A stretch of DNA of 64,000 nt, from positions 1-64,000 of the forward strand of contig JANQIW010000119.1 of assembly GCA_028281945.1 (NCBI GenBank), in the 5' to 3' direction. Position numbers and translations under genes: made by a program. The DNA is from Prochloraceae cyanobacterium PL24a_bin.78 (GTDB taxonomy: Bacteria; Cyanobacteriota; Cyanobacteriia; Cyanobacteriales; JANQIW01). The notes beneath the pieces were generated by a model that saw only the letters and a program-made list of their open reading frames with translations, was not told where the DNA came from and did no database searches. This document shows positions 1 through 64,000 of this stretch, piece after piece (within the stretch, counting starts at the first letter, position 1; each line of letters begins with the position of its first letter).

Positions 1-1447
1 GACCAACTACCAAACCATAAGTCCCACCAGAAAAACGTCCATCGGTGATTAAGCCCACAGAATCCCCTAAACCAGCACCAATGATAGCTGAAGTTGGAGC
101 TAACATTTCCCGCATTCCAGGTCCACCTTTTGGCCCTTCATAACGAACTACGACAATGTCTCCCTTTTGAATTTTTCCTGCTAAAATTGCTTCTAAACAC
201 TCTTCTTCTGATTCAAATACTTTAGCAGGTCCTGTAATACTAGGATTTTTTACCCCACTGATTTTTGCTACTGCACCTTCAGAGGCTAAATTTCCTTTTA
301 ATATTGCTAAATGTCCAGTTTTATAAACAGGATTATCCCATTTACGAATAACATCTTGATTTTCTGGTGGATTCTCTGGAATATCTTTTAAAACTTCTGC
401 AATAGTTTTTCCTGTAATCGTAAGGGCATCTCCATGAATTAAGTTATTTACTAATAAAATTTTCATTACTTGGGGAATTCCCCCTGCTTGATGTAAATTA
501 GTGGTTACATATTTACCAGAAGGTTTAAGATCGCATAATACTGGTACTTTCTGACGAATAGTTTCAAAATCATCGATGGTTAATTCCACACCGATACTGT
601 GGGCGATAGCTAATAAATGTAAGACAGAATTAGTAGATCCTCCAACAGCCATGATTACAGCCATAGCATTTTCAAAAGCTTTACGGGTTAAAATTTGAGT
701 GGGTAAAATTTGCGATCGAATGGCTTCTACCAAAACTTTCCCAGATTGAACCGTACTTTCTGCCTTTTCCCCATCTTCAGCCGCCATGGTAGAAGAATAA
801 GGTAAACTCATTCCCATCGCTTCAAAAGCCGAAGACATAGTATTAGCAGTAAACATCCCACCACAGGAACCGGCCCCTGGACAAGCATTTTTCTCAATAT
901 TGACTAATTCCTCTTCATTGATTTTGCCAGCACTATATTTGCCCACAGCTTCAAAAGCACTAACAACAGTTAAATCTTCCCCATTGAAATTTCCAGGTTT
1001 AATGGTGCCACCATAAACAAAAATGGCAGGGATATTCATGCGGGCTATGGCAATCATGGCTCCGGGCATATTTTTATCACAACCACCTATGGCCAAAACA
1101 CCATCCATACTTTGAGCGCTACAAGCAGTTTCGATGGCATCAGCAATTACTTCTCGAGAAACTAGGGAATATTTCATTCCTTCCGTTCCCATAGAGATTC
1201 CATCACTTACGGTAATTGTGCCAAAGACTTGGGGCATTCCGCCGGCTTCAGATATAGAAATTTCAGCTTGAGCCGCCAAATCATTTAATCCCATGTTACA
1301 AGGAGTTATGGTACTATATCCATTAGCTATACCCACAATTGGTTTGGTAAAATCAGAATCTTTAAACCCTACGGCTCTAAGCATGGCCCGATTAGGAGTT
1401 CGTTGAACCCCTTGAGTTATAGTTTTAGATTTGAGATTGTTTGACAT
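1..1447 (-). CDS. ilvD: Dihydroxy-acid dehydratase, 5' part (runs off the window)
   Basis: Dihydroxy-acid dehydratase converts 2,3-dihydroxy-isovalerate and its methyl homologue to 2-keto acids in valine, leucine and isoleucine synthesis. The minus-strand reading begins [20 protein letters not shown] at the ATG complementary to 1445-1447. It shows the family's Fe-S cysteine motifs GGCDKNMPG and CPGAGSCGG, followed by the conserved stretch [20 protein letters not shown]. About 482 codons are inside the window and the family is usually near 560 residues, so only the C-terminal part is missing. It is divergent from the chemotaxis operon that starts at 1600, with about 150 bases of AT-rich spacer between them. 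The assignment is secure; only the 3' end is unseen. Confidence 0.95.
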
Positions 1448-1599
1448 CTTGTTAGTGTTTCCCTTTTTTAGTTACATTTTGTATAATATTTTTTGCTTTT
1501 TTTAAATTATAGTATGATTAATTTATCAAAACATTTTTTAAGGTTTGCTTTACTATCTCCCCACTATCCTTAATAAAGTGCTCTATCTCCAAATATCTT

Positions 1600-2790
1600 A
1601 TGACTTCTGGGACAAATATTTACAACGACAATTTATTTCGAGTTCTTAAATCTTTTGAAAAAAAACAATTTACTGGTTGGCTAGATGCCGAAGCATCTAA
1701 TGGTCAAACTTGGCGCATCTATTTTTGTTTGAGTCGATTAGTCTGGGCAGATGGTGGGCTTCATCCTCATCGTTCTTGGTGGCGGCATATCACTCAATAT
1801 TGCCCTCAAATTGATTATAATAAAGAGAAAATTAAAGACCTAGATAGTTTTGAATGCTGGAATTATCATATATTGGCAGTGTTAATTAGAAGAGATTTAA
1901 TCTCGAAAGATGAAGCAACTGAACTTATACAAAATAAAGTTTATGAAGTTCTCTTTGATATTATTCAATTAGAACAAAAAATATCAATAAAATATATTCC
2001 GAAACTAGCAAGTGCTGATTTTTTATGGGAATCTGGATTGAAATTTTCTATTGTATTATTGAGAATAGATCGAGTGATTCAGAGTGTAAAAAATAGTTGG
2101 GAAGAATGGCTTGGAAAAGATTTGAGTTTGGTTTTCCCAAATTTGGCTCCTATGATTAAAGATGATTTAGCACTCAAACAAGGAGTTAAAGATGTAGTTT
2201 ATCACAATTTTAATAAATTATTTAAAGGTAAACTCAGTTTACGAGATTTGGCGATGATGATGAATCAAGATTTATTAAGATTAAGTTATTCTATCAGTGG
2301 ATATCTAAAAAAAGAATGGTTGGAATTATTAGAAATACCAGATTTAAGTCCCGAAAATACTCCTTTTTTAGGGGCAAATCTAGAATCACAAAATCCAGAA
2401 AAGTTTTTAAATTCTGATGAAATTCTAATTGTATGTATTGATGATAGCCCCCAAATTCATAAAATTATGAAACAAATCATTAATAAGGCTGGTTATCGTT
2501 ATCTGGGAATAGAATCACCTCTACAAGCTTTACCAACTTTGATTTCATCTCCTCCAGATCTTATATTTTTAGATATAGGAATGCCAACTATTAATGGGTA
2601 TGAATTACTGGCACAAATTAGAAGAATATCTAAGTTAAAAGAAGTTCCGATTATTATGCTCACAAGTAGTGATGGAATTCTCGATCGAATGCGTTCTAAA
2701 GTAGGAGGTGCAATGGGATTTTTGACTAAACCAATTGTGATTAATGAGGTAATTGAAAGTATACAAAAATATACCAATTCCCAAAACTAA
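1600..2790 (+). CDS. pixG: PatA/PixG-type response regulator
   Basis: First gene of a five-gene chemotaxis-like operon. The first 260 or so residues form the PATAN-type region seen at the N-terminus of cyanobacterial PatA, PixG and TaxP1 proteins. The last 120 residues are a receiver domain, with an acidic pair in CIDDSP, the phospho-acceptor Asp in FLDIGMP and the conserved Lys in FLTKP. In Synechocystis the equivalent genes set the direction of type IV pilus phototaxis downstream of a CheA hybrid. The ATG at 1600 gives 396 residues, normal for this family. pixH follows after 34 bases. The Pix name is inferred from gene order and domain layout; it could equally belong to a paralogous Tax or Hmp-like system. 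Confidence 0.85.
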   Translation: MTSGTNIYNDNLFRVLKSFEKKQFTGWLDAEASNGQTWRIYFCLSRLVWADGGLHPHRSWWRHITQYCPQIDYNKEKIKDLDSFECWNYHILAVLIRRDLISKDEATELIQNKVYEVLFDIIQLEQKISIKYIPKLASADFLWESGLKFSIVLLRIDRVIQSVKNSWEEWLGKDLSLVFPNLAPMIKDDLALKQGVKDVVYHNFNKLFKGKLSLRDLAMMMNQDLLRLSYSISGYLKKEWLELLEIPDLSPENTPFLGANLESQNPEKFLNSDEILIVCIDDSPQIHKIMKQIINKAGYRYLGIESPLQALPTLISSPPDLIFLDIGMPTINGYELLAQIRRISKLKEVPIIMLTSSDGILDRMRSKVGGAMGFLTKPIVINEVIESIQKYTNSQN

Positions 2791-2824
2791 CATTAAAAAA
2801 TGAACCTCAAGGAAATTAAAGGTA

Positions 2825-3190
2825 ATGGATAAAGTACTTGTCGTTGATGATAGTTTAATCGATCGTCGAATCATCAGTAAATACCTACTTAAGGCTGGTT
2901 TAAAAGTATTTAATGCTCAAAGTGCGGAGGAAGCTAAAGCCAAAATCCCCCAATACCAACCAAAATTGATTATCTTAGATGTGTTGATGCAAGGCCAAAG
3001 TGGTTTTGAAATGTGTCGGGAATTAAAGCAAAAAAGTGAAACTAAAAGTATTAGGGTGATTCTTTGTTCTTCTAAATCCACAGAAGCGGATAGGATATTG
3101 GGAAAGGCATTAGGTGCAGATGCTTATTTTGTTAAGCCCATTGAACCCAGAGAATTTGTAGAAAAAGTAAAAGAGTTAATTCAGGGATAG
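2825..3190 (+). CDS. pixH: CheY-like single-domain response regulator (PixH/PilH type)
   Basis: A 121-residue stand-alone receiver. The acidic pair is Asp8/Asp9, the phospho-acceptor is Asp52 in IILDVLM, and the conserved Lys is Lys104 in YFVKP, so the phosphorylation site is complete. There is no output domain, so it should act by protein contact or as a phosphate sink, as known for CheY and PilH-type regulators. It sits 34 bases after the PatA-type regulator and 17 bases before the CheW gene, all on the same strand, which fits one transcript. The specific name rests on position in the operon. Confidence 0.88.
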   Translation: MDKVLVVDDSLIDRRIISKYLLKAGLKVFNAQSAEEAKAKIPQYQPKLIILDVLMQGQSGFEMCRELKQKSETKSIRVILCSSKSTEADRILGKALGADAYFVKPIEPREFVEKVKELIQG

Positions 3191-3207
3191 TTGAGGTAAA
3201 ATAAGCT

Positions 3208-3753
3208 ATGCTAGATTCCTCGTCAAAATCAAAAGGCATTTCAGTTACTTTTGGGAATAAAACTGAAGCCGCAGTAATTCATAAGTTGGCAAAATTTTTA
3301 GAGTTTCAGTTGCCAGAAGATACCATTGGTTTAATCTTGGCAGAAAAGGTGCAAGAAATTATTACGGTTTCTCTTAGTGAAGTTTTGCCTGTGCCTGAAA
3401 TGGATGAATCTATCCTTGGAATTTATAACTGGCGCAGTGAAATGCTCTGGATGATAGATTTGGAAGCGTTATTAGGATATGATTCTTATATTTTGAAGGA
3501 AAGTAATATTTCAGAAGAGAAAATAGAATTGATGACAATGGTAGTAGAATATAAGGGGAAATATCTAGGTCTAGCAGTGAAAAATATTCGAGATATTGTC
3601 GCCTATGATGAAAGAATTTTATCTACTTCAGTAAGGGAATTATTTTCTGAAAGATTACAAGAATTTATGAAGGGTTATTTTAAAGAAAAAAATCAGAAAT
3701 TTGTTATTTTACTAGACTTAAAAGCAATCTTTGAAAACAGAATATTTTTATAA
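3208..3753 (+). CDS. pixI: CheW-like adaptor protein (PixI type)
   Basis: A 181-residue CheW-domain protein. The segment LILAEKVQEIITVSLSEVLP is followed by an ILGIYNWRSEMLWMIDLEALLG motif split across residues about 70-92, which corresponds to the CheW core where the chain returns to a [V/I]xDL strand. CheW proteins couple chemoreceptors to the CheA kinase. It lies between a CheY gene and a large receptor gene, with 24 bases to the latter, matching the pixGHIJL order. The first 30 residues are an unassigned extension. Confidence 0.85.
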   Translation: MLDSSSKSKGISVTFGNKTEAAVIHKLAKFLEFQLPEDTIGLILAEKVQEIITVSLSEVLPVPEMDESILGIYNWRSEMLWMIDLEALLGYDSYILKESNISEEKIELMTMVVEYKGKYLGLAVKNIRDIVAYDERILSTSVRELFSERLQEFMKGYFKEKNQKFVILLDLKAIFENRIFL

Positions 3754-3777
3754 AAAGATAAGAATGAGGAAAAAATA

Positions 3778-6700
3778 ATGAGAGCTTGGGATAATCATAA
3801 AGCTAATGAAGTAGAATTTATCAATAATAGGCAAAAAAAAGATTGTCATGAAGAAATAAATAGGGCTTTTGAAATTATTAAAGCAGAATTAGAAAAATCA
3901 GGAAGTTTAAATAATTCGGAAATTAAAGATAAGTTTCAATTACTAGAAGGTAGATATAAAGAAAATTTTTTAGAACAAGAAGAAAAGAGTTCTCTTAAAA
4001 TTAGAACATTATTGGAGAAAGAACGAGAATGTATAGAAAAAATCAAGGGTAAAATTGGTAATGGAAAGGATTTAAAGCTTCTATTTGACCAAGCAACTGC
4101 CATAATAAAACAAGAAACTGAGATAACAAGAATATTAATCTATGTTTTTGAAGCAGAAGAAAAAGGAAAAGTTATTGCAGAATCAGTAAAATCAGGGTGG
4201 ACTCCTGCTTTAGGAGAAAGTTTACCATGTTTAATTTTTGGGAGGGAAAATTCAGAAGATTATGGAAGAGAACCTATCGAAATCTATTTTTTAAATAATT
4301 TAAATCCCTATCAAATCCAACTAATGACTTCCTTTCAAGTTAAAAAAAGTTTTGCGGTATCTCTAAAAAATCATGGCAAAGTTTGGGGTTTATTGGTCGC
4401 TCAAGAGTGTGAAAAGGAAACTCAATGGGAAGAAGAAGATAAAGCATTGCTAGAAAATTTAGCTAAAGAATTAAATTTGTTATTACAAGAGCACAAATTT
4501 GGTGAAGAGTTAGAGCAACAAGTCAATAAAGAAATGAGTATGGCAAGATTGATGAAGAAAATTCAAAGTAAAGATCTTGATATATATAAAATTTTAAAAA
4601 CTACAACTCAAGAAACTCGACAACTTCTCCAAACAGAAAGGGTAGTTGTATACCGTTTTAATTCTGATTGGAGTGGTGCGGTGATTGCAGAATCCTTCGC
4701 ACTTGGTTGGATATCCATCATAGATACTCAAGAAAATCAACAAGGAATGAATAGTTCTGAAAATTCAACTAACCATCGTTGTCAAATTATAAATATTACC
4801 CAAGAATCTAGTTTTAATACTGATACTTATCTACAAGAAACTAAAGGAGGAAAATATCAAGATACTCTTCATGAAAAGGTAACTGTTGTTAATGATATTT
4901 ATCGACAAGGATACTCTCCTTGTTATCTAGAATCCCTCGAAAAGTATCAAGCAAAAGCTTATATTATTGCTCCTATTTTTCAGGAAACAAAACTATGGGG
5001 TTTATTAGGTGTTTATCAAAATTCAAATCCACGGGAATGGTTGGAAAAAGAAGTAAATTTAATCCTGCAAATCGCTTCTCAATTAAGTATTGCCCTACAA
5101 CAGACTGAATATATTCAACGATTACAAATTCAATCTCAACAATTAGAAAAGATGGCAATTAGAGAACGCAAATTAGCTGCTATGGGGGAAAAAATGCGCC
5201 ACAATTTATCTGAAATAGCAGTGACAAAAATCTTGACTATTGCTACTAAAGAAATTAAAAAATTATTTATGGTCGATCGTTGTTTAGTTTATGGTTTTAA
5301 TGTTGATGCAAATGGGGAATATTTAGCTGATTCTTCTCTAGTGGGAAAAGAAATTAATAGTTTGGAAAATTTACTGTGTGATGTCACTTTAAAAGATTCT
5401 AAACCAGAGGAAAATAGCAAAAATCAAAATTTAATAGTTGCAGATATTTACCAAGAGAATCTAGAAGATTATCAGTTAGAAATTTTACAAGAATTTGAAA
5501 TTCAAGCTTATATAATTGCCCCAATTATTGTCGGAAAAAAATTATGGGGAAGGTTGGGAATATATATGGCTAAAGCTTATAATTGGATAGATCCAGAAAT
5601 TAAAACTCTGGGAAAAATTACAGAACAAATTTCTTTAGTTTTGCAAGAAAAAGATTATATTGAACAGGTTAAAAAGCAATCGAAAATTATCTCTAATAGG
5701 GCAGAAAGAGAAACAAGTTTTATCAGAGTATTGGCAAAAATTAATCAGAAAATTATTGATTTAAATCAAAAGAAATTATCACTAAAAGCAGTTTTTAATA
5801 GCAGTATTCAAGAAATTAATAAACTACTAAAAATCGATCGAATCATTTTAATTCGGGATAATGGCAATGGTAAATTTCAAGTAATTAGCGAAAGTATTAA
5901 TAACAAATTAGAAATGTTAAAAGAGATGGGATTTATGGAAAACATCCTACAAGAATTTATTAATAATCGTTATCATAATTTAGTGGTAAAAAGCATTACA
6001 AAAAGATATAATTTAACCAATATTGAATTAGAATTATTAGAAAATCTAGAGGCAAAATCAGGTGTAATTATTCCAGTATTAAAAGGAGAACGGATTTGGG
6101 GATTATTAGGTGGCTTAATGTCAGATCATTCTCGTTCTTGGGAAGAAAGTGAAGTAAGTCTACTAACTCAAGTGGCAACCCAATTTGGGGTAGCAATTCA
6201 ACAATCAGAATACTTAGAAAAAGTACAAGCACAATCTTTAGAATTATCAGAGGCGGTAGAAAGAGAAAGAGAGGCAAAGGAAAATTTAGAACAAGAGGCT
6301 ATCGAATTGTTAACGGCGGTGCAGCCAGCATCAACGGGGGATTTGACGGTGCGAGCTAGGGTAAGTAATAATATTGTTGGAACTATTGCTGCCGCTTACA
6401 ATAGCACTATCGATGCACTACGAGAGATTATTATTCAAGTGCAACAAGCCGCCCAGCAAGTGGGGGAAACTACCAATAGCAGCACTACAGAAATCGAAGG
6501 TTTGGCAAGTCAAAGTCAAAAGCAGTTGGAAGATATTTACAAGGCTTTGGCGGAAATACAAGAAGTTTTGGATGCTAGTAAAGAAACAGCCCAAAATGCC
6601 CAACAAGTAGGATTGGCTGTCGATCGGGCAAATGAAACTTTGGGTAATGGCGATCGGGCGATGAATCAAACAGTAGATAGCATTATGGCAATTCGACAAA

Positions 6701-7272
6701 CAGTGGCAGAAACCAGCAAAAGAGTGAAAAGATTGGGGGATTCTTCTGGAAAAATTTCTAAAGTAGTCAGTCTGATTAGTGATTTTGCTAAACAAACCAA
6801 CCTCTTGGCTTTGAATGCAGCTTTAGAGGCAACTAGGGCAGGGGAATATGGCAAAGGTTTTGCTGTGGTGGCAGATGAAGTACGATCGTTGGCACATCAA
6901 TCTGCTGAGGCAACTACAGAAATCGAAAATTTAGTGCAACAAATACAGGAAGAAACTCAAGAGGTAGCTACTGCTATGGATTTGGGAATCGAGCGAGTGA
7001 TGGAAGGGACTAATTTAGTTTCTCAAACGCGTCAAAGTTTGAATGATATTGTACTTGCTACGGAAGAAATTAGTTTTTTGGTGGAAGGAATCACGAAAAG
7101 TAGTACAACTCAAAATGAAAAAGCAGAATTAATGACTAAAATGATGGCTCAAATTGCTACAATTGCTAATGATACTTCTAATGATTCATTAAGAATATCA
7201 GCTTATTTTAAAGAATTATTGAGTATGGCTCAAGCTTTAGAAGAAAAGATGGGCAGATTTAGAGTTGAATAA
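3778..7272 (+). CDS. pixJ: Methyl-accepting chemotaxis protein with four GAF domains (PixJ/TaxD1-like)
   Basis: A 1164-residue soluble receptor with no convincing membrane segment. After a charged coiled-coil start (1-90) there are four GAF-like domains, at roughly 95-240, 265-445, 470-635 and 655-820, joined by helices. A HAMP-like stretch follows (about 845-905), then an MCP signalling domain whose hairpin tip with [15 protein letters not shown] lies near residue 1010. GAF2 resembles bilin-binding GAF domains: Cys382 in SPCYLE lies just where phytochrome-type GAFs carry their canonical Cys, but it is followed by Tyr instead of the usual His. GAFs 1, 3 and 4 lack this Cys. Extra cysteines at 151 (GAF1, in SLPC) and 335 (GAF2) could be second thiols. 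The receptor probably feeds the CheA hybrid 30 bases downstream. Whether it binds a chromophore is inference. Confidence 0.88.
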
Positions 7273-7302
7273 ATGAAAGATTATAAATAGAAAATATTAT
7301 AA

Positions 7303-10300
7303 ATGATTAGAGATCCAAATATACGAAAACAAGCCTATCAATATTTTTTAGAGGAAGCACCAGGTTTACTGGAAAAAATCGAAGAAGAATTATTTGCTTT
7401 ATTAGATAAAGATGGCAAGGAAAGAAAATTAATTGTTAATAATCTCATGCGAGGGGTACATACTTTGAAAGGAGGAGCAGCTAATGTCAGTCTTGAGGCA
7501 ATTAAAAGTTTGGCTCATTCCTTTGAAGATATTTTGAAAGCACTATATAATCCAGATTTAGTTATTACTATCCAGATTCAAGAGTTATTATTTCAATATT
7601 ATGAAGCGATAAGATTATTGTTAAGTAAGTATTTAAGCGGTTGTGAAGTAGATGATAATGAAGTTATTAAAAAAGCTACCAGTATTTATGAAGAGTTAAA
7701 CTCTCTAATAGGGAATTATAAAACACAAGAAACTTTTCCATGCGCAGAAGAATTAGGGATAGATTTAGTTGAATATTGGTTTGAAACAGTAATTCCAGAA
7801 AAGTTAGAGGAACTCTCTATTGCATTAACTACCCGTGATATAATTCAAGTAAGGGATGTTTTAGCACAAGTTTCAGAAATATTTCTAGGTTTAGGAGAAT
7901 CTTTGAATTTACCGGGATTTAAAGAGATAGCTAACACCACTTTAACTGCTTTGAATTGTTACCCAAGTAAAGCTATTAAAATCGCTGAAATCGCTTTGGC
8001 TAATTGGCAGGAAGCCCGAGAATTAGTCATAAAAGGCGATCGAATTCTTGGTGGCCAACCTTTTGCTGCTTTATTAGAAATTATTAGTACTAATTCTTTT
8101 ATAAATTCTGATAAAATTGATTGTAATGAAATTGATTCTGATTTAAATTTGGAAGAAAGTGAAGCTGATAATTTATGGATTGCTTTAAAAAAATTTGGGG
8201 AATTTCTTGATAGTAATGATGGTATTTCTTCTAATATTAACCATGAGTTTTATCTTAATGGTGTTAAATGTATTTTAGGATGGTTTTATCAATATTTTCA
8301 GATTCCTTTACCCAATTTAAATTTAAGTCTACTAATTCCTAATTTTGATTTGGCAGAGATAGAAATTCAAGAAGAATTAAATGATTGGATTTTTCCTTTT
8401 TTAAAATCTTTGAAAACTGATAAAACTAGTCGTAATATTTTTATTTATCGTTATTGGACTATTTTAGAAATATTATTAGCAGTTGCTAAATTTTTAGCAA
8501 TTAAAACTAAATCCCAAGATTATCAAAATTTACCAGTTATCTATATTTTACAACAACGTAGATACAAAAGTTATCAAGCTTATTGTCATCAATCTCCTGT
8601 TAGTTTTCAAGAGGAAAATTATTTAGAAACTATTGCGGCACGAGAATTTATTGGGATTATTGATGCTTTTTTAGAATCGAATTTCTCAGAATCAGAAGAT
8701 GATTTAAAAGATGATTTAGAAGATGATATATCTGATATTTGGGAAAAAGAATATATCTTTCAAGAAATAGAAACCCAAAGGGAATATCTTGATAAAAATC
8801 AAGGAAAAGATTTAGAAAAATCTGATTTTAAAAATTTCTTTAATTCCTATATTAAAAATCAACCTCACACTAGATCTATTGATGAAGAAAAAGATGGAAA
8901 TTTAGAACAAAATAAAAGAGTTTCGACAGAAACAGTTAGGGTAAAAATAGAAGGGTTAGAACAATTAAATTACTTAATTGGAGAATTATTAATCCATCAA
9001 AACAAAAAAGCTTTAAAAGAAGAAAGCATTGATAACTATTTAGAACAATTACTTAATAAACTCAAAGAAAATTATCAAGTAATTAATCAATTAAAAGATG
9101 TATTTGATTGGATGTTAATTTTACCAGATTACAAAATTTTATTAGAAGCATTATCATCACAATTAATTCCCTCTGTATTGCAACAAGAATCTTTAGGATT
9201 TAATGAGGAAGTAAAACCAATAAATTATCATGAAATACCTGAAAAACTGAAAACAATATCTGACAAAATAACTGAAACAATTATCTTTGCAGAAAATCTC
9301 AAATTAATTAACTCAGAATCTCATCAAAATTTGAAAAAACAACAGCATATGTTATTCCAAATTAGAGATGAATTAATTGAAGCAAGAATGTCTCCTATTA
9401 GGAATATTTTAAATCGTTTTATTCCTTTGGTAGAAAGATTGAAAGTTAGTAATGAAAAAGATGTAAATTTAAAGCTGAGTGGTGGGCATATTTTAATAGA
9501 TAAAGCTATTGAAGAAAAACTTTATGATCCCTTATTACATTTAGTCAGAAATGCTTTTGATCATGGCATAGAATCTCCACAATTACGTCATAAATTAGGG
9601 AAATCGGAAACTGGAAAAATTGAAATTTGTGCCTATAATCAAGGAGGGCAAAATGTTATTGAAGTGCGAGATGATGGGGGAGGATTGGATTTTGATAAGA
9701 TTAGAAAACGAGCCATTGATTTAAATTTTATTACGCCTGAAATAGCACAAGAAATTCCTGAAGAAAAGCTTTTGGAATTCTTATTTGAACCGGGATTTTC
9801 TACTAAGGAAGAAGTTACTGATATCTCTGGCCGAGGTATTGGTTTGGATGTGGTACGATCGCAAATAGAAGCTTTAAAAGGAAAGATTGGTATTGAATCA
9901 AGTTATTTGGAAGGCACAACATTTTCTCTACAAATACCTTTGACTTTAAGTATTGCTAAATTGATGGTATGTGAAGCAGATGGCATTATTTATGCTTTGT
10001 TACCTGATGTTATTGAAAAAATTGTTTTACCAAAAGCTAGTGAAATTCGCATATTTGAAGGTAAAAAAATATTTTATTGGCAAACTGAAAAGGAAAATTA
10101 TACTATTATAGTTAAAAAATTATCGGATTTAATTAAATATAAACGAATTAGAAAGTCTTATAAACCAGAAAAACAAATCATTGATGAGTATTTACCCATA
10201 TTATTATTGCGTAAAGGGGAAGAATTTATCGGTTTAGAAGTGGATGAAGTTTTTGGAGAGGAAGAAATGGTGATTCGGCCTATTGGTAGTGCTATTGCTC

Positions 10301-10860
10301 CTCCTTTGTATATTTATGGATGTAGTATTCTCAAGAGCACTAAGTTAACTTTAGTTATAGATGCTAAAAGTTTGATAGAAAGTACTCAAGTTATCCCTGA
10401 ATCTGAAACTCAGAAGGCATATTTATCAAAAAAATATAGTACTTTACCTAGTAATTTACCAAAAGAATTATTACTTGAAGGAAAGAAATTTGCTGAAAAG
10501 GTTTTATTAGTGGTAGAAGATTCTTTGAGTATGCGCTTAACTTTAGTTGATATCTTAGAAAAAGCTGGATATACTGTTTTACAAGCCGGAGATGGATCTG
10601 AGGCTCTTCAAGTTATGAATACTTCTAATGTGCAAATAGATTTGATTCTTTGCGATTTAGAAATGCCTAGAATGAATGGTTTTGAGTTTTTACGAGAATT
10701 AAATAAAAATCAAGGTTCTGAAGCACCTCCTGTAATGATGTTGACTTCTCGCCATCTTCCTAAATACAAAGAAATAGCTTCACAATTGGGAGTTGTGGCT
10801 TATTGCACGAAGCCTTATCAAGAGGATGAGTTATTACAAACTATTGCTTCTCAATTTTAA
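7303..10860 (+). CDS. pixL: CheA-type hybrid histidine kinase with C-terminal receiver (PixL type)
   Basis: An 1185-residue hybrid kinase. The N-terminal HPt domain has its phospho-acceptor His53 in GVHTLKGGAAN. A long low-conservation linker covers about 280-600. The dimerisation/P3 helices lead to the ATPase domain near residue 740, with LVRNAFDHGIESP (N box), VRDDGGGLD (G1) and DISGRGIGLDVV (G2). A CheW-like domain comes next (about 880-1030). A receiver ends the protein (about 1065-1185), with Asp in LILCDLEMP and Lys in CTKPYQ. This is the standard layout of cyanobacterial PixL, TaxAY and PilL-type kinases. It is the last gene of the operon, and no CheR or CheB methylation gene is present here. 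The kinase call is secure; the Pix name is positional. Confidence 0.9.
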   Translation: MIRDPNIRKQAYQYFLEEAPGLLEKIEEELFALLDKDGKERKLIVNNLMRGVHTLKGGAANVSLEAIKSLAHSFEDILKALYNPDLVITIQIQELLFQYYEAIRLLLSKYLSGCEVDDNEVIKKATSIYEELNSLIGNYKTQETFPCAEELGIDLVEYWFETVIPEKLEELSIALTTRDIIQVRDVLAQVSEIFLGLGESLNLPGFKEIANTTLTALNCYPSKAIKIAEIALANWQEARELVIKGDRILGGQPFAALLEIISTNSFINSDKIDCNEIDSDLNLEESEADNLWIALKKFGEFLDSNDGISSNINHEFYLNGVKCILGWFYQYFQIPLPNLNLSLLIPNFDLAEIEIQEELNDWIFPFLKSLKTDKTSRNIFIYRYWTILEILLAVAKFLAIKTKSQDYQNLPVIYILQQRRYKSYQAYCHQSPVSFQEENYLETIAAREFIGIIDAFLESNFSESEDDLKDDLEDDISDIWEKEYIFQEIETQREYLDKNQGKDLEKSDFKNFFNSYIKNQPHTRSIDEEKDGNLEQNKRVSTETVRVKIEGLEQLNYLIGELLIHQNKKALKEESIDNYLEQLLNKLKENYQVINQLKDVFDWMLILPDYKILLEALSSQLIPSVLQQESLGFNEEVKPINYHEIPEKLKTISDKITETIIFAENLKLINSESHQNLKKQQHMLFQIRDELIEARMSPIRNILNRFIPLVERLKVSNEKDVNLKLSGGHILIDKAIEEKLYDPLLHLVRNAFDHGIESPQLRHKLGKSETGKIEICAYNQGGQNVIEVRDDGGGLDFDKIRKRAIDLNFITPEIAQEIPEEKLLEFLFEPGFSTKEEVTDISGRGIGLDVVRSQIEALKGKIGIESSYLEGTTFSLQIPLTLSIAKLMVCEADGIIYALLPDVIEKIVLPKASEIRIFEGKKIFYWQTEKENYTIIVKKLSDLIKYKRIRKSYKPEKQIIDEYLPILLLRKGEEFIGLEVDEVFGEEEMVIRPIGSAIAPPLYIYGCSILKSTKLTLVIDAKSLIESTQVIPESETQKAYLSKKYSTLPSNLPKELLLEGKKFAEKVLLVVEDSLSMRLTLVDILEKAGYTVLQAGDGSEALQVMNTSNVQIDLILCDLEMPRMNGFEFLRELNKNQGSEAPPVMMLTSRHLPKYKEIASQLGVVAYCTKPYQEDELLQTIASQF

Positions 10861-11175
10861 AATTCCTCAATATCCACCACTATTAAAGCAAAATTAAGAT
10901 AATACCAATTTGTCTTTAACGATGATAGAGTTTAAGCTACTCAAAACCTACTGATTCTCCACCTAAATCCTATCTCCCTTGTCTTCCTTGTCTTCCTTGT
11001 CCTCCTTGTCTCCCCCTAACCATTGTATGTCATACTTTTGGGAAAATTATATAAGGGATTTTCCCCTTGGCAATAATCTTAGATAGTTAATAATTCAAAC
11101 CTGAAATATTAACCTATCCTTAAAAATCATTGCCAAATTTTAAAACGCCCTTAGAATTAGTTAATAAGAATTAAG
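10861..11175. other. Intergenic region between convergent pixL and gyrB
   Basis: About 315 bases between the ends of two convergent genes, so it should hold transcription stops rather than promoters. I see no GC-rich stem followed by a T run. It contains a pyrimidine-rich short-repeat tract, listed separately, and a loose inverted repeat, TTGGCAAT near 11068 and ATTGCCAA near 11131, too far apart to be an ordinary terminator hairpin. No gene is visible. Confidence 0.6.
10974..11013. repeat. Short tandem pyrimidine-rich repeat (about 9-base unit)
   Basis: About four imperfect copies of the unit CTTCCTTGT in tandem, ending in a C-rich stretch. The sequence stands out from the AT-rich surroundings. 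Related tracts occur at 50323-50478 and, more loosely, at 34761-34810, all in gaps between genes. Dispersed short tandem repeats of this type are common in cyanobacterial genomes and have no agreed function. Confidence 0.7.
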
Positions 11176-14061
<2,886 letters not shown>

Positions 14062-14961
14062 ATGTTAATTGTAATTTGTGGTGCTACCGCTACTGGTAAG
14101 TCTCAATTGGCTTTAGCTTTAGCAAAACGTCTTAATTCCATAATCATTAGTGCTGATTCTCGCCAAGTATATCGGGAATTTGATATTGGTACCGCTAAAC
14201 CTTCTTGGCAGGAAAGAGAGATGGTGCCTCATTATTTAATTGATATTTGTCAGCCTACTGATACTCTTACTTTAGCTGATTACCAAGAACAAGCAAGGAA
14301 TATTATTTCTAATAGCAATTTTTCTCCTCCTCTTTTGGTGGGAGGTAGTGGTTTATATCTCAAATCTATTGTCAAAGGTTTAAAAATTCCTAGGGTGCCC
14401 CCTCATCCCCAATTACGTCGGCAGCTTGAATCTTTGGGTCAACATTTATTATATCATTTTCTTTTACAAATCGATGGGGATGCTGCTTCTAATATTCATC
14501 AAAACGATCGTGTTCGTACTCTGCGAGCTTTAGAGGTGTATTACGTTACGGGGATTCCTATTTCTTGTCAACAAGGAGAAAATCCTCCTGATTATCCCAT
14601 TCTTCAAATTGGTTTGGATTGTGAAACGGAAATAATTGATCAAAGAATTGCTATCCGCACAGAAAAAATGATTGAACAAGGTTTAGTAGAAGAGGTGGAA
14701 AAATTGGGGCAAAAATATGGTTGGGATTTGCCTTTATTAAATACTTTAGGTTATGGAGAAATTAAACAATATCTAGCAGGAGATATATCTTTAGTTGAAG
14801 CCAAAGATTTAATTGTCTTACACACTCGCCAATTTGCTAAACGTCAACGCACTTGGTTTCGGGCTTATCCGGAAATAGAATGGTTCGATCTTAATCACCC
14901 TGATTTGGTGGATTTAGTTTGGCAAAGAATAGAAGAATTTATGACAATCCACAATTTATAG
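14062..14961 (+). CDS. miaA: tRNA dimethylallyltransferase
   Basis: MiaA transfers a dimethylallyl group to A37 of tRNAs that read codons starting with U. The 299-residue product begins with the P-loop GATATGKSQLALALA, followed by ISADSRQVYREFDIGTAKPS and the GGSGLYLKSIV motif, all standard for the family. The later DRVRTLRALEVYYVTGIP and the QFAKRQRTWFR segment near the C-terminus match the tRNA-binding and catalytic parts. The length is normal. It is the only gene on its strand in this stretch until the peptidase gene 135 bases later. Confidence 0.96.
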   Translation: MLIVICGATATGKSQLALALAKRLNSIIISADSRQVYREFDIGTAKPSWQEREMVPHYLIDICQPTDTLTLADYQEQARNIISNSNFSPPLLVGGSGLYLKSIVKGLKIPRVPPHPQLRRQLESLGQHLLYHFLLQIDGDAASNIHQNDRVRTLRALEVYYVTGIPISCQQGENPPDYPILQIGLDCETEIIDQRIAIRTEKMIEQGLVEEVEKLGQKYGWDLPLLNTLGYGEIKQYLAGDISLVEAKDLIVLHTRQFAKRQRTWFRAYPEIEWFDLNHPDLVDLVWQRIEEFMTIHNL

Positions 14962-15096
14962 TTAGAAATTTATTATATCAAATAGCTTACGTAATTTTTA
15001 ATCAGAGAAAATAGTTACTAATTTTGGGGTTAAAAGTATCTTTAATTTGGTCAGAATATTAGGCTATTTTAGTATTTAAAAAAAAGAAAAAATCTT

Positions 15097-15513
15097 ATGG
15101 TTAAAGTTGTAATTCAAGAAGAAGAAACGGGATGTGGTTTAGCTTGTGTTGCCATGTTAGCTGATAAATCTTATGCCCAAATCAAAACTTTTGCTAATAG
15201 TTTAGGGATTTATGCTGAAGATAAAAATCTTTGGTATCATACCGATTATGTTAGACAATTATTGAAAGAATATAACCTATATTGTTCAGAAAAAGAATTA
15301 CCTTTTATCTCTTGGAATCAATTACCAAATTTAGCATTACTTGCCACTAAATACCATTATGAAGAAGGTAAACCTTTTTGGCATTGGTGTGTTTTTGTTA
15401 GAGAAAATAATCAATCTTTAGTTTTGGATCCTGCGCCTTATTTAGAGAATAATCACCGTAGAGATTTAAATAATATTGCGCCTAAATGGTATATTGAAAT
15501 TATTAAAAATTAA
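15097..15513 (+). CDS. C39-like (papain-fold) cysteine peptidase family protein
   Basis: A 138-residue single-domain protein. The N-terminal motif EEETGCGLACVAMLADKSY matches the nucleophile region of peptidase C39-like domains, with Cys in the QEE-x-GCG-ACVAM pattern. A later His in FWHWCVFVR and an Asp in LVLDPAPY give the expected Cys-His-Asp order. There is no signal peptide or ABC transporter fusion, so it is not a typical bacteriocin-exporting C39 transporter. The substrate is unknown. No neighbouring gene points to a partner. Confidence 0.65.
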   Translation: MVKVVIQEEETGCGLACVAMLADKSYAQIKTFANSLGIYAEDKNLWYHTDYVRQLLKEYNLYCSEKELPFISWNQLPNLALLATKYHYEEGKPFWHWCVFVRENNQSLVLDPAPYLENNHRRDLNNIAPKWYIEIIKN

Positions 15514-15895
15514 TATTGGTTAGATTAGTTTTTATCTCTAAAGTTTCTAATGTATAGCTCTTTACTTAAATTTAAGTTAAGCTAAATCCTTCATTATAAT
15601 CAAGAGAAAATAATCTAAGATAATTAACAATAAAAGGCTAAATACCAAATAATATTTTCAATACCTTCTCCTAAATTTCAACTATTTTCGTCAATAAAAT
15701 AAGTTTTAAAAATATTACAGAATATTACTTACTGAACTGTTTGATTAAAAATCATAGTAAATTTAAATTGCAGTAGTTAGAACATTATTTTTCTTCAACA
15801 AGGTTTACTGAAATAAGTAACCAAAAAATTAGAAAGATTAGAATGTCTAATTATTGTTAACAAAGTATGTAAATTTGAATTTGTTTGAGGTTTCT
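15514..15895. other. Intergenic region upstream of a small exported protein
   Basis: About 380 AT-rich bases with no credible reading frame. The last part holds the probable ribosome-binding site GAGG at 15887-15890, six bases before the ATG at 15896. No RNA gene, repeat or clear terminator could be recognised. Confidence 0.5.
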
Positions 15896-16429
15896 ATGAA
15901 TTTTTTACAATCTAATGCTTTAATTAAGAGATTATTGTCTTATGCACTGGCAATAACAGTCGTATTATCTGGTTGTTTATTTTTCTCCACTCCAGCTAAA
16001 GCTGATACAGCTCAAGATCAAGGTGTTGTTGAGAGCGAAATATCTTTAGGAGGGATTGTCTCTGGATTAGAAGGAGGTCTAAAGGAGATAGGAAACCTTG
16101 AAAAAGAAGTTCAGGATATTATTAAAGGCTTGTTTCCACCAGAAGCAAAGGGAGCTGTAGCTGTTTTAAACGCATTAAACGAACCTATAACAGTTAGATC
16201 CTACAACAATAATGATTGGATCAAGGCTATAGCATCAGAACAGATTATTTTAAAGCCAAACGGCGGTATTGCTAAAATTACAGCGGTATCAGATCCAGTG
16301 GCATTAATCTGGAAGCGTGGAGAGATCTCAGAATTAGCACCCCTTGGATATAAACATATCAGTCAAACAGTGGTTCCAAAAAGCACAGATAAGGTTTTTA
16401 TCATAACTAACAACAATACAATTGATTAG
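15896..16429 (+). CDS. Small exported or lipoprotein-like protein, function unknown
   Basis: I chose the ATG at 15896, which has GAGG six bases upstream and gives 177 residues, over an upstream TTG at 15854. The N-terminus has basic residues (IKR), a hydrophobic segment and then VVLSGCLFF, which fits a lipobox (L-S-G-C). It is followed shortly by TPAKADTAQ, which also fits a signal peptidase I site, so it could be a lipoprotein or a freely exported protein. The mature part has Gly/Leu-rich helices (residues about 45-85) and a beta-rich second half. I do not recognise a family. It is flanked by unrelated genes. Confidence 0.7.
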   Translation: MNFLQSNALIKRLLSYALAITVVLSGCLFFSTPAKADTAQDQGVVESEISLGGIVSGLEGGLKEIGNLEKEVQDIIKGLFPPEAKGAVAVLNALNEPITVRSYNNNDWIKAIASEQIILKPNGGIAKITAVSDPVALIWKRGEISELAPLGYKHISQTVVPKSTDKVFIITNNNTID

Positions 16430-16594
16430 AATAGACCATAGCCTAATTTAAGTGGTAAATTTAGCTATTTTAATGGTTTTATTTTATGATTTGAAGATCT
16501 TAATAATTTAAAAGAAAATTCTAATTTGGGAAAGTCATCCTTAATAACGATAAAGGGGATGTTTTTTTTGCTATAAAGATAATAAACTAAACTA

Positions 16595-17095
16595 ATGAAC
16601 ATTATTATATGGGATAAAAACGATTCTCCAGAAAGAGTAAAACCAATATATCGAGAATATTTAAAGGAGATGAATGCTTTATTTACTAAAGAAATGAATC
16701 TCAGTTTTGAGATCGATCGAGTTTTGGAAGCATCTTTAATGCAAATTTCTGGATTCACACCACCGGAGGAATTTGTATTATTAGCAGAAATGGAGGAAGA
16801 AATAGTGGGTTGTGTTGGTTTAAAAAAACTATCAAATGAAATAGGAGAATTAAAAAAATTCTTTGTGCTTCGGCAATATCGCCGTCAAGGAATTGCGAAA
16901 TTATTATTACAAAAAGTTATTCATCTTTCTAGGGAAATTGGCTATCAAAAAATTCGTTTAGACTGTCCAAATTTTGCTAAAAATGCCCAAAAACTATATA
17001 AATCTTTTGGTTTTCAACTAATTCCTCCTTATCCAGAAGTAGAAATATCTTCTAAATTTCACCAATCTTGGTTGTTTATGGAGTTATCTATTTAG
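16595..17095 (+). CDS. GNAT-family N-acetyltransferase
   Basis: A 166-residue acetyltransferase of the GNAT fold. The middle strand EEIVGCVGLKKLSNEIGELK is followed by FFVLRQYRRQGIAKLLLQKV (about residues 89-108). This contains the acetyl-CoA-binding R/Q-x-x-G-x-A/G signature as RRQGIA. The C-terminal YKSFGFQLIPPY is the usual final beta-alpha-beta element. The substrate cannot be predicted; small GNATs of this type modify amino acids, polyamines or proteins. The ATG at 16595 is the only sensible start. It converges with the PEP-CTERM gene downstream. Confidence 0.88.
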   Translation: MNIIIWDKNDSPERVKPIYREYLKEMNALFTKEMNLSFEIDRVLEASLMQISGFTPPEEFVLLAEMEEEIVGCVGLKKLSNEIGELKKFFVLRQYRRQGIAKLLLQKVIHLSREIGYQKIRLDCPNFAKNAQKLYKSFGFQLIPPYPEVEISSKFHQSWLFMELSI

Positions 17096-17136
17096 TAGTT
17101 AATTATGTCTGAAAAATTAAAAAAATCCAATAAAAA

Positions 17137-17164
17137 AACCATGTGATCACAAAAATCAATGGTT
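17137..17164. terminator. Possible weak terminator between convergent genes
   Basis: A six-base inverted repeat, AACCAT at 17137-17142 and ATGGTT at 17159-17164, with the palindrome TGATCA in its loop, lies between two convergent genes. There is no T run directly after it, so the call rests mostly on position. Confidence 0.25.
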
Positions 17165-17254
17165 ATACAATATTTAAAATTAGAAATGACTAACAAGCTT
17201 TTGTTATTTAAAATATTAAAAATATTAAATTAAATTCAATCTTTTGAAAAAAAG

Positions 17255-18166
17255 TTAATTCTTAGAACGAATTCGGCGATTAAAAACAAACAATCCTGCT
17301 ACAGCAAATAAACTTACTATAGATTTAGGTTCAGGAACTACTACTTTTTCAATTGTAATTACAGCGATGGGGTTAGTAAAAGCAGTAGGACTAGTGAAAG
17401 TTAGGGTATTAACTGTTCCTGCTTCAGTAAATAGACCACCATTAATATAGCCAGGATGTAATTGAACTGTCCCAAATTCGGACAAACCGCCTCCGTTAAC
17501 ATTACCGGGAGAGGAAGTTACAGGATTAAAAGCCAATCCGAAAGGTGCAACAGGATCGATATCAGTAGCATCCCGACGACCAACAGGAGCATTAGGAGCT
17601 TCTTGATCGTTTACTTCTGTTCCAGCATCATAAACAGTATCAATTAAAATTTCTGTAATAAGTAAATTTCCTTCGTCATCAAATAATTGAAGAGGGGAGT
17701 CACTACCAGTAAAAGCATCATTACTAGGAAGAAACATTGCTGCAAAATTTAAGTATTGTTGAGAAGGATCTGTTGGATCGAGTTCAACGATGGTTGAGGC
17801 AATTTCTCCTGGGAAAATATCAGGAATAAGGAAATCAGGTTCTCCCGTATCGCCACTTGCAAAAATGACACCGTCAAAACCTGCATCATTTGCTTCCATT
17901 AATAATTGTGCTCCTGCACCCAATTCTGCTTGATTTTGAATTCCAAAACTTGCTGGTGCTCCTATTTCAAAAATATCAAAGCTATCGTCTTGGAAGATTA
18001 AAGTAACTGGACTAAAATAGTTACCGTCATCATTAGTGGTTAAGTTTTCAAAGGTAAATTGATATAAACTGCCTGCTGTTGCGGGAGTAGATGTTGTAGT
18101 AAAAATTGAACCTATTGCAATTGCTGTAGTAAGTAGAAGTTTTTTGTTTAATTCTAGAGAAAACAT
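17255..18166 (-). CDS. Spondin-domain protein with PEP-CTERM sorting signal
   Basis: About 303 residues from the ATG at 18166, preferred over an upstream TTG codon at 18172. A signal peptide (KKLLLTTAIAIGSIFTTTST, then PATAG) directs export. The segment ENLTTNDDGNYFSPVTLIFQ followed by SFDIFEIGAPASFG matches the start of spondin_N domains in bacterial proteins. The C-terminus has VVPEPKSI, a hydrophobic helix and a basic NRRIRSKN tail, which is the tripartite PEP-CTERM signal recognised by exosortase and associated with surface or exopolysaccharide display. No exosortase is in the window. The ligand is unknown. Confidence 0.85.
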   Translation of the reverse strand: MFSLELNKKLLLTTAIAIGSIFTTTSTPATAGSLYQFTFENLTTNDDGNYFSPVTLIFQDDSFDIFEIGAPASFGIQNQAELGAGAQLLMEANDAGFDGVIFASGDTGEPDFLIPDIFPGEIASTIVELDPTDPSQQYLNFAAMFLPSNDAFTGSDSPLQLFDDEGNLLITEILIDTVYDAGTEVNDQEAPNAPVGRRDATDIDPVAPFGLAFNPVTSSPGNVNGGGLSEFGTVQLHPGYINGGLFTEAGTVNTLTFTSPTAFTNPIAVITIEKVVVPEPKSIVSLFAVAGLFVFNRRIRSKN

Positions 18167-18348
18167 TTTCAAAAAGAGAATAATTTTAAAACAATAACTG
18201 AATGGTAATTCAAAATTTAAGCAAAAATCTTAAATAATCATAAATTTTGTTTAAGTAATATTATATCTATCTTGTAGTATTATTTATTTTCTTTTTAAGA
18301 GATACAATATAATTGTTATAATAGTATGTTTAAGCTTAAATTTTATTA

Positions 18349-18870
18349 ATGGTATATAGAAAAGTAGAAGTTATTCCTCATAATCCTAGGTGGAAAAAGG
18401 AGTTTCAACAGGAATCCCAATTAATCACTGTTGCTTTAGGACAAAATGTAGTGACAATTCATCATATTGGTAGCACATCAATTGCCAATATTTATGCCAA
18501 ACCTATTATTGATATGCTGGTTGAAGTCAAAGATATTCATCAAGTAGATGACTGTAATTTAGCTATGAAAGAATTAAATTACGAAATTATGGGGGAATAT
18601 GGAATTCCCGGACGAAGATTTTTTTATAAATTAAACACATTGGGAGAAAGAAAATATCATCTTCATATATTTAAAATAAATTCTTCTGAAGTCGAACGAC
18701 ATTTAGCATTTAGAGATTATCTGATTGTACATCCAAAAGAAGCTCAAAAATATAGTGAACTTAAACGTAAATTCGCTCAAAAATATCCTTACAATATAGA
18801 AAAATACATGGATGGGAAACATAGTTTTATCAAAGAAATAGAAGGAATTGCAATTAACTTGAGAAGATAG
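18349..18870 (+). CDS. GrpB family protein (nucleotidyltransferase-like)
   Basis: A 173-residue protein with the GrpB/UPF0157 hallmark HHIGSTSIANIYAKPIIDML, whose GS-T-I-P/A-KPIID pattern resembles the nucleotidyltransferase fold. Further family features are YHLHIFKINSSE and HLAFRDYLIVHP. In some organisms GrpB-like domains are fused to CoaE or acetyltransferases, but the reaction is not established. It lies 95 bases upstream of the radical SAM gene on the same strand; a shared transcript is possible but nothing in the sequence proves it. Confidence 0.88.
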   Translation: MVYRKVEVIPHNPRWKKEFQQESQLITVALGQNVVTIHHIGSTSIANIYAKPIIDMLVEVKDIHQVDDCNLAMKELNYEIMGEYGIPGRRFFYKLNTLGERKYHLHIFKINSSEVERHLAFRDYLIVHPKEAQKYSELKRKFAQKYPYNIEKYMDGKHSFIKEIEGIAINLRR

Positions 18871-18965
18871 CCAAGAAAGAAAAAATAAAAAGATAACAAA
18901 AAAATTGCAGAAATTCTCAAGTCCAACTACTATGAATGTAACTATATTTGAGGCTCTACCTAATA

Positions 18966-20573
18966 GTGAGGACTTTATTAATCTATCCCTTGTTTCCACA
19001 AACTTTCTGGTCCTATGATAAAATTCTAGAACTTATCGGTCGTAAAGTGTCTCTGCCTCCACTAGGATTGATTACGGTGGCAGCTATCTTGCCTGAAGAC
19101 TGGGAATTTAAATTGTGCGATCGCAATATTCGGGAGGTTACAGAAGAAGAATGGGCATGGGCAGAATTAGTAATTATTTCAGCAATGATCGTTCAAAAAC
19201 AAGATTTACTAAAACACATACAAGAAGGAAAAAAACGAGGAAAATTAGTAGCAGTAGGTGGCCCATATCCAACTTCTCTTCCCCATGAAATGATTGAAGG
19301 TGGAGCAGATTTTCTAGTATTGGATGAAGGGGAAATCACTTTGCCCATGTTAGTAGAATCTTTAAAGCGGGGAGAAACTAAAGGAGTTTTCCGTGCTACA
19401 GACAAACCAGATGTGACGACAACTCCTATCCCTCGCTACGATTTACTAGAATTGGATGCTTATGAATCTATGTCGGTTCAATTTTCTAGAGGATGTCCTT
19501 TTCAATGTGAATTTTGTGATATAATAGTTTTATATGGTCGCAAACCTCGGACAAAATGTCCAAAACAGTTATTAAAAGAGTTAGATTATCTCTACAATAT
19601 GGGATGGCGTGGCAATATTTTTATGGTAGATGATAATTTTATTGGCAATAAACGCAATGTTAAGCTATTCCTTAAAGAATTAAAAGAGTGGCAAATTACT
19701 CATGAATTTCCTTTTCTTTTCCAAACAGAAGCTTCCGTGGATTTAGCAAAAGATAAGGAATTAATGGAATTAATGGTGAGTTGTAATTTTGATGCTGTCT
19801 TTTTGGGTATTGAAACACCTAATGAAGAAAGTCTAAAAATGAGTAAGAAATTCCAAAATACTCGGGATTGTTTGCTAGATACTATAGATACTATTATTCG
19901 GGCTGGTTTGCGCCCTATGGCTGGCTTTATTATCGGTTTTGATGGTGAGGAAAAAGGTGCTGGCAATCGCATTATTGAGTTTGTAGAAAATTCTGCTATT
20001 CCTATTGCTATGTTTGGGATGTTACACGCACTGCCCAATACTGCCCTTTGGAATCGTTTAGAGAAGGAAAATAGATTGATCGTCAATGGCAAGTTGGATA
20101 TTAATCAAAGTACTTTGATGAATTTTATTCCTACTCGCCCGATTGAAGATATTGCTCAAGAATATGTTGATGCTTTCTGGAAAATATATGATCCGGAGGT
20201 TTTTATCGATCGTAATTATCGTTGTCATCTGAAATTAGGAACGAATGTATCGAAATCTATTAAGAAGTCTAAATCTTCTAATCCTTTTGAGCTTGTTACT
20301 TGGATAAGATTGCGAGTTTTATGCCTGGTGATTTGGCGACAAGGCTTGAAACGTAAAACCCGTTGGAAGTTTTGGCATCATTTAGTGGGAATTTTTATCC
20401 ATAATCCCAAGGTATTGGTTCGTTATTTGGTAATTTGTGCTCTTAATGAGCATTTTATTGAATACCGTGAAATTGTTAGAGATGAGATTAGAAGTCAAGT
20501 AGCTGAGTTTAAAGCTCAACAAGAAGTTTTGAATATGGAAAATAATAAAGTAAAAGAGACTGTTTTTTTATAA
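18966..20573 (+). CDS. B12-binding radical SAM protein (DUF4070-type C-terminus)
   Basis: About 535 residues. I prefer the GTG at 18966, giving MRTLLIYPLFPQTFWSYDK, over the TTG at 18948. The N-terminal half is a Rossmann-like cobalamin-binding domain (residues about 1-150). The radical SAM core follows, with the CX3CX2C cluster in GCPFQCEFCDI and later FLGIETPNEES. The C-terminal 150 residues resemble the extension found in this cyanobacteria-rich family. The architecture is shared with the hopanoid C2-methylase HpnP and related methyltransferases. I cannot tell the substrate from sequence; no hopanoid gene is adjacent. An uncharacterised paralogue is as likely as HpnP itself. Confidence 0.85.
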   Translation: MRTLLIYPLFPQTFWSYDKILELIGRKVSLPPLGLITVAAILPEDWEFKLCDRNIREVTEEEWAWAELVIISAMIVQKQDLLKHIQEGKKRGKLVAVGGPYPTSLPHEMIEGGADFLVLDEGEITLPMLVESLKRGETKGVFRATDKPDVTTTPIPRYDLLELDAYESMSVQFSRGCPFQCEFCDIIVLYGRKPRTKCPKQLLKELDYLYNMGWRGNIFMVDDNFIGNKRNVKLFLKELKEWQITHEFPFLFQTEASVDLAKDKELMELMVSCNFDAVFLGIETPNEESLKMSKKFQNTRDCLLDTIDTIIRAGLRPMAGFIIGFDGEEKGAGNRIIEFVENSAIPIAMFGMLHALPNTALWNRLEKENRLIVNGKLDINQSTLMNFIPTRPIEDIAQEYVDAFWKIYDPEVFIDRNYRCHLKLGTNVSKSIKKSKSSNPFELVTWIRLRVLCLVIWRQGLKRKTRWKFWHHLVGIFIHNPKVLVRYLVICALNEHFIEYREIVRDEIRSQVAEFKAQQEVLNMENNKVKETVFL

Positions 20574-20792
20574 AAACTACCATAACCAAGGATGAGTCTT
20601 TCGGGAGTAGATTGCTAAAGTTATAGTAATTTACTCTTTATTTTTGAATATCATAAAGAAAAAAGAAAACAGAAAAAGTTGTTCGATGAAAATTATATTG
20701 TCTTAAAAAAGATTCCAAGAAGATTGATTAATTTCGTTTAAAAAAACTAAGATTAAAGAAGAGTTGGAAAAAAAAGGAGTTAAGCCTTGATT

Positions 20793-21065
20793 ATGAATAG
20801 TATAAATGTCAATCAATTTAGAGAAAACTTAAAAAACTGTGTACAGGACGTTATTAATACTCACGTTCCTCTAAAAGTAACAGATCATAATGGGGATGAT
20901 TTTATAGTTATAAGTGCTGAGGATTGGGAAAGAGAACAAGAAACCCTCTATGTCTTGCAAAATAATAGTTTAATGCAGCAAATAGTCGGTTCATACGCCA
21001 CTCATACAAAAGCTCAAGGTTACAAAGTAAACGAGGACCAATTAAATGAGATCATTGATCTTTGA
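20793..21065 (+). CDS. yefM: YefM/Phd-family antitoxin
   Basis: A 90-residue antitoxin, taking the ATG at 20793 (MNSINVNQFRENLK). A TTG six bases upstream has the better spacing from the AGGAG near 20775, so the start is uncertain by two codons. The N-terminal DNA-binding half has the family pattern with VTDHNGDDFIVISAEDW, and the C-terminal toxin-binding tail is acidic. YefM neutralises the mRNA interferase YoeB and represses their shared operon. The reading frame is intact and overlaps the toxin frame by 20 bases, the usual arrangement, but the toxin is broken (next entry). Confidence 0.88.
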   Translation: MNSINVNQFRENLKNCVQDVINTHVPLKVTDHNGDDFIVISAEDWEREQETLYVLQNNSLMQQIVGSYATHTKAQGYKVNEDQLNEIIDL

Positions 21066-21315
21066 AGGTGATACTTGGCTTATTTATGAACAACTACGAG
21101 AAAAAGATAAAAAACTACATCAAGCACTCTGTAAACTCTTAAAAGAAATGCTTCGTTCTGATCCTAGTAAGGGATTAGGAAAACCAGAACCTTTAAAACA
21201 TAATTTATCTGGTTTATGATCTAGACGTATCTCTCAAAAGGATAGACTTATCTATAAATTTGATGATGAATATATTTATATATTCCCTATTGGTGGTCAT
21301 TATGATAAACTTTGA
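21046..21315 (+). pseudogene. yoeB: YoeB toxin broken by a single in-frame TGA
   Basis: Starting at the ATG at 21046, inside the 3' end of yefM, the frame reads MRSLIFEGDTWLIYEQLREK and continues as a full-length YoeB/Txe ribosome-dependent mRNA interferase of 89 codons. Codon 58 (21217-21219) is TGA. It lies within KHNLSGL-stop-SRRISQKD, where YoeB proteins have Trp, so TGG to TGA is the simplest change. The rest of the frame, up to IYIFPIGGHYDKL, is perfectly preserved. A product ending at residue 57 would lack the C-terminal Arg and His used in catalysis, so the toxin should be inactive. The loss looks recent; a sequencing error is the main alternative. Confidence 0.88.
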
Positions 21316-21337
21316 ATTACTATTTGATAGTTTAAAA

Positions 21338-22030
21338 TTACATTATTGTTTCTTTGATCATAAAACTAGTTAACTCTGGATATCCTGCTTCAATTAAAGC
21401 GCGATCGCGAATGCGACAAGAATCACACAAACCACAGGGTTGATCACCACCTTGATAACAAGACCAAGTTTTTGCGATGGGAACATTCAAGCTAACTGCC
21501 TTATGAATGATATCAACTTTAGAGTCATGTATTAAAGGAGCAACTAATTTTGGGGGATTACCTTCAAGACCTTTTTTAGATGATAAACTAGTCAATTTCT
21601 GAAATGCTTCTAAATATTCTGGACGACAATCTGGATATCCTGAATAATCCACTGCATTTATGCCTAAATAAACAGCTTCTGCTCCCTTTGCCTCTGCTAA
21701 AGAAAGAGCTATAGAAATGAAAACAGTATTTCTACCTGGCACATATGTAGAAGGAATTACCTTAGGATTTACCCCATCAGTTGGTAAACTAACGGATTCA
21801 TCAGTGAGAGAAGATCCTCCCCATTGTCCTAAATTTACATCTAATATATAATGCTCTAACACATTCAAAAAAACTGCTATTTCTTTCGAGGCTTGTAACT
21901 CCTTTTCGTGACGTTGCCCATAACGAAGAGATAAAGCAATTAAATCATAACCATCACGTTTTGCCAATGCGCCACTGGTGGCTGAATCTAAACCTCCAGA
22001 AAGTAATACAATTGCTTTTGGTAAAATCAT
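21338..22030 (-). CDS. queC: 7-cyano-7-deazaguanine (preQ0) synthase
   Basis: QueC makes preQ0 from 7-carboxy-7-deazaguanine and ammonia using ATP, a step towards queuosine. The 230-residue protein has the PP-loop [17 protein letters not shown] near the N-terminus and the zinc-binding cluster near the C-terminus, with cysteines in [39 protein letters not shown] and [15 protein letters not shown] are also typical. It lies one base downstream of queE on the same strand, so the two are surely co-transcribed. Confidence 0.96.
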
Positions 22031-22031
22031 T

Positions 22032-22643
22032 TTATCTAACTTCCATATACTTGTGTGTTTGGAGACTAACTCGCCATTGGGGATTTTCTAAGACATAATT
22101 AAAAATTAAATCTTTACTATGGGGAGTATTCCATTCAGGTTGGAGACATTTTACTGCATCTTTTGGGATTTTTTGGCTTTGAGAAATGGCCCATTCTAAA
22201 TCTTCTGGTGTAGCAATAACTATTTTAAGTTCGTTAACAAAATTATAAATACTTTCATGGGGTGGTTTAAAGGTTTTTGGAGAGAAAGTTACCCAATCAA
22301 ACTCACCACTAAATGGATGTGCGCCTGAAGTTTCTAAATGAATTTTTTTGCCTAATTTTTTTAATTCTGAAGTTAAGGGAAAAAGATTATGAATTAATGG
22401 TTCTCCACCTGTAATAATAATAATTTTAGAATTAGCTAATTCGGTTTTTTCTACTAATTTTGTCACTGAAATGTGGGGATGAAGTGATTGATTCCATGAC
22501 TCTTTTTGATCACACCAAGGGCAATATACATCACACCCTCCTAGCCTAATAAAAAAAGCATTGGTTCCTGTCCAATATCCTTCTCCTTGGATGGAATGAA
22601 AAGTTTCTACGATGGGATAGGTTTTGATTTCTTTCGCAATCAT
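22032..22643 (-). CDS. queE: 7-carboxy-7-deazaguanine synthase (radical SAM)
   Basis: QueE converts 6-carboxytetrahydropterin to 7-carboxy-7-deazaguanine. The motif [20 protein letters not shown] is followed by [18 protein letters not shown], which holds the CX3CX2C cluster of a normal radical SAM enzyme; many QueE proteins have a longer CX14CX2C loop. ITGGEPLIH and the later LQPEW motif also fit. I use the ATG at 22643 (203 residues), which lies 11 bases after the stop of the upstream gene. An in-frame start at 22688 would overlap that gene by 35 bases. It is followed immediately by queC. Confidence 0.93.
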
Positions 22644-22653
22644 GGGTTTGGTT

Positions 22654-23112
22654 TTAATAGTTAATTCCTCGATATGTTTTTTCTTCAATTAGATTTTCTA
22701 TTTTAGCTAATGTTTTAGGTGTTTTTTTGCTTTTATAGACAAAACCTCGATATTGTTTGAGGAGAGTTTTTGATGTTTTTTGGTGATTTTTTTCTAATTG
22801 GGATTTATGATTTTGCTTTGTAGTTAATGAATCCTGATATTTTTCCAGCCAAATGGTTACATGGGTTTGATGATCTACAATTAAAGATAATAATTGTTGT
22901 TGGGAATATTCTTGACAAAATTCAATTGCTTTTTCTAGTAATCGGGAAGAAAAACTTGGGCCTCTAGTAAATGTTTTTTGGTTTATTTTGATTTGAGATG
23001 ATAAGATTTGGTTGGTTTTTAGGATTATATTTAATTTTTCTACAGTTGTAAATATGATGTAGTGGTTTTGGAATTGAGATGTTATGGGAGTAGTTTGTAG
23101 AGTAGAAAACAT
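22654..23112 (-). CDS. Conserved-looking hypothetical protein upstream of queE
   Basis: A 152-residue basic protein that I do not recognise. The first 60 residues look like a compact beta-alpha domain (FQNHYIIFTTVEKLNIILKT). The middle has FTRGPSFSSRLLEKAIEFCQ, and the C-terminal third is Lys- and Gln-rich and probably helical. There is no signal peptide, membrane segment or metal motif. It ends 11 bases before the preferred queE start, so it is probably the first gene of a three-gene transcript with queE and queC. A role in queuosine synthesis is not implied. Confidence 0.65.
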   Translation of the reverse strand: MFSTLQTTPITSQFQNHYIIFTTVEKLNIILKTNQILSSQIKINQKTFTRGPSFSSRLLEKAIEFCQEYSQQQLLSLIVDHQTHVTIWLEKYQDSLTTKQNHKSQLEKNHQKTSKTLLKQYRGFVYKSKKTPKTLAKIENLIEEKTYRGINY

Positions 23113-23268
23113 TTTTTTATCCTCACTTTGTTTTAATGTTATCGTTATTAATTACTTCAATTTTCCTCCTCTCTTTTCCTGAAATTTTGTTGATATATTT
23201 ACAAAACTTGATAAATAGCAAAAAATAGGAAATTATTTAAATATTACTACAAGATTCATGATCAATGA

Positions 23269-26200
23269 TTAATTATCTATCTCTGATAACAATTTAGCTA
23301 TGGTTTCTTTAATCCAATCTTGATTGAAAATGGATTGATAGATGGGGTTATTAACTTTGAGAGTATATTGCTGTTTGACTACTAATCCAGATAAGAGTAG
23401 TTCTCTTTCATCTAAACTATCTGTTACTTGTGTTTCTTTTCCAAGAAGAATTTTTTCATAAAGTTGTAGTAAATTTATAGGATTTCTTCCTCCTCTAAGA
23501 AGACGATCGCGAATTGTTTTCAAATGTTGGGGATCATCTTGAAACTCCCAGTTATCGATAATTTTATCATATATTAGATTTTTGATCCATTGTGATTCTT
23601 GGTTAATCGGAATATCAAAAGAACTATTATATAGTATAGAGCATATTTTTTGGGTCAAAAAAGGTTGTCCATTAGTCCAATATATAATTTCTTGTAATAA
23701 AACTTGAGGATTATCTACTTTTTCTTTTAAACCACCTAATAAAGGTTGGGCTTCGTGTACTCCAAAACCACTTAATTCGATTGCTTGACCAATATTAAAA
23801 GGAGTTTTCCGTGGATCTGTAATTAACTCGGAAGGAGTAGCTACACCAAAGAAAGAAAAGGTTAAACGCTGATAATCTGGATTAATACTGCGCTGATTGT
23901 AGAAGGAGCGAACGAGAGCAAAAAAGTCCCCGACGGGAAATTCTAATGATAAAACTGTATCAATTTCATCAAGGAAGATAGCAATAGGTTTTGGTGTTGT
24001 GTCATTTTCGAGATCTGCGGTTTTGGTTATGGTAAGAATCTCCTCAACCAATTCTGTTAAACGTTGTAGAGGGGAAATATCTAATCTTTCACTCCACCAT
24101 TTTTTAAATTTTACTGGTGGCATTAATTTAAAGCTTCGCCGTAATTCAGAAGCCATACCTTTGTACCATTGTTCTAAGTTGACACTATCACTACCCATTT
24201 GAGTTAAATCAATAGTGGCACAATGCCATCCTTCTTGTTGAAGGATTCCCATCATTCGTACCATTAAACTTGATTTACCCATTTGTCTAGAATTGAGTAT
24301 GTAACAATAATCTCCTCGCTGTAATGCTTGATAAAAATATCGATCGGCAAAACGGACTACATATGTAGCGGCATTTTTAGGTAAACTTCCCCCTACTTTA
24401 TATTCAAATTTTACTTGGTTATTTTCACTTTCCTTGAGGGAAAGATTTTCAAAAACTAACTTCTCTTGGGTTTGTTTGAGTATTTTTACCGTTTGCTCTA
24501 ATTCTTTAGTGCGTTCTTTGATTTTTGCATCTAGTTGTTGATTTAACTGTTTTAATTCAGAATACAGACGAGAATTTTCAATAGAAATTGCAGCTTGTGA
24601 GGAAACTATTTCCAATAATTTTACTCTATCTGGGGTAAAGGCTTGGGGCATTAGATTATTTTCCAAGTAAATAATTCCTTTTATTTTCCCTCCATCTACT
24701 AAAGGAAAACACATAACCGATAAAGGTTTGACTGAAATTATATAATCATCCTTAATAAACTGACCTGCTTTAGTTGCATCATTGAGAACGACCTCTTTTT
24801 GAGTATGCATAACATAATGAACTATACCTTCTGAAACTAATTTCTTTCTTGTAATGGGATCTATGCGATCTAATGGTATAGATTCTAGAATTTTTACGTG
24901 ATTCCCATCTACTTTTGCTTCTGCTTCAGCTTCAATATTCCAATTAATTTCTTGTGTGTCTGGTAAATCAATTTGTGAAGGTAAAATTAAAAAAGCTTTT
25001 TGAGCACCTGCATTTTCAATGAGAATTTTCATTAGTTTGGAGAGCAATTTTTCTAAAACAATTTCTTCAGTTATGGCTTGAGAAGCTTTAATTACTGTAT
25101 TTAAATCTAGACCTTCTTTTTGATCTCCATGAGTACTAGGAATAGTATTTAATAGATTTGGATTGGTACTTCTGACTAAAAATTGACCATATTTTAATTC
25201 TAATTGTTTTACTTTAACTATTGCACCCCAAAGACTATAACAATGACGAGCATTTTTAAGGTAATATTCACCTATTTTTTTTCTGTTAATGGAATAATAA
25301 AATTGAGCTGCTCTTTCATAAGCAATAGCTTCATCTTGGCGAAATTCTTGTTGAGAAGCTCCTGTAATTGCTCGATCGTAATAATCCATTGCTGTCAATT
25401 CTTCTTGTTGAAATCTGGCTATTTCTGCTTGGATTAAATAATATTTATGTTGATAATTTTTAGGAGAATATTTTGCCCATTTTGCCATATATTCTTGATT
25501 TAAAAATACTATTTCTAAAAGCTGTTGTTTATCTAATTGATTATCTTCAAAACAGAGAGCTAGAAGAGTTAAAGAATAATAGAAATAAAAAGGTACTGTT
25601 ACTAAATAAGAGGCACAACTTAGGGTATATTCTTGACTATTTTTTCCCCAATCATAGGCTTTTTGGTAATCGTTATTAATGTAAGCTAATGCTATTTTGT
25701 TTAAGTAAATAGTAAAGAGAAACCATTGATTATTAGTTGCAAGAGAATTGTGAATTAAGCGATCTTCTTCTTCTTGAGTTTCTCCTGCAATCAAATAATA
25801 ATTTTCTTTATTAGGATTGCTTAAACTAAAGATAAATTGTTCAAAAAGATTAATATACAAAGCAGCATATTCTTGCTGATACTTAACAATAAAACTTTTA
25901 TATTTTTGATATTCAGAAATTAGTTGATCAAGAGGATATCCAGAAAAAGTCAAACATAAACAATAGCCTATCCCACAATAACTAGCATTTTCTAAATCCC
26001 CAGTTTCTAATCCAATTTGCACTCCTTTTTGTAATCCTTCAACAATTTCTGGATCTTTAATTGATTCTTGCCAAGGGCGCACAAAGGCATAACAATGATG
26101 CAAAACTAAGGTTTTAAAATCTTGAACTTGCTTTTCAAATTTATCTAAAAGTTTTAATGATAATTGTCCAAATTTATAGCCAGATTCAATATCTTTTTTC

Positions 26201-29130
26201 AAACCACATAAAAACATTCCATAAAAGGTATAGACTCCAGCAGCATGAGGAGAATTTCCATTTTTAAGGCAAAGATTGATGCCAGTTAGAGTTACTAAAG
26301 AAAATAATTGTGGACCTAAAATCATAGCATCCGTACTAATATTTAATAAGATTCTAATGGCTGCTAATTTATAATCTTCTTTCATTTCAGGAAGATTAAT
26401 TAAACTATCAATAGATTTTTGATTTAAGGATAATTCTATTTCTTGTTGTAGTTTGTCGATTTCTTTTTGGAGTGCTTCTGGTGTTTCTTTTTGAGGTAAA
26501 TCAACCCCTAATTCTGTGAGAACTTTTCTGGCAGTATCTATTACTAATTGTAATTGGAGTTGAGCGTGATAGGATTGTAGTTGTAACTCGTAAACTTTAA
26601 CTTTATCGAGAATAGTTTTTGCTTTTTTAAAAACAATTTCTGAGAGGTTTTGAGCTTCTTCAAATTGTACATTTAGAAACAAAACTTCTATAGTTTCTAT
26701 ATGCAAATCTAAGGTTAAACTATATAGATTTTTCCAAGAATCTGATGGTAGTAAATCTAATCCTGTTTGAAAATATTTAACAGCTAATTCATAAGCAGTT
26801 GAAGATTTTGCTTTTTTTCCAGCGGTTAAATTTAATCCTACTAAAGTGATTATTTCGGAGAAACAAACTATTAATTCTTTGCCTTTATTAAAATGATTAA
26901 CTATCTCAAAAACTTTATCTTCTAAACCCTCACCTCTTTGATTATTTAAGATTTGATTCTCTAGTAATAATCTGCCAACTTGAAGATGAATTTCTTTTTG
27001 GAGATCGTCTGATATTAAAGAATAAGCAGCTTCTTGAATACGATCGTGTAAAAATTTATGGGGAAAATCATCAAAACTTCTGAGATGATTGTCTGTTACT
27101 GAAGTTATATCTTTTTCTTTAAAAAGAGGGATTTTGTAATTTTCATTAAGAGGTAAAATGAATCTTTCTTTTACTGCTTCCCATAATTCTTTAGCAGTGG
27201 TTGAGAGGGATTTACCATTGACTATGGCTAAAATTTTTAAATCAAATCTATTACCAATACAGGCAGCTAATTTAAGAATATTTTGGATTTTCTCATCTAA
27301 TTTTTCAATTTTTTTGATGGTTAAATCAACCACATTATCAGTAATTCCTACTTTATTAATTTTATCAATATCCCATTGCCAAGTACTAGAATTATGATTA
27401 AAGGAAATCAATTGGTTGTTATACAAATATTGAAGTAATTGGGTTAAAAAGAAAGGATTGCCATTGGTTTTTTCAAATAACAATTCAGCTAAAGCAAGGG
27501 AATTTCCTAAAGAACAATTCAGGGTGTCAGCAATTAATTTATTTACACAATTTATGTTTAAAGGTTCAAGTTGAATTTTGAGCAATCGATGACCAACTTT
27601 TTTCTCAAGATTATTCAACATTAACATGACGGGATGGATTGAATTTACTTCATTATCTCGATATGCACAGATCGTTAAACAATACTCAAGTTCATTATCA
27701 CTAATAATTAGCTCTATTAATTTTAAAGAATCCCCATCTGCCCATTGTAAATCATCTAAAAAAATGAATAAAGGATGTTCTTTGTTTGTAAAAACTTTAA
27801 TAAATTTTTGAAAATATAAATTAAATCTATTTTGAGATTCATTAGAATTCAACTTAGGAATATCTGGTTGTTCACCGATAATTAGTTCTAATTCAGGAAT
27901 CACTTCTATAATAACTTGAGTATTATTAGAGAGAGCATCTTGAAGTTTGTTTTTCCAAATAGCTAAATTAGCTTCACTTTCACTGAGCAATTGCTTAATT
28001 AATTCTTGAAATGCTTGAATAATAGCTCCATAGGGAATATCTCGTTTTAATTGATCGAATTTACCAGAAATAAAAAAGCCATGTTCTTCTGTAATATCCT
28101 TATGAACTTCATTTACTAATACTGATTTTCCAATACCTGAATATCCTGAAACTAAGATCAATTCCCTGTTTCCTTGAGTGATTCTTTTTACAGCATCCCG
28201 TAATTCTTTAACTTGTATTTCTCGGCCGTAAAGGTTTTGAGAAATTTGGAATTTCTCAGATATATCATGATTACCTAGAGAAAATTCTTTGATTTTCCCT
28301 TCACTTTCTATTTGATCTAAACATAATTGTAGATCAATTTTTAAGCCTTTAGCATTTTGATATCTTTTTTCTGGAGTTTTTTCCATTAGTTTCATTATAA
28401 TATCTGAAACAGTTTTTACTCCAGATGAATCTTTAATAAAAAAATAGGGAGGAATAGGATTTTTAGCCAAATGGCAATGGATCAAATCCATAGGAGATGT
28501 TGCTTGAAAAGGTAATTTTTTACTAAGAATTTGATAAAATGTTACTCCTAGTGAATAAAAATCGCTTCGATAATCAATGGAACGATTCATTCTTCCCGTT
28601 TGTTCTGGTGAAATATATGGTAAAGTTCCTTCTAAACGTTCAACAGGACAAAAACCTAAGTTTTCTTGAGATAAAATGGTGGAAATACCAAAATCAATAA
28701 TTTTAAGTTCTTGCTTTTCCCAACAATAAACTATATTAGAGGGATTAATATCTTTATGAATAATATTGGCGGCATGAATTTCTCCTAAACTTTCAACTAT
28801 TTTGATCGCAATCTTGAGAAACTCTGGGATATTAAATTGGTATTCTTTTAAAATTTCTGTTAAAGAAATTCCTCCAAAATCCTCGAAAATTAAGACTAAA
28901 CTATTTTTATATTTCTCTAAACCATAAACTTGAATAATTCCTTGTCCTTGGAAATTCTTGATAATTTCATATTCTTGTTGATATCTTGTTAGTTGAGCTG
29001 GAGTTGGATATTCTTCTTGAAGAAATTTCAAAATTACTGGTTCATCATCCTTCTTGCGAACTGCTTTATAAACAATTGATGAATTGCTTTCACATATTTT
29101 TTTGCCAATTTTATATCCTTTTAAGAGCAT
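23269..29130 (-). CDS. Giant Ser/Thr kinase / AAA / GAF / AAA-like hybrid signalling protein
   Basis: A 1953-residue multidomain protein. Residues 6-275 are a Hanks-type kinase, with Lys35, HKDINPSN (127 as catalytic Asp, HKD for HRD) and IIDFG (146), so it should be active. From about 295 an AAA_16-type ATPase has the Walker A VSGYSGIGKS near 328, followed by an ATPase/helical-repeat region to about 1290. A GAF domain covers about 1370-1520, then a coiled coil with QLDAKIKERTKELEQTVKIL. In many cyanobacterial relatives this coil leads into a histidine kinase. Here a second nucleotide-binding domain follows (about 1580-1950), with Walker A LNSRQMGKSSL near 1613 and FLDEIDTVL, resembling AAA_35-type domains. 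It lies 32 bases after the amidohydrolase gene on the same strand. Its input and targets are unknown. Confidence 0.88.
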   Translation of the reverse strand: MLLKGYKIGKKICESNSSIVYKAVRKKDDEPVILKFLQEEYPTPAQLTRYQQEYEIIKNFQGQGIIQVYGLEKYKNSLVLIFEDFGGISLTEILKEYQFNIPEFLKIAIKIVESLGEIHAANIIHKDINPSNIVYCWEKQELKIIDFGISTILSQENLGFCPVERLEGTLPYISPEQTGRMNRSIDYRSDFYSLGVTFYQILSKKLPFQATSPMDLIHCHLAKNPIPPYFFIKDSSGVKTVSDIIMKLMEKTPEKRYQNAKGLKIDLQLCLDQIESEGKIKEFSLGNHDISEKFQISQNLYGREIQVKELRDAVKRITQGNRELILVSGYSGIGKSVLVNEVHKDITEEHGFFISGKFDQLKRDIPYGAIIQAFQELIKQLLSESEANLAIWKNKLQDALSNNTQVIIEVIPELELIIGEQPDIPKLNSNESQNRFNLYFQKFIKVFTNKEHPLFIFLDDLQWADGDSLKLIELIISDNELEYCLTICAYRDNEVNSIHPVMLMLNNLEKKVGHRLLKIQLEPLNINCVNKLIADTLNCSLGNSLALAELLFEKTNGNPFFLTQLLQYLYNNQLISFNHNSSTWQWDIDKINKVGITDNVVDLTIKKIEKLDEKIQNILKLAACIGNRFDLKILAIVNGKSLSTTAKELWEAVKERFILPLNENYKIPLFKEKDITSVTDNHLRSFDDFPHKFLHDRIQEAAYSLISDDLQKEIHLQVGRLLLENQILNNQRGEGLEDKVFEIVNHFNKGKELIVCFSEIITLVGLNLTAGKKAKSSTAYELAVKYFQTGLDLLPSDSWKNLYSLTLDLHIETIEVLFLNVQFEEAQNLSEIVFKKAKTILDKVKVYELQLQSYHAQLQLQLVIDTARKVLTELGVDLPQKETPEALQKEIDKLQQEIELSLNQKSIDSLINLPEMKEDYKLAAIRILLNISTDAMILGPQLFSLVTLTGINLCLKNGNSPHAAGVYTFYGMFLCGLKKDIESGYKFGQLSLKLLDKFEKQVQDFKTLVLHHCYAFVRPWQESIKDPEIVEGLQKGVQIGLETGDLENASYCGIGYCLCLTFSGYPLDQLISEYQKYKSFIVKYQQEYAALYINLFEQFIFSLSNPNKENYYLIAGETQEEEDRLIHNSLATNNQWFLFTIYLNKIALAYINNDYQKAYDWGKNSQEYTLSCASYLVTVPFYFYYSLTLLALCFEDNQLDKQQLLEIVFLNQEYMAKWAKYSPKNYQHKYYLIQAEIARFQQEELTAMDYYDRAITGASQQEFRQDEAIAYERAAQFYYSINRKKIGEYYLKNARHCYSLWGAIVKVKQLELKYGQFLVRSTNPNLLNTIPSTHGDQKEGLDLNTVIKASQAITEEIVLEKLLSKLMKILIENAGAQKAFLILPSQIDLPDTQEINWNIEAEAEAKVDGNHVKILESIPLDRIDPITRKKLVSEGIVHYVMHTQKEVVLNDATKAGQFIKDDYIISVKPLSVMCFPLVDGGKIKGIIYLENNLMPQAFTPDRVKLLEIVSSQAAISIENSRLYSELKQLNQQLDAKIKERTKELEQTVKILKQTQEKLVFENLSLKESENNQVKFEYKVGGSLPKNAATYVVRFADRYFYQALQRGDYCYILNSRQMGKSSLMVRMMGILQQEGWHCATIDLTQMGSDSVNLEQWYKGMASELRRSFKLMPPVKFKKWWSERLDISPLQRLTELVEEILTITKTADLENDTTPKPIAIFLDEIDTVLSLEFPVGDFFALVRSFYNQRSINPDYQRLTFSFFGVATPSELITDPRKTPFNIGQAIELSGFGVHEAQPLLGGLKEKVDNPQVLLQEIIYWTNGQPFLTQKICSILYNSSFDIPINQESQWIKNLIYDKIIDNWEFQDDPQHLKTIRDRLLRGGRNPINLLQLYEKILLGKETQVTDSLDERELLLSGLVVKQQYTLKVNNPIYQSIFNQDWIKETIAKLLSEIDN

Positions 29131-29162
29131 CTTAATCCCTCTTCTCTTTGTCTTTTATTCTT

Positions 29163-30254
29163 TTATGCTTTACATTCTAATCCATAGTAATAAGCTGAAT
29201 TATCCCAAAGGATTTTTTTAACAATAGAAGGTGAAAGTTGCTGATCAAGATTGGCTGCTTGGGTAACAACATTAGGTTTATGATCCATATGAGGATAATC
29301 TGAACCAAAAAATAAACGATCTTTACCAATTAATTCAATTGCTTTATCTAAATAAGGCTCTGATGAATCTATTTCGATAAAACATTGACGACGAAAATAT
29401 TCCGAAGGTTTCATTTTGACAGTATCTTTCACTTCCCAATACAAACTATCATACTCTTCATCTAGTCGCCATAACCAATAAATCGCCCAACCGCAACCTG
29501 ATTCTAAAAATGCAATTTTCAAATTAGGATATCTTTCTAATACTCCTCCTTCAATCAATGCTAACAAAGCCATCATCTGTTCCATAGGATGAGAACAAGA
29601 ATGAAGAGCAAACCTACTATTAAATCGATCGGCTCCTGTAGTAGGTAAAAGTGAATGACTACCTTCATGAATTCCGATTCCTATACCTAACTCTTCACAT
29701 TTGGCCCAAAAATCCTCATAAGCTGGATCACTTAACATTCTACCTTTTACTGGATTGGGGCGTAAATAAACCGTTTTCCAGCCAAACTCCGCAATTCTCA
29801 ATAATTCTGATACCATTGCCTCTGGTTGATGAAGACTAATTGCTCCCACTCCTTTTAATATTTCTGGCTGATAACTACAAAAATCCCGCAACCAATTATT
29901 ATAAGCCCGAGCAAATGCTCCTGCTACATCAGGGGACATACTATCAATGGCTAACAACCAAGAAGCATAAGTAGGATAAATAAAACAGATATCTATTCCC
30001 ATTTTTTTCATGGCTTGCACATGAGATGGAGGATCAAATCCAGAAAGAGCAGAGATGGGGTGAGATTTTAAAATTTGTTTTTGACCTTCTTTTAACACCA
30101 ACTCGGATACTTTTTCGGTTATTTTTTCTCCTTTAATAGTCATATCTGGTGCAGGGGCATATTCTTTAAATTCATGCTCTAAATATTTTTCCCACATACT
30201 AGGTGGCTCGTATACGTGAGAATCTGCATCTATAATTTTATATCCGTTTAGCAT
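29163..30254 (-). CDS. Amidohydrolase-2 family metal-dependent hydrolase
   Basis: A 363-residue TIM-barrel amidohydrolase. It begins YKIIDADSHVYEPPSMW, where D-x-DSHV replaces the more usual DxHxH metal-binding start, and ends with RLFFGSDYPHMDH, the last metal ligand region. The middle contains GIHEGSHSLLP and EQMMALLALIEGGVLERYPN, as in decarboxylase-like members of this family. The substrate is unknown. It is 50 bases downstream of the YcaO gene and 32 bases upstream of the giant kinase gene on the same strand, so it may be part of a biosynthetic operon, for example removing a leader or altering a side chain; that is inference. Confidence 0.85.
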   Translation of the reverse strand: MLNGYKIIDADSHVYEPPSMWEKYLEHEFKEYAPAPDMTIKGEKITEKVSELVLKEGQKQILKSHPISALSGFDPPSHVQAMKKMGIDICFIYPTYASWLLAIDSMSPDVAGAFARAYNNWLRDFCSYQPEILKGVGAISLHQPEAMVSELLRIAEFGWKTVYLRPNPVKGRMLSDPAYEDFWAKCEELGIGIGIHEGSHSLLPTTGADRFNSRFALHSCSHPMEQMMALLALIEGGVLERYPNLKIAFLESGCGWAIYWLWRLDEEYDSLYWEVKDTVKMKPSEYFRRQCFIEIDSSEPYLDKAIELIGKDRLFFGSDYPHMDHKPNVVTQAANLDQQLSPSIVKKILWDNSAYYYGLECKA

Positions 30255-30304
30255 AAACTTTTAAGACTTAATTTTATTCTTGATTGTTAATTATTAATTG
30301 CTCT

Positions 30305-32611
30305 TTACATCCACATAGGGAAAGGATTGAGTTGATTTTCTGGGATTGCTTCTTGTAGCCAACCCATGGTTACTGGAACTTCATAAAGTCTACCTGGTGC
30401 TAATCTTTTCCAAAAATGACGCATTCCTGGAATAATTACTTTAACTACAGATAAACCAATATCAGGACGAGTTTGATCCAAGACTAGCATTTCCATTCCT
30501 GATAACTCAACTACTTGCTGACATAACTTAACATCATCAAGCAAATCATCACTCCAAACCCGAGGATAATCACTTTGTTTTTTCACTTCTTGAGAATCAT
30601 CAGGAACTAAATAGGAATGATTTTCTATGGTAGCAGATTTCCACCATTCAATGGCTAAAAGATCATGACATAAATATTGAGTTGTACCATCACGATTAGT
30701 ATTCAAAACTCCGGGGAGAATTTGATTTACCTCTGTTAAAGCTCTTTTAATGGCAAGTTTCGAGTCTAAATGGGTGCCATAACCTAAGACAATATCCTCT
30801 ACTTCTCGATGGATTCTACGGGTAATAGCGGCAAAGGTAGGAATTTTTAAATCGCTGGTAATATCCAATACCCAAATTTCTCGATTAAGATTTTTATAGT
30901 AAGCTTGTATTTCTTGGAAATAGGGTTCATCAAAACTATCTAAATCAACCAAAGGTTTTCTGAGACGATTATACCACCAAATGGCCACACTATCTCGCTC
31001 TACTAATTCCATAAAACCCTGGAGAATGGCTTCTTCCATGGTATTTCCTGCGGCACTACCATTTGTATCTGACCAACATTGGGGATCTGGTAAATTTGGA
31101 TAACCATGATAACAGTATGCTGTGGGTAAATATTTAAATTCTTGTTCCGTTAAAGACCAAACAGGAGTCCATTCTATTTCTCGATCTTCTTCAAAAGGAT
31201 GGGGAACTTTTTGCATATTGGAAGGACATTTAGTATTCCATTCAAGACGATTTTGGTATTGAAAATCGCTAAAATTCATACACTTGTTAGGATGAATAGC
31301 TCTATCTCCTAATTTTTGATAGGTAGATGTTTGACGAGGTTCATCACCTTGAAACACTCCGGAATAACGCTCAATAGCTTCACCAAAAGCACTAGCGGCG
31401 GCTTGAGAATCGGTTTGGCCTTTGCCAGCACTTCTGCCTGTAATATTTTGTCGAAGGGAATCAAGATTATCTAGATGGGATAAATAATGATGTTTGGCAA
31501 CATAAGTATGATTAATTTGTTGTATGGGATTAGATACTTTAGTTAATTCCCTAATAACTCCTGTAATCTGACTAATATGTTGATTATATTTACTGAGAGT
31601 TTCTTGAGGTAAACAAGAACGATGTCCTCCGTCAGTGATAAATTTTTTCTGACAACTTGCTAAAATAATAGGTTTGCTGATGCTTGCTTGAAGAGTAGGA
31701 TTTCCACAACTAGGGCATTGAGGACGTTTAATCAGGGGATGAGTTTGACTTTGTAACATGAGAGTATCATAAGTCAGTAAAGTTCCCTTTAATTGTGGAT
31801 TTTCCCCCATGATAACATATTTTAATACTTCAGTAGCTGCCATGGATAACCCAGTTTGGGATGTGGAAGAAAGAATTTCTTGAGGCGGAGTTAAAGAAGA
31901 GGAAGAAATTGTTGTAGAGGTATTCTTTTGATGTTGTCTTTGGATAAATGCAGCCACAGGGCGATTCTGATGGAGTCTTTGGGCGAGACATTCCCAACAA
32001 CCGGTAGTTTCAGGATGAAAAATGGGTCCTAACCAGATAATTGTGCCGACTGGTTTAACTAACATCCAAGGGCGTTGGTTTTCTAAGGCGTTTTGATTAA
32101 TAGTTGCCAATTCTTCATGGAGATAATCATCCGTTAAAACTATCTCGAAATCTCCTGAATCTGCGATTTGAATGCCGAGAGATTCAAGTTGAGTTATGAA
32201 ATCTGCTGCTGAAATAGAGCTAAGACTTTTAACACTTACGGTAGTTTTTTGTAAATTTTGATAAGCAACATTAGGATCTATATTTAAATGACTAGCAAAT
32301 ATGGCTAAAGAAGAGGGGATCTCCTGAGTATTTTCCATTAAATATCCTTGTTGAGCCATTTGCCCTATGGCTGTAAAAGTAGTTAGTCCTACTGTCATTA
32401 ATTCTTGGGGGGATGATTTTGCTGATCCTAATTGGGGCATTATTTCTTCGATTATTTCATCACTGGTGCGACTTCCATCCATTTTTGACATTAATACTTT
32501 ATAAGGATATTCCTGTAGAAAAAGAGATTCTCGTTCACTCAATAAAAATATTCCTACTGATTCTACTGAAGTTACTTGGTAACGAGGGTTAATTTTGGGC
32601 TTATTTAACAT
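30305..32611 (-). CDS. Fused TOMM cyclodehydratase (leader-binding E1-like domain + YcaO)
   Basis: A 768-residue fusion of the two parts of an azoline-forming cyclodehydratase. Residues 1-330 are an E1-ubiquitin-activating-like, leader-peptide-binding region with paired zinc cysteines in GCWEC and QCPSC. Residues about 370-768 are a YcaO domain with the ATP-binding segments SAGKGQTDSQAAASAFGEAI and EEAILQGFMELVERDSVAIW. The protein ends in NPFPMWM, reminiscent of the proline-rich C-terminus needed for catalysis in azoline-forming YcaO enzymes. Such enzymes cyclise Cys, Ser or Thr of a ribosomal precursor using ATP. The two precursor-like genes lie just upstream on the same strand. No FMN dehydrogenase is seen, so the product may stay at the azoline level or be oxidised by an enzyme encoded elsewhere. 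Confidence 0.9.
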   Translation of the reverse strand: MLNKPKINPRYQVTSVESVGIFLLSERESLFLQEYPYKVLMSKMDGSRTSDEIIEEIMPQLGSAKSSPQELMTVGLTTFTAIGQMAQQGYLMENTQEIPSSLAIFASHLNIDPNVAYQNLQKTTVSVKSLSSISAADFITQLESLGIQIADSGDFEIVLTDDYLHEELATINQNALENQRPWMLVKPVGTIIWLGPIFHPETTGCWECLAQRLHQNRPVAAFIQRQHQKNTSTTISSSSLTPPQEILSSTSQTGLSMAATEVLKYVIMGENPQLKGTLLTYDTLMLQSQTHPLIKRPQCPSCGNPTLQASISKPIILASCQKKFITDGGHRSCLPQETLSKYNQHISQITGVIRELTKVSNPIQQINHTYVAKHHYLSHLDNLDSLRQNITGRSAGKGQTDSQAAASAFGEAIERYSGVFQGDEPRQTSTYQKLGDRAIHPNKCMNFSDFQYQNRLEWNTKCPSNMQKVPHPFEEDREIEWTPVWSLTEQEFKYLPTAYCYHGYPNLPDPQCWSDTNGSAAGNTMEEAILQGFMELVERDSVAIWWYNRLRKPLVDLDSFDEPYFQEIQAYYKNLNREIWVLDITSDLKIPTFAAITRRIHREVEDIVLGYGTHLDSKLAIKRALTEVNQILPGVLNTNRDGTTQYLCHDLLAIEWWKSATIENHSYLVPDDSQEVKKQSDYPRVWSDDLLDDVKLCQQVVELSGMEMLVLDQTRPDIGLSVVKVIIPGMRHFWKRLAPGRLYEVPVTMGWLQEAIPENQLNPFPMWM

Positions 32612-32742
32612 AAAAATTTACTATTTATATTATTTTTTTAGTGTAAGAAAAAAATAAGGGTAAACTTTATTTAGATAGTTTACCACTTTTTATCGATGAT
32701 CGTCATAATATTTTTAGATCATTCGGTAACTTGATGCTACAA

Positions 32743-33246
32743 TTAACAGCTTGTCAAAGGAACAAACATATTAGGTACAGCAGGAAGCTTAGTGTCATAA
32801 GGATTGTTTAACCAGTTTTCGCAAGTTAAAATCCATTGCTCTAACACTGGAGTTGGTAGAGAGATGGTGGTAGGGCGAGGAGCAAAAGGAATTTTCCAAA
32901 CGAAACGAATGGGCTGATTAAGAGCAGCATCTAAAATTACATCGGGAAGAATTGCCCCACAATAGCTTTGAGGATCTAGGATTGGAGTTACAACCTCTTC
33001 AGAGATGTTAATTCCACGAGCATAAAGTGCTTCTCTAACGGTTTTTCCTTTTTCTAGATCTGATAAAAATAATGCCCCATCAGCATATTTTTTAGAGTCT
33101 GCTGTCTCTTCATATAGCCATACTTCACTAATTAATTTAGAGATTTTGACAATGAGAGTTCGGAAATGAATTCCAAATGCACCATAAGGGCCTGATTCTC
33201 CACCGGGACAAGGGGGAATTCTTTCTTGTTCGTTGTTGAGTGCCAT
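32743..33246 (-). CDS. Putative TOMM/RiPP precursor-like protein, copy A
   Basis: A 167-residue protein, nearly identical to its upstream neighbour (33413-33919). The N-terminus has a Gly/Pro-rich IPPCPGGESGPYGAFG stretch, the middle is a well-ordered helical segment (KISKLISEVWLYEETADSKK), and the chain ends VPNMFVPLTSC. Paired proteins of this size next to a YcaO cyclodehydratase match what I remember as the two-chain TOMM natural product family; I could not check this. Candidate residues for heterocycle formation are the terminal Thr-Ser-Cys and the Cys in the N-terminal PPCPGG, which copy B lacks. Where the core lies is not evident. It could instead be a partner enzyme rather than a substrate. 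Confidence 0.65.
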   Translation of the reverse strand: MALNNEQERIPPCPGGESGPYGAFGIHFRTLIVKISKLISEVWLYEETADSKKYADGALFLSDLEKGKTVREALYARGINISEEVVTPILDPQSYCGAILPDVILDAALNQPIRFVWKIPFAPRPTTISLPTPVLEQWILTCENWLNNPYDTKLPAVPNMFVPLTSC

Positions 33247-33412
33247 TTTTTTGTCTCCTTTAGTTTTTTGGGTTTACTAGTGTATTGATTTTTAAAAGCG
33301 TTGATGAAATTATCATCTGAGAGAATCTTTCTTTTCAATCATCTTAATATTTAAGTTGAAATTTCTCTCATTTTTAATTATTTCATAACTCATTCCTTAA
33401 TGCTATCTTTCT

Positions 33413-33919
33413 TTAACAGCTTGTCAAAGGAACAAACATATTAGGTACAGCGGGAAGCTTATTATCGTAAGGATTGTTTAACCAGTTTTCGCAAGTTAAA
33501 ATCCATTGCTCTAACACTGAAGTTGGGAGAGAGATTGTGGTAGGACGAGGAGCAAAAGGAATTTGCCAAACAAAACGAATTGGCTGATTAAGAGCAGCAT
33601 CTAAAATTACATCGGGAACAATTGCTCCACAATAACTCTGAGGATCTAGGATGGGAGTGATAACTTCTTCAGAGATGTTAATTCCTCGAGCTTTCAGTGC
33701 TTCTGCAACGGTTTTTCCTTTTTCTAGATCTGATAAAAATAATGCCCCATCAGCATATTTTTTAGAGTCTGCTGTTTCCTCATATAGCCATACTTCGCTA
33801 ATTAATTTAGAGATTTTGACAATCAGGGTGCGAAAATGAATCCCAAATGCACCATAAGGGCCTGCTTCTCCACCCGGGGCGGGAGGAATTCTCTGTTCTT
33901 CGTTGTTATTAAGTACCAT
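33413..33919 (-). CDS. Putative TOMM/RiPP precursor-like protein, copy B
   Basis: I take the ATG at 33919 (MVLNNNEEQRIPPAPGGEAG), giving 168 residues that align end to end with copy A; an upstream ATG at 33985 would add 22 basic residues with no counterpart. Only about 17 positions differ from copy A, including PPAPGGEA for PPCPGGES, VAEALKARG for VREALYARG and VWQIPF for VWKIPF. It shares the terminal VPLTSC. The 166-base gap between the copies is AT-rich. Near-identity over the whole length shows a recent tandem duplication or gene conversion. It is probably the first gene of the minus-strand operon leading to YcaO. Confidence 0.65.
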   Translation of the reverse strand: MVLNNNEEQRIPPAPGGEAGPYGAFGIHFRTLIVKISKLISEVWLYEETADSKKYADGALFLSDLEKGKTVAEALKARGINISEEVITPILDPQSYCGAIVPDVILDAALNQPIRFVWQIPFAPRPTTISLPTSVLEQWILTCENWLNNPYDNKLPAVPNMFVPLTSC

Positions 33920-34990
33920 TTTGCTGTTTACTTTGTTGTTTTTGTTTACTAGAGTTTTTCTTTTCTCAAGGGTTAATTTTACCAAAACTGGTCAAAATAA
34001 CTCTTTTTTGTTTAACTAAGGACAATAATTGAGATTATAATTGTTCTCTTCGTGTCCTTGTATTTTGAATTACATCACAGGGGTAATAATCTTTTTCAAT
34101 TATTTGATAAAACCTATGATACTTTTAGTATTTCTTGAATTCTATATTTTTGCAATCTTTGTTTACATTTTTTAACATTTTTCCTGAAAACCCTTGGTTT
34201 AGTTTCTTTTTCCGATATAAAAGCATCTTTAGGCGATTTTCTATTTTAATTTTTCACCATCTATTATCTTTTTTATCTAAAGATTACTATAAGTAGCATA
34301 ACTTAACATTAATTGTCTTTTTACTCCATTGACTTATGGCTATCTCAAGAAGATTTTCTTTACTGAAAAATTCAAATTTAAGCTAATAACCATGGTATTT
34401 TTGAGCTTGTCATCTATACTTCAAGCTACAAAGATTAAATTTTTTATTATTTTTTTATTATTTGATTTTAAACTATCTTTAAACTTTTCTAAATTTCAAA
34501 TTAAAGTATGAATTATAATTAAATGATTTCTATCTTAAGGGTAAATTTTTTAAAAATAATACCGAATTTTTTGTCAAGATTTTAGACATGGCATATTGAG
34601 GGAGTTAAATCTAAGGTGATTAAAATAAATTTATTTTCCCTACTCTGATGGATTTAAATTTTTATCTCATTTCTCTAAATTAATGATAGAGTTAAAATTT
34701 CCTAATTTTAGGATAACTAAGAAAAACTTCTTCCTGAATCTCACTATCACCAATTATTTACCATTCCTCCCATTCTCTTTATTCCTCCCATTCTCCCTCT
34801 TCTTCATCTCTATCACTATTACGGGAAAAATGATCTAACTTATTCATCTTCTCATCCTTCCCATCCTCCACATTGTCTCTAATCAATCTCGATTACTGGT
34901 AAATCTTTATAAAAAATTTATAATTCTCCAATTTGTTAGTATTTATAATAGTTGAGAAAACCTAAGTAATTTCAAGGATATCTTATCGAT
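33920..34990. other. 1.07-kb intergenic region
   Basis: A long AT-rich region between the divergent precursor gene (minus) and the beta-helix gene (plus). It must carry promoters for both, but I cannot place them. It contains a pyrimidine-rich tract at 34761-34810 with repeats of CTCCCATTCTC. A 60-codon open frame at 34329-34511 has no protein-like features and is not called. No RNA gene was recognised. Confidence 0.5.
34761..34810. repeat. Pyrimidine-rich short repeat tract
   Basis: Two close copies of CCTCCCATTCTC followed by a CTCTTCTTCATCTC run, standing out from AT-rich DNA. The composition resembles the tract at 50381-50478. It lies 180 bases before the start of the beta-helix gene. 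Confidence 0.5.
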
Positions 34991-36208
34991 ATGGCGACTT
35001 TTACTGTTAATAATACTAATGATAGTGGTGCAGGAAGTCTAAGACAGGCTATTATAGATGCCAATGCAAGTGACACTGACGATATAATTGTATTTGATCC
35101 TTCCCTTAATTCAGCAACTATTGATTTATTTTCAGCATTACCCACTATTACTGATGGGGTGACATTTGATGCTTCTAATTTGTATAATGGCATAACTATT
35201 GATGCTGGCCTACAAGATTTTCAGGTTTTAACTATTGATGGGCCTGATGAATTTGATGTATTTATAGATAGAGTAAGAATTACTGGAGGAAATTCTTCTG
35301 GCCCTGGAGGAGGTATTTCTGCAACTAATCAAAATATTTTCCTGAATAATTCTACTGTTGCTGGAAACTTCACTAATGGTGAAGATTCAGATGGAGGCGG
35401 AATATTTTTATTAAACGGTGATTTAACTGTAAGAAATTCAACCATTTCTGGAAATTCCACCATCGGTTTCAATTCAGAAGGGGGTGGAATACATTCGGTG
35501 TATGGAAATGTAAATATAACCAACTCTACAATATCTGGTAATTCAACTAATGCATTAAGTTCAGAAGGAGGGGGAATATTTTTAAACCAAGGTGATTTAT
35601 TCGTAACAAATTCTACCATATTTGGAAATTCCCTTAATGAAGGTAATTCAAGAGGAGGCGGAATCAATGTAAATTCTGGGACGGGAACTATTAATAATAC
35701 CATCATTATTGGTAATACATCACGAGGCAATAGACCAGATGATGTATCTGGTAGTTTTGTCAGTAATGGTCATAATATTTTGGCAGATCTTAGAAATAGT
35801 ATCGGTTTTGCTTCACAAGAAGAAGTGGGTCTTCCGGTTGAGAGAATACTTGATCCCAATTTACAAAATAATGGCGGTTCTACGGAAACTCATCTTTTAG
35901 TTGGGGGAAGTATCGCTATTGATGGAGGAAGTAATGATGTTATTGTCCCACATAATAGTCAGTGGGAAACAGATCAAAGAGGATTAGGATTATTGGAATT
36001 CTTCAATAACTCAGGATCACAATCCATTGAAATTTCATCAGACATAGATCCTGCAGAAAGAGAAAATACTAGAGTCTTCAATGACATCATAGATATTGGT
36101 GCAATTGAATTTACAGAAGTCCCAGAATCTTCAGGAGTCATGGGGATATTTACTGTATTTCTGCTAATGGTTATTTTCCTAAGAAGAAAGAAAAATTTTA
36201 ATTCCTAA
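34991..36208 (+). CDS. Parallel beta-helix repeat protein with PEP-CTERM-like tail
   Basis: A 405-residue protein beginning MATFTVNNTNDSGAGSLRQA, the common opening of cyanobacterial beta-helix (choice-of-anchor Q-like) surface proteins. Residues about 90-240 contain repeats of the pattern NSTISGNS followed by GGGI, each probably one rung of a right-handed parallel beta-helix. IAIDGGSN and VFNDIIDIGAIEF are the usual closing motifs. The C-terminus has VPESSG, a hydrophobic helix and an RRKKNFNS tail, a PEP-CTERM-like sorting signal. No N-terminal signal peptide is visible, which conflicts with a sorting signal that acts after export; an upstream start does not obviously supply one. Likely surface-exposed, function unknown. 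Confidence 0.82.
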   Translation: MATFTVNNTNDSGAGSLRQAIIDANASDTDDIIVFDPSLNSATIDLFSALPTITDGVTFDASNLYNGITIDAGLQDFQVLTIDGPDEFDVFIDRVRITGGNSSGPGGGISATNQNIFLNNSTVAGNFTNGEDSDGGGIFLLNGDLTVRNSTISGNSTIGFNSEGGGIHSVYGNVNITNSTISGNSTNALSSEGGGIFLNQGDLFVTNSTIFGNSLNEGNSRGGGINVNSGTGTINNTIIIGNTSRGNRPDDVSGSFVSNGHNILADLRNSIGFASQEEVGLPVERILDPNLQNNGGSTETHLLVGGSIAIDGGSNDVIVPHNSQWETDQRGLGLLEFFNNSGSQSIEISSDIDPAERENTRVFNDIIDIGAIEFTEVPESSGVMGIFTVFLLMVIFLRRKKNFNS

Positions 36209-36359
36209 TTTGAGATCAATTAGATCTTAATGATAATTTTTATCCTGAAAATACCATAATCTTAAATAATCAAAAAGAAAATATTTTTTTTGAAAAGTTT
36301 GCATTGCAAAAAATTATAATTTTAATAAAAATTTACTAAATTTACCTTGCATTACTAGA

Positions 36360-38036
36360 TTATTCCTGAGAAACCGATCGAGATTTGGCAATTCGCCAAC
36401 TTAAAAGGATAACAGGAATAATTCCTACTAAAACTATAGCTAATGCAGGTGCTGAAGCTTCTATTAATCTTTCATCTGAAGCATATTGGTATACACGAAC
36501 CGCTAAGGTATCAAAATTTGCCGGACGAATAACTAAAGTTGCTGGTAATTCTTTCATAACATCGACAAACACTAACATGGTAGCAGTTAACATCCCACTC
36601 CACATTAAGGGCGCATGTATCTGAACTAAAGTACTACTAGGGTTATATCCTAACGATCGAGCGGCATCATCTAAACTAGGTTTAATCTTGTTGAGACTGG
36701 ATTCTACAGTGCCGAAGGAGACTGATAAAAATCGCACGAGATAGGCAAAAATTAAAGCAGTAATAGTGCCACTAAGCAACAAACCAGTAGAAAGATTAAA
36801 TGTATCACGCATGAAACTATCTAAAGTATTATCAAACCTTGCCATAGGTATTAATGCCCCTACCGCAATTACAGAGCCTGGGATAGCATAACCACTAGCT
36901 GCTATTCTGACGGCGATAGCCATCCCTAAATTCTGGTTGAGGCGTTGGCCATAAGCTAGTAAGACGGAAACTATCATGGCTAGTAATGCGCTTATCATGG
37001 CGAGGATAAAGCTATTTTTGGCTAATTCAAAGAAACTATCGTTTAAGGTTTCTTCGGCGTGTCTAATTGTCAAATTGAGAAAGAATCCTCCGGGAATCAG
37101 GAAGCCTAACACTAGAGGAATTAAACAGGCGATTTGAGCAAATATCGATCGTACTAATCCCAATTTATACTTTGGTAATTGTTTTTGAGAACTACCTCCT
37201 TGATAATAACGTGCTTGACTTCGGGACCAACGCTCTAAGACAATTAAAATAATTACGAAGATTGTCAAAAATCCTGCTAATTGGGCGGCGGCTATTCTAT
37301 CTCCTAAGCCAAACCAAGTTCGATAAATGCCGGTGGTAAATGTATTAATACCAAAATATTCTACTGTGCCCACATCATTGAGGGTTTCCATTAATGCTAG
37401 GGCTAATCCGGCGATAATTGATGGCCTAGCTAAGGGTAAGGCGATTGTGAAAAAGCCACGCCAAGGGCCACATCCTAAAGCACGAGAGGCTTCTAAGGTG
37501 TTGACTGATTGCTCTAAAAAGGCTACTCTGGCTAGTAAATACACATAAGGATATAATACTAGGGCAAGCATGAGTATTGCGCCGGGGAGTGTTCGGATAT
37601 TAGGAAACCAATAATCGTTAATACTTGTCCAGCCAAATACTTCTCTAAGCCAGATTTGTACTGGGCCAAAGTAATCTAACATATTTGTATAAGCGTATGC
37701 TAATAGATATGAGGGGGCTGCTAGGGGTAATAATAGTGCCCATTCAAAGATACTACTTCCTTTAAATTTACACATAGTTACTAACCATGCTGTGCCTACT
37801 CCTGTTATTAATACTAAGATTCCTACTCCTAACATTAAATAAAGTGTGTTGAGGATATAGTCTTTTAAGACTGTATTGACTAAGTGATTCCAAATATCTC
37901 CTGAGTCATAAAAAACACTGGTTAATACTGCTATGGCTGGAGTTGATATGATAATTGCGATGATAATTACGAAAGTGCTTAATGGGTTTATTTTATTTAA
38001 GAGTGTTTCTATATTAGTTTGGTTTGCAGTTTTCAT
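36360..38036 (-). CDS. Iron(III) ABC transporter permease (FutB/AfuB-like)
   Basis: A 558-residue permease made of two fused binding-protein-dependent transport domains, each with about six membrane segments. Two copies of the cytoplasmic EAA-type loop are visible: EASRALGCGPWRGFFTIALP (about residues 182-201) and DDAARSLGYNPSSTLVQIHA (about 455-474). These contact the ATPase subunit. Length and layout match the ferric iron permeases FutB, AfuB and SfuB. Neither a periplasmic binding protein nor an ATPase gene is adjacent, so the partners must be elsewhere, as is common for the cyanobacterial Fut system. Substrate specificity is inferred from family resemblance. Confidence 0.87.
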   Translation of the reverse strand: MKTANQTNIETLLNKINPLSTFVIIIAIIISTPAIAVLTSVFYDSGDIWNHLVNTVLKDYILNTLYLMLGVGILVLITGVGTAWLVTMCKFKGSSIFEWALLLPLAAPSYLLAYAYTNMLDYFGPVQIWLREVFGWTSINDYWFPNIRTLPGAILMLALVLYPYVYLLARVAFLEQSVNTLEASRALGCGPWRGFFTIALPLARPSIIAGLALALMETLNDVGTVEYFGINTFTTGIYRTWFGLGDRIAAAQLAGFLTIFVIILIVLERWSRSQARYYQGGSSQKQLPKYKLGLVRSIFAQIACLIPLVLGFLIPGGFFLNLTIRHAEETLNDSFFELAKNSFILAMISALLAMIVSVLLAYGQRLNQNLGMAIAVRIAASGYAIPGSVIAVGALIPMARFDNTLDSFMRDTFNLSTGLLLSGTITALIFAYLVRFLSVSFGTVESSLNKIKPSLDDAARSLGYNPSSTLVQIHAPLMWSGMLTATMLVFVDVMKELPATLVIRPANFDTLAVRVYQYASDERLIEASAPALAIVLVGIIPVILLSWRIAKSRSVSQE

Positions 38037-38090
38037 CGGATAAGATTGATTGATAATATATTTTTAAGTTTAAATTGTACAATTTTTTTT

Positions 38091-39023
38091 TTATTTGCCT
38101 TGATACCAAGGTAAAGTTGGCCCTGTGGGAACTATTTTTGATGGATTTAAGGCTTTGATAGAATAATAACCCTGTTTGATATGGGTAATGTTAGTGGTTT
38201 TTTTTAATGCTGGAATCTGAGATAATCTTTCCAAATAGTTTTGGAGAAAAGAATAATCTGCTAATTTTCGGATATTACATTTAAAAATTCCATGATAGGC
38301 GGCATCAAAATGTACTAAAGTTATATACAGACGGATATCATTTTCTGTTAGACAATCCCTAAATAGATATATTCGATTGTCGCTAAGACGATTTTCTAAT
38401 TCGTCAAGGGTATTAAAAACTGGAATTACTGCTTCTTCATCGGCTATTTGAGTTGTGGCAAAGCGTACTTTATATACGCCATTATTTAAAGTATCATACA
38501 TCCATGTATTGAGTTTGTCGATTTCTCCTTGTAAATTTTGAGGATATAAATTGATGTCAGTATCTCTAGATGTATCCCTTAAATTCTCAAAGCAGGTATT
38601 CAATAAACGAATAATATCTGGGGATTCGTTATTGACGATAGTTTTTGCTTGTTTATCCCAAAGCAGCGGTACTGTTGCACGGCCAGTATATAATGAATCT
38701 GCTAAGGTATAGAGTTGGTGTATCTGGGTAAAACCATTGAGGGAATCTTCACTGGCATCGGGGTATTTACCAAATTTCCAACCTTCATCGGTAAGGAAAG
38801 GTTCCACGATTGAAACACTAATTACCTTTTCTAATCCTTTTAATTTCCTAGTAATGAGGGTGCGATGTGCCCAAGGGCAAATTAATGCTACATATAGATG
38901 ATAGGGAGTTTCCCATTCTACTGGGGTATTTCTAAAGTATGAAGTTTGCCGAATGAATCTTCCTTGTTGATCTTTTGCTTGCAGAGGATTCCATTTTTCT
39001 TTCCATTCTCCATTTACTAACAT
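38091..39023 (-). CDS. Glutathionyl-hydroquinone reductase (Xi-class glutathione transferase)
   Basis: A 310-residue glutathione-transferase-like enzyme. The thioredoxin-fold half holds the catalytic Cys49 in LICPWAHRTLI, the motif of Xi-class enzymes that reduce glutathionyl-hydroquinones to hydroquinones with glutathione. The opening NGEWKEKWNP and GRFIRQTSYFRN, and the helical C-terminal half with IRLYITLVHFDAAYHGIFKC, match this class (YqjG/ECM4 type). It lies 38 bases upstream of secF on the opposite side of a short gap, and on the same strand, with no functional link evident. Confidence 0.92.
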   Translation of the reverse strand: MLVNGEWKEKWNPLQAKDQQGRFIRQTSYFRNTPVEWETPYHLYVALICPWAHRTLITRKLKGLEKVISVSIVEPFLTDEGWKFGKYPDASEDSLNGFTQIHQLYTLADSLYTGRATVPLLWDKQAKTIVNNESPDIIRLLNTCFENLRDTSRDTDINLYPQNLQGEIDKLNTWMYDTLNNGVYKVRFATTQIADEEAVIPVFNTLDELENRLSDNRIYLFRDCLTENDIRLYITLVHFDAAYHGIFKCNIRKLADYSFLQNYLERLSQIPALKKTTNITHIKQGYYSIKALNPSKIVPTGPTLPWYQGK

Positions 39024-39061
39024 TGGTATTTTCTGTTTTAGGTTATTTTTTCTGATTTTTT

Positions 39062-40117
39062 TTATTGTTCATCAGTTTGATTATTTATTTCTTCATCAAG
39101 TTTACTGTCAGATTGAGGGTTTGATTCTTGGTAAATTTCTTCATCAGATTGATTATCAGATTTATAATAAGATTTTTTATCGGATTTATCGTATTCATTT
39201 TCACGACGATTACGCCACCATGCTAATAAAGTGCTAGCAAAAAAGATACTGGAGTATGAGCCTAAAGTAAATCCTATGATTAATGCTAGAGCAAAATATT
39301 TCAGTGTGTCTCCACCAAATAAAAATATCCCTACTAAAGGCAGTAAAGTAGTTAAAGTTGTATTGACTGAACGAGTTAAAGTTTGATTTACGCCGTAATC
39401 TACAATGGTATTTATGGAATCTTCGGGGTATTGTTCGATATTTTCCCGAATTCGATCGTAAATTACCACCGTATCGTTAACGGAAAAACCGATAATAGTC
39501 AGTAACGCAACTAAGAAAAGACTGTCAACTTCTAAGCCCAAGACTAAACCAAATACCGAGAATATTCCAGCAGTTATGACAACATCGTGAAATAAAGCCA
39601 GAATTGCAAAGATAGCATAGTCGAATTGGAAGCGCACACTTAGGTAAGCAATGATGCCAAAGAAAGAAACAATTAGTGCCAACAAACCGGATACGAATAA
39701 TTCTTGTCCAATAGTAGGCCCTACAGTATCAATTTGAGTTTTTGTCTCATCAAAAGTGCCTATTTTTTGACTTAAAACATTTTGTAATTGGGTGCGTTTT
39801 TCCACATTTAAAGTTTTGGTACCAATGGATAAACCAGTTTGAGAATTACCTACAATTTGGACATTACTATTACCTAAATCTTGATTATTTAAAACTTCTC
39901 TTACTTCGACAATATCAATAGGATTGTTGCAATTATCTGGAATATTACAATCTAATTCTAACTGTAATCTAGTTCCTCCAATAAAATCTAAACTAGGGCG
40001 TAAAGGCGCATTAAAAGTAAGAAAAGAAACAATCATTGCCAAGATACTAGCAATAATTCCAATTCCAGAAATACTCCACCAAATACGCTGACGTTTAATA
40101 ACACTAAATTGAATCAT
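39062..40117 (-). CDS. secF: Protein translocase subunit SecF
   Basis: SecF works with SecD to use the proton gradient during protein export. The 351-residue protein has the first membrane helix ([20 protein letters not shown]), the periplasmic domain opening with [15 protein letters not shown], and the transmembrane block with [19 protein letters not shown] and the conserved [17 protein letters not shown]. The last 45 residues are an unusual hydrophilic tail rich in Asp, Ser, Gln and Asn (repeats around KSDNQSDEE). secD lies upstream on the same strand, 159 bases away. Confidence 0.95.
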
Positions 40118-40276
40118 GGTGATTTTTGATAATTAATGGTTGATAATTAATGGTTAATAATGAATAGCTAATGGTTATTAATACCTCAAGATTTTGTTTC
40201 CTAACCAAAAACTTTAGAGATTGATAGTGGTTAGAAAACCCCTTGAAATTTCTTCTATTAAAATTTCTCCCAATAA

Positions 40277-41698
40277 TCAATTATTAACAGGTAAATTAGG
40301 ACAAAATAATTCAGGTTTTTTGCGAATTCCAGGCACACCTAAAACAGTAAATAATAATAATGTGCGACTACAAGTAACCGCTGTAAACATACTAACTACC
40401 ACACCTGTAGCTAAAGTTAAAGCAAAACCTTTGACTAATCCGGAGCCTAACCAAAATAAAGCAGCACAAGCAATTAAAGTAGTTACATTACTATCTAGAA
40501 TACTAGAAAAAGCACGATAAAAACCCGATTCAACCGATCGATAAAGAGTTTTTCCCTTGCGTAATTCTTCCCTTGTGCGCTCAAAAATCAAGACATTAGC
40601 ATCAACAGCCATACCAATACTCAAGATAAAGCCTGCAATTCCCGGTAAAGTGAGGGTAACGCCAATGAGAGAATAGGCACTTAAGGTGAGGATAGTATAA
40701 ATTAACAAAGCAACATCAGCAATGATTCCTGGCAAGCGATAATAAACCGCCACATAAATCAATACCAAAGCCAAGCCAGCCACACCAGCAATAATACTTC
40801 TACGAATACTATCTTGCCCTAAACTAGCACCCACCGTGCGGTTTTCTACAATTTCCACAGGTACCGGTAACGCACCACCTTTGAGTTGTAAAGCCAACTC
40901 CCTAGCTTCTTGAATCCCGAAATTACCACTAACTACAGCCATACCACCTTCAATGCCTCGTTGTCGGTATTGTGCATCTACACGTGGCGCGCTGATTAAT
41001 TCATCGTCGAGAAAAATTCCCAAACCTCGGCCGGTTCCTGCTATTCTTTTGGTAAGCTCGGCAAATTTTGCTGCACCTTCGTTGTCAAAGGTAATAGCCA
41101 CTTCCCAGTTATCGCTATTAGGGATAGGTTGGTGTCTAGCGTTTGTGAGATTTTTACCGCTTAATTCCGCTTCCTCAAATAATTTTTTCCTAATCTCTTC
41201 TATTTCTTGTTGTTTGGCTACCAGTTGGGATTGTATTTCTTCATTATCTGGGTTTTCCAACTGTTGGGTGAGGATTTCGATCAATTCTTGTTGCCTAATA
41301 TCCAATTCTGCTTGGGTTTCAGGGTTATCGGTTTCCACCCTAAATTCCAATTGTGCGGTGCCTCCTAAGACTCTTTCTGCCTCTTCTGGGTTGCTTACCC
41401 CTGGCAGTTGTACTAAAATACGATCGTTCCCTACACTTTGAACTACTGCCTCGGATACCCCCAAACTATTAACTCTATTGCTAATAACTGCTTGCACACC
41501 TTCTAATTTATCTTGTGTAATTTCCGGTACTTTTTCGGTAGTTTTTAATTGTATAGTTAATTGGGAACCTCCCCTCAAGTCTAATCCCAGTTGAATGGGA
41601 GATTGTGGAGGGTTTTGTAGTAGTGGATAGGTTAAAAATGCCACTGCGCCTAATACTAAGGCTAATATTATGGCGATTAAAACGCGCTGTTTTTCCAT
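40277..41698 (-). CDS. secD: Protein translocase subunit SecD
   Basis: A 473-residue SecD. It begins with a membrane helix (VLIAIILALVLGAVAFLTYP), then PIQLGLDLRGGSQLTIQLKT, the conserved D-L-R-GG motif. The P1 head domain follows, with an inserted coiled coil rich in Gln and Glu near residues 155-195. The C-terminal membrane block includes SIGMAVDANVLIFERTREEL. Together with SecF it forms the SecDF export motor in the plasma and perhaps thylakoid membrane. It lies 159 bases upstream of secF; the gap has short imperfect direct repeats of GATAATTAATGGTT near 40128-40155. Confidence 0.96.
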   Translation of the reverse strand: MEKQRVLIAIILALVLGAVAFLTYPLLQNPPQSPIQLGLDLRGGSQLTIQLKTTEKVPEITQDKLEGVQAVISNRVNSLGVSEAVVQSVGNDRILVQLPGVSNPEEAERVLGGTAQLEFRVETDNPETQAELDIRQQELIEILTQQLENPDNEEIQSQLVAKQQEIEEIRKKLFEEAELSGKNLTNARHQPIPNSDNWEVAITFDNEGAAKFAELTKRIAGTGRGLGIFLDDELISAPRVDAQYRQRGIEGGMAVVSGNFGIQEARELALQLKGGALPVPVEIVENRTVGASLGQDSIRRSIIAGVAGLALVLIYVAVYYRLPGIIADVALLIYTILTLSAYSLIGVTLTLPGIAGFILSIGMAVDANVLIFERTREELRKGKTLYRSVESGFYRAFSSILDSNVTTLIACAALFWLGSGLVKGFALTLATGVVVSMFTAVTCSRTLLLFTVLGVPGIRKKPELFCPNLPVNN

Positions 41699-41945
41699 CT
41701 ATATTTTTTCTAATTTTGCTTTTGCTATGATAATACTTTTTAATGCTTTCTTAAATTAATGCTTGCTTAAGATATTTAGGTTTAAAGGTTGATTGGTTTT
41801 TAGTATAAAAATTTTTTGGTATTTATAAATTTAAGAGTTTTAATATTACTTCAGGTTAATCTTCATCTGAATTTTCTTTACTTGATTCTACAAAATAAAA
41901 GCCACTGGCTGCTGAAAGTAATGGTACGATTACTGTGAAGATTTT

Positions 41946-42248
41946 TTAGGCTGTTTCATCTATTATGGAATAAGCTTGTTGTTGATTTTCTGGTATCTCG
42001 AATAAGATTACCGATGCCATAATACAATACCACATAATTACTAATGTAAGTGCAGCTACAAAGATATAAGCCAAGTTTCTTGCGACTTTAGCTTTAATTT
42101 TTTTTACTGAAAGAGGTTCAATTTTTATTTCTTCTTTCCGTGCGCCTTTTTGTGTTTGTTCACTAATTTTTTCATATTTATCTTGATCTGCTGGTAGTTT
42201 TTTTTCAATTTCTCCACTTCCTATTAATTCTTGTTTTTTTTCTTCCAT
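41946..42248 (-). CDS. Small membrane protein, possibly cut short by an in-frame stop
   Basis: A 100-residue protein with a charged Lys/Glu-rich first half and one membrane segment (NLAYIFVAALTLVIMWYCIM). I do not recognise the family. Beyond the TAA at 41946-41948 the same frame continues for 29 codons, down to 41856, as KIFTVIVPLLSAASGFYFVE then SSKENSDED and stop. That would be a second membrane segment with an acidic tail. This suggests the original protein had two membrane helices and about 130 residues, and that the TAA is a nonsense mutation. It may instead be a natural end followed by chance coding-like sequence. Upstream of secD on the same strand. Confidence 0.55.
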   Translation of the reverse strand: MEEKKQELIGSGEIEKKLPADQDKYEKISEQTQKGARKEEIKIEPLSVKKIKAKVARNLAYIFVAALTLVIMWYCIMASVILFEIPENQQQAYSIIDETA

Positions 42249-42464
42249 AGTAATATTGATAATTATTTAATAATAAGCCCTATTTTAATATTTTATGTTA
42301 AATTGCAAGTGATTATTTCCTATAAAGACCAATTAAGCTTAGTTTATTTTGTTTGATGGGATGTTAAAATTTATGCCACGAAAATTTCTATAGACACAAA
42401 TTTTTAATTTTAATAATAGTAAATGAATATTACGTTTATTGATGAGATCTTTAGATTTAATTTT

Positions 42465-42713
42465 TTACTGTAGAGCTATATCCAATGTCATAAGTATTTC
42501 AGCCAAAGGATCTATTTTTTTGTTTGATAAACTATTTTTTTTGATTAATTCATCTGATTTACTTTTGTTTTCAGCGTAAAACTCCATTAGTTCTAATCCT
42601 CTAAGAATTACTTCTCCTTCGCTAATTCCTAGTTTTTTAGCTATTTGCTGAAGATATTGAGAGTTTTGACTATCTAAAGTTATTCTAGTTCCTGTTTTAT
42701 TTTTTTTAAACAT
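42465..42713 (-). CDS. Small ribbon-helix-helix-like protein
   Basis: An 82-residue protein. I choose the ATG at 42713 because a strong AAGGAG site precedes it by seven bases; an in-frame ATG at 42779 would add 22 basic residues without such a site. The segment TGTRITLDSQNSQYLQQIAK, followed by KLGISEGEVILRGLELMEFY, looks like a beta strand plus two helices, the ribbon-helix-helix layout of antitoxin-like regulators. The C-terminal third has no recognisable features. No toxin gene lies next to it. Confidence 0.6.
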   Translation of the reverse strand: MFKKNKTGTRITLDSQNSQYLQQIAKKLGISEGEVILRGLELMEFYAENKSKSDELIKKNSLSNKKIDPLAEILMTLDIALQ

Positions 42714-43198
42714 AGAACCACTCCTTTTTTTAGTGAACTTATTATTCATTTTATGGTTTTTATTTCTCAATTTGCTCAAGAATTTTGATGTTTTAAGCTA
42801 TTTCAAATTGTTTTTAGTTTAATTTTTGATCAATTTTTCTTGATTACAAAACCTATAGAATTTTTGGTTAACTTGTTTTTCCATTGAATATGCCTCCATA
42901 GAAAGATCAGGTTAAATGTCAAATTTACTTGATATAAAGCTACATTTATTATAATAGAAAAATATCCTGAAAAATTTCTACCGTCAAAAAAATTTAATAA
43001 CTAGAATTAACCCTCAATAAGATTTGCTAAATAATTGAGGTAAATCTAAGAATTCTTAATAGTTAAAAGCTAGAATTTGGTAACACTTAGCTGTTTACTT
43101 GTTAGCTTTGAAAATATATGCTATCTTTAGCAATTAAAATCAGACATAATATAAACAATATAGTAATATTATCAATAAATACAAAACTCAAAAAAACC
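42714..43198. other. Intergenic region upstream of the TPR gene
   Basis: About 485 AT-rich bases between divergent genes. An open frame continuous with the TPR gene extends upstream to 43118, but that part (Ile/Asn/Lys-rich, with no counterpart I know) is probably not translated. I see no repeat, RNA gene or clear terminator. Confidence 0.45.
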
Positions 43199-44995
43199 AT
43201 GGAAAACTGTGTAGAATTAATCGAAAAAATCATAGAACTTTATCTTAAAGGAAAAATCCGCTCCAAACAACAAATCAGCCAAATGTTAGCAGAAGGAATT
43301 ACCCAAGGGATGGGAGAAATATTCGATCGAGTATTAGAACAAAAAATAGAAGAAACCACCGCTCAACTAGAAACAAAACTCAAAGCAACAAGAGTTTTAA
43401 GAGCATTAGAAACCATCAAAAAAGAATGGATTAACTACCAAAAAGAAAACCAAGTAAACCAAACTATCGCAACAGCTACCCAACAAATCATAGCAACAGA
43501 AACCAACCAACAAATTCTCACCTTACTAAAAATAATCGATCCCAATAAAAAAGAAACCCTCAATCGAAAACAACTAACAGAATTAGCCGAATCCTTAAAA
43601 AATGAACCCTCCAAAACAGAAGAAATCAATCAACTAGCCAACGGAATTATAGAAGGATTAAAAGCATTTTCCCAACTAGAAGATCATATAATAAATTGGA
43701 TTTACGAACAAAATAAAAGTACATTAGGATTTGCCCAAGAAAAAAAAGGCCCATGGATTTATTGGGAGAAAAAAATCAATAGCCCACTTCCCAAACAACT
43801 ATTTCAAACCCTAGGAGAAGAAAAAGACATAACCGAAATATCCAGAAAATCAAATGAAAGAGAAATAGCAGCTTGGGTAGAATTAATAATTCTTCTCCAA
43901 TACCTCCAAAAAGGATTAGTAACCTGGTTTGATAAACAACCTTACGACGCAAAAATCGGCAAAAAATTATCCTACACAACCCTTCTATCTTTTTCCAATA
44001 TTTGGGCGCAATTATCAATAGGATTTAACCAAAAAAATCACCTTAACCAAGCCTGTTTTCAAGTAATGTTGCAAATACTTCGCACCCTTGCCAAACGAGA
44101 TGATTTTCCCCTTTATGGAGGAATTTTTGCCTCATTTTCTGGTAAATATCTCCAAAATGCTTTAACCTATTTTGATGAGCCTTTAACATTATTTGAAGGT
44201 GATCAAGATAAGGCACGTTTATTAGCATTATTAGGTTACTCCCAAAGAGTATTAGGAAATTATCAAAAAGCAAAAACTTTCCACGAAGAAGCCTTAGAAA
44301 TTTTGAGTAAAACTGAAGATAAACCTTGTTTTATAGCCCACCTAAATCATCTTTGTCGCATCTATATCGAAGAAAAAGAATATTCCCAAGCCATTAATTA
44401 TAGCCAGCGCGCCTTAATTTTTTCCCGCCAATATGCTGACAGATTAGGAGAAGCAAATGCCTTAGTAAATTTAGGGTATTCCAAAGTATTTTCTGCCAGA
44501 GAAATAGACTCCATGGATGCAACAATTTACCAAGAAGCTATCAACTATCTCGAAGAAGGTTTACAATTAGCAGAAAAATTAGGAGATCGATCGATCCTCG
44601 CATTAGGTTATAATAGCTTAGGAATAGCCTATCAAATGAATTCCCAACCTACCGCAGCAATTAAAGCCTTAGAATCTGCCAAAAAAGTCGCCCAATCTTT
44701 TGGAGATGCCTACCTTCAAGGATTAAATTTTGCCTACCTAGCCGAAGCATATTACAGTTTAGAAAACACTTCCGAAGCAATTCACAATGGATTTTTAGCC
44801 ATGTATCTTTTAAATCAAATTCAATCGGAAAAATGGCGATCAAGTGCCGGATTACTATCAATAATTTTAGGGCAAATAGGCACAGAAAAATTCCAAAGTA
44901 TTCTCTTAGAAAACCGCCCCAAAATAATAAGAATTATCGGAGTAGATGGCTACGATTACCTCCTAGAATTGCTCAACGAATATAATAATAACTAA
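43199..44995 (+). CDS. Tetratricopeptide repeat protein
   Basis: About 598 residues from the ATG at 43199 (MENCVELIEKIIELYLKGKI); an ATG at 43118 would add 27 unlikely residues. The first 170 residues are helical and Gln/Lys-rich. The region from about 320 to 560 holds TPR motifs, for example ARLLALLGYSQRVLGNYQKA, ALVNLGYSKVFSAREIDSMD and ALGYNSLGIAYQMNSQPTAA. TPR arrays bind other proteins. Large TPR proteins that open this way are frequent in cyanobacteria and uncharacterised as far as I know. It faces the CDPS cluster (convergent), so a functional link is not implied. Confidence 0.82.
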   Translation: MENCVELIEKIIELYLKGKIRSKQQISQMLAEGITQGMGEIFDRVLEQKIEETTAQLETKLKATRVLRALETIKKEWINYQKENQVNQTIATATQQIIATETNQQILTLLKIIDPNKKETLNRKQLTELAESLKNEPSKTEEINQLANGIIEGLKAFSQLEDHIINWIYEQNKSTLGFAQEKKGPWIYWEKKINSPLPKQLFQTLGEEKDITEISRKSNEREIAAWVELIILLQYLQKGLVTWFDKQPYDAKIGKKLSYTTLLSFSNIWAQLSIGFNQKNHLNQACFQVMLQILRTLAKRDDFPLYGGIFASFSGKYLQNALTYFDEPLTLFEGDQDKARLLALLGYSQRVLGNYQKAKTFHEEALEILSKTEDKPCFIAHLNHLCRIYIEEKEYSQAINYSQRALIFSRQYADRLGEANALVNLGYSKVFSAREIDSMDATIYQEAINYLEEGLQLAEKLGDRSILALGYNSLGIAYQMNSQPTAAIKALESAKKVAQSFGDAYLQGLNFAYLAEAYYSLENTSEAIHNGFLAMYLLNQIQSEKWRSSAGLLSIILGQIGTEKFQSILLENRPKIIRIIGVDGYDYLLELLNEYNNN

Positions 44996-45096
44996 CTATA
45001 TAAAATCAAAAACATATCCCTTAAATTTTCAGAAATAGAATTAATCTTAAAAGGGATATTACTAAAGTAATTTATTAATTGTTAATTATTAATTTT

Positions 45097-45840
45097 TTAA
45101 ATTTTGTTTCTCAGACGCAAACTCCCCCAAATCATATTTTGAACAGGAAAAGGAACATTAGTATGCAAACCTTGAGCAATTTCTTCAAATGTTTTAATGG
45201 AACCCGGATAAATTAAAACTAGCCATCCAGCTTTAGCAAGACAAGTAAACAAAGCAGATTCTTCTAACAAATAAGTTATAGCCAAATCCTTGTTTTGTTG
45301 GAAAAACCCTTCCACTTCCTCAGTATCAGCATTTTCAGGTTGAATTCGATGAAGATAATCCTCAGCAAAAGAATCAACTATTTGACAAAAAGCTTCATGA
45401 TTTTGATAAAGACTTTGAAACTCCTGATAATACACTTCAAAATCCCATTGCTTTTCAATCTCTGAAGTCAATTGAAATTTGAAACAACAACTTTCTTCAT
45501 ATTGCTGGAAAAGAGGATATTTCTCATTAATAAACTCCAATCCAGTATTAAGTGCCTTAAATCTACTCTCATTTTCATTAAATTGGGTTTTAACTTGGAT
45601 AGTAAGTCGATAGATGCTGTCAGTAACTAAAACTAAACAAGTTTTGAAATTCTTACTAATCCATTTGATAGAAGCTTGAAGTCGCCTATTATCCATAAAA
45701 TTTTTACTTCGTAAGCTGACTCCAAAAACACATTTTTCATAATCAAATAGATGATTACGCATCTTTTCTGGGAAAACCTTAGCTAAACTTGCTTTATAAA
45801 TATTAGCTTTTATCTTATCTTCGTTATAGTTATTATTCAT
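45097..45840 (-). CDS. tRNA-dependent cyclodipeptide synthase homologue 1 (XYP-like)
   Basis: A 247-residue protein matching the cyclodipeptide synthase (CDPS) family by motif. CDPSs use two aminoacyl-tRNAs to form cyclic dipeptides through an acyl-enzyme on a Ser. Here Ser42 in VFGVSLRSKNF aligns with AlbC Ser37, Tyr190 and Glu194 in TYLLEESALF with Tyr178 and Glu182, and Tyr211 in VLIYPGS with Tyr202. Pro212 after that Tyr and Ser45 at the AlbC Asn40 position place it in the XYP group. LVLVTDSIYRLTI is also family-like. It lies 220 bases downstream of a separate TerB-like gene and closely resembles the C-terminal domain of the fused gene at 46657-48021. No tailoring enzyme is nearby; the product is unknown. 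Confidence 0.85.
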   Translation of the reverse strand: MNNNYNEDKIKANIYKASLAKVFPEKMRNHLFDYEKCVFGVSLRSKNFMDNRRLQASIKWISKNFKTCLVLVTDSIYRLTIQVKTQFNENESRFKALNTGLEFINEKYPLFQQYEESCCFKFQLTSEIEKQWDFEVYYQEFQSLYQNHEAFCQIVDSFAEDYLHRIQPENADTEEVEGFFQQNKDLAITYLLEESALFTCLAKAGWLVLIYPGSIKTFEEIAQGLHTNVPFPVQNMIWGSLRLRNKI

Positions 45841-46060
45841 TAAAATTTTAAAATTCCAATATATTTTAAAGTACTTATATTAATTTTATTTAAGATTAGA
45901 ATAGATAAATTAGGAAAATCAACAATTAGAAATAAAAATTCCAGTTTAACTCTCTCACTATTTTATAAAATTAATATTATTACTTATTACTAAAAAAATA
46001 AGAGGGTAAAATACACCTCTATAGATTAAATAAAAAGTTCTTTTGAATTTTAAAAACCAA

Positions 46061-46540
46061 TTAAATATCAGTTTCAAATAAACCAAATCGTAATTTTTCA
46101 GTTGCATCTTCCAATTCCGCTAAAGATTCAATACTAACAACCACAGTTTTTTCTATGCCTAAAATCTCTGCTGCTTTAGCTACGTATGCTTTTTCTTTCG
46201 CATGATAATCTTCATCAGCTCGACACATTTTAATAGCTTGATATAACATAACTCGGCGGAAATTTATAGGAAAATCATACTTAATATTACCTAAAAGAGT
46301 CTCAATATTAGCATTCTTCCAATCTAATTTACGGATAGCTTCAATATATTCTTCAACATCGGCTAACAAGAGTTTCTGTTCATCAATATACCACTGAAGT
46401 TCTTTTTCATTTAACTCGCCATCTGCACCAGCAATAGCCATTAATGCATTAGCATAATTAACTGCTACGTCAAAATCAATTGGCTGAGTGATGTTATATC
46501 TTTTTTGAGCATATATAGTTGGTTGAAGAGTTTTTGCCAT
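46061..46540 (-). CDS. Stand-alone TerB-like domain protein
   Basis: A 159-residue helical protein resembling TerB (tellurite resistance) domains: the pattern ALMAIAGADGELNEKELQWY and, near the end, MCRADEDYHAKEKAYVAKAA with EILGI. The paired acidic motifs could bind metal. The N-terminus MAKTLQPTIYAQKRYNITQP is almost the same as that of the fused TerB-CDPS protein (46657-48021), so the two are recent duplicates. Next on the strand is CDPS homologue 1, so this pair looks like a split version of the fused gene. Function unknown; TerB proteins are known from stress and phage-resistance loci. Confidence 0.8.
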   Translation of the reverse strand: MAKTLQPTIYAQKRYNITQPIDFDVAVNYANALMAIAGADGELNEKELQWYIDEQKLLLADVEEYIEAIRKLDWKNANIETLLGNIKYDFPINFRRVMLYQAIKMCRADEDYHAKEKAYVAKAAEILGIEKTVVVSIESLAELEDATEKLRFGLFETDI

Positions 46541-46656
46541 AATTGTTTACCTCTGATTTAGATTATTCGGTACTATAATATCAGGGTTGGTGACACTATA
46601 AGAAGATAATTTCGTTATTTAACATTAATAAATTATTAAGTATTAATTGTTAATTA

Positions 46657-48021
46657 TTAATTTTTTATAACCTTTTTTTTCAGACGCAGACTAACCCAAA
46701 TCATATGTTGAAGAGGTAAAGGAACATCAGGATGCAAACCTTCAGCAATTTCTTCAAAAGTTTTTATCGATCCGGGATATACAAAAGCTGGCCATCCTGC
46801 TTTAGCAAGACAAGTAAAAAAAGCAGACTCTTCCAATAGATAAGTTGTAGCCAAATCCTTGTACTTCTGCATAAACTCTTGCATTTCCTCTGATTTTGCC
46901 TCTTCCCCTCTGTTAAGATAAATTTGGGCAAAAGAGTCAACCATCTTACCAAAAGATTCATTATTTTGATAAAGATTTTTAAAGTCGCCATAATAAGTCT
47001 CAAAGTCTGATTCCTTTTCAATCTCTGAAGTCAATTTAAACTCAAAGCGACAGCTTTCGTTGTATTTCTCAAAAAGAGGAGATTTCTCTTTGATATATTC
47101 TAATCCAGTATCAAGTGCTTCTGAGCGATTTTCATCTTCCTTCAGTTTGCTTCTAATTTGGATAGTAAGTCGATAGATACTGTCGGTAACTAAAACTAAA
47201 CAAGTTTTGAAGTTTTCGCTAATCCATTTAATGGAACCTTCAAGTCGTTTATCATTAACAAAGTTTTTGCTTCCTAGACTAATTAGAAAAACGCAACTTT
47301 GATAATCAGATAGAGATTTCCGTAGACGATCGGGGGAAACCTTGGCTAAACTTGCTTTGTAGGAATAATCTTCTGGCTTCTTGTCAGTAAATTCGATTAA
47401 TTTTAACTCTTCTTTTTTATGATCGATAGCTTTGCAGATGCTTGACTGAAACTCTTTTAACAACTCTAGAGATAAATGATTCCATTCAATCTTCTGAAGA
47501 TTTTCAATCATTTTTGATTCATCATTATCAATTTCTACTTTATCAGAAGTTTTTTGGGGAGATTCTTCATCATTTAGTTCGTTTATCTCTTCAAATATTG
47601 CTAAAGACTCAATACTAATAAGCACATGATCTTCGATATCTAAAATCTTTGCTGCTTTAGCTACAGATGCTTTTTCTTTTTGATGATAGTTCTCATCAGC
47701 TCGACACATTTTAATGGCTTGATATAACATTGTTCTGCGGAAATTCATCGGTAATTCATCTTTGATTTTAGTTAAAATTTCTTGAAGATTAGCATTTTTC
47801 CAATCAAATCTACGAATTTCTTCGAGGTATTCTTCAGAATTAATTAGAAAAATTTCCTGTTCTTGGACATACCATTGAAATTCTTCTTCTTTTAATTCAC
47901 CATCTGCTCCAGCAATACTCATTAATGCACGACCATAATTTATTGCTATTTCCAAATCGATTGGTTGAGTAATATTATATTTATGTTGAGCATATGGGGT
48001 TGGTTGAAGGGTTTTTGCCAT
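46657..48021 (-). CDS. TerB-like domain fused to a cyclodipeptide synthase domain
   Basis: A 454-residue two-domain protein. Residues 1-150 are TerB-like (ALMSIAGADGELKEEEFQWY is the signature near residue 32; MCRADENYHQKEKASVAKAA near 105). An acidic linker spans about 150-210. Residues 215-450 are a CDPS domain: Ser248 in VFLISLGSKNF aligns with the AlbC catalytic Ser37, Tyr394 and Glu398 in TYLLEESAFF with Tyr178 and Glu182, and Tyr415-Pro416 in FVYPGS with the XYP motif. All catalytic positions are kept. I know of no described CDPS with a TerB domain. The fusion suggests that the TerB part senses something or positions the synthase, which is inference. Its upstream sequence is a near copy of that of the stand-alone TerB gene. 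Confidence 0.85.
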   Translation of the reverse strand: MAKTLQPTPYAQHKYNITQPIDLEIAINYGRALMSIAGADGELKEEEFQWYVQEQEIFLINSEEYLEEIRRFDWKNANLQEILTKIKDELPMNFRRTMLYQAIKMCRADENYHQKEKASVAKAAKILDIEDHVLISIESLAIFEEINELNDEESPQKTSDKVEIDNDESKMIENLQKIEWNHLSLELLKEFQSSICKAIDHKKEELKLIEFTDKKPEDYSYKASLAKVSPDRLRKSLSDYQSCVFLISLGSKNFVNDKRLEGSIKWISENFKTCLVLVTDSIYRLTIQIRSKLKEDENRSEALDTGLEYIKEKSPLFEKYNESCRFEFKLTSEIEKESDFETYYGDFKNLYQNNESFGKMVDSFAQIYLNRGEEAKSEEMQEFMQKYKDLATTYLLEESAFFTCLAKAGWPAFVYPGSIKTFEEIAEGLHPDVPLPLQHMIWVSLRLKKKVIKN

Positions 48022-48116
48022 AGTTATTTATTTCTAATTTAGATGATTCGGTACTATAATATCAGCCTTAGTGACAGTATCATCAAACTATTATTTTATT
48101 GAAAATTAAAGAATTG

Positions 48117-48247
48117 TTAATTTTTTATAACACTTTTTTTCAGACGCAGACTAACCCAAATCATATGTTGAAGAGGAGAGGAATATTAAGTTGTAAGCTT
48201 TAATAAGCCTCAAAATCCAATTCTTTTTCAATCTCTAAAGCCAATTT
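48117..48247 (-). pseudogene. Relic of a further CDPS copy (two collapsed fragments)
   Basis: Two pieces of CDPS coding sequence survive in the gap between homologues 2 and 3. The lower piece (48117 to about 48175) reads QHMIWVSLRLKKSVIKN and stop, against QHMIWVSLRLKKKVIKN at the end of the fused protein. The upper piece (about 48202-48247) reads KLALEIEKELDFEAY then stop, against KLTSEIEKESDFETYY in the middle of the fused protein. Everything between them, about 100 residues, is missing. It is a deletion remnant of a duplicated gene closely related to the fused copy. Confidence 0.8.
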
Positions 48248-48310
48248 AATAATTAGTACTTCATAAATATTTTAAAATATTATTTATATTATTAATGTAA
48301 ATATTAGTTC

Positions 48311-49009
48311 CTACCTTTTTTTAAAATGAATAGAGACTAAAATTAATTCATTAATTTCTTCAAAAAGCTCAGGATATTCTCCATTAACTATCTCCGTTAA
48401 AGTGCTAAATAATCCGGGATATACCATAACAGAGAAACCACGTCTTTGAAGACAGGAGAAAATAGCAAATTCTTCTAAAAAATACTCACAAGATCTCTGA
48501 ATATAATCTTCTAATAAATCATTATTTACGTTATTCCATCGCCGATTATAATAATTTCGACTGAAAGCTTCAACAGACGATCGAAATTTAGGATTAGTGT
48601 TGAAGAATTCCTTTAGATATAAGTAAAAATATAGATAGTCTTTTGATTCTTGAATTTGGCTACAAGTTTCTATAGTGAATTTAGTTTTATCTTCAAATGC
48701 TCTGAAAATATATTCTTGTTCTTTAATGAAAGAATTGCCAATTTTGAGAGCTTCAACAAGTGCTATATTTGGATCAAAGGATTTGGTTGTCTCCAAAGTA
48801 ATACGATGAATACTATCTCCAACCAAAACTAGACAATGGGAAAACCGTAGTGAAACCCATTTAGCCATTGCCTTGAGCTTTTCTGGAGTAAAATTACTAT
48901 TCTCAAGACTTACACCCAAAAAACAGGAATCCAATTTTTCAAAACTTCTTCTAGCTGAAACAGGATAAACATAATCAGTTTTAGCACGATATTCTCGCGA
49001 TTCTAGCAT
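48311..49009 (-). CDS. tRNA-dependent cyclodipeptide synthase homologue 3 (divergent)
   Basis: A 232-residue CDPS homologue, clearly different from the other two. Ser34 in LGVSLENSNF aligns with AlbC Ser37, Tyr176 and Glu180 in EYFLEEFAIF with Tyr178 and Glu182, and Tyr197-Pro198 in MVYPGL with the YP motif. The family-typical LVLVGDSIHRITL is present. Unlike the other two it has Asn37 at the position of AlbC Asn40, so it combines the Asn of the NYH group with the YP of the XYP group. It has no TerB domain. It is the most upstream gene of the cluster on the minus strand; no cytochrome P450, oxidase or methyltransferase that usually modifies cyclodipeptides is adjacent. Confidence 0.83.
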   Translation of the reverse strand: MLESREYRAKTDYVYPVSARRSFEKLDSCFLGVSLENSNFTPEKLKAMAKWVSLRFSHCLVLVGDSIHRITLETTKSFDPNIALVEALKIGNSFIKEQEYIFRAFEDKTKFTIETCSQIQESKDYLYFYLYLKEFFNTNPKFRSSVEAFSRNYYNRRWNNVNNDLLEDYIQRSCEYFLEEFAIFSCLQRRGFSVMVYPGLFSTLTEIVNGEYPELFEEINELILVSIHFKKR

Positions 49010-49161
49010 ATATAAATTCTGAAATCTAAAATTGTAGCAAATCGAAATTCTTCAAATTATATTTAAAAACATAGATACCAGGGAAAAGCCCTGGAAAAAA
49101 TACAGTAAATGTGATAAAACTTAAGAGATTTTTATAATTAACTCTTACTTCATCTATAAAA

Positions 49162-50145
49162 CTAAATCTGATTTCCCATGATTTTATGCACAGCTTCAAC
49201 AATTTGATTAGGTTGAATAATAGTAAGACGTTCTAAAGTTCCATTATAAGGAGTAGGAATATCCTGAGAAGAAAGACGAATTACAGGAGCATCCAACTCA
49301 TCAAACAACTGCTCATTAATCAAAGCAGTTAACTCCGCCCCAATACCACCAGTTTTCATACACTCTTCCACAATAATCACCCGATGAGTTTTACGAATCG
49401 ACTCACCAATAGTATTCATATCCAGAGGCTTAAGAGAAATAAGATCAATTAATTCAGGATTAAACCCATCTTTTTCTAATTGTTTAAGAGCCTGTACACA
49501 ATGATGACGCATACGAGAATAACTTAATATTGTAACATCTGTACCAGAACGCACAATTTCTGCCTTATCTAAGGGAAGAGTATACTCTTGATGCGGAAGA
49601 TGTTCTTTAAGATTATATAAAAGAACGTGCTCAAAAAATAGTACTGGATTATCATCACGAATAGCAGACTTAAGTAAACCCTTAGCATTATAAGTAGTCG
49701 AACAAGCCACAATTTTCAAACCAGGCACAGCTTGGAAATAAGCCTCCAAACGCTGAGAATGTTCAGCCCCCAACTGTCGGCCCACACCACCGGGTCCACG
49801 AATTACCACTGGAATTTTGAAATTACCACCAGAAGTATACCGTAGCATACCAGCATTATTAGCAATTTGGTTAAAAGCTAAAAGCAAAAAACCCATATTC
49901 ATACCTTCAATAATGGGTCTTAAGCCAGTCATAGCAGCGCCTACCGCCATTCCAGTAAAGCTATTTTCCGCAATAGGAGTATCCAAAAGACGTAAATCCC
50001 CGTATTTTTTATAAAGATCCTTTGTTACTTTATAAGAGCCTCCATAATGGCCCACATCTTCTCCTAAAACGAAAACAGTATTATCACGAGCCATTTCTTC
50101 ATCGATTGCTTCTCGCAAAGCATTAAACATTAAAGTTTCTGTCAT
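49162..50145 (-). CDS. pdhB: Pyruvate dehydrogenase E1 component, beta subunit
   Basis: The E1 beta subunit forms, with E1 alpha, the thiamine-diphosphate enzyme that decarboxylates pyruvate. The 327-residue protein has the thiamine-diphosphate-binding half ([40 protein letters not shown]) and the C-terminal transketolase domain ([20 protein letters not shown]). Length and sequence match the cyanobacterial and chloroplast type. No E1 alpha, E2 or E3 gene is adjacent, which is usual in cyanobacteria. Confidence 0.95.
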
Positions 50146-50665
50146 GTAGTTTTTATCTCATCTATTCCTATAAAAGGAATATTATAGCAGTCAGCTATTA
50201 GATTAATTATCCTTACCGTTAAAGTTGAAACGGGCATTTCTAGAAATTGTTTGCAACCCGATTTGATTTAATAAGTAATAAGTAACTAAGTAATTAAGTA
50301 AATAAGATGCACTCTTTTTCTCCCTTGTCTTCCAAGTCTACCTTGTCTTCCAAGTCTACCTTGTCTTCCAAGTCTCAAGAAACTCCCCATCACCCATTCC
50401 CCCACTCTCCCACTCTCCCATTCCCCCACTCTCCCACTCTCCCCATCTGCCCATTCTCTAATTCTCCCATCCCCCATTCTCCTTACTCAATGTCAATCAT
50501 ACATAATTACCCAAAAAATGATATTAACTAGATTCGGCAGTCCTCAATGGGAAATGATACTATAAATCAGTTAAAATAGATTAAATAAAGAAGGCATAGT
50601 TAAAAGAATCTCTTTTTTTTATAGAGAGAAAATCTTTCAAGCTAGACTGGAGAAAAAAAACAAGC
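50146..50665. other. Intergenic region between divergent pdhB and dnaK1
   Basis: About 520 bases holding promoters for both genes, which I cannot place. The stretch 50267-50306 has short repeats of TAAGTAA type, and 50323-50478 is the large pyrimidine-rich tandem repeat listed separately. Open frames through the repeat on both strands are products of its composition. Confidence 0.6.
50323..50478. repeat. Two adjacent short tandem repeat arrays, pyrimidine-rich
   Basis: The first array is three copies of the 18-base unit CCTTGTCTTCCAAGTCTA (50323-50340, 50341-50358, 50359-50375, the last lacking its final base). It is followed by about 100 bases of degenerate units built from CCCACTCT and CCCATTC. 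Almost all pyrimidine on the plus strand. It lies about 190 bases before the dnaK1 start. The 9-base unit at 10974-11013 shares its CTTGTCTTCC core. Confidence 0.9.
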
Positions 50666-52786
50666 ATGGGAAGAGTAGTAGGCATAGACTTAGGAACAAC
50701 TAACTCAGTAGTAGCCGTTATGGAAGGAGGAAAAGCCATCGCCATCGCAAATTCCGAAGGGATGCGCACCACACCATCGGTAGTAGGATTTAATAAAGAC
50801 GGAGAAAAATTAGTAGGCCAACTAGCCAGAAGACAAGGAATATCAAACCCCAAAAATACCTACTATGGGGTAAAAAGGTATATGGGGAGAAAATATGCCG
50901 AACTCAATCCAGAATCAAAGCGAGTACCATATACAATTCGCCAAGATGCCGAAGGAAATATAAAATTAAGATGTCCACGTCTGAAAAAAGAATTTGCTCC
51001 AGAAGAAATATCAGCTATCATCCTGAGAAAATTAGCAGATGAAGCAAGTCGTTATTTAGGAGAAGAAGTAACAGGAGCGGTAATAACAGTACCTGCCTAC
51101 TTTAATGACTCCCAAAGACAAGCAACCAGAGACGCAGGCAGAATCGCAGGATTGGATGTCTTAAGAATTATCAACGAACCAACAGCCGCAGCCTTAGCAT
51201 ACGGATTAGACAAAAAAGAAAGCGAAAAAATCCTCGTATTTGACTTAGGAGGAGGAACATTTGATGTCTCAATCCTAGAAGTAGGAGATGGAGTATTTGA
51301 AGTAAAATCAACCAGTGGGGATACCCAATTAGGAGGCAATGAATTCGATCGCAAAATAGTAGATTGGTTAGCAGAAGAATTTCTAGAACAAGAAAAAGTA
51401 GATCTCAGATCCGATCGCCAATCATTACAAAGACTAATTGAAGCAGCAGAAAAAGCCAAAATAGAACTAAGCGGCGTAGGCGTAACAGAAATCAACCTAC
51501 CCTTTATCACCGCAACAGAAGAAGGACCCAAACACCTAGAAACCCAAATCACTCGCTCCAAATTTGAAGAATTATCCGGAGAATTAGTCAGTAGATTGCG
51601 TCGGCCCATGAGAAGAGCCTTAAAAGATGCCGGTTTAAGTCCAGTACAAATCGATAAAGTAGTATTAGTAGGAGGATCAACCAGAACCCCCATTGTACAA
51701 GAGTTAGTGCGAAGTCTCATAGATAGAGAGCCAAATCAGAATGTTAATCCAGACGAAGTAGTAGCCATAGGAGCCGCAATTCAAGCAGGAATCCTCGCAG
51801 GAGAAGTTAAAGATGTCTTATTATTAGATGTTACCCCCCTATCATTAGGATTAGAAACCATTGGCGGCACAACCAAAAAACTCCTACCTCGAAATACCAC
51901 CATCCCAGTAAGACGATCGGACATTTTCTCAACCTCAGAAAACAATCAAACTATGGTAGAAATACATATAGTTCAAGGGGAAAGAGAAATGGCCAAAGAC
52001 AACAAATCTTTAGGAAGATTTAAACTAACCGGAATACCCCCCGCTCCCAGAGGAATACCTCAAATACAAGTATCATTTGATATCGATGCCAACGGCATAC
52101 TTCAAGTCATGGCAAGGGATAAAACCACCGGCAGAGAGCAAGCAATTACCATCCAAGGAGCCTCCAACCTCAGCGAAGCAGAAATCAATCGCATGATGGA
52201 AGATGCAGCAAGATTTGCCAACCAAGATCGTGAGCGTAAAGAAAGAGTAGAAAAACGCAATCGAGCTAAAGCCTTAACCGATCGTGCTCAAAGAAGATTA
52301 AAAGAAGTAACCCTAGATTTTGGTTCTCAATTCACCAGTAGATATCGTCGTAACATTGATGCAATTTGTGCCTCAATCCTCAAAAGTCTCGAACAAAATG
52401 ACGAAAGAGAATTAGATCGCGCCTGTGCCGATCTTCAAGATGAACTTTATGAACTTAATCGGGAAGTCAGACTCCAATATGAAGATGATGAAGATGAAAA
52501 TTTCTTTGACTCAATTCGTAAAACTATTACAGGAGAAGATGATGAAGATGATCGCTATTCTAGAAGAATAGTTTATCGGCAAGATTATCCCTCTAGAGAT
52601 TATTCAGACAATTTCGATAGTCCACCACCCCCATCGAGAAGAACTACAAGGTATAACGATGGTTATAATGATGGTTATGATGATTATCCTCCAGAACCAC
52701 CATCCAAACAGTATTACAATAGAGCCAGAAAGCGAAATATTCCCTATGAAAATGATTGGGATGAAGATGACGATGAATGGTTCTAA
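50666..52786 (+). CDS. dnaK: Hsp70 chaperone DnaK1
   Basis: A 706-residue Hsp70. The ATPase domain has [18 protein letters not shown], the phosphate loop [15 protein letters not shown] and [13 protein letters not shown]. The substrate-binding domain has [17 protein letters not shown]. The last 110 residues are a disordered tail rich in Asp, Tyr, Arg and Pro, ending DEDDDEWF, in place of the EEVD-like end of housekeeping DnaK. This tail and details such as [20 protein letters not shown] match my recollection of cyanobacterial DnaK1 rather than DnaK2 or DnaK3. A dnaJ gene follows 257 bases later, and the pair probably works together. Confidence 0.93.
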
Positions 52787-52936
52787 TCTAATCTAGAATT
52801 AGCTCATGATGATTTAAATTTCTCCCCGTGAATCTTGTTATCATAAATAAGGTTCTTTAAGAATTAATTATTATTGCTCAATACTTCAAAAAAATACAAG
52901 TAGTTATAGCAAAATAAGGTATTTTAACAAAAAAAA

Positions 52937-53000
52937 AGTGATGCAAATTAATCATCCATAACCTCCGATCAATTTCCCAAAACAAAAAAAGTGCATTACT
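52937..53000. other. Inverted repeat between dnaK1 and dnaJ
   Basis: AGTGATGCA (52937-52945) and TGCATTACT (52992-53000) form a nine-base stem with one G-U pair in RNA, each arm preceded by a run of seven As, enclosing about 46 bases. It could fold in the dnaJ leader or mark a regulatory site; it does not match the CIRCE heat-shock element. Low confidence. Confidence 0.3.
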
Positions 53001-53043
53001 GAAAAATTCCAGATGGAGAATAGCTTTATTAATTAGAGAAATT

Positions 53044-54009
53044 ATGCAAAACTTGCAAAAAATAAATTATTATAAAATACTAGATGTTTCCACCGATGCT
53101 AGTAATGAAGAAATTAAAAAAGCATTTCGTAAATTAGCACGAGTTTATCATCCAGATATAAACCCAGGAGATAAAACTGCAGAAGAAAAATTTAAACAAA
53201 TTAACGAAGCCTACGATATTCTCAGTGATGAAAATAAAAGAGCAGATCTCGATATACAATTAAATATCCCTAGAAAAGGCAAAGCTAGAAGCAACAGAAG
53301 TTTTAGTCGTAGCAATAGTCGAGATAAAAATTTTCAACAATTTGTAGATCTCAACGGTTTATTTGGGGATGGAATGCGCAATCGTACCAGCAAAACCAAA
53401 GATCGAGCAACCCCGATTAATCCCATTCGTAGCAACAAATCTCAGGCGTATCGTCCTGGAATGACAAAAACTGCAAAAGTAGTCAATCCTAGGCCTACTC
53501 GTCGAGATGTAGAAGCCAGACTGACATTACCCTTAGAAAAAGCATATTTGGGAGGATACGAGCGTATTAGATTAGAAGATGGCCGCAGTCTAGAAGTAGA
53601 AATGCCATCAGGAATGTTTGACGGACAAAAAATTAGACTTAAAGGGCAAGGGATTAATGGTGGGGATTTATATTTGAAAATAACCATAGCCCCTCATTCG
53701 TTTTTTACCATAGATAATGCAGATGTTTGTTGTCAGCTACCATTAACCCCATCAGAAGCCATCCTAGGAGGAGCGATCGAAGTACCTACTTTAGATGGAT
53801 TAGTTAAAATGAATGTTCCCAGTGGCGTTCGATCAGGGCAAAGATTACGTTTAGCCAATAAAGGTTATCCCACTCTTAGAGGCGATCGTGGTGACCAATT
53901 AGTAGAAATTCAAGTAGTGATTCCCAAAGATATTAATGAAAAAGAAAAAGAACTATATCAACAAATACGTCAGATAGAAACCTTCAATCCACGGAAAAAT
54001 TTATTTTAA
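53044..54009 (+). CDS. DnaJ-family co-chaperone (CbpA-like, no zinc finger)
   Basis: A 321-residue J-domain protein. Residues 6-70 are the J domain with the HPD motif in [20 protein letters not shown] Ser/Arg/Asn-rich linker (about 80-155) replaces the Gly/Phe region, and there is no cysteine zinc centre, so it is a type II (CbpA-like) DnaJ. Two beta-rich C-terminal substrate-binding domains follow, with [19 protein letters not shown] and [20 protein letters not shown]. It is downstream of dnaK1 on the same strand and should be its partner. An AGCS symporter gene follows 24 bases later. Confidence 0.92.
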
Positions 54010-54033
54010 AAGAGGATTAATAGAAGGATTGAT

Positions 54034-55500
54034 ATGGTAAATGAAATAGTACATCATATAGACTTAATCGTAACTAACCTTACTTCCATACTAGAAAAAA
54101 TTATGTTTTTTAGTATTGGAGGGATTCCTTTAATCATTATTTGGGTGTTGAGTGCAGGAATATTCTTTATTTTCAGATTTAAGTTCATCAATATTAGAGG
54201 ATTCATTCATGCTATAAAAATAGGCTTAGGGTTATATGACGATGAAATTGATCAAGAAGACATTGAGGGAGAAGTCACTCCTCGTCAAGCCCTAGCAACG
54301 GCATTATCAGCTAGTTTAGGATTGGGAAATATTGCAGGAGTAGCTATTGCCATTCAAACAGGAGGTGCGGGAGCGGTATTATGGATGACTTTAGCAGGAA
54401 TCCTAGGAATGTCAAATAAATTTGTGGAATGTACTTTGGGGGTAAAATACCGCATCATTAATCCTGATGGAACTATAGCAGGAGGTCCAATGTATTACCT
54501 TTCCCAAGGATTAGAAGCAAAAGGCTTACCAAGGTTAGGCAAATTTTTGGGGATTTTTATAGCTATCTGTTGTATGGGATCGGCTTTAGGAGCTTGTAAT
54601 ATGTTTCAAGTTAATCAATCTTTTGAAGCCATCTCTAGCATAATTCCGGGTATAGAGAATTATAACTGGGTTTATGGATTATTAAGTGCTTTTGGAGTAG
54701 GAATCATAATTATTGGAGGAATCAGTCGCATCGGAATTGTTACCAGTCAACTGGCTCCATTAATGCTAGGAATTTATCTTTTCGGTTCTTTTTGGGTGAT
54801 CCTTGCTAATGCCTCTAATATTCCCCTAGTTTTTCATCAAATCATTGACGAAGCATTTAACCCCAAAGCTGTAGAAGGTGGAATCATCGGGGTATTTGTC
54901 CAAGGAATCAGACGAGGGATCTTTTCCAATGGAGGTGGTTTAGGTGGGGCATCTATTGTCCATGCCGTTGCTAAAACAAAATTTCCTATTAAAGAAGGAA
55001 TAGTTTCTGTTTTAGAGCCATTTATCGATACTGTGGTGGTTTGTAATCTTACGGCTTTAGTGATTTTAAGTGCAGGAATATCTACTAATTCTGATTTTTC
55101 TAATTTGAGTGGTTCTTCCTTGGCGGTTGGAGCTTTTGCTGAAACGATTCATTGGTTTCCTTTGGTTTTAACAGTACTGATTTTTTTATTTGCCCTTTCA
55201 ACAATGATTACTTGGAGTTATAATGGTGAACAAGCTTGGGGATATATCTTTGGAAATTCAACAACTATTGTCTTTAAATTACTGTTTACTTTCTTTGTTT
55301 TTCTGGGTTCTGTGGTTAATTTAAAAACTGTATTAGATTTTAGTGACATTATGGTGTTAGGAATGGCTATTCCTAATTTGATCGGTTGTATAATTTTATC
55401 ACCAGAAGTAGCACAAGATTTACAAGATTATTGGGAAAAACTGAGAATAGAAAAGATTATTCAAAAAGAAAAAAAATCAAAAGTAATTATTGATAGTTGA
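54034..55500 (+). CDS. Alanine/glycine:cation symporter (AGCS family)
   Basis: A 488-residue membrane transporter with about 11 hydrophobic helices. Family features are ALATALSASLGLGNIAGVAI, GMSNKFVECTLGVKYR and GGPMYYLSQGLEAKGLP, and later QGIRRGIFSNGGGLGGASIV. AGCS proteins bring in alanine or glycine with sodium. The probable ribosome site GAAGG precedes the ATG at 54034. The gene lies 24 bases after dnaJ, so the two may be co-transcribed, although a functional link is not obvious. The substrate is inferred from the family. Confidence 0.94.
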   Translation: MVNEIVHHIDLIVTNLTSILEKIMFFSIGGIPLIIIWVLSAGIFFIFRFKFINIRGFIHAIKIGLGLYDDEIDQEDIEGEVTPRQALATALSASLGLGNIAGVAIAIQTGGAGAVLWMTLAGILGMSNKFVECTLGVKYRIINPDGTIAGGPMYYLSQGLEAKGLPRLGKFLGIFIAICCMGSALGACNMFQVNQSFEAISSIIPGIENYNWVYGLLSAFGVGIIIIGGISRIGIVTSQLAPLMLGIYLFGSFWVILANASNIPLVFHQIIDEAFNPKAVEGGIIGVFVQGIRRGIFSNGGGLGGASIVHAVAKTKFPIKEGIVSVLEPFIDTVVVCNLTALVILSAGISTNSDFSNLSGSSLAVGAFAETIHWFPLVLTVLIFLFALSTMITWSYNGEQAWGYIFGNSTTIVFKLLFTFFVFLGSVVNLKTVLDFSDIMVLGMAIPNLIGCIILSPEVAQDLQDYWEKLRIEKIIQKEKKSKVIIDS

Positions 55501-55516
55501 TATTTATTGACATCCT

Positions 55517-55546
55517 CCCCCGTTATAATGTCTGATATAACGAGGG
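55517..55546 (-). other. Right-end hairpin of the tnpB element (probable end of guide RNA scaffold)
   Basis: CGTTATA (55521-55527) and TATAACG (55536-55542) form a seven-base stem, extended imperfectly by CCCC and AGGG outside, with an eight-base loop. Subterminal hairpins next to the tnpB 3' end are the recognition structures of IS605-type elements. The same region usually encodes the omega/reRNA that guides TnpB. Confidence 0.65.
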
Positions 55547-55549
55547 ATT

Positions 55550-56983
55550 CTAATGAACAATTGCTTGCCCATTCCTCCACTCAAACAGACTTAACTGAAG
55601 AGGGTTACTAGGCTCAACCTCCAACAAGGTTGATTTCTCCTGACTATTACTAGCCGAATCTGTTAATTCAGATTTAGTCGTAACTTTCTGAGAGACCCCC
55701 AGTAGCTTGGATGGACTAACCCCAAGTATTTCTAGTCCAAGAGTTCCTATATTAATTGCCGCTTGATTATCCGCATCTGCTAAAAAACCACAATTAGTAC
55801 ACAAAAATCGCTCTTTATGTCTATTTTCTTTATCAATATGACCACAGTTTGAACACTTTTGAGATGTAAATTTTGGGTTAACTTTTGATACAATACAGCC
55901 AAACTTGGCAGCTACAGACTGAATTTTTAATTTAAGATTACCCCAGGAACAATCTCTTATTAGACGATTTAATGCTCTTTTTGCAGCTTGTCCATTTTTA
56001 ACAAATTTGCCTAACTCATTTTGTTTTGCTCTGCATTTACGAATCATTCCTTGGATATTTAAATCCTCTAAAACAATTACATCAGCCAGCCTAATAAGAC
56101 GATGAGCTATTTTCCATTGATAATCATCTCGTTGATTAACTATTTTTTGATCAATCCTTGCCAATTGAGAGAAAGCTCTTTTCTGGTTATTAGAGGCTCT
56201 TTTCTTCCGACTAGCTCGTCTTTGCCTAATAGCTTTAGTTCTTTCTAATCTTTTTTCAAACTGAGGATTAAGAATTTGTTCCCCATTACTTAAAGCTAGG
56301 AGTTTTTTAATGCCTAAATCACAGCCAATTCCAGCTTTTACCTGCCTTAAATCTTTAGGTTCAGGACTAGGAATAGATTTATCCTCTATTTGAATAGAAA
56401 CATACCAACCATCTGCTTTTTGTCTGACAGTAATAGTTCTAACACTGAATCCATTAGGAATCTCTCTAGATTTAAAAAACCTCATCCAACCAATAGAAGG
56501 TAAATATATTTTATCATCTTTTAATTTTATTTGATTTGGGGGATAACTAAAGCTTTTAAATCTTTGCCGAGTTTTAAATTTAGGATAGCCTTTACCGTCA
56601 AAAAAGTTTTGAAAAGCTGTATCTAATTTTCTGAGATTTTGTTGTAATACAGTAGAGTGAATCTGCTTGTACCAAGGACGAGCTTTCTTTAATTTGGGAA
56701 GCTCTGATGACTGCATTTCATAGGCATTCCTCTTTTTACCTCCTTTTTTGAAGGGATCCCCTAAACTAGAATTTTTAGATACTGAACAACTAAGAGGACA
56801 ACATTCAGCCTTTGTTCTCTTATCTGAATAGTTTCCTAATCGAGGTGATTTTACCTGCTCATAGGAGTCAATTCTATCCCTTAAGCAAAAATTGTAATGA
56901 GATCTAAGCATTGCTATCCAATCATTCATCAAATTTTGTTGCGATTGACTAGGTTTTAATTTGTATTTGTATGCTAAGATCAT
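55550..56983 (-). CDS. tnpB: TnpB, RNA-guided endonuclease of an IS605-type element
   Basis: About 477 residues from the ATG at 56983 (MILAYKYKLKPSQSQQNLMN, the usual TnpB opening); an upstream start at 57046 adds 21 residues. The helix-turn-helix and wedge-like N-terminal half is followed by RuvC elements with the first catalytic Asp in GIGCDLGIKKLLAL, the Glu in VIVLEDLNIQG and the last Asp in ADADNQAAINIG. The zinc finger CSNCG and CTNCG sits between the last two. All catalytic residues are present, so it could be an active nuclease. The C-terminal 70 residues after the RuvC motif are Ser/Glu-rich. Confidence 0.92.
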   Translation of the reverse strand: MILAYKYKLKPSQSQQNLMNDWIAMLRSHYNFCLRDRIDSYEQVKSPRLGNYSDKRTKAECCPLSCSVSKNSSLGDPFKKGGKKRNAYEMQSSELPKLKKARPWYKQIHSTVLQQNLRKLDTAFQNFFDGKGYPKFKTRQRFKSFSYPPNQIKLKDDKIYLPSIGWMRFFKSREIPNGFSVRTITVRQKADGWYVSIQIEDKSIPSPEPKDLRQVKAGIGCDLGIKKLLALSNGEQILNPQFEKRLERTKAIRQRRASRKKRASNNQKRAFSQLARIDQKIVNQRDDYQWKIAHRLIRLADVIVLEDLNIQGMIRKCRAKQNELGKFVKNGQAAKRALNRLIRDCSWGNLKLKIQSVAAKFGCIVSKVNPKFTSQKCSNCGHIDKENRHKERFLCTNCGFLADADNQAAINIGTLGLEILGVSPSKLLGVSQKVTTKSELTDSASNSQEKSTLLEVEPSNPLQLSLFEWRNGQAIVH

Positions 56984-57257
56984 TTTTATGTTGGAATTTA
57001 GTTTCCAATGTTTTAAATCTATTTTTATTATGACAGCAGTTCTCAAATACTGGTGTTTTTTTAATATTTCTTTATAATGGACTCCCTTTGGTCGATTTAT
57101 TTATTGGGTGAAAAATTCATGCTCCTTTGATTTCCAATTACTTTTTTTATAGGAGAAATCCAACGGGGGTCTTCTTTTTCACATTTTTTGATAAAAATCA
57201 AGAATATTATAGACAAGAAAATAGATTTGGAATCAAACATTCCCATCTTTTTTCTAT

Positions 57258-58571
57258 TTAATGAAAAGGAAAAGCATTATCCCAGACATAATCAATTACT
57301 TTTTTAGACTTATCCAAAGATAAGATTTTGCAATTACCTTCTTGATCATAAGTAAGTAAAGGTACTTCTTGGGCATCAGATTCATTAGTAAATTTACCAG
57401 TAATTTCTTCTAAATTACGAAGAGTTTTAACCACATCAAAATTAACAATACTTCCAAATTTCTCTTCCATCCATTGTTCGATTCGTCGATCTAATTTTTC
57501 AGGATTGAGAGGGATTTGAGTAGTTAATAAATGATAATAAACCAAAATAATTTCCTTGCATTCTTCCTCTTCTGCCGAATCAATTAAAGATTGAAAAACC
57601 CCTAAATTAATAGCCAACTTTCTAAAAAAAAGAGTGTCAGCAACATCCTTTTGAAACTTAATTTGTTTATTTTTATAGTTAACATATTGCTTCATAGCAA
57701 ATCCACCTAAAGTAACAATTAAAGATAAACTTGTAATCATAATAGGCATAATATTATTAACATCTTCTTTTTTGATTTCCAATCCTTCAATGGGAACATA
57801 ACCAAAAACTAAAAATAAAATAACCCCTATAACCAAAAACAGTTGAGGTAAAACTCTCAAAGTAATAGGAATAGCCGCACCAAGAGCAGAACCTATTAAA
57901 ATAATCCTATCTTTCCAAGTCATACTAATTTCAACATTGGGAAAAATAAACTCAAGATCGTGCTTAGGAATATTACGATAAAGATAGAGATAAATTTTGC
58001 CTGGTTTAAATTTTTCACCTAGATTTTTTTTACGTTTAGGATCAGTATAAACTTGATTTTTAAACTTAATTAATAAAGCAACTCGCTCCAAAATATCTAA
58101 TTCAACAGGAATCTTTCTAAAGAATTTTTTAATATAAGTAGATTTATAAATATCTCCCCTAGCGTAACAAACTATTTCCTCAAAATCATCAAAGTTAACA
58201 TTAGTATTTAATTGAATCAATGATCGTTTCTCAAAAGCATTTTTCAAAGTAGTTTGGGATAAAGGAAAATAATTAGCTTGAGATAAAAGAGTTTCAAAGT
58301 CAGCAACTAATTGGAATTGTCTTTGATTTTTTTCTTGAAGAGATAAATCAACGATAGATTTAGTATCAGCATCGGGATTAAAACTAGCAAAATTCTGTTT
58401 AAACTTTTCCAATGAAGAATGAAATTTAAAATGATAATAAGCAGATAAAATTTGACAAAATTCTTGAAACTTTTGAGCAGATAATGGATTTAATTTATCT
58501 TCAGAAAGACAAAGTTGGATTAAATCTGCACGTTCATAAGGTATAAATGCTTCTTTAGTTGGCTCGACCAC
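57258..58571 (-). CDS. DUF3754 (TMEM143-like) membrane protein
   Basis: A 437-residue protein starting at a GTG (58571; MVEPTKEAFIPYERADLIQL). The soluble N-terminal half contains NVNFDDFEEIVCYARGDIYK and a later KPGKIYLYLYRNIPKHDLEF, which I recognise from the DUF3754 family shared by cyanobacteria, plants and animals (TMEM143). Two to three membrane segments follow near residues 225-295. The C-terminal third is soluble. Its function is not established. The gene diverges from ribD, separated by only 49 bases. Confidence 0.82.
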   Translation of the reverse strand: MVEPTKEAFIPYERADLIQLCLSEDKLNPLSAQKFQEFCQILSAYYHFKFHSSLEKFKQNFASFNPDADTKSIVDLSLQEKNQRQFQLVADFETLLSQANYFPLSQTTLKNAFEKRSLIQLNTNVNFDDFEEIVCYARGDIYKSTYIKKFFRKIPVELDILERVALLIKFKNQVYTDPKRKKNLGEKFKPGKIYLYLYRNIPKHDLEFIFPNVEISMTWKDRIILIGSALGAAIPITLRVLPQLFLVIGVILFLVFGYVPIEGLEIKKEDVNNIMPIMITSLSLIVTLGGFAMKQYVNYKNKQIKFQKDVADTLFFRKLAINLGVFQSLIDSAEEEECKEIILVYYHLLTTQIPLNPEKLDRRIEQWMEEKFGSIVNFDVVKTLRNLEEITGKFTNESDAQEVPLLTYDQEGNCKILSLDKSKKVIDYVWDNAFPFH

Positions 58572-58620
58572 AACTCACCAATTAAACTATTAATTAATTA
58601 AACTATCAAAATATTTGAAG

Positions 58621-59739
58621 ATGGCTCAAAAAACGATCTACAAATCGGATAACGACAATTATAACCCTTTCCATGAAGAAATGATGAAGCTGTGTCTTCA
58701 ACTTGCTAAATGTGCTCAAGGGCAAACGGCTCCAAATCCCATGGTGGGAGCGGTAATCGTCAAAGAGGGAAAAATTATCGCTCAAGGATATCATCATGGC
58801 GCAGGTAATCCCCATGCAGAAGTAGAAGCCCTCAAACAGGCAGGTGAAGAAGCTGAAGGAGCTACTATTTATGTTAATTTAGAGCCTTGTAATCATTATG
58901 GACGTACTCCTCCTTGCACCGAAGCACTGATTGCTGCAAAGGTGGGAAAAGTAGTGGTAGGGATGATCGATCCAGATCCTCGGGTTGCAGGTGGTGGAGT
59001 TGAAAGATTGACTCAAGCAGGTATTGAAGTAATTGTGGGAGTGGAAGAATCCCTTTGTCGCCAACTTAATGAAGCTTTTATCCACCGAATAGTTCATCAA
59101 CGTCCTTTGGGAATTCTGAAATATGCTATGACTTTAGATGGTAAAATAGCTACGACTTCAGGCCATAGTGCTTGGGTTACAGGGGTTGAATCTAGAAATT
59201 ATGTACATCATTTACGATCGACTTGTGATGGGGTGATTATTGGTGGGAATACTGCCCGTTTGGATAATCCTTATTTAACCACCCATGGAGTAACAAAACA
59301 CAATCCTTGTCGAGTTGTGATGAGTCGAAGTTTGGATTTACCTAAAGTGGCTCATCTTTGGGATACTGAATTGGCCTCTACTTTGGTATTTACTACTGTT
59401 GGTGCTAATTTAGAGCTTCAAAAACATTTAAAATCTCTTGGTGTTGAAGTGGTTGAGTTAGCAAATCTTACTCCTGTTGCGGTGATGAATGATTTATACC
59501 ATCGTGGATTTTTAAGTGTTTTATGGGAATGTGGCGGGAATTTAGGGGCAAGTGCTATTGCTTCTGGAATGGTACAAAAAATTATTGCTTTTATTGCTCC
59601 AAAAATTATCGGTGGAAAGAATGCTCCAAGTCCAATTGGAGATTTAGGTTTAGTTAAAATGACTGATGCTTTAACTTTAGCAAAAGCTAATTTCCAAAAA
59701 ATAGGGGAAGATTTTATGATAGAAGGTTATTTTGGGTAA
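58621..59739 (+). CDS. ribD: Bifunctional riboflavin biosynthesis deaminase/reductase
   Basis: RibD carries out the deamination and reduction steps on the pyrimidine intermediate of riboflavin synthesis. About 372 residues from the ATG at 58621; a TTG six bases earlier is also open. The deaminase half has the zinc site in NPHAEVEAL and LEPCNHYGRTPPCTEALI. The reductase half begins ILKYAMTLDGKIATTSGHSA and includes TCDGVIIGGNTARLDNPYLT and the NADPH-binding VLWECGGNLGASAI. Both active sites look intact. No other riboflavin gene is adjacent. Confidence 0.95.
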   Translation: MAQKTIYKSDNDNYNPFHEEMMKLCLQLAKCAQGQTAPNPMVGAVIVKEGKIIAQGYHHGAGNPHAEVEALKQAGEEAEGATIYVNLEPCNHYGRTPPCTEALIAAKVGKVVVGMIDPDPRVAGGGVERLTQAGIEVIVGVEESLCRQLNEAFIHRIVHQRPLGILKYAMTLDGKIATTSGHSAWVTGVESRNYVHHLRSTCDGVIIGGNTARLDNPYLTTHGVTKHNPCRVVMSRSLDLPKVAHLWDTELASTLVFTTVGANLELQKHLKSLGVEVVELANLTPVAVMNDLYHRGFLSVLWECGGNLGASAIASGMVQKIIAFIAPKIIGGKNAPSPIGDLGLVKMTDALTLAKANFQKIGEDFMIEGYFG

Positions 59740-59881
59740 GATAAGATTTGAAAAAACAGAGTGTAAATAAATCTTGTTTTTAGATTATTTAGGAGATTTA
59801 ATTTAAACTTTTTCTAGGCTTAGATAAAAATACAATTTTTGTAATTTAATAATTAAATAAAAAATAATTTGGGGTAAAATA

Positions 59882-61543
59882 ATGACTGAATTTATAGTAA
59901 CAAATAATAATGATTCTGGACCCGGTAGCTTACGAGATGCAATTTTATTGGCAAATGCTAACGGGGTTGAGGATACAATTACTTTCTCTCCTGCTTTAGG
60001 GGGAACAACAATTAGTCTAACGACAGGGGAATTAGTTATATCTGAAGAGTTAATAATTGATGGCTCATCTGTTTCTTCTTTAACTATCGATGGCAATGAT
60101 AATTCCCGTATTTTTGAGATTGATGATGGCACTGATAATACCATTACGGTAGAAATTATGGGGTTGACTCTTACAGGTGGGAATCCTTCATCAGATGATA
60201 ATGAGGGGAATGGTGGAGCTATTTTTAATCAAGAAAATCTAACTATTAGCGATAGTACAGTTACTGGTAATACTTCTTTCGATATAGGTGGAGGAATTTA
60301 TCATACTATTGGAATTTTAAATGTTTTTGATAGTACAATTGATAATAACTATTCTGATTTAGGTGGTGGTGGAATAGCTATTGTTAATTCTAGTACAGTG
60401 ACTATAGATAATAGTTTTATATCCAGTAATGATACTAATGGTACTGGAGGCGGGATTTTAAATAGTAATATTACACCTAATAATACATTATTTATAACTA
60501 ATAGTACTATATCGGAAAATACAAGTAGTTTTGGTGGAGGCATAAGTACCGCTAATGGGGATTTATTAGGCTTAAATGTAACTATATCTAATAATATAGC
60601 ATCAACTAATGGAGGCGGTATTTTCTCAAATACTAACCTAAGCGATCAAACAACTGTATTTATAAATTCAACTATATCTGGGAATATTGGTACTGATAAT
60701 GGAGGCGGGGTTTTTAATTTACAAGGAAACACTATTCTTCAAAATAGTACTATTACTAATAATGGTTCAGATTTGACAGGAGGAGTAGTTAGTTATGGAG
60801 ATTCTAGCACGGTAACTACTGTGATCAATACTATTATTTCAGGAAATGAAAATAATGATGCAAGTTTTATTTTCGGAGATGAAAATTCTTTTAACAGTAT
60901 AGGAGGAAATTTAATCGGAATTGGCAATGCCATTGCAGAAGATAATAATGCTTTTGATCAAGATACGGATATTATAGGAATAATCGATCCTCTTTTAGGG
61001 CCTTTACAAAATAATGGTGGATTAATAGAAACTCATGCTCTGCTTTCGGGTAGTCTAGCTATTGATGGGGGAGATAATAACAATCTTATTGATGGCATAA
61101 TTAGTGATGCACGGGGAGGAGGTTTCGATCGAATTGCCAATGGCACGGTAGATATTGGTGCATTTGAGTTGCAGGAAATAGTAGATGCCCCATTCAATTT
61201 AGATATCGATGGCAATGGTGTGGCAGATGCTTTGACGGATGGGATTTTAACTTTACGTTTCTTGTTTGGTTTTACTGGTGATTCTCTGATTAATGATGTA
61301 GTGGGAGAAGGGGCAATTAGAACTACTGCTAGCCAAATTGAAAGTTTTTTAGAAGAAGGAAGTAATAGTATTCTTGATATCGATGGCAATGGTGTGGCAG
61401 ATGCTTTAACAGATGGAATTTTAAATTTACGTTTTTTGTTTGGATTTACTGATAATTCTCTGGTTGATGGAGTCATCGGTGAAGGTGCTACTCTAACTAC
61501 TGCTGGAGAAATTTCTGATTTACTCACTTCTTTTTTACCATAA
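59882..61543 (+). CDS. Beta-helix repeat protein with C-terminal dockerin-like repeats, copy 1
   Basis: A 553-residue protein opening MTEFIVTNNNDSGPGSLRDA and continuing with many NSTISGN and GGGI units (residues about 90-330), which should form a right-handed parallel beta-helix. After ETHALLSGSLAIDGGD and VDIGAFELQ there are two dockerin-like units containing LDIDGNGVADALTDGIL (about residues 440-460 and 498-518), each with an EF-hand-like DxDGNGxxD calcium loop and an LRFLFGFT segment. There is no signal peptide, so export must use another route, possibly type I secretion. The next gene is a close paralogue, 53 bases later. Confidence 0.85.
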   Translation: MTEFIVTNNNDSGPGSLRDAILLANANGVEDTITFSPALGGTTISLTTGELVISEELIIDGSSVSSLTIDGNDNSRIFEIDDGTDNTITVEIMGLTLTGGNPSSDDNEGNGGAIFNQENLTISDSTVTGNTSFDIGGGIYHTIGILNVFDSTIDNNYSDLGGGGIAIVNSSTVTIDNSFISSNDTNGTGGGILNSNITPNNTLFITNSTISENTSSFGGGISTANGDLLGLNVTISNNIASTNGGGIFSNTNLSDQTTVFINSTISGNIGTDNGGGVFNLQGNTILQNSTITNNGSDLTGGVVSYGDSSTVTTVINTIISGNENNDASFIFGDENSFNSIGGNLIGIGNAIAEDNNAFDQDTDIIGIIDPLLGPLQNNGGLIETHALLSGSLAIDGGDNNNLIDGIISDARGGGFDRIANGTVDIGAFELQEIVDAPFNLDIDGNGVADALTDGILTLRFLFGFTGDSLINDVVGEGAIRTTASQIESFLEEGSNSILDIDGNGVADALTDGILNLRFLFGFTDNSLVDGVIGEGATLTTAGEISDLLTSFLP

Positions 61544-61596
61544 TAATCTAATATTTAATTATAAAATCAATAACTTTTTATAAAAGAGGGAAAATA

Positions 61597-63417
61597 ATGA
61601 CTACTTTTCTTATAACTTCTAATGCAGATGATGGAGTAGGTACTTTAAGAGAAGCTATTGAATTAGCCAATGGAAATGGAACTAGTGATACCATTACCTT
61701 TGATTCTAGCTTAGAAGGAACAACAATCACTCTAACGACGGGTGAATTAGCTATACTGGAAGATTTGGTAATTGATGCTTCATCTATTTCTGGATTAACC
61801 ATCGATGGGAACAATAATTCCCGTATTTTCAATGTAAGTGATAATACTAATGACATAATTTTTGTCGAATTTATTGGTTTGACTCTTTCTGGTGGAAATC
61901 CTCAATCTGATGATGGTAGTTTATTAGATGGGGGAGCTATTTTTACGGAAGAAAGCTTACAAATTACTAATAGTACTATTTCTGGTAATACTTCTACAAG
62001 TTTAGGAGGGGGGATTTTTAATGTTAATGGTAATTTAACCTTAATAGATAGTACTGTTTCCGATAATAGTAGTTTGAGTGGAGGGGGAATTTTTAACTAT
62101 AATGGTGTTTTAATTATTAATGAGAGTGTTGTAAGTGATAACAACAGTGTTGATAATGGAGGAGGAATCTATAATAATAGTAGTAGTTTAGTTATTAATG
62201 ACAGTATTATAACTGATAATAGCGTTACGGGAATTGATGATATTGATTCCAATAATAATGGAGGTGGCGTTTACAACAATAATAATGGACTTCTAATTAT
62301 TAACAATAGTATTATAACCAATAATAATGTTCCTAATTTTGGTGGTGGTATCTCTACAAATTTCGGCAATATAACCATAACCAATACGACTATATCTGGA
62401 AATACAAGTAATTTTGGCGGTGGATTATATGCTTTTGGCTCTACTACAGATATACAACAAAGTACTATTTCCAATAATGAAGCAACTAATACAGGCGGTG
62501 GGATTTTTACTAATACTGATTTAGAAAGTGAAATAACTACGATAACGAATACGACTATATCGGGAAATACTGCTACTGATGATGGAGGTGGGATTTTTAA
62601 TAATGATGGTTTAACAGTTATTGAAAATAGTACCATTACTAATAATACTGGTTCATCAGGTGGGGGAATTGCTAGTTTTGGTGATAATTTGACAGAAACC
62701 CAAATAGCAAATACGATTATTTCAGGGAATGAAAATAGTGATGTTGATTTTGTTATCGCAGGAGTAAATTCTTTTGTGAGTAATGGAGGGAATTTAATTG
62801 GTATTGGTAATGCAGCAGTGGAAGGCGATAATGTCTTTACTGAAGCCAATGATATCACAGGTATTACCGATCCTGTTATAGGACCTTTAGAAAATAATGG
62901 TGGATTTGTAGAAACTCATGCTTTACTTGCAGGTAGTCCAGCGATAGATGCAGGAATAAATGATAATTTAAGCCCAGAAATAATTACCGATGGAAGAGGT
63001 GAAGGTTTTGATAGAATTATTAATGAGACAGTAGATATAGGTGCATTTGAATTCTTAGATGGATTGAATTTAGATATCGATGGTAATGGAGAAGCAGATG
63101 CTCTGACGGATGGAATCTTAATTTTACGTTCGTTATTTGGATTCACTGGTGATTCTCTCATTGATGGTGCATTGGCTACAGATGCTACTTTGACTACTGC
63201 TTCGGAAATAGAAGACTTTTTAGAAATTACTAATAATAATAATATTTTTGATGTGGATGGTAATGGGGAAGGGGATGCTTTGACGGATGGAATTTTAATT
63301 TTACGTTCGTTGTTTGGATTTACTGATGATTCTCTAATTAATGGTGCGGTGGCTACAGATGCTACTTTGACTACTGCTTCGGAAATTAGCGAGGCTATCA
63401 CTTCTTTATTGCCATAA
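61597..63417 (+). CDS. Beta-helix repeat protein with C-terminal dockerin-like repeats, copy 2
   Basis: A 606-residue paralogue of the preceding gene with the same layout: MTTFLITSNADDGVGTLREA start, then NSTISGNT and GGGIF rungs over about 100-400, VDIGAFEF closing strand, and two dockerin-like units (LDIDGNGEADALTDGILILR and FDVDGNGEGDALTDGILILR). The helix is longer by several rungs than in copy 1, as expected if rungs are gained by unequal exchange. No signal peptide. A clear AGAGGG ribosome site precedes the ATG at 61597. The partner of the dockerins (a cohesin) is not seen in the window. Confidence 0.85.
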   Translation: MTTFLITSNADDGVGTLREAIELANGNGTSDTITFDSSLEGTTITLTTGELAILEDLVIDASSISGLTIDGNNNSRIFNVSDNTNDIIFVEFIGLTLSGGNPQSDDGSLLDGGAIFTEESLQITNSTISGNTSTSLGGGIFNVNGNLTLIDSTVSDNSSLSGGGIFNYNGVLIINESVVSDNNSVDNGGGIYNNSSSLVINDSIITDNSVTGIDDIDSNNNGGGVYNNNNGLLIINNSIITNNNVPNFGGGISTNFGNITITNTTISGNTSNFGGGLYAFGSTTDIQQSTISNNEATNTGGGIFTNTDLESEITTITNTTISGNTATDDGGGIFNNDGLTVIENSTITNNTGSSGGGIASFGDNLTETQIANTIISGNENSDVDFVIAGVNSFVSNGGNLIGIGNAAVEGDNVFTEANDITGITDPVIGPLENNGGFVETHALLAGSPAIDAGINDNLSPEIITDGRGEGFDRIINETVDIGAFEFLDGLNLDIDGNGEADALTDGILILRSLFGFTGDSLIDGALATDATLTTASEIEDFLEITNNNNIFDVDGNGEGDALTDGILILRSLFGFTDDSLINGAVATDATLTTASEISEAITSLLP

Positions 63418-63660
63418 TTATTTAATAAGAAAATAGTTCATCATTAATTGTTAATTAAGTGCTCTTCTTAATTGATGATTGATGATGATTAATAAGTTTA
63501 TTTTAATTAATAAAAAAAAGAAAGTTCTAGAAAATTATTTCAGACAATTCTATTGGATTGATTAAACTTAATAAAATTGATTTTTATAACTGTTGTAAAT
63601 TAGAAATAGAATTAAAAATTGTTTAAAAACTGAATGTAAGTTAATTTACTAATTATGATA

Positions 63661-64000
63661 ATGGAACCCAATTTCAATCGTTTACTTGCTAATCGCTATA
63701 AAATAAAAAAGTTAATTGGAAAAGGTGCTATGGGTATAGTTTATCTTGCTGAAGATACTTTATCAAATGGCTTAAAAGTAGCAGTTAAATTTCTTTCCCA
63801 GGCATTACAAAATGAGAAAATGTTGAAAAAATTTGAGCGAGAGGCGAGAATTAGTGCTTTATTGTCGGAGAAGAGTAATAACATTGTCAAGGTTAAAGAT
63901 TATGGATTAGATTTAAATGGATTGCCTTTTTATGTGATGGAACTTTTGGAGGGGGAAACTCTTGAAGATATTCTTAATGTGGATGTTTTATCTTTACCTC
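63661..64000 (+). CDS. Serine/threonine protein kinase, N-terminal part (runs off the window)
   Basis: The first 113 residues of a Hanks-type kinase. The nucleotide loop is IGKGAMGIVYLAEDT, the catalytic Lys is in VAVKFLS, and the segment PFYVMELLEGETLEDIL is the hinge region. I use the ATG at 63661; another ATG lies two codons earlier at 63655. The catalytic loop and any C-terminal domains are beyond the window. About 240 bases of AT-rich spacer separate it from the beta-helix gene. Confidence 0.88.
   Translation, partial: MEPNFNRLLANRYKIKKLIGKGAMGIVYLAEDTLSNGLKVAVKFLSQALQNEKMLKKFEREARISALLSEKSNNIVKVKDYGLDLNGLPFYVMELLEGETLEDILNVDVLSLP

Follow-up and report, generated by a model that had tools for sequence, protein, structure and literature searches.

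A TerB gene and three cyclodipeptide synthase genes in one cyanobacterial insert, and the recurrence of the TerB-CDPS pairing across the order

The window analysed here is a 64,000-nucleotide stretch of a Prochloraceae cyanobacterium genome. The genes secD and pdhB are adjacent in 16 of 19 relatives; in the window, an array of cyclodipeptide synthase (CDPS) and TerB genes stands between them, within a 7.46-kb insert (41699 to 49161). There are three intact CDPS genes and one TerB gene within 45097 to 49009, all on the minus strand. In the order in which that strand is read, these are a CDPS of 232 aa on the 9j61/BcmA-like branch (48311 to 49009), a TerB-CDPS fusion of 454 aa (46657 to 48021; TerB at about residues 1 to 150, a linker, then CDPS at about residues 219 to 451), a stand-alone TerB of 159 aa (46061 to 46540) and a CDPS of 247 aa that falls in the TerB clade (45097 to 45840). 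The first and last are called 48311 and 45097 below. The insert also holds, on the plus strand, a gene for a 625-aa TPR-repeat protein (43118 to 44995; PF13424 TPR_12, 1e-16). A preliminary description had reported three CDPS homologues on one strand within 4 kb, and the coordinates and profile scores agree with this. It had also noted that tailoring genes were missing, and none was recognised beside the array among the 16 proteins scanned (36360 to 57046). Two features go beyond that description: an in-frame fusion joins one TerB to a CDPS, and there is a degraded further CDPS copy at 48112 to 48249. Base composition was rejected as a mark of the insert, as it is not distinctive (the G+C content is 0.302, and 4-kb windows have a mean of 0.330 with an sd of 0.021). 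Consensus promoters and terminators occurred at chance level between 44900 and 50300, a plasmid search returned distant partial matches only, and a search of viral contigs with 48311 gave no match.

All three CDPS proteins score above the 45-bit cut-off of TIGR04539 (tRNA-dependent cyclodipeptide synthase): 45097 with 54.9 bits, the fusion with 50.7 and 48311 with 114.5. They also match a solved CDPS, PDB 9j61, by phmmer (E 6.3e-38, 6.5e-39 and 9.2e-76, respectively). The Pfam profile PF16715, on which family membership was originally to be checked, recognises 48311 (45.3 bits, cut-off 27) but not the other two: 45097 reaches 14.6 bits and the fusion is absent from the matches. PF16715 is thus less sensitive than TIGR04539 for the window CDPS. 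The counterparts of AlbC Ser37, Tyr178, Glu182 and Tyr202, said in the preliminary description to be kept, are invariant in seven aligned homologues. They are Ser42/Tyr190/Glu194/Tyr211 in 45097, numbered as claimed, and, counted by hand on the alignment, Ser248/Tyr394/Glu398/Tyr415 in the fusion and Ser34/Tyr176/Glu180/Tyr197 in 48311. The catalytic residues are present in 33 of 37 alignment rows, 9j61 included; of the four rows without the full set, one is a truncated gene and three belong to a distant branch. XYP enzymes are marked by Pro203 and NYH enzymes by the pair N40/H203 (PMC13062777). The position of Pro203 (AlbC numbering) is Pro in all three window CDPS and residue 40 is Ser, Ser and Asn, so that by sequence the three are of the XYP type. 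They have the profile, Ser/Tyr/Glu/Tyr set and Pro after the last Tyr in common with XYP CDPS (TIGR04539/PF16715), and the model of the fusion also has the fold. What sets them apart is a neighbouring or fused TerB.

The TerB-like domains named earlier as partners of the CDPS genes hold up in both places, with PF05099 (TerB) scores of 36.7 bits for the stand-alone protein and 33.9 for the fusion (cut-off 24.4). The stand-alone TerB also matches the solved family member PDB 2ou3 (E 5.4e-6), so that the link to the family is both a profile match and a sequence match to a PDB entry. Residues Lys104, Asp109, Tyr112 and Glu116 are conserved in 33 of 33 alignment rows. In a structure model of the fusion, the CDPS part matches 9j61 by Foldseek (TM 0.94 to 0.96 by target) and ranks 1 to 48 are all CDPS, which bears out the predicted CDPS fold for this protein. 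The TerB part has no match among the 50 Foldseek matches listed, and with a pTM of 0.53 the orientation of the domains in the model is uncertain. The fusion is seen in one assembly; relatives carry two separate genes.

In the tree, 45097 is the sister of the CDPS of the fusion (support 100/98). The two arose by tandem duplication of a TerB-plus-CDPS unit. The remains of the further TerB-clade CDPS copy lie on the minus strand (48112 to 48176 and 48201 to 48249), match parts of the fusion gene at 93% identity over 71 bases and 86% over 49 bases, and are included in the three-copy direct repeats D4 and D5. The leaders of the fusion and the stand-alone TerB agree at 47 of the 57 bases that precede the start codons, and both contain an identical 18-mer (48046 to 48063 and 46565 to 46582, minus strand). 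The 18-mer was rejected as an element found in other genomes, where its best matches have 6 to 9 mismatches, the same as shuffles. A lost N-terminal extension of 45097 was likewise rejected: tblastn gave a single strong match (E 1e-8), which lies within the gene itself, and the intergenic stretch upstream of the gene shows no remnant of the extension. The duplication, the remnants and the single-assembly fusion could reflect drift in an unused, decaying island, and some relatives have CDPS genes that are broken (G639:C90 and G448:C109). However, the window has three intact frames with catalytic residues, whose best matches in other genomes are 61 to 68% identical, and dN is below dS in close pairs of relatives (dN/dS 0.23 to 0.34 for CDPS in four pairs, 0.08 to 0.19 for TerB in three). 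We therefore consider decay very improbable.

The 48311 protein is 52.2% identical to 9j61 over 228 columns and equals it at all five P1 pocket positions read (AlbC numbering, from PMC5816076). By its structure title, 9j61 is a CDPS of Streptomyces sapporonensis, a species equated with the bicyclomycin producer S. cinnamoneus (PMC6934819); the code itself was not found in the literature searched. BcmA of bicyclomycin biosynthesis makes cyclo(Ile-Leu) (PMC6934819, PMC5930311). We infer that 9j61 is BcmA and, on this footing, the identity and the five P1 residues indicate that 48311 is a BcmA-type CDPS, whose product is probably a leucine/isoleucine cyclodipeptide. The pockets of the two TerB-clade enzymes differ from this: at AlbC positions 35/185/200, 45097 has G/L/L and the fusion L/F/F. 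Their products are probably different as well. A BcmA-type CDPS would thus be common to the window and the bicyclomycin system, but no adjacent P450 or dioxygenase gene was recognised at the window locus: neither a P450 nor a 2-oxoglutarate dioxygenase is among the 16 proteins scanned, and the three P450 places of the genome are all on other contigs.

The pairing of TerB with CDPS was surveyed in 388 genomes of the same order, drawn from the larger order. There are 37 CDPS places over the cut-off, chosen on CDPS alone, and TerB distances were tallied by hand. A TerB of the window's clade lies within 3 kb of the CDPS in 25 of the 37 (22 of 34 when the window's genome is left out); with five TerB genes placed at random in each genome, 0.19 would be expected. 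By genome, 21 have both, 5 CDPS only, 4 a close TerB only and 358 neither (Fisher p 3e-26); by genus the counts are 9/3/2/135 (p 1.5e-10), the p values being a guide only because the genomes are related. Counts from one of the two scans are lower bounds, since at most four candidates were scored in most genomes. Of the 12 places without TerB within 3 kb, two lie on a contig of 3 kb or at the start of a contig. The four genomes with a close TerB only have no CDPS over the cut-off. TerB is found with two distant CDPS branches, the BcmA-like branch among them (tree and distances), and stands beside 17 of 19 rows of TerB-clade CDPS. In 16 of the 25 places TerB is followed by CDPS on one strand and, except at G696:C200, directly precedes it among the two families; in 5 of the 25 it is on the opposite strand. 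As a general observation, TerB is the gene just before CDPS in most pairs, and in the window it is also fused to one. A TTGACA motif lies 58 to 75 bases upstream of the TerB start in 14 of 30 leaders; 200 shuffles gave a mean of 1.4 such leaders and at most 5. The promoter of the pair is therefore often that of TerB. The motif is absent from both window leaders.

The neighbours of these genes were also compared, although the counts are biased to CDPS and TerB because loci were picked for holding a CDPS or a close TerB. Three genomes have a CDPS, a P450 and a TerB of the window's clade together (L060, L081 and L144). Other copies of TerB lie beside methyltransferase or NRPS genes (L088, L091, L146, L086 and L062), so TerB may serve the product or the pathway and not the synthase. 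It could, for example, act after synthesis, binding, storing or exporting the cyclodipeptide or a modified product or giving tolerance to it, with the synthase unaffected. The three CDPS-P450 loci are consistent with this, as TerB there is a convergent gene 1.8 to 2.6 kb from the CDPS. The fusion of TerB to CDPS in the window and the places where TerB precedes CDPS on the same strand argue against it, and we regard such a role as rather unlikely.

Because the TerB-CDPS pairing recurs in related genomes, TerB is probably part of peptide making. Taken together, the 25 of 37 places, the two branches, the CDPS-P450 loci and the biosynthetic neighbours suggest that it is a dedicated partner in cyclodipeptide biosynthesis. 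The window TerB belongs to a cyanobacterial set that goes with CDPS and other natural-product genes. On balance we favour, with some reserve, the reading that the array is a natural-product island in which the three CDPS would make cyclic dipeptides with TerB as a dedicated synthase partner. Each CDPS would use two aminoacyl-tRNAs one after the other, keep the nascent dipeptide bound to its catalytic serine and then release it as a cyclic dipeptide. TerB would most likely bind the synthase and help it to use aminoacyl-tRNAs, through activation, folding or substrate presentation. More tentatively, the TerB clade may possibly be a subunit of tRNA-dependent peptide synthesis that binds CDPS and delivers or proof-reads aminoacyl-tRNA, and whose absence explains some inactive cyanobacterial CDPS in E. 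coli. TerB would then stand where related CDPS fusions carry an aminoacyl-tRNA editing (YbaK-like) domain.

The recurring TerB-CDPS association in genomes of this cyanobacterial order is new, and no text naming both TerB and cyclodipeptide was found in the literature searched. CDPS genes in cyanobacteria are common to the window and to nine Roseofilum MAGs, in which antiSMASH reports CDPS clusters (PMC9967302); the Roseofilum section of that paper gives cluster counts and does not mention TerB. The only cyanobacterial CDPS recognised in Table 1 of PMC5816076, CDPS 99 of Lyngbya confervoides, yielded no product in E. coli. If these synthases need TerB, there would be a testable reason for the inactivity of cyanobacterial CDPS in E. 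coli (PMC5816076), TerB would be an accessory subunit of a new kind in tRNA-dependent peptide synthesis and part of the TerB family would gain a meaning outside tellurite resistance. TerB would also mark cyanobacterial cyclodipeptide loci that score below the Pfam CDPS cut-off, as two of the three CDPS do here.

Finally, the preliminary description had taken TerB and the lack of a tailoring enzyme to indicate a stress or defence role. This is unsupported, as the TerB clade also occurs with CDPS-P450, methyltransferase and NRPS genes. In the Ter stress-response operon, TerB is found together with TerC and TerD genes. There is no TerC or TerD on the window's contig (C104); six TerD are on C29, C89 and C118 and one TerC is on C9. 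PADLOC gave no match for the three CDPS proteins and so does not support a role in defence for the genes of the array. It gave a weak 18.2-bit match of the stand-alone TerB to LmuB, which we take as chance, and a 35-bit TPR match for the TPR gene. Along the lines of the earlier proposal, TerB could sense stress, metals or conflict and switch on cyclodipeptide production. The Pfam name of the family (tellurite resistance protein) fits this, as do NACHT NTPase genes located close to the TerB-CDPS pairs of L054 and L066; their protein cluster recurs near L078 and L093. The position of TerC and TerD on other contigs, the biosynthetic genes beside close relatives of the window TerB and the lack of a CDPS model match in PADLOC make a sensor improbable in our view. 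Also in favour of the earlier proposal, SIR2-TIR, WD40 and patatin genes lie near another CDPS branch, which is fused to an aminoacyl-tRNA editing domain (L092, L077 and L076).

The three cyclodipeptide synthase (CDPS) homologues and the TerB-like domains that the preliminary description placed at 45097-49009 are present there, as three CDPS genes and two TerB domains on the minus strand. In gene direction they comprise a CDPS of 232 aa (48311-49009), a TerB-CDPS fusion of 454 aa (46657-48021), a stand-alone TerB of 159 aa (46061-46540) and a CDPS of 247 aa (45097-45840); we refer to the two unfused CDPS genes as 48311 and 45097. All three exceed the cut-off of NCBIfam TIGR04539 and have strong sequence matches to CDPS in the PDB. 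Against PF16715, the family profile suggested earlier as the check, 48311 is over the cut-off and the fusion and 45097 are not, and in a search of the window's whole genome 48311 is the sole match. This means that the profile would miss two of the three CDPS.

The fusion was modelled from an alignment of eight sequences (mean pLDDT 77.7, pTM 0.53), with pLDDT mostly above 90 in the CDPS part and about 70-85 in the TerB part. Among the best 50 Foldseek matches listed, ranks 1-48 are all CDPS structures, in keeping with a CDPS fold for that part of the fusion. The top match is PDB 9j61 (TM 0.94-0.96 normalised by target), the AlbC structure 3oqv ranks 39th and the list contains no TerB structure.

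Two sets of 388 genomes, each including the window's genome, were searched with TIGR04539. The class set has CDPS over the cut-off in three genomes and the order set in 26, the latter at 37 places. The CDPS surroundings were fetched, distances to TerB measured and the places tallied by hand. In this survey for TerB beside CDPS, as had been proposed, TerB of the window's clade lies within 3 kb of the CDPS at 25 of the 37 places (22 of 34 without the window's genome), and 0.19 such places are expected by chance for a generous five randomly placed TerB genes per genome. TerB precedes the CDPS on the same strand at 16 of the 25 and is fused to it at one; at three, TerB or the fusion gene comes after the CDPS, again on one strand, and at five TerB is on the opposite strand. 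Partial genes within this tally are TerB of G438 and G630 and the CDPS at a contig end in G696:C200. The 12 other places include a 3.2-kb contig (G514:C329), a contig start (G577:C701) and a broken CDPS (G639), the remainder being G399 (two), G710, G405, G416, G685, G448:C104, G550:C166 and G461:C3. Taking close TerB as E <1e-37, 21 genomes have both genes, five CDPS only, four TerB only and 358 neither (Fisher p 3e-26); the corresponding genus counts are 9/3/2/135 (p 1.5e-10). These p-values are a guide only because the genomes are related and few candidates were scored per genome.

Close pairs in relatives have dN/dS of 0.23-0.34 for CDPS (four pairs), 0.08-0.19 for TerB (three) and 0.21 for P450 (one). 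Of 30 leaders scanned, 14 have the motif TTGACA at 58-75 bases upstream of TerB (200 shuffles: mean 1.4, maximum 5); both window TerB leaders lack it at that spacing. PF05099 matches five places in the window's genome, two of them within the array. Apart from the array, four TerD genes are clustered in the same genome at G000:C29:87064-90247.

The CDPS of the fusion and 45097 are sisters in a 37-domain CDPS tree (support 100/98). The two TerB domains share 66% identity over 148 residues, direct repeats recurring about every 1.5 kb extend through both TerB+CDPS units, and the leaders of the two TerB genes agree at 47 of the 57 bases immediately upstream of the start codon and contain an identical 18-mer. 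Taken together, the data indicate that the unit duplicated was leader, TerB and CDPS, and that its two genes were fused in one copy. Two short pieces within 48112-48249 match parts of the fusion gene at 93% and 86% identity and are remnants of a further copy. The TerB tree leaves the duplication unsettled, with both window TerBs within a group of four (support 90/86).

The array lies between genes assigned by Pfam to a transketolase-type E1-beta (49162-50145), which we take to be pdhB, and SecD (40277-41698), followed by SecF (39062-40117). The spacing between pdhB and secD match ends is 82-392 bases in 16 of 19 relatives, pdhB being outside the stretch examined in the other three. The gap in the window is 7.46 kb; besides the array it holds a TPR gene and two short ORFs. 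The TerB-CDPS pairs of relatives sit among other genes. The TPR-repeat protein (43118-44995) is encoded on the strand opposite to the array, with which its gene lies end to end.

48311 groups with the P450-adjacent CDPS of G610, G622 and G630 and the CDPS of G447 and G405 (support 100/99), next to 9j61 (94/88), which by its title is a CDPS of Streptomyces sapporonensis. Excerpts of PMC6934819 give the bicyclomycin producer as S. cinnamoneus, equated with S. sapporonensis, and report that bcmA on its own was enough to restore cyclo(Ile-Leu). 48311 shares 52.2% identity with 9j61 and has the same residue at the five P1 positions readable of eight (F33, G35, I185, F186 and M200; positions from an excerpt of PMC5816076). 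Its product is likely to be a leucine/isoleucine cyclodipeptide. The TerB-clade copies differ in pocket from 48311 and from one another (45097, G35/L185/L200; fusion, L35/F185/F200) and, judged from these residues, may use other amino acids, with the caution that the pocket model was derived from NYH enzymes (excerpt of PMC5816076). Additionally, all 19 TerB-clade CDPS rows have a Lys five residues beyond the last catalytic Tyr. Provided no gap intervenes, this is the place of AlbC 207, a P2-pocket position, and could mean that the second amino acid is acidic.

In relatives, TerB-then-CDPS spacing is 47-621 bases, except in G696:C200, whose two genes are separated by a methyltransferase gene; the order is reversed in L056 and L082. 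Three fetched stretches have a P450 after the CDPS, with TerB convergent. The P450, of 511 aa, is divergent (L060:8202-9737, L081:1482-3017, L144:6468-8003; the two that were scanned score about 55 bits against PF00067) and lies between a BcmA-like CDPS and TerB. These loci are likely to encode an uncharacterised oxidised-cyclodipeptide pathway. Other stretches hold a CDPS with part of a P450 at the end of the contig (L067), a P450 and TerB (L093), or a P450 fragment near TerB (L084). Where the stretch has TerB but no CDPS, TerB adjoins a methyltransferase gene in L091, a methyltransferase together with a haem-oxygenase-like gene in L088, and NRPS genes in L086 and, by protein cluster, L090. 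L062 has TerB, CDPS, then NRPS. Leaving aside TerB and CDPS, which guided the choice of loci, the most widespread cluster of neighbours occurs at seven of the 41 loci. The preliminary description had proposed a stress or defence context. A purely biosynthetic picture is weakened by NACHT NTPase genes (PF05729) near TerB-CDPS pairs (L054:2511-4619, L066:3247-6705); proteins of the same cluster are near by in L078 and L093. On balance we favour a biosynthetic role over a possible conflict-related one. A distant CDPS branch has Phe at the Tyr178 place (L071:8011-8676, L145:8015-8719, L147:2896-3612), and TerB is absent from the stretches fetched around it.

The whole words 'cyclodipeptide' and 'TerB' occur together in none of the open-licence PMC papers searched, and term searches for TerB found nothing in PMC2922099 or PMC5767969. 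Excerpts of PMC5816076 state that many inactive XYP enzymes are from fungi, cyanobacteria or metagenomic species, with CDPS 99 of Lyngbya confervoides giving no product, and suggest that E. coli tRNAs may be unsuitable or the start codons wrong. To these reasons we add a missing TerB as a candidate. Nine Roseofilum MAGs have one CDPS cluster each (excerpt of PMC9967302).

Finally, seven CDPS have a long N-terminus (L092 and L075 to L080). A YbaK-like aminoacyl-tRNA editing domain, PF04073, is over the cut-off there in four (L092:7907-9121, L076:7489-8649, L077:7907-9064, L079:7044-8078), below it in L075 (3744-4904) and unlisted for L080 and L078, the latter with a weak phmmer match. Among the seven, TerB adjoins only L078 and L080. 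This suggests that a CDPS may have either TerB or the editing domain, although the numbers are small (n=7), and favours a TerB role on the aminoacyl-tRNA side. The neighbourhoods of editing-domain CDPS possibly represent a conflict system with a CDPS. In L092 (3035-12987) a SIR2-TIR gene and the CDPS gene overlap by 20 bases, and an nSTAND1-WD40 gene is also present. WD40 proteins surround the CDPS in L076 (4168-8649) and L077 (3673-10745), and patatin-like phospholipases matching PADLOC effectors are near those of L092 and L077.
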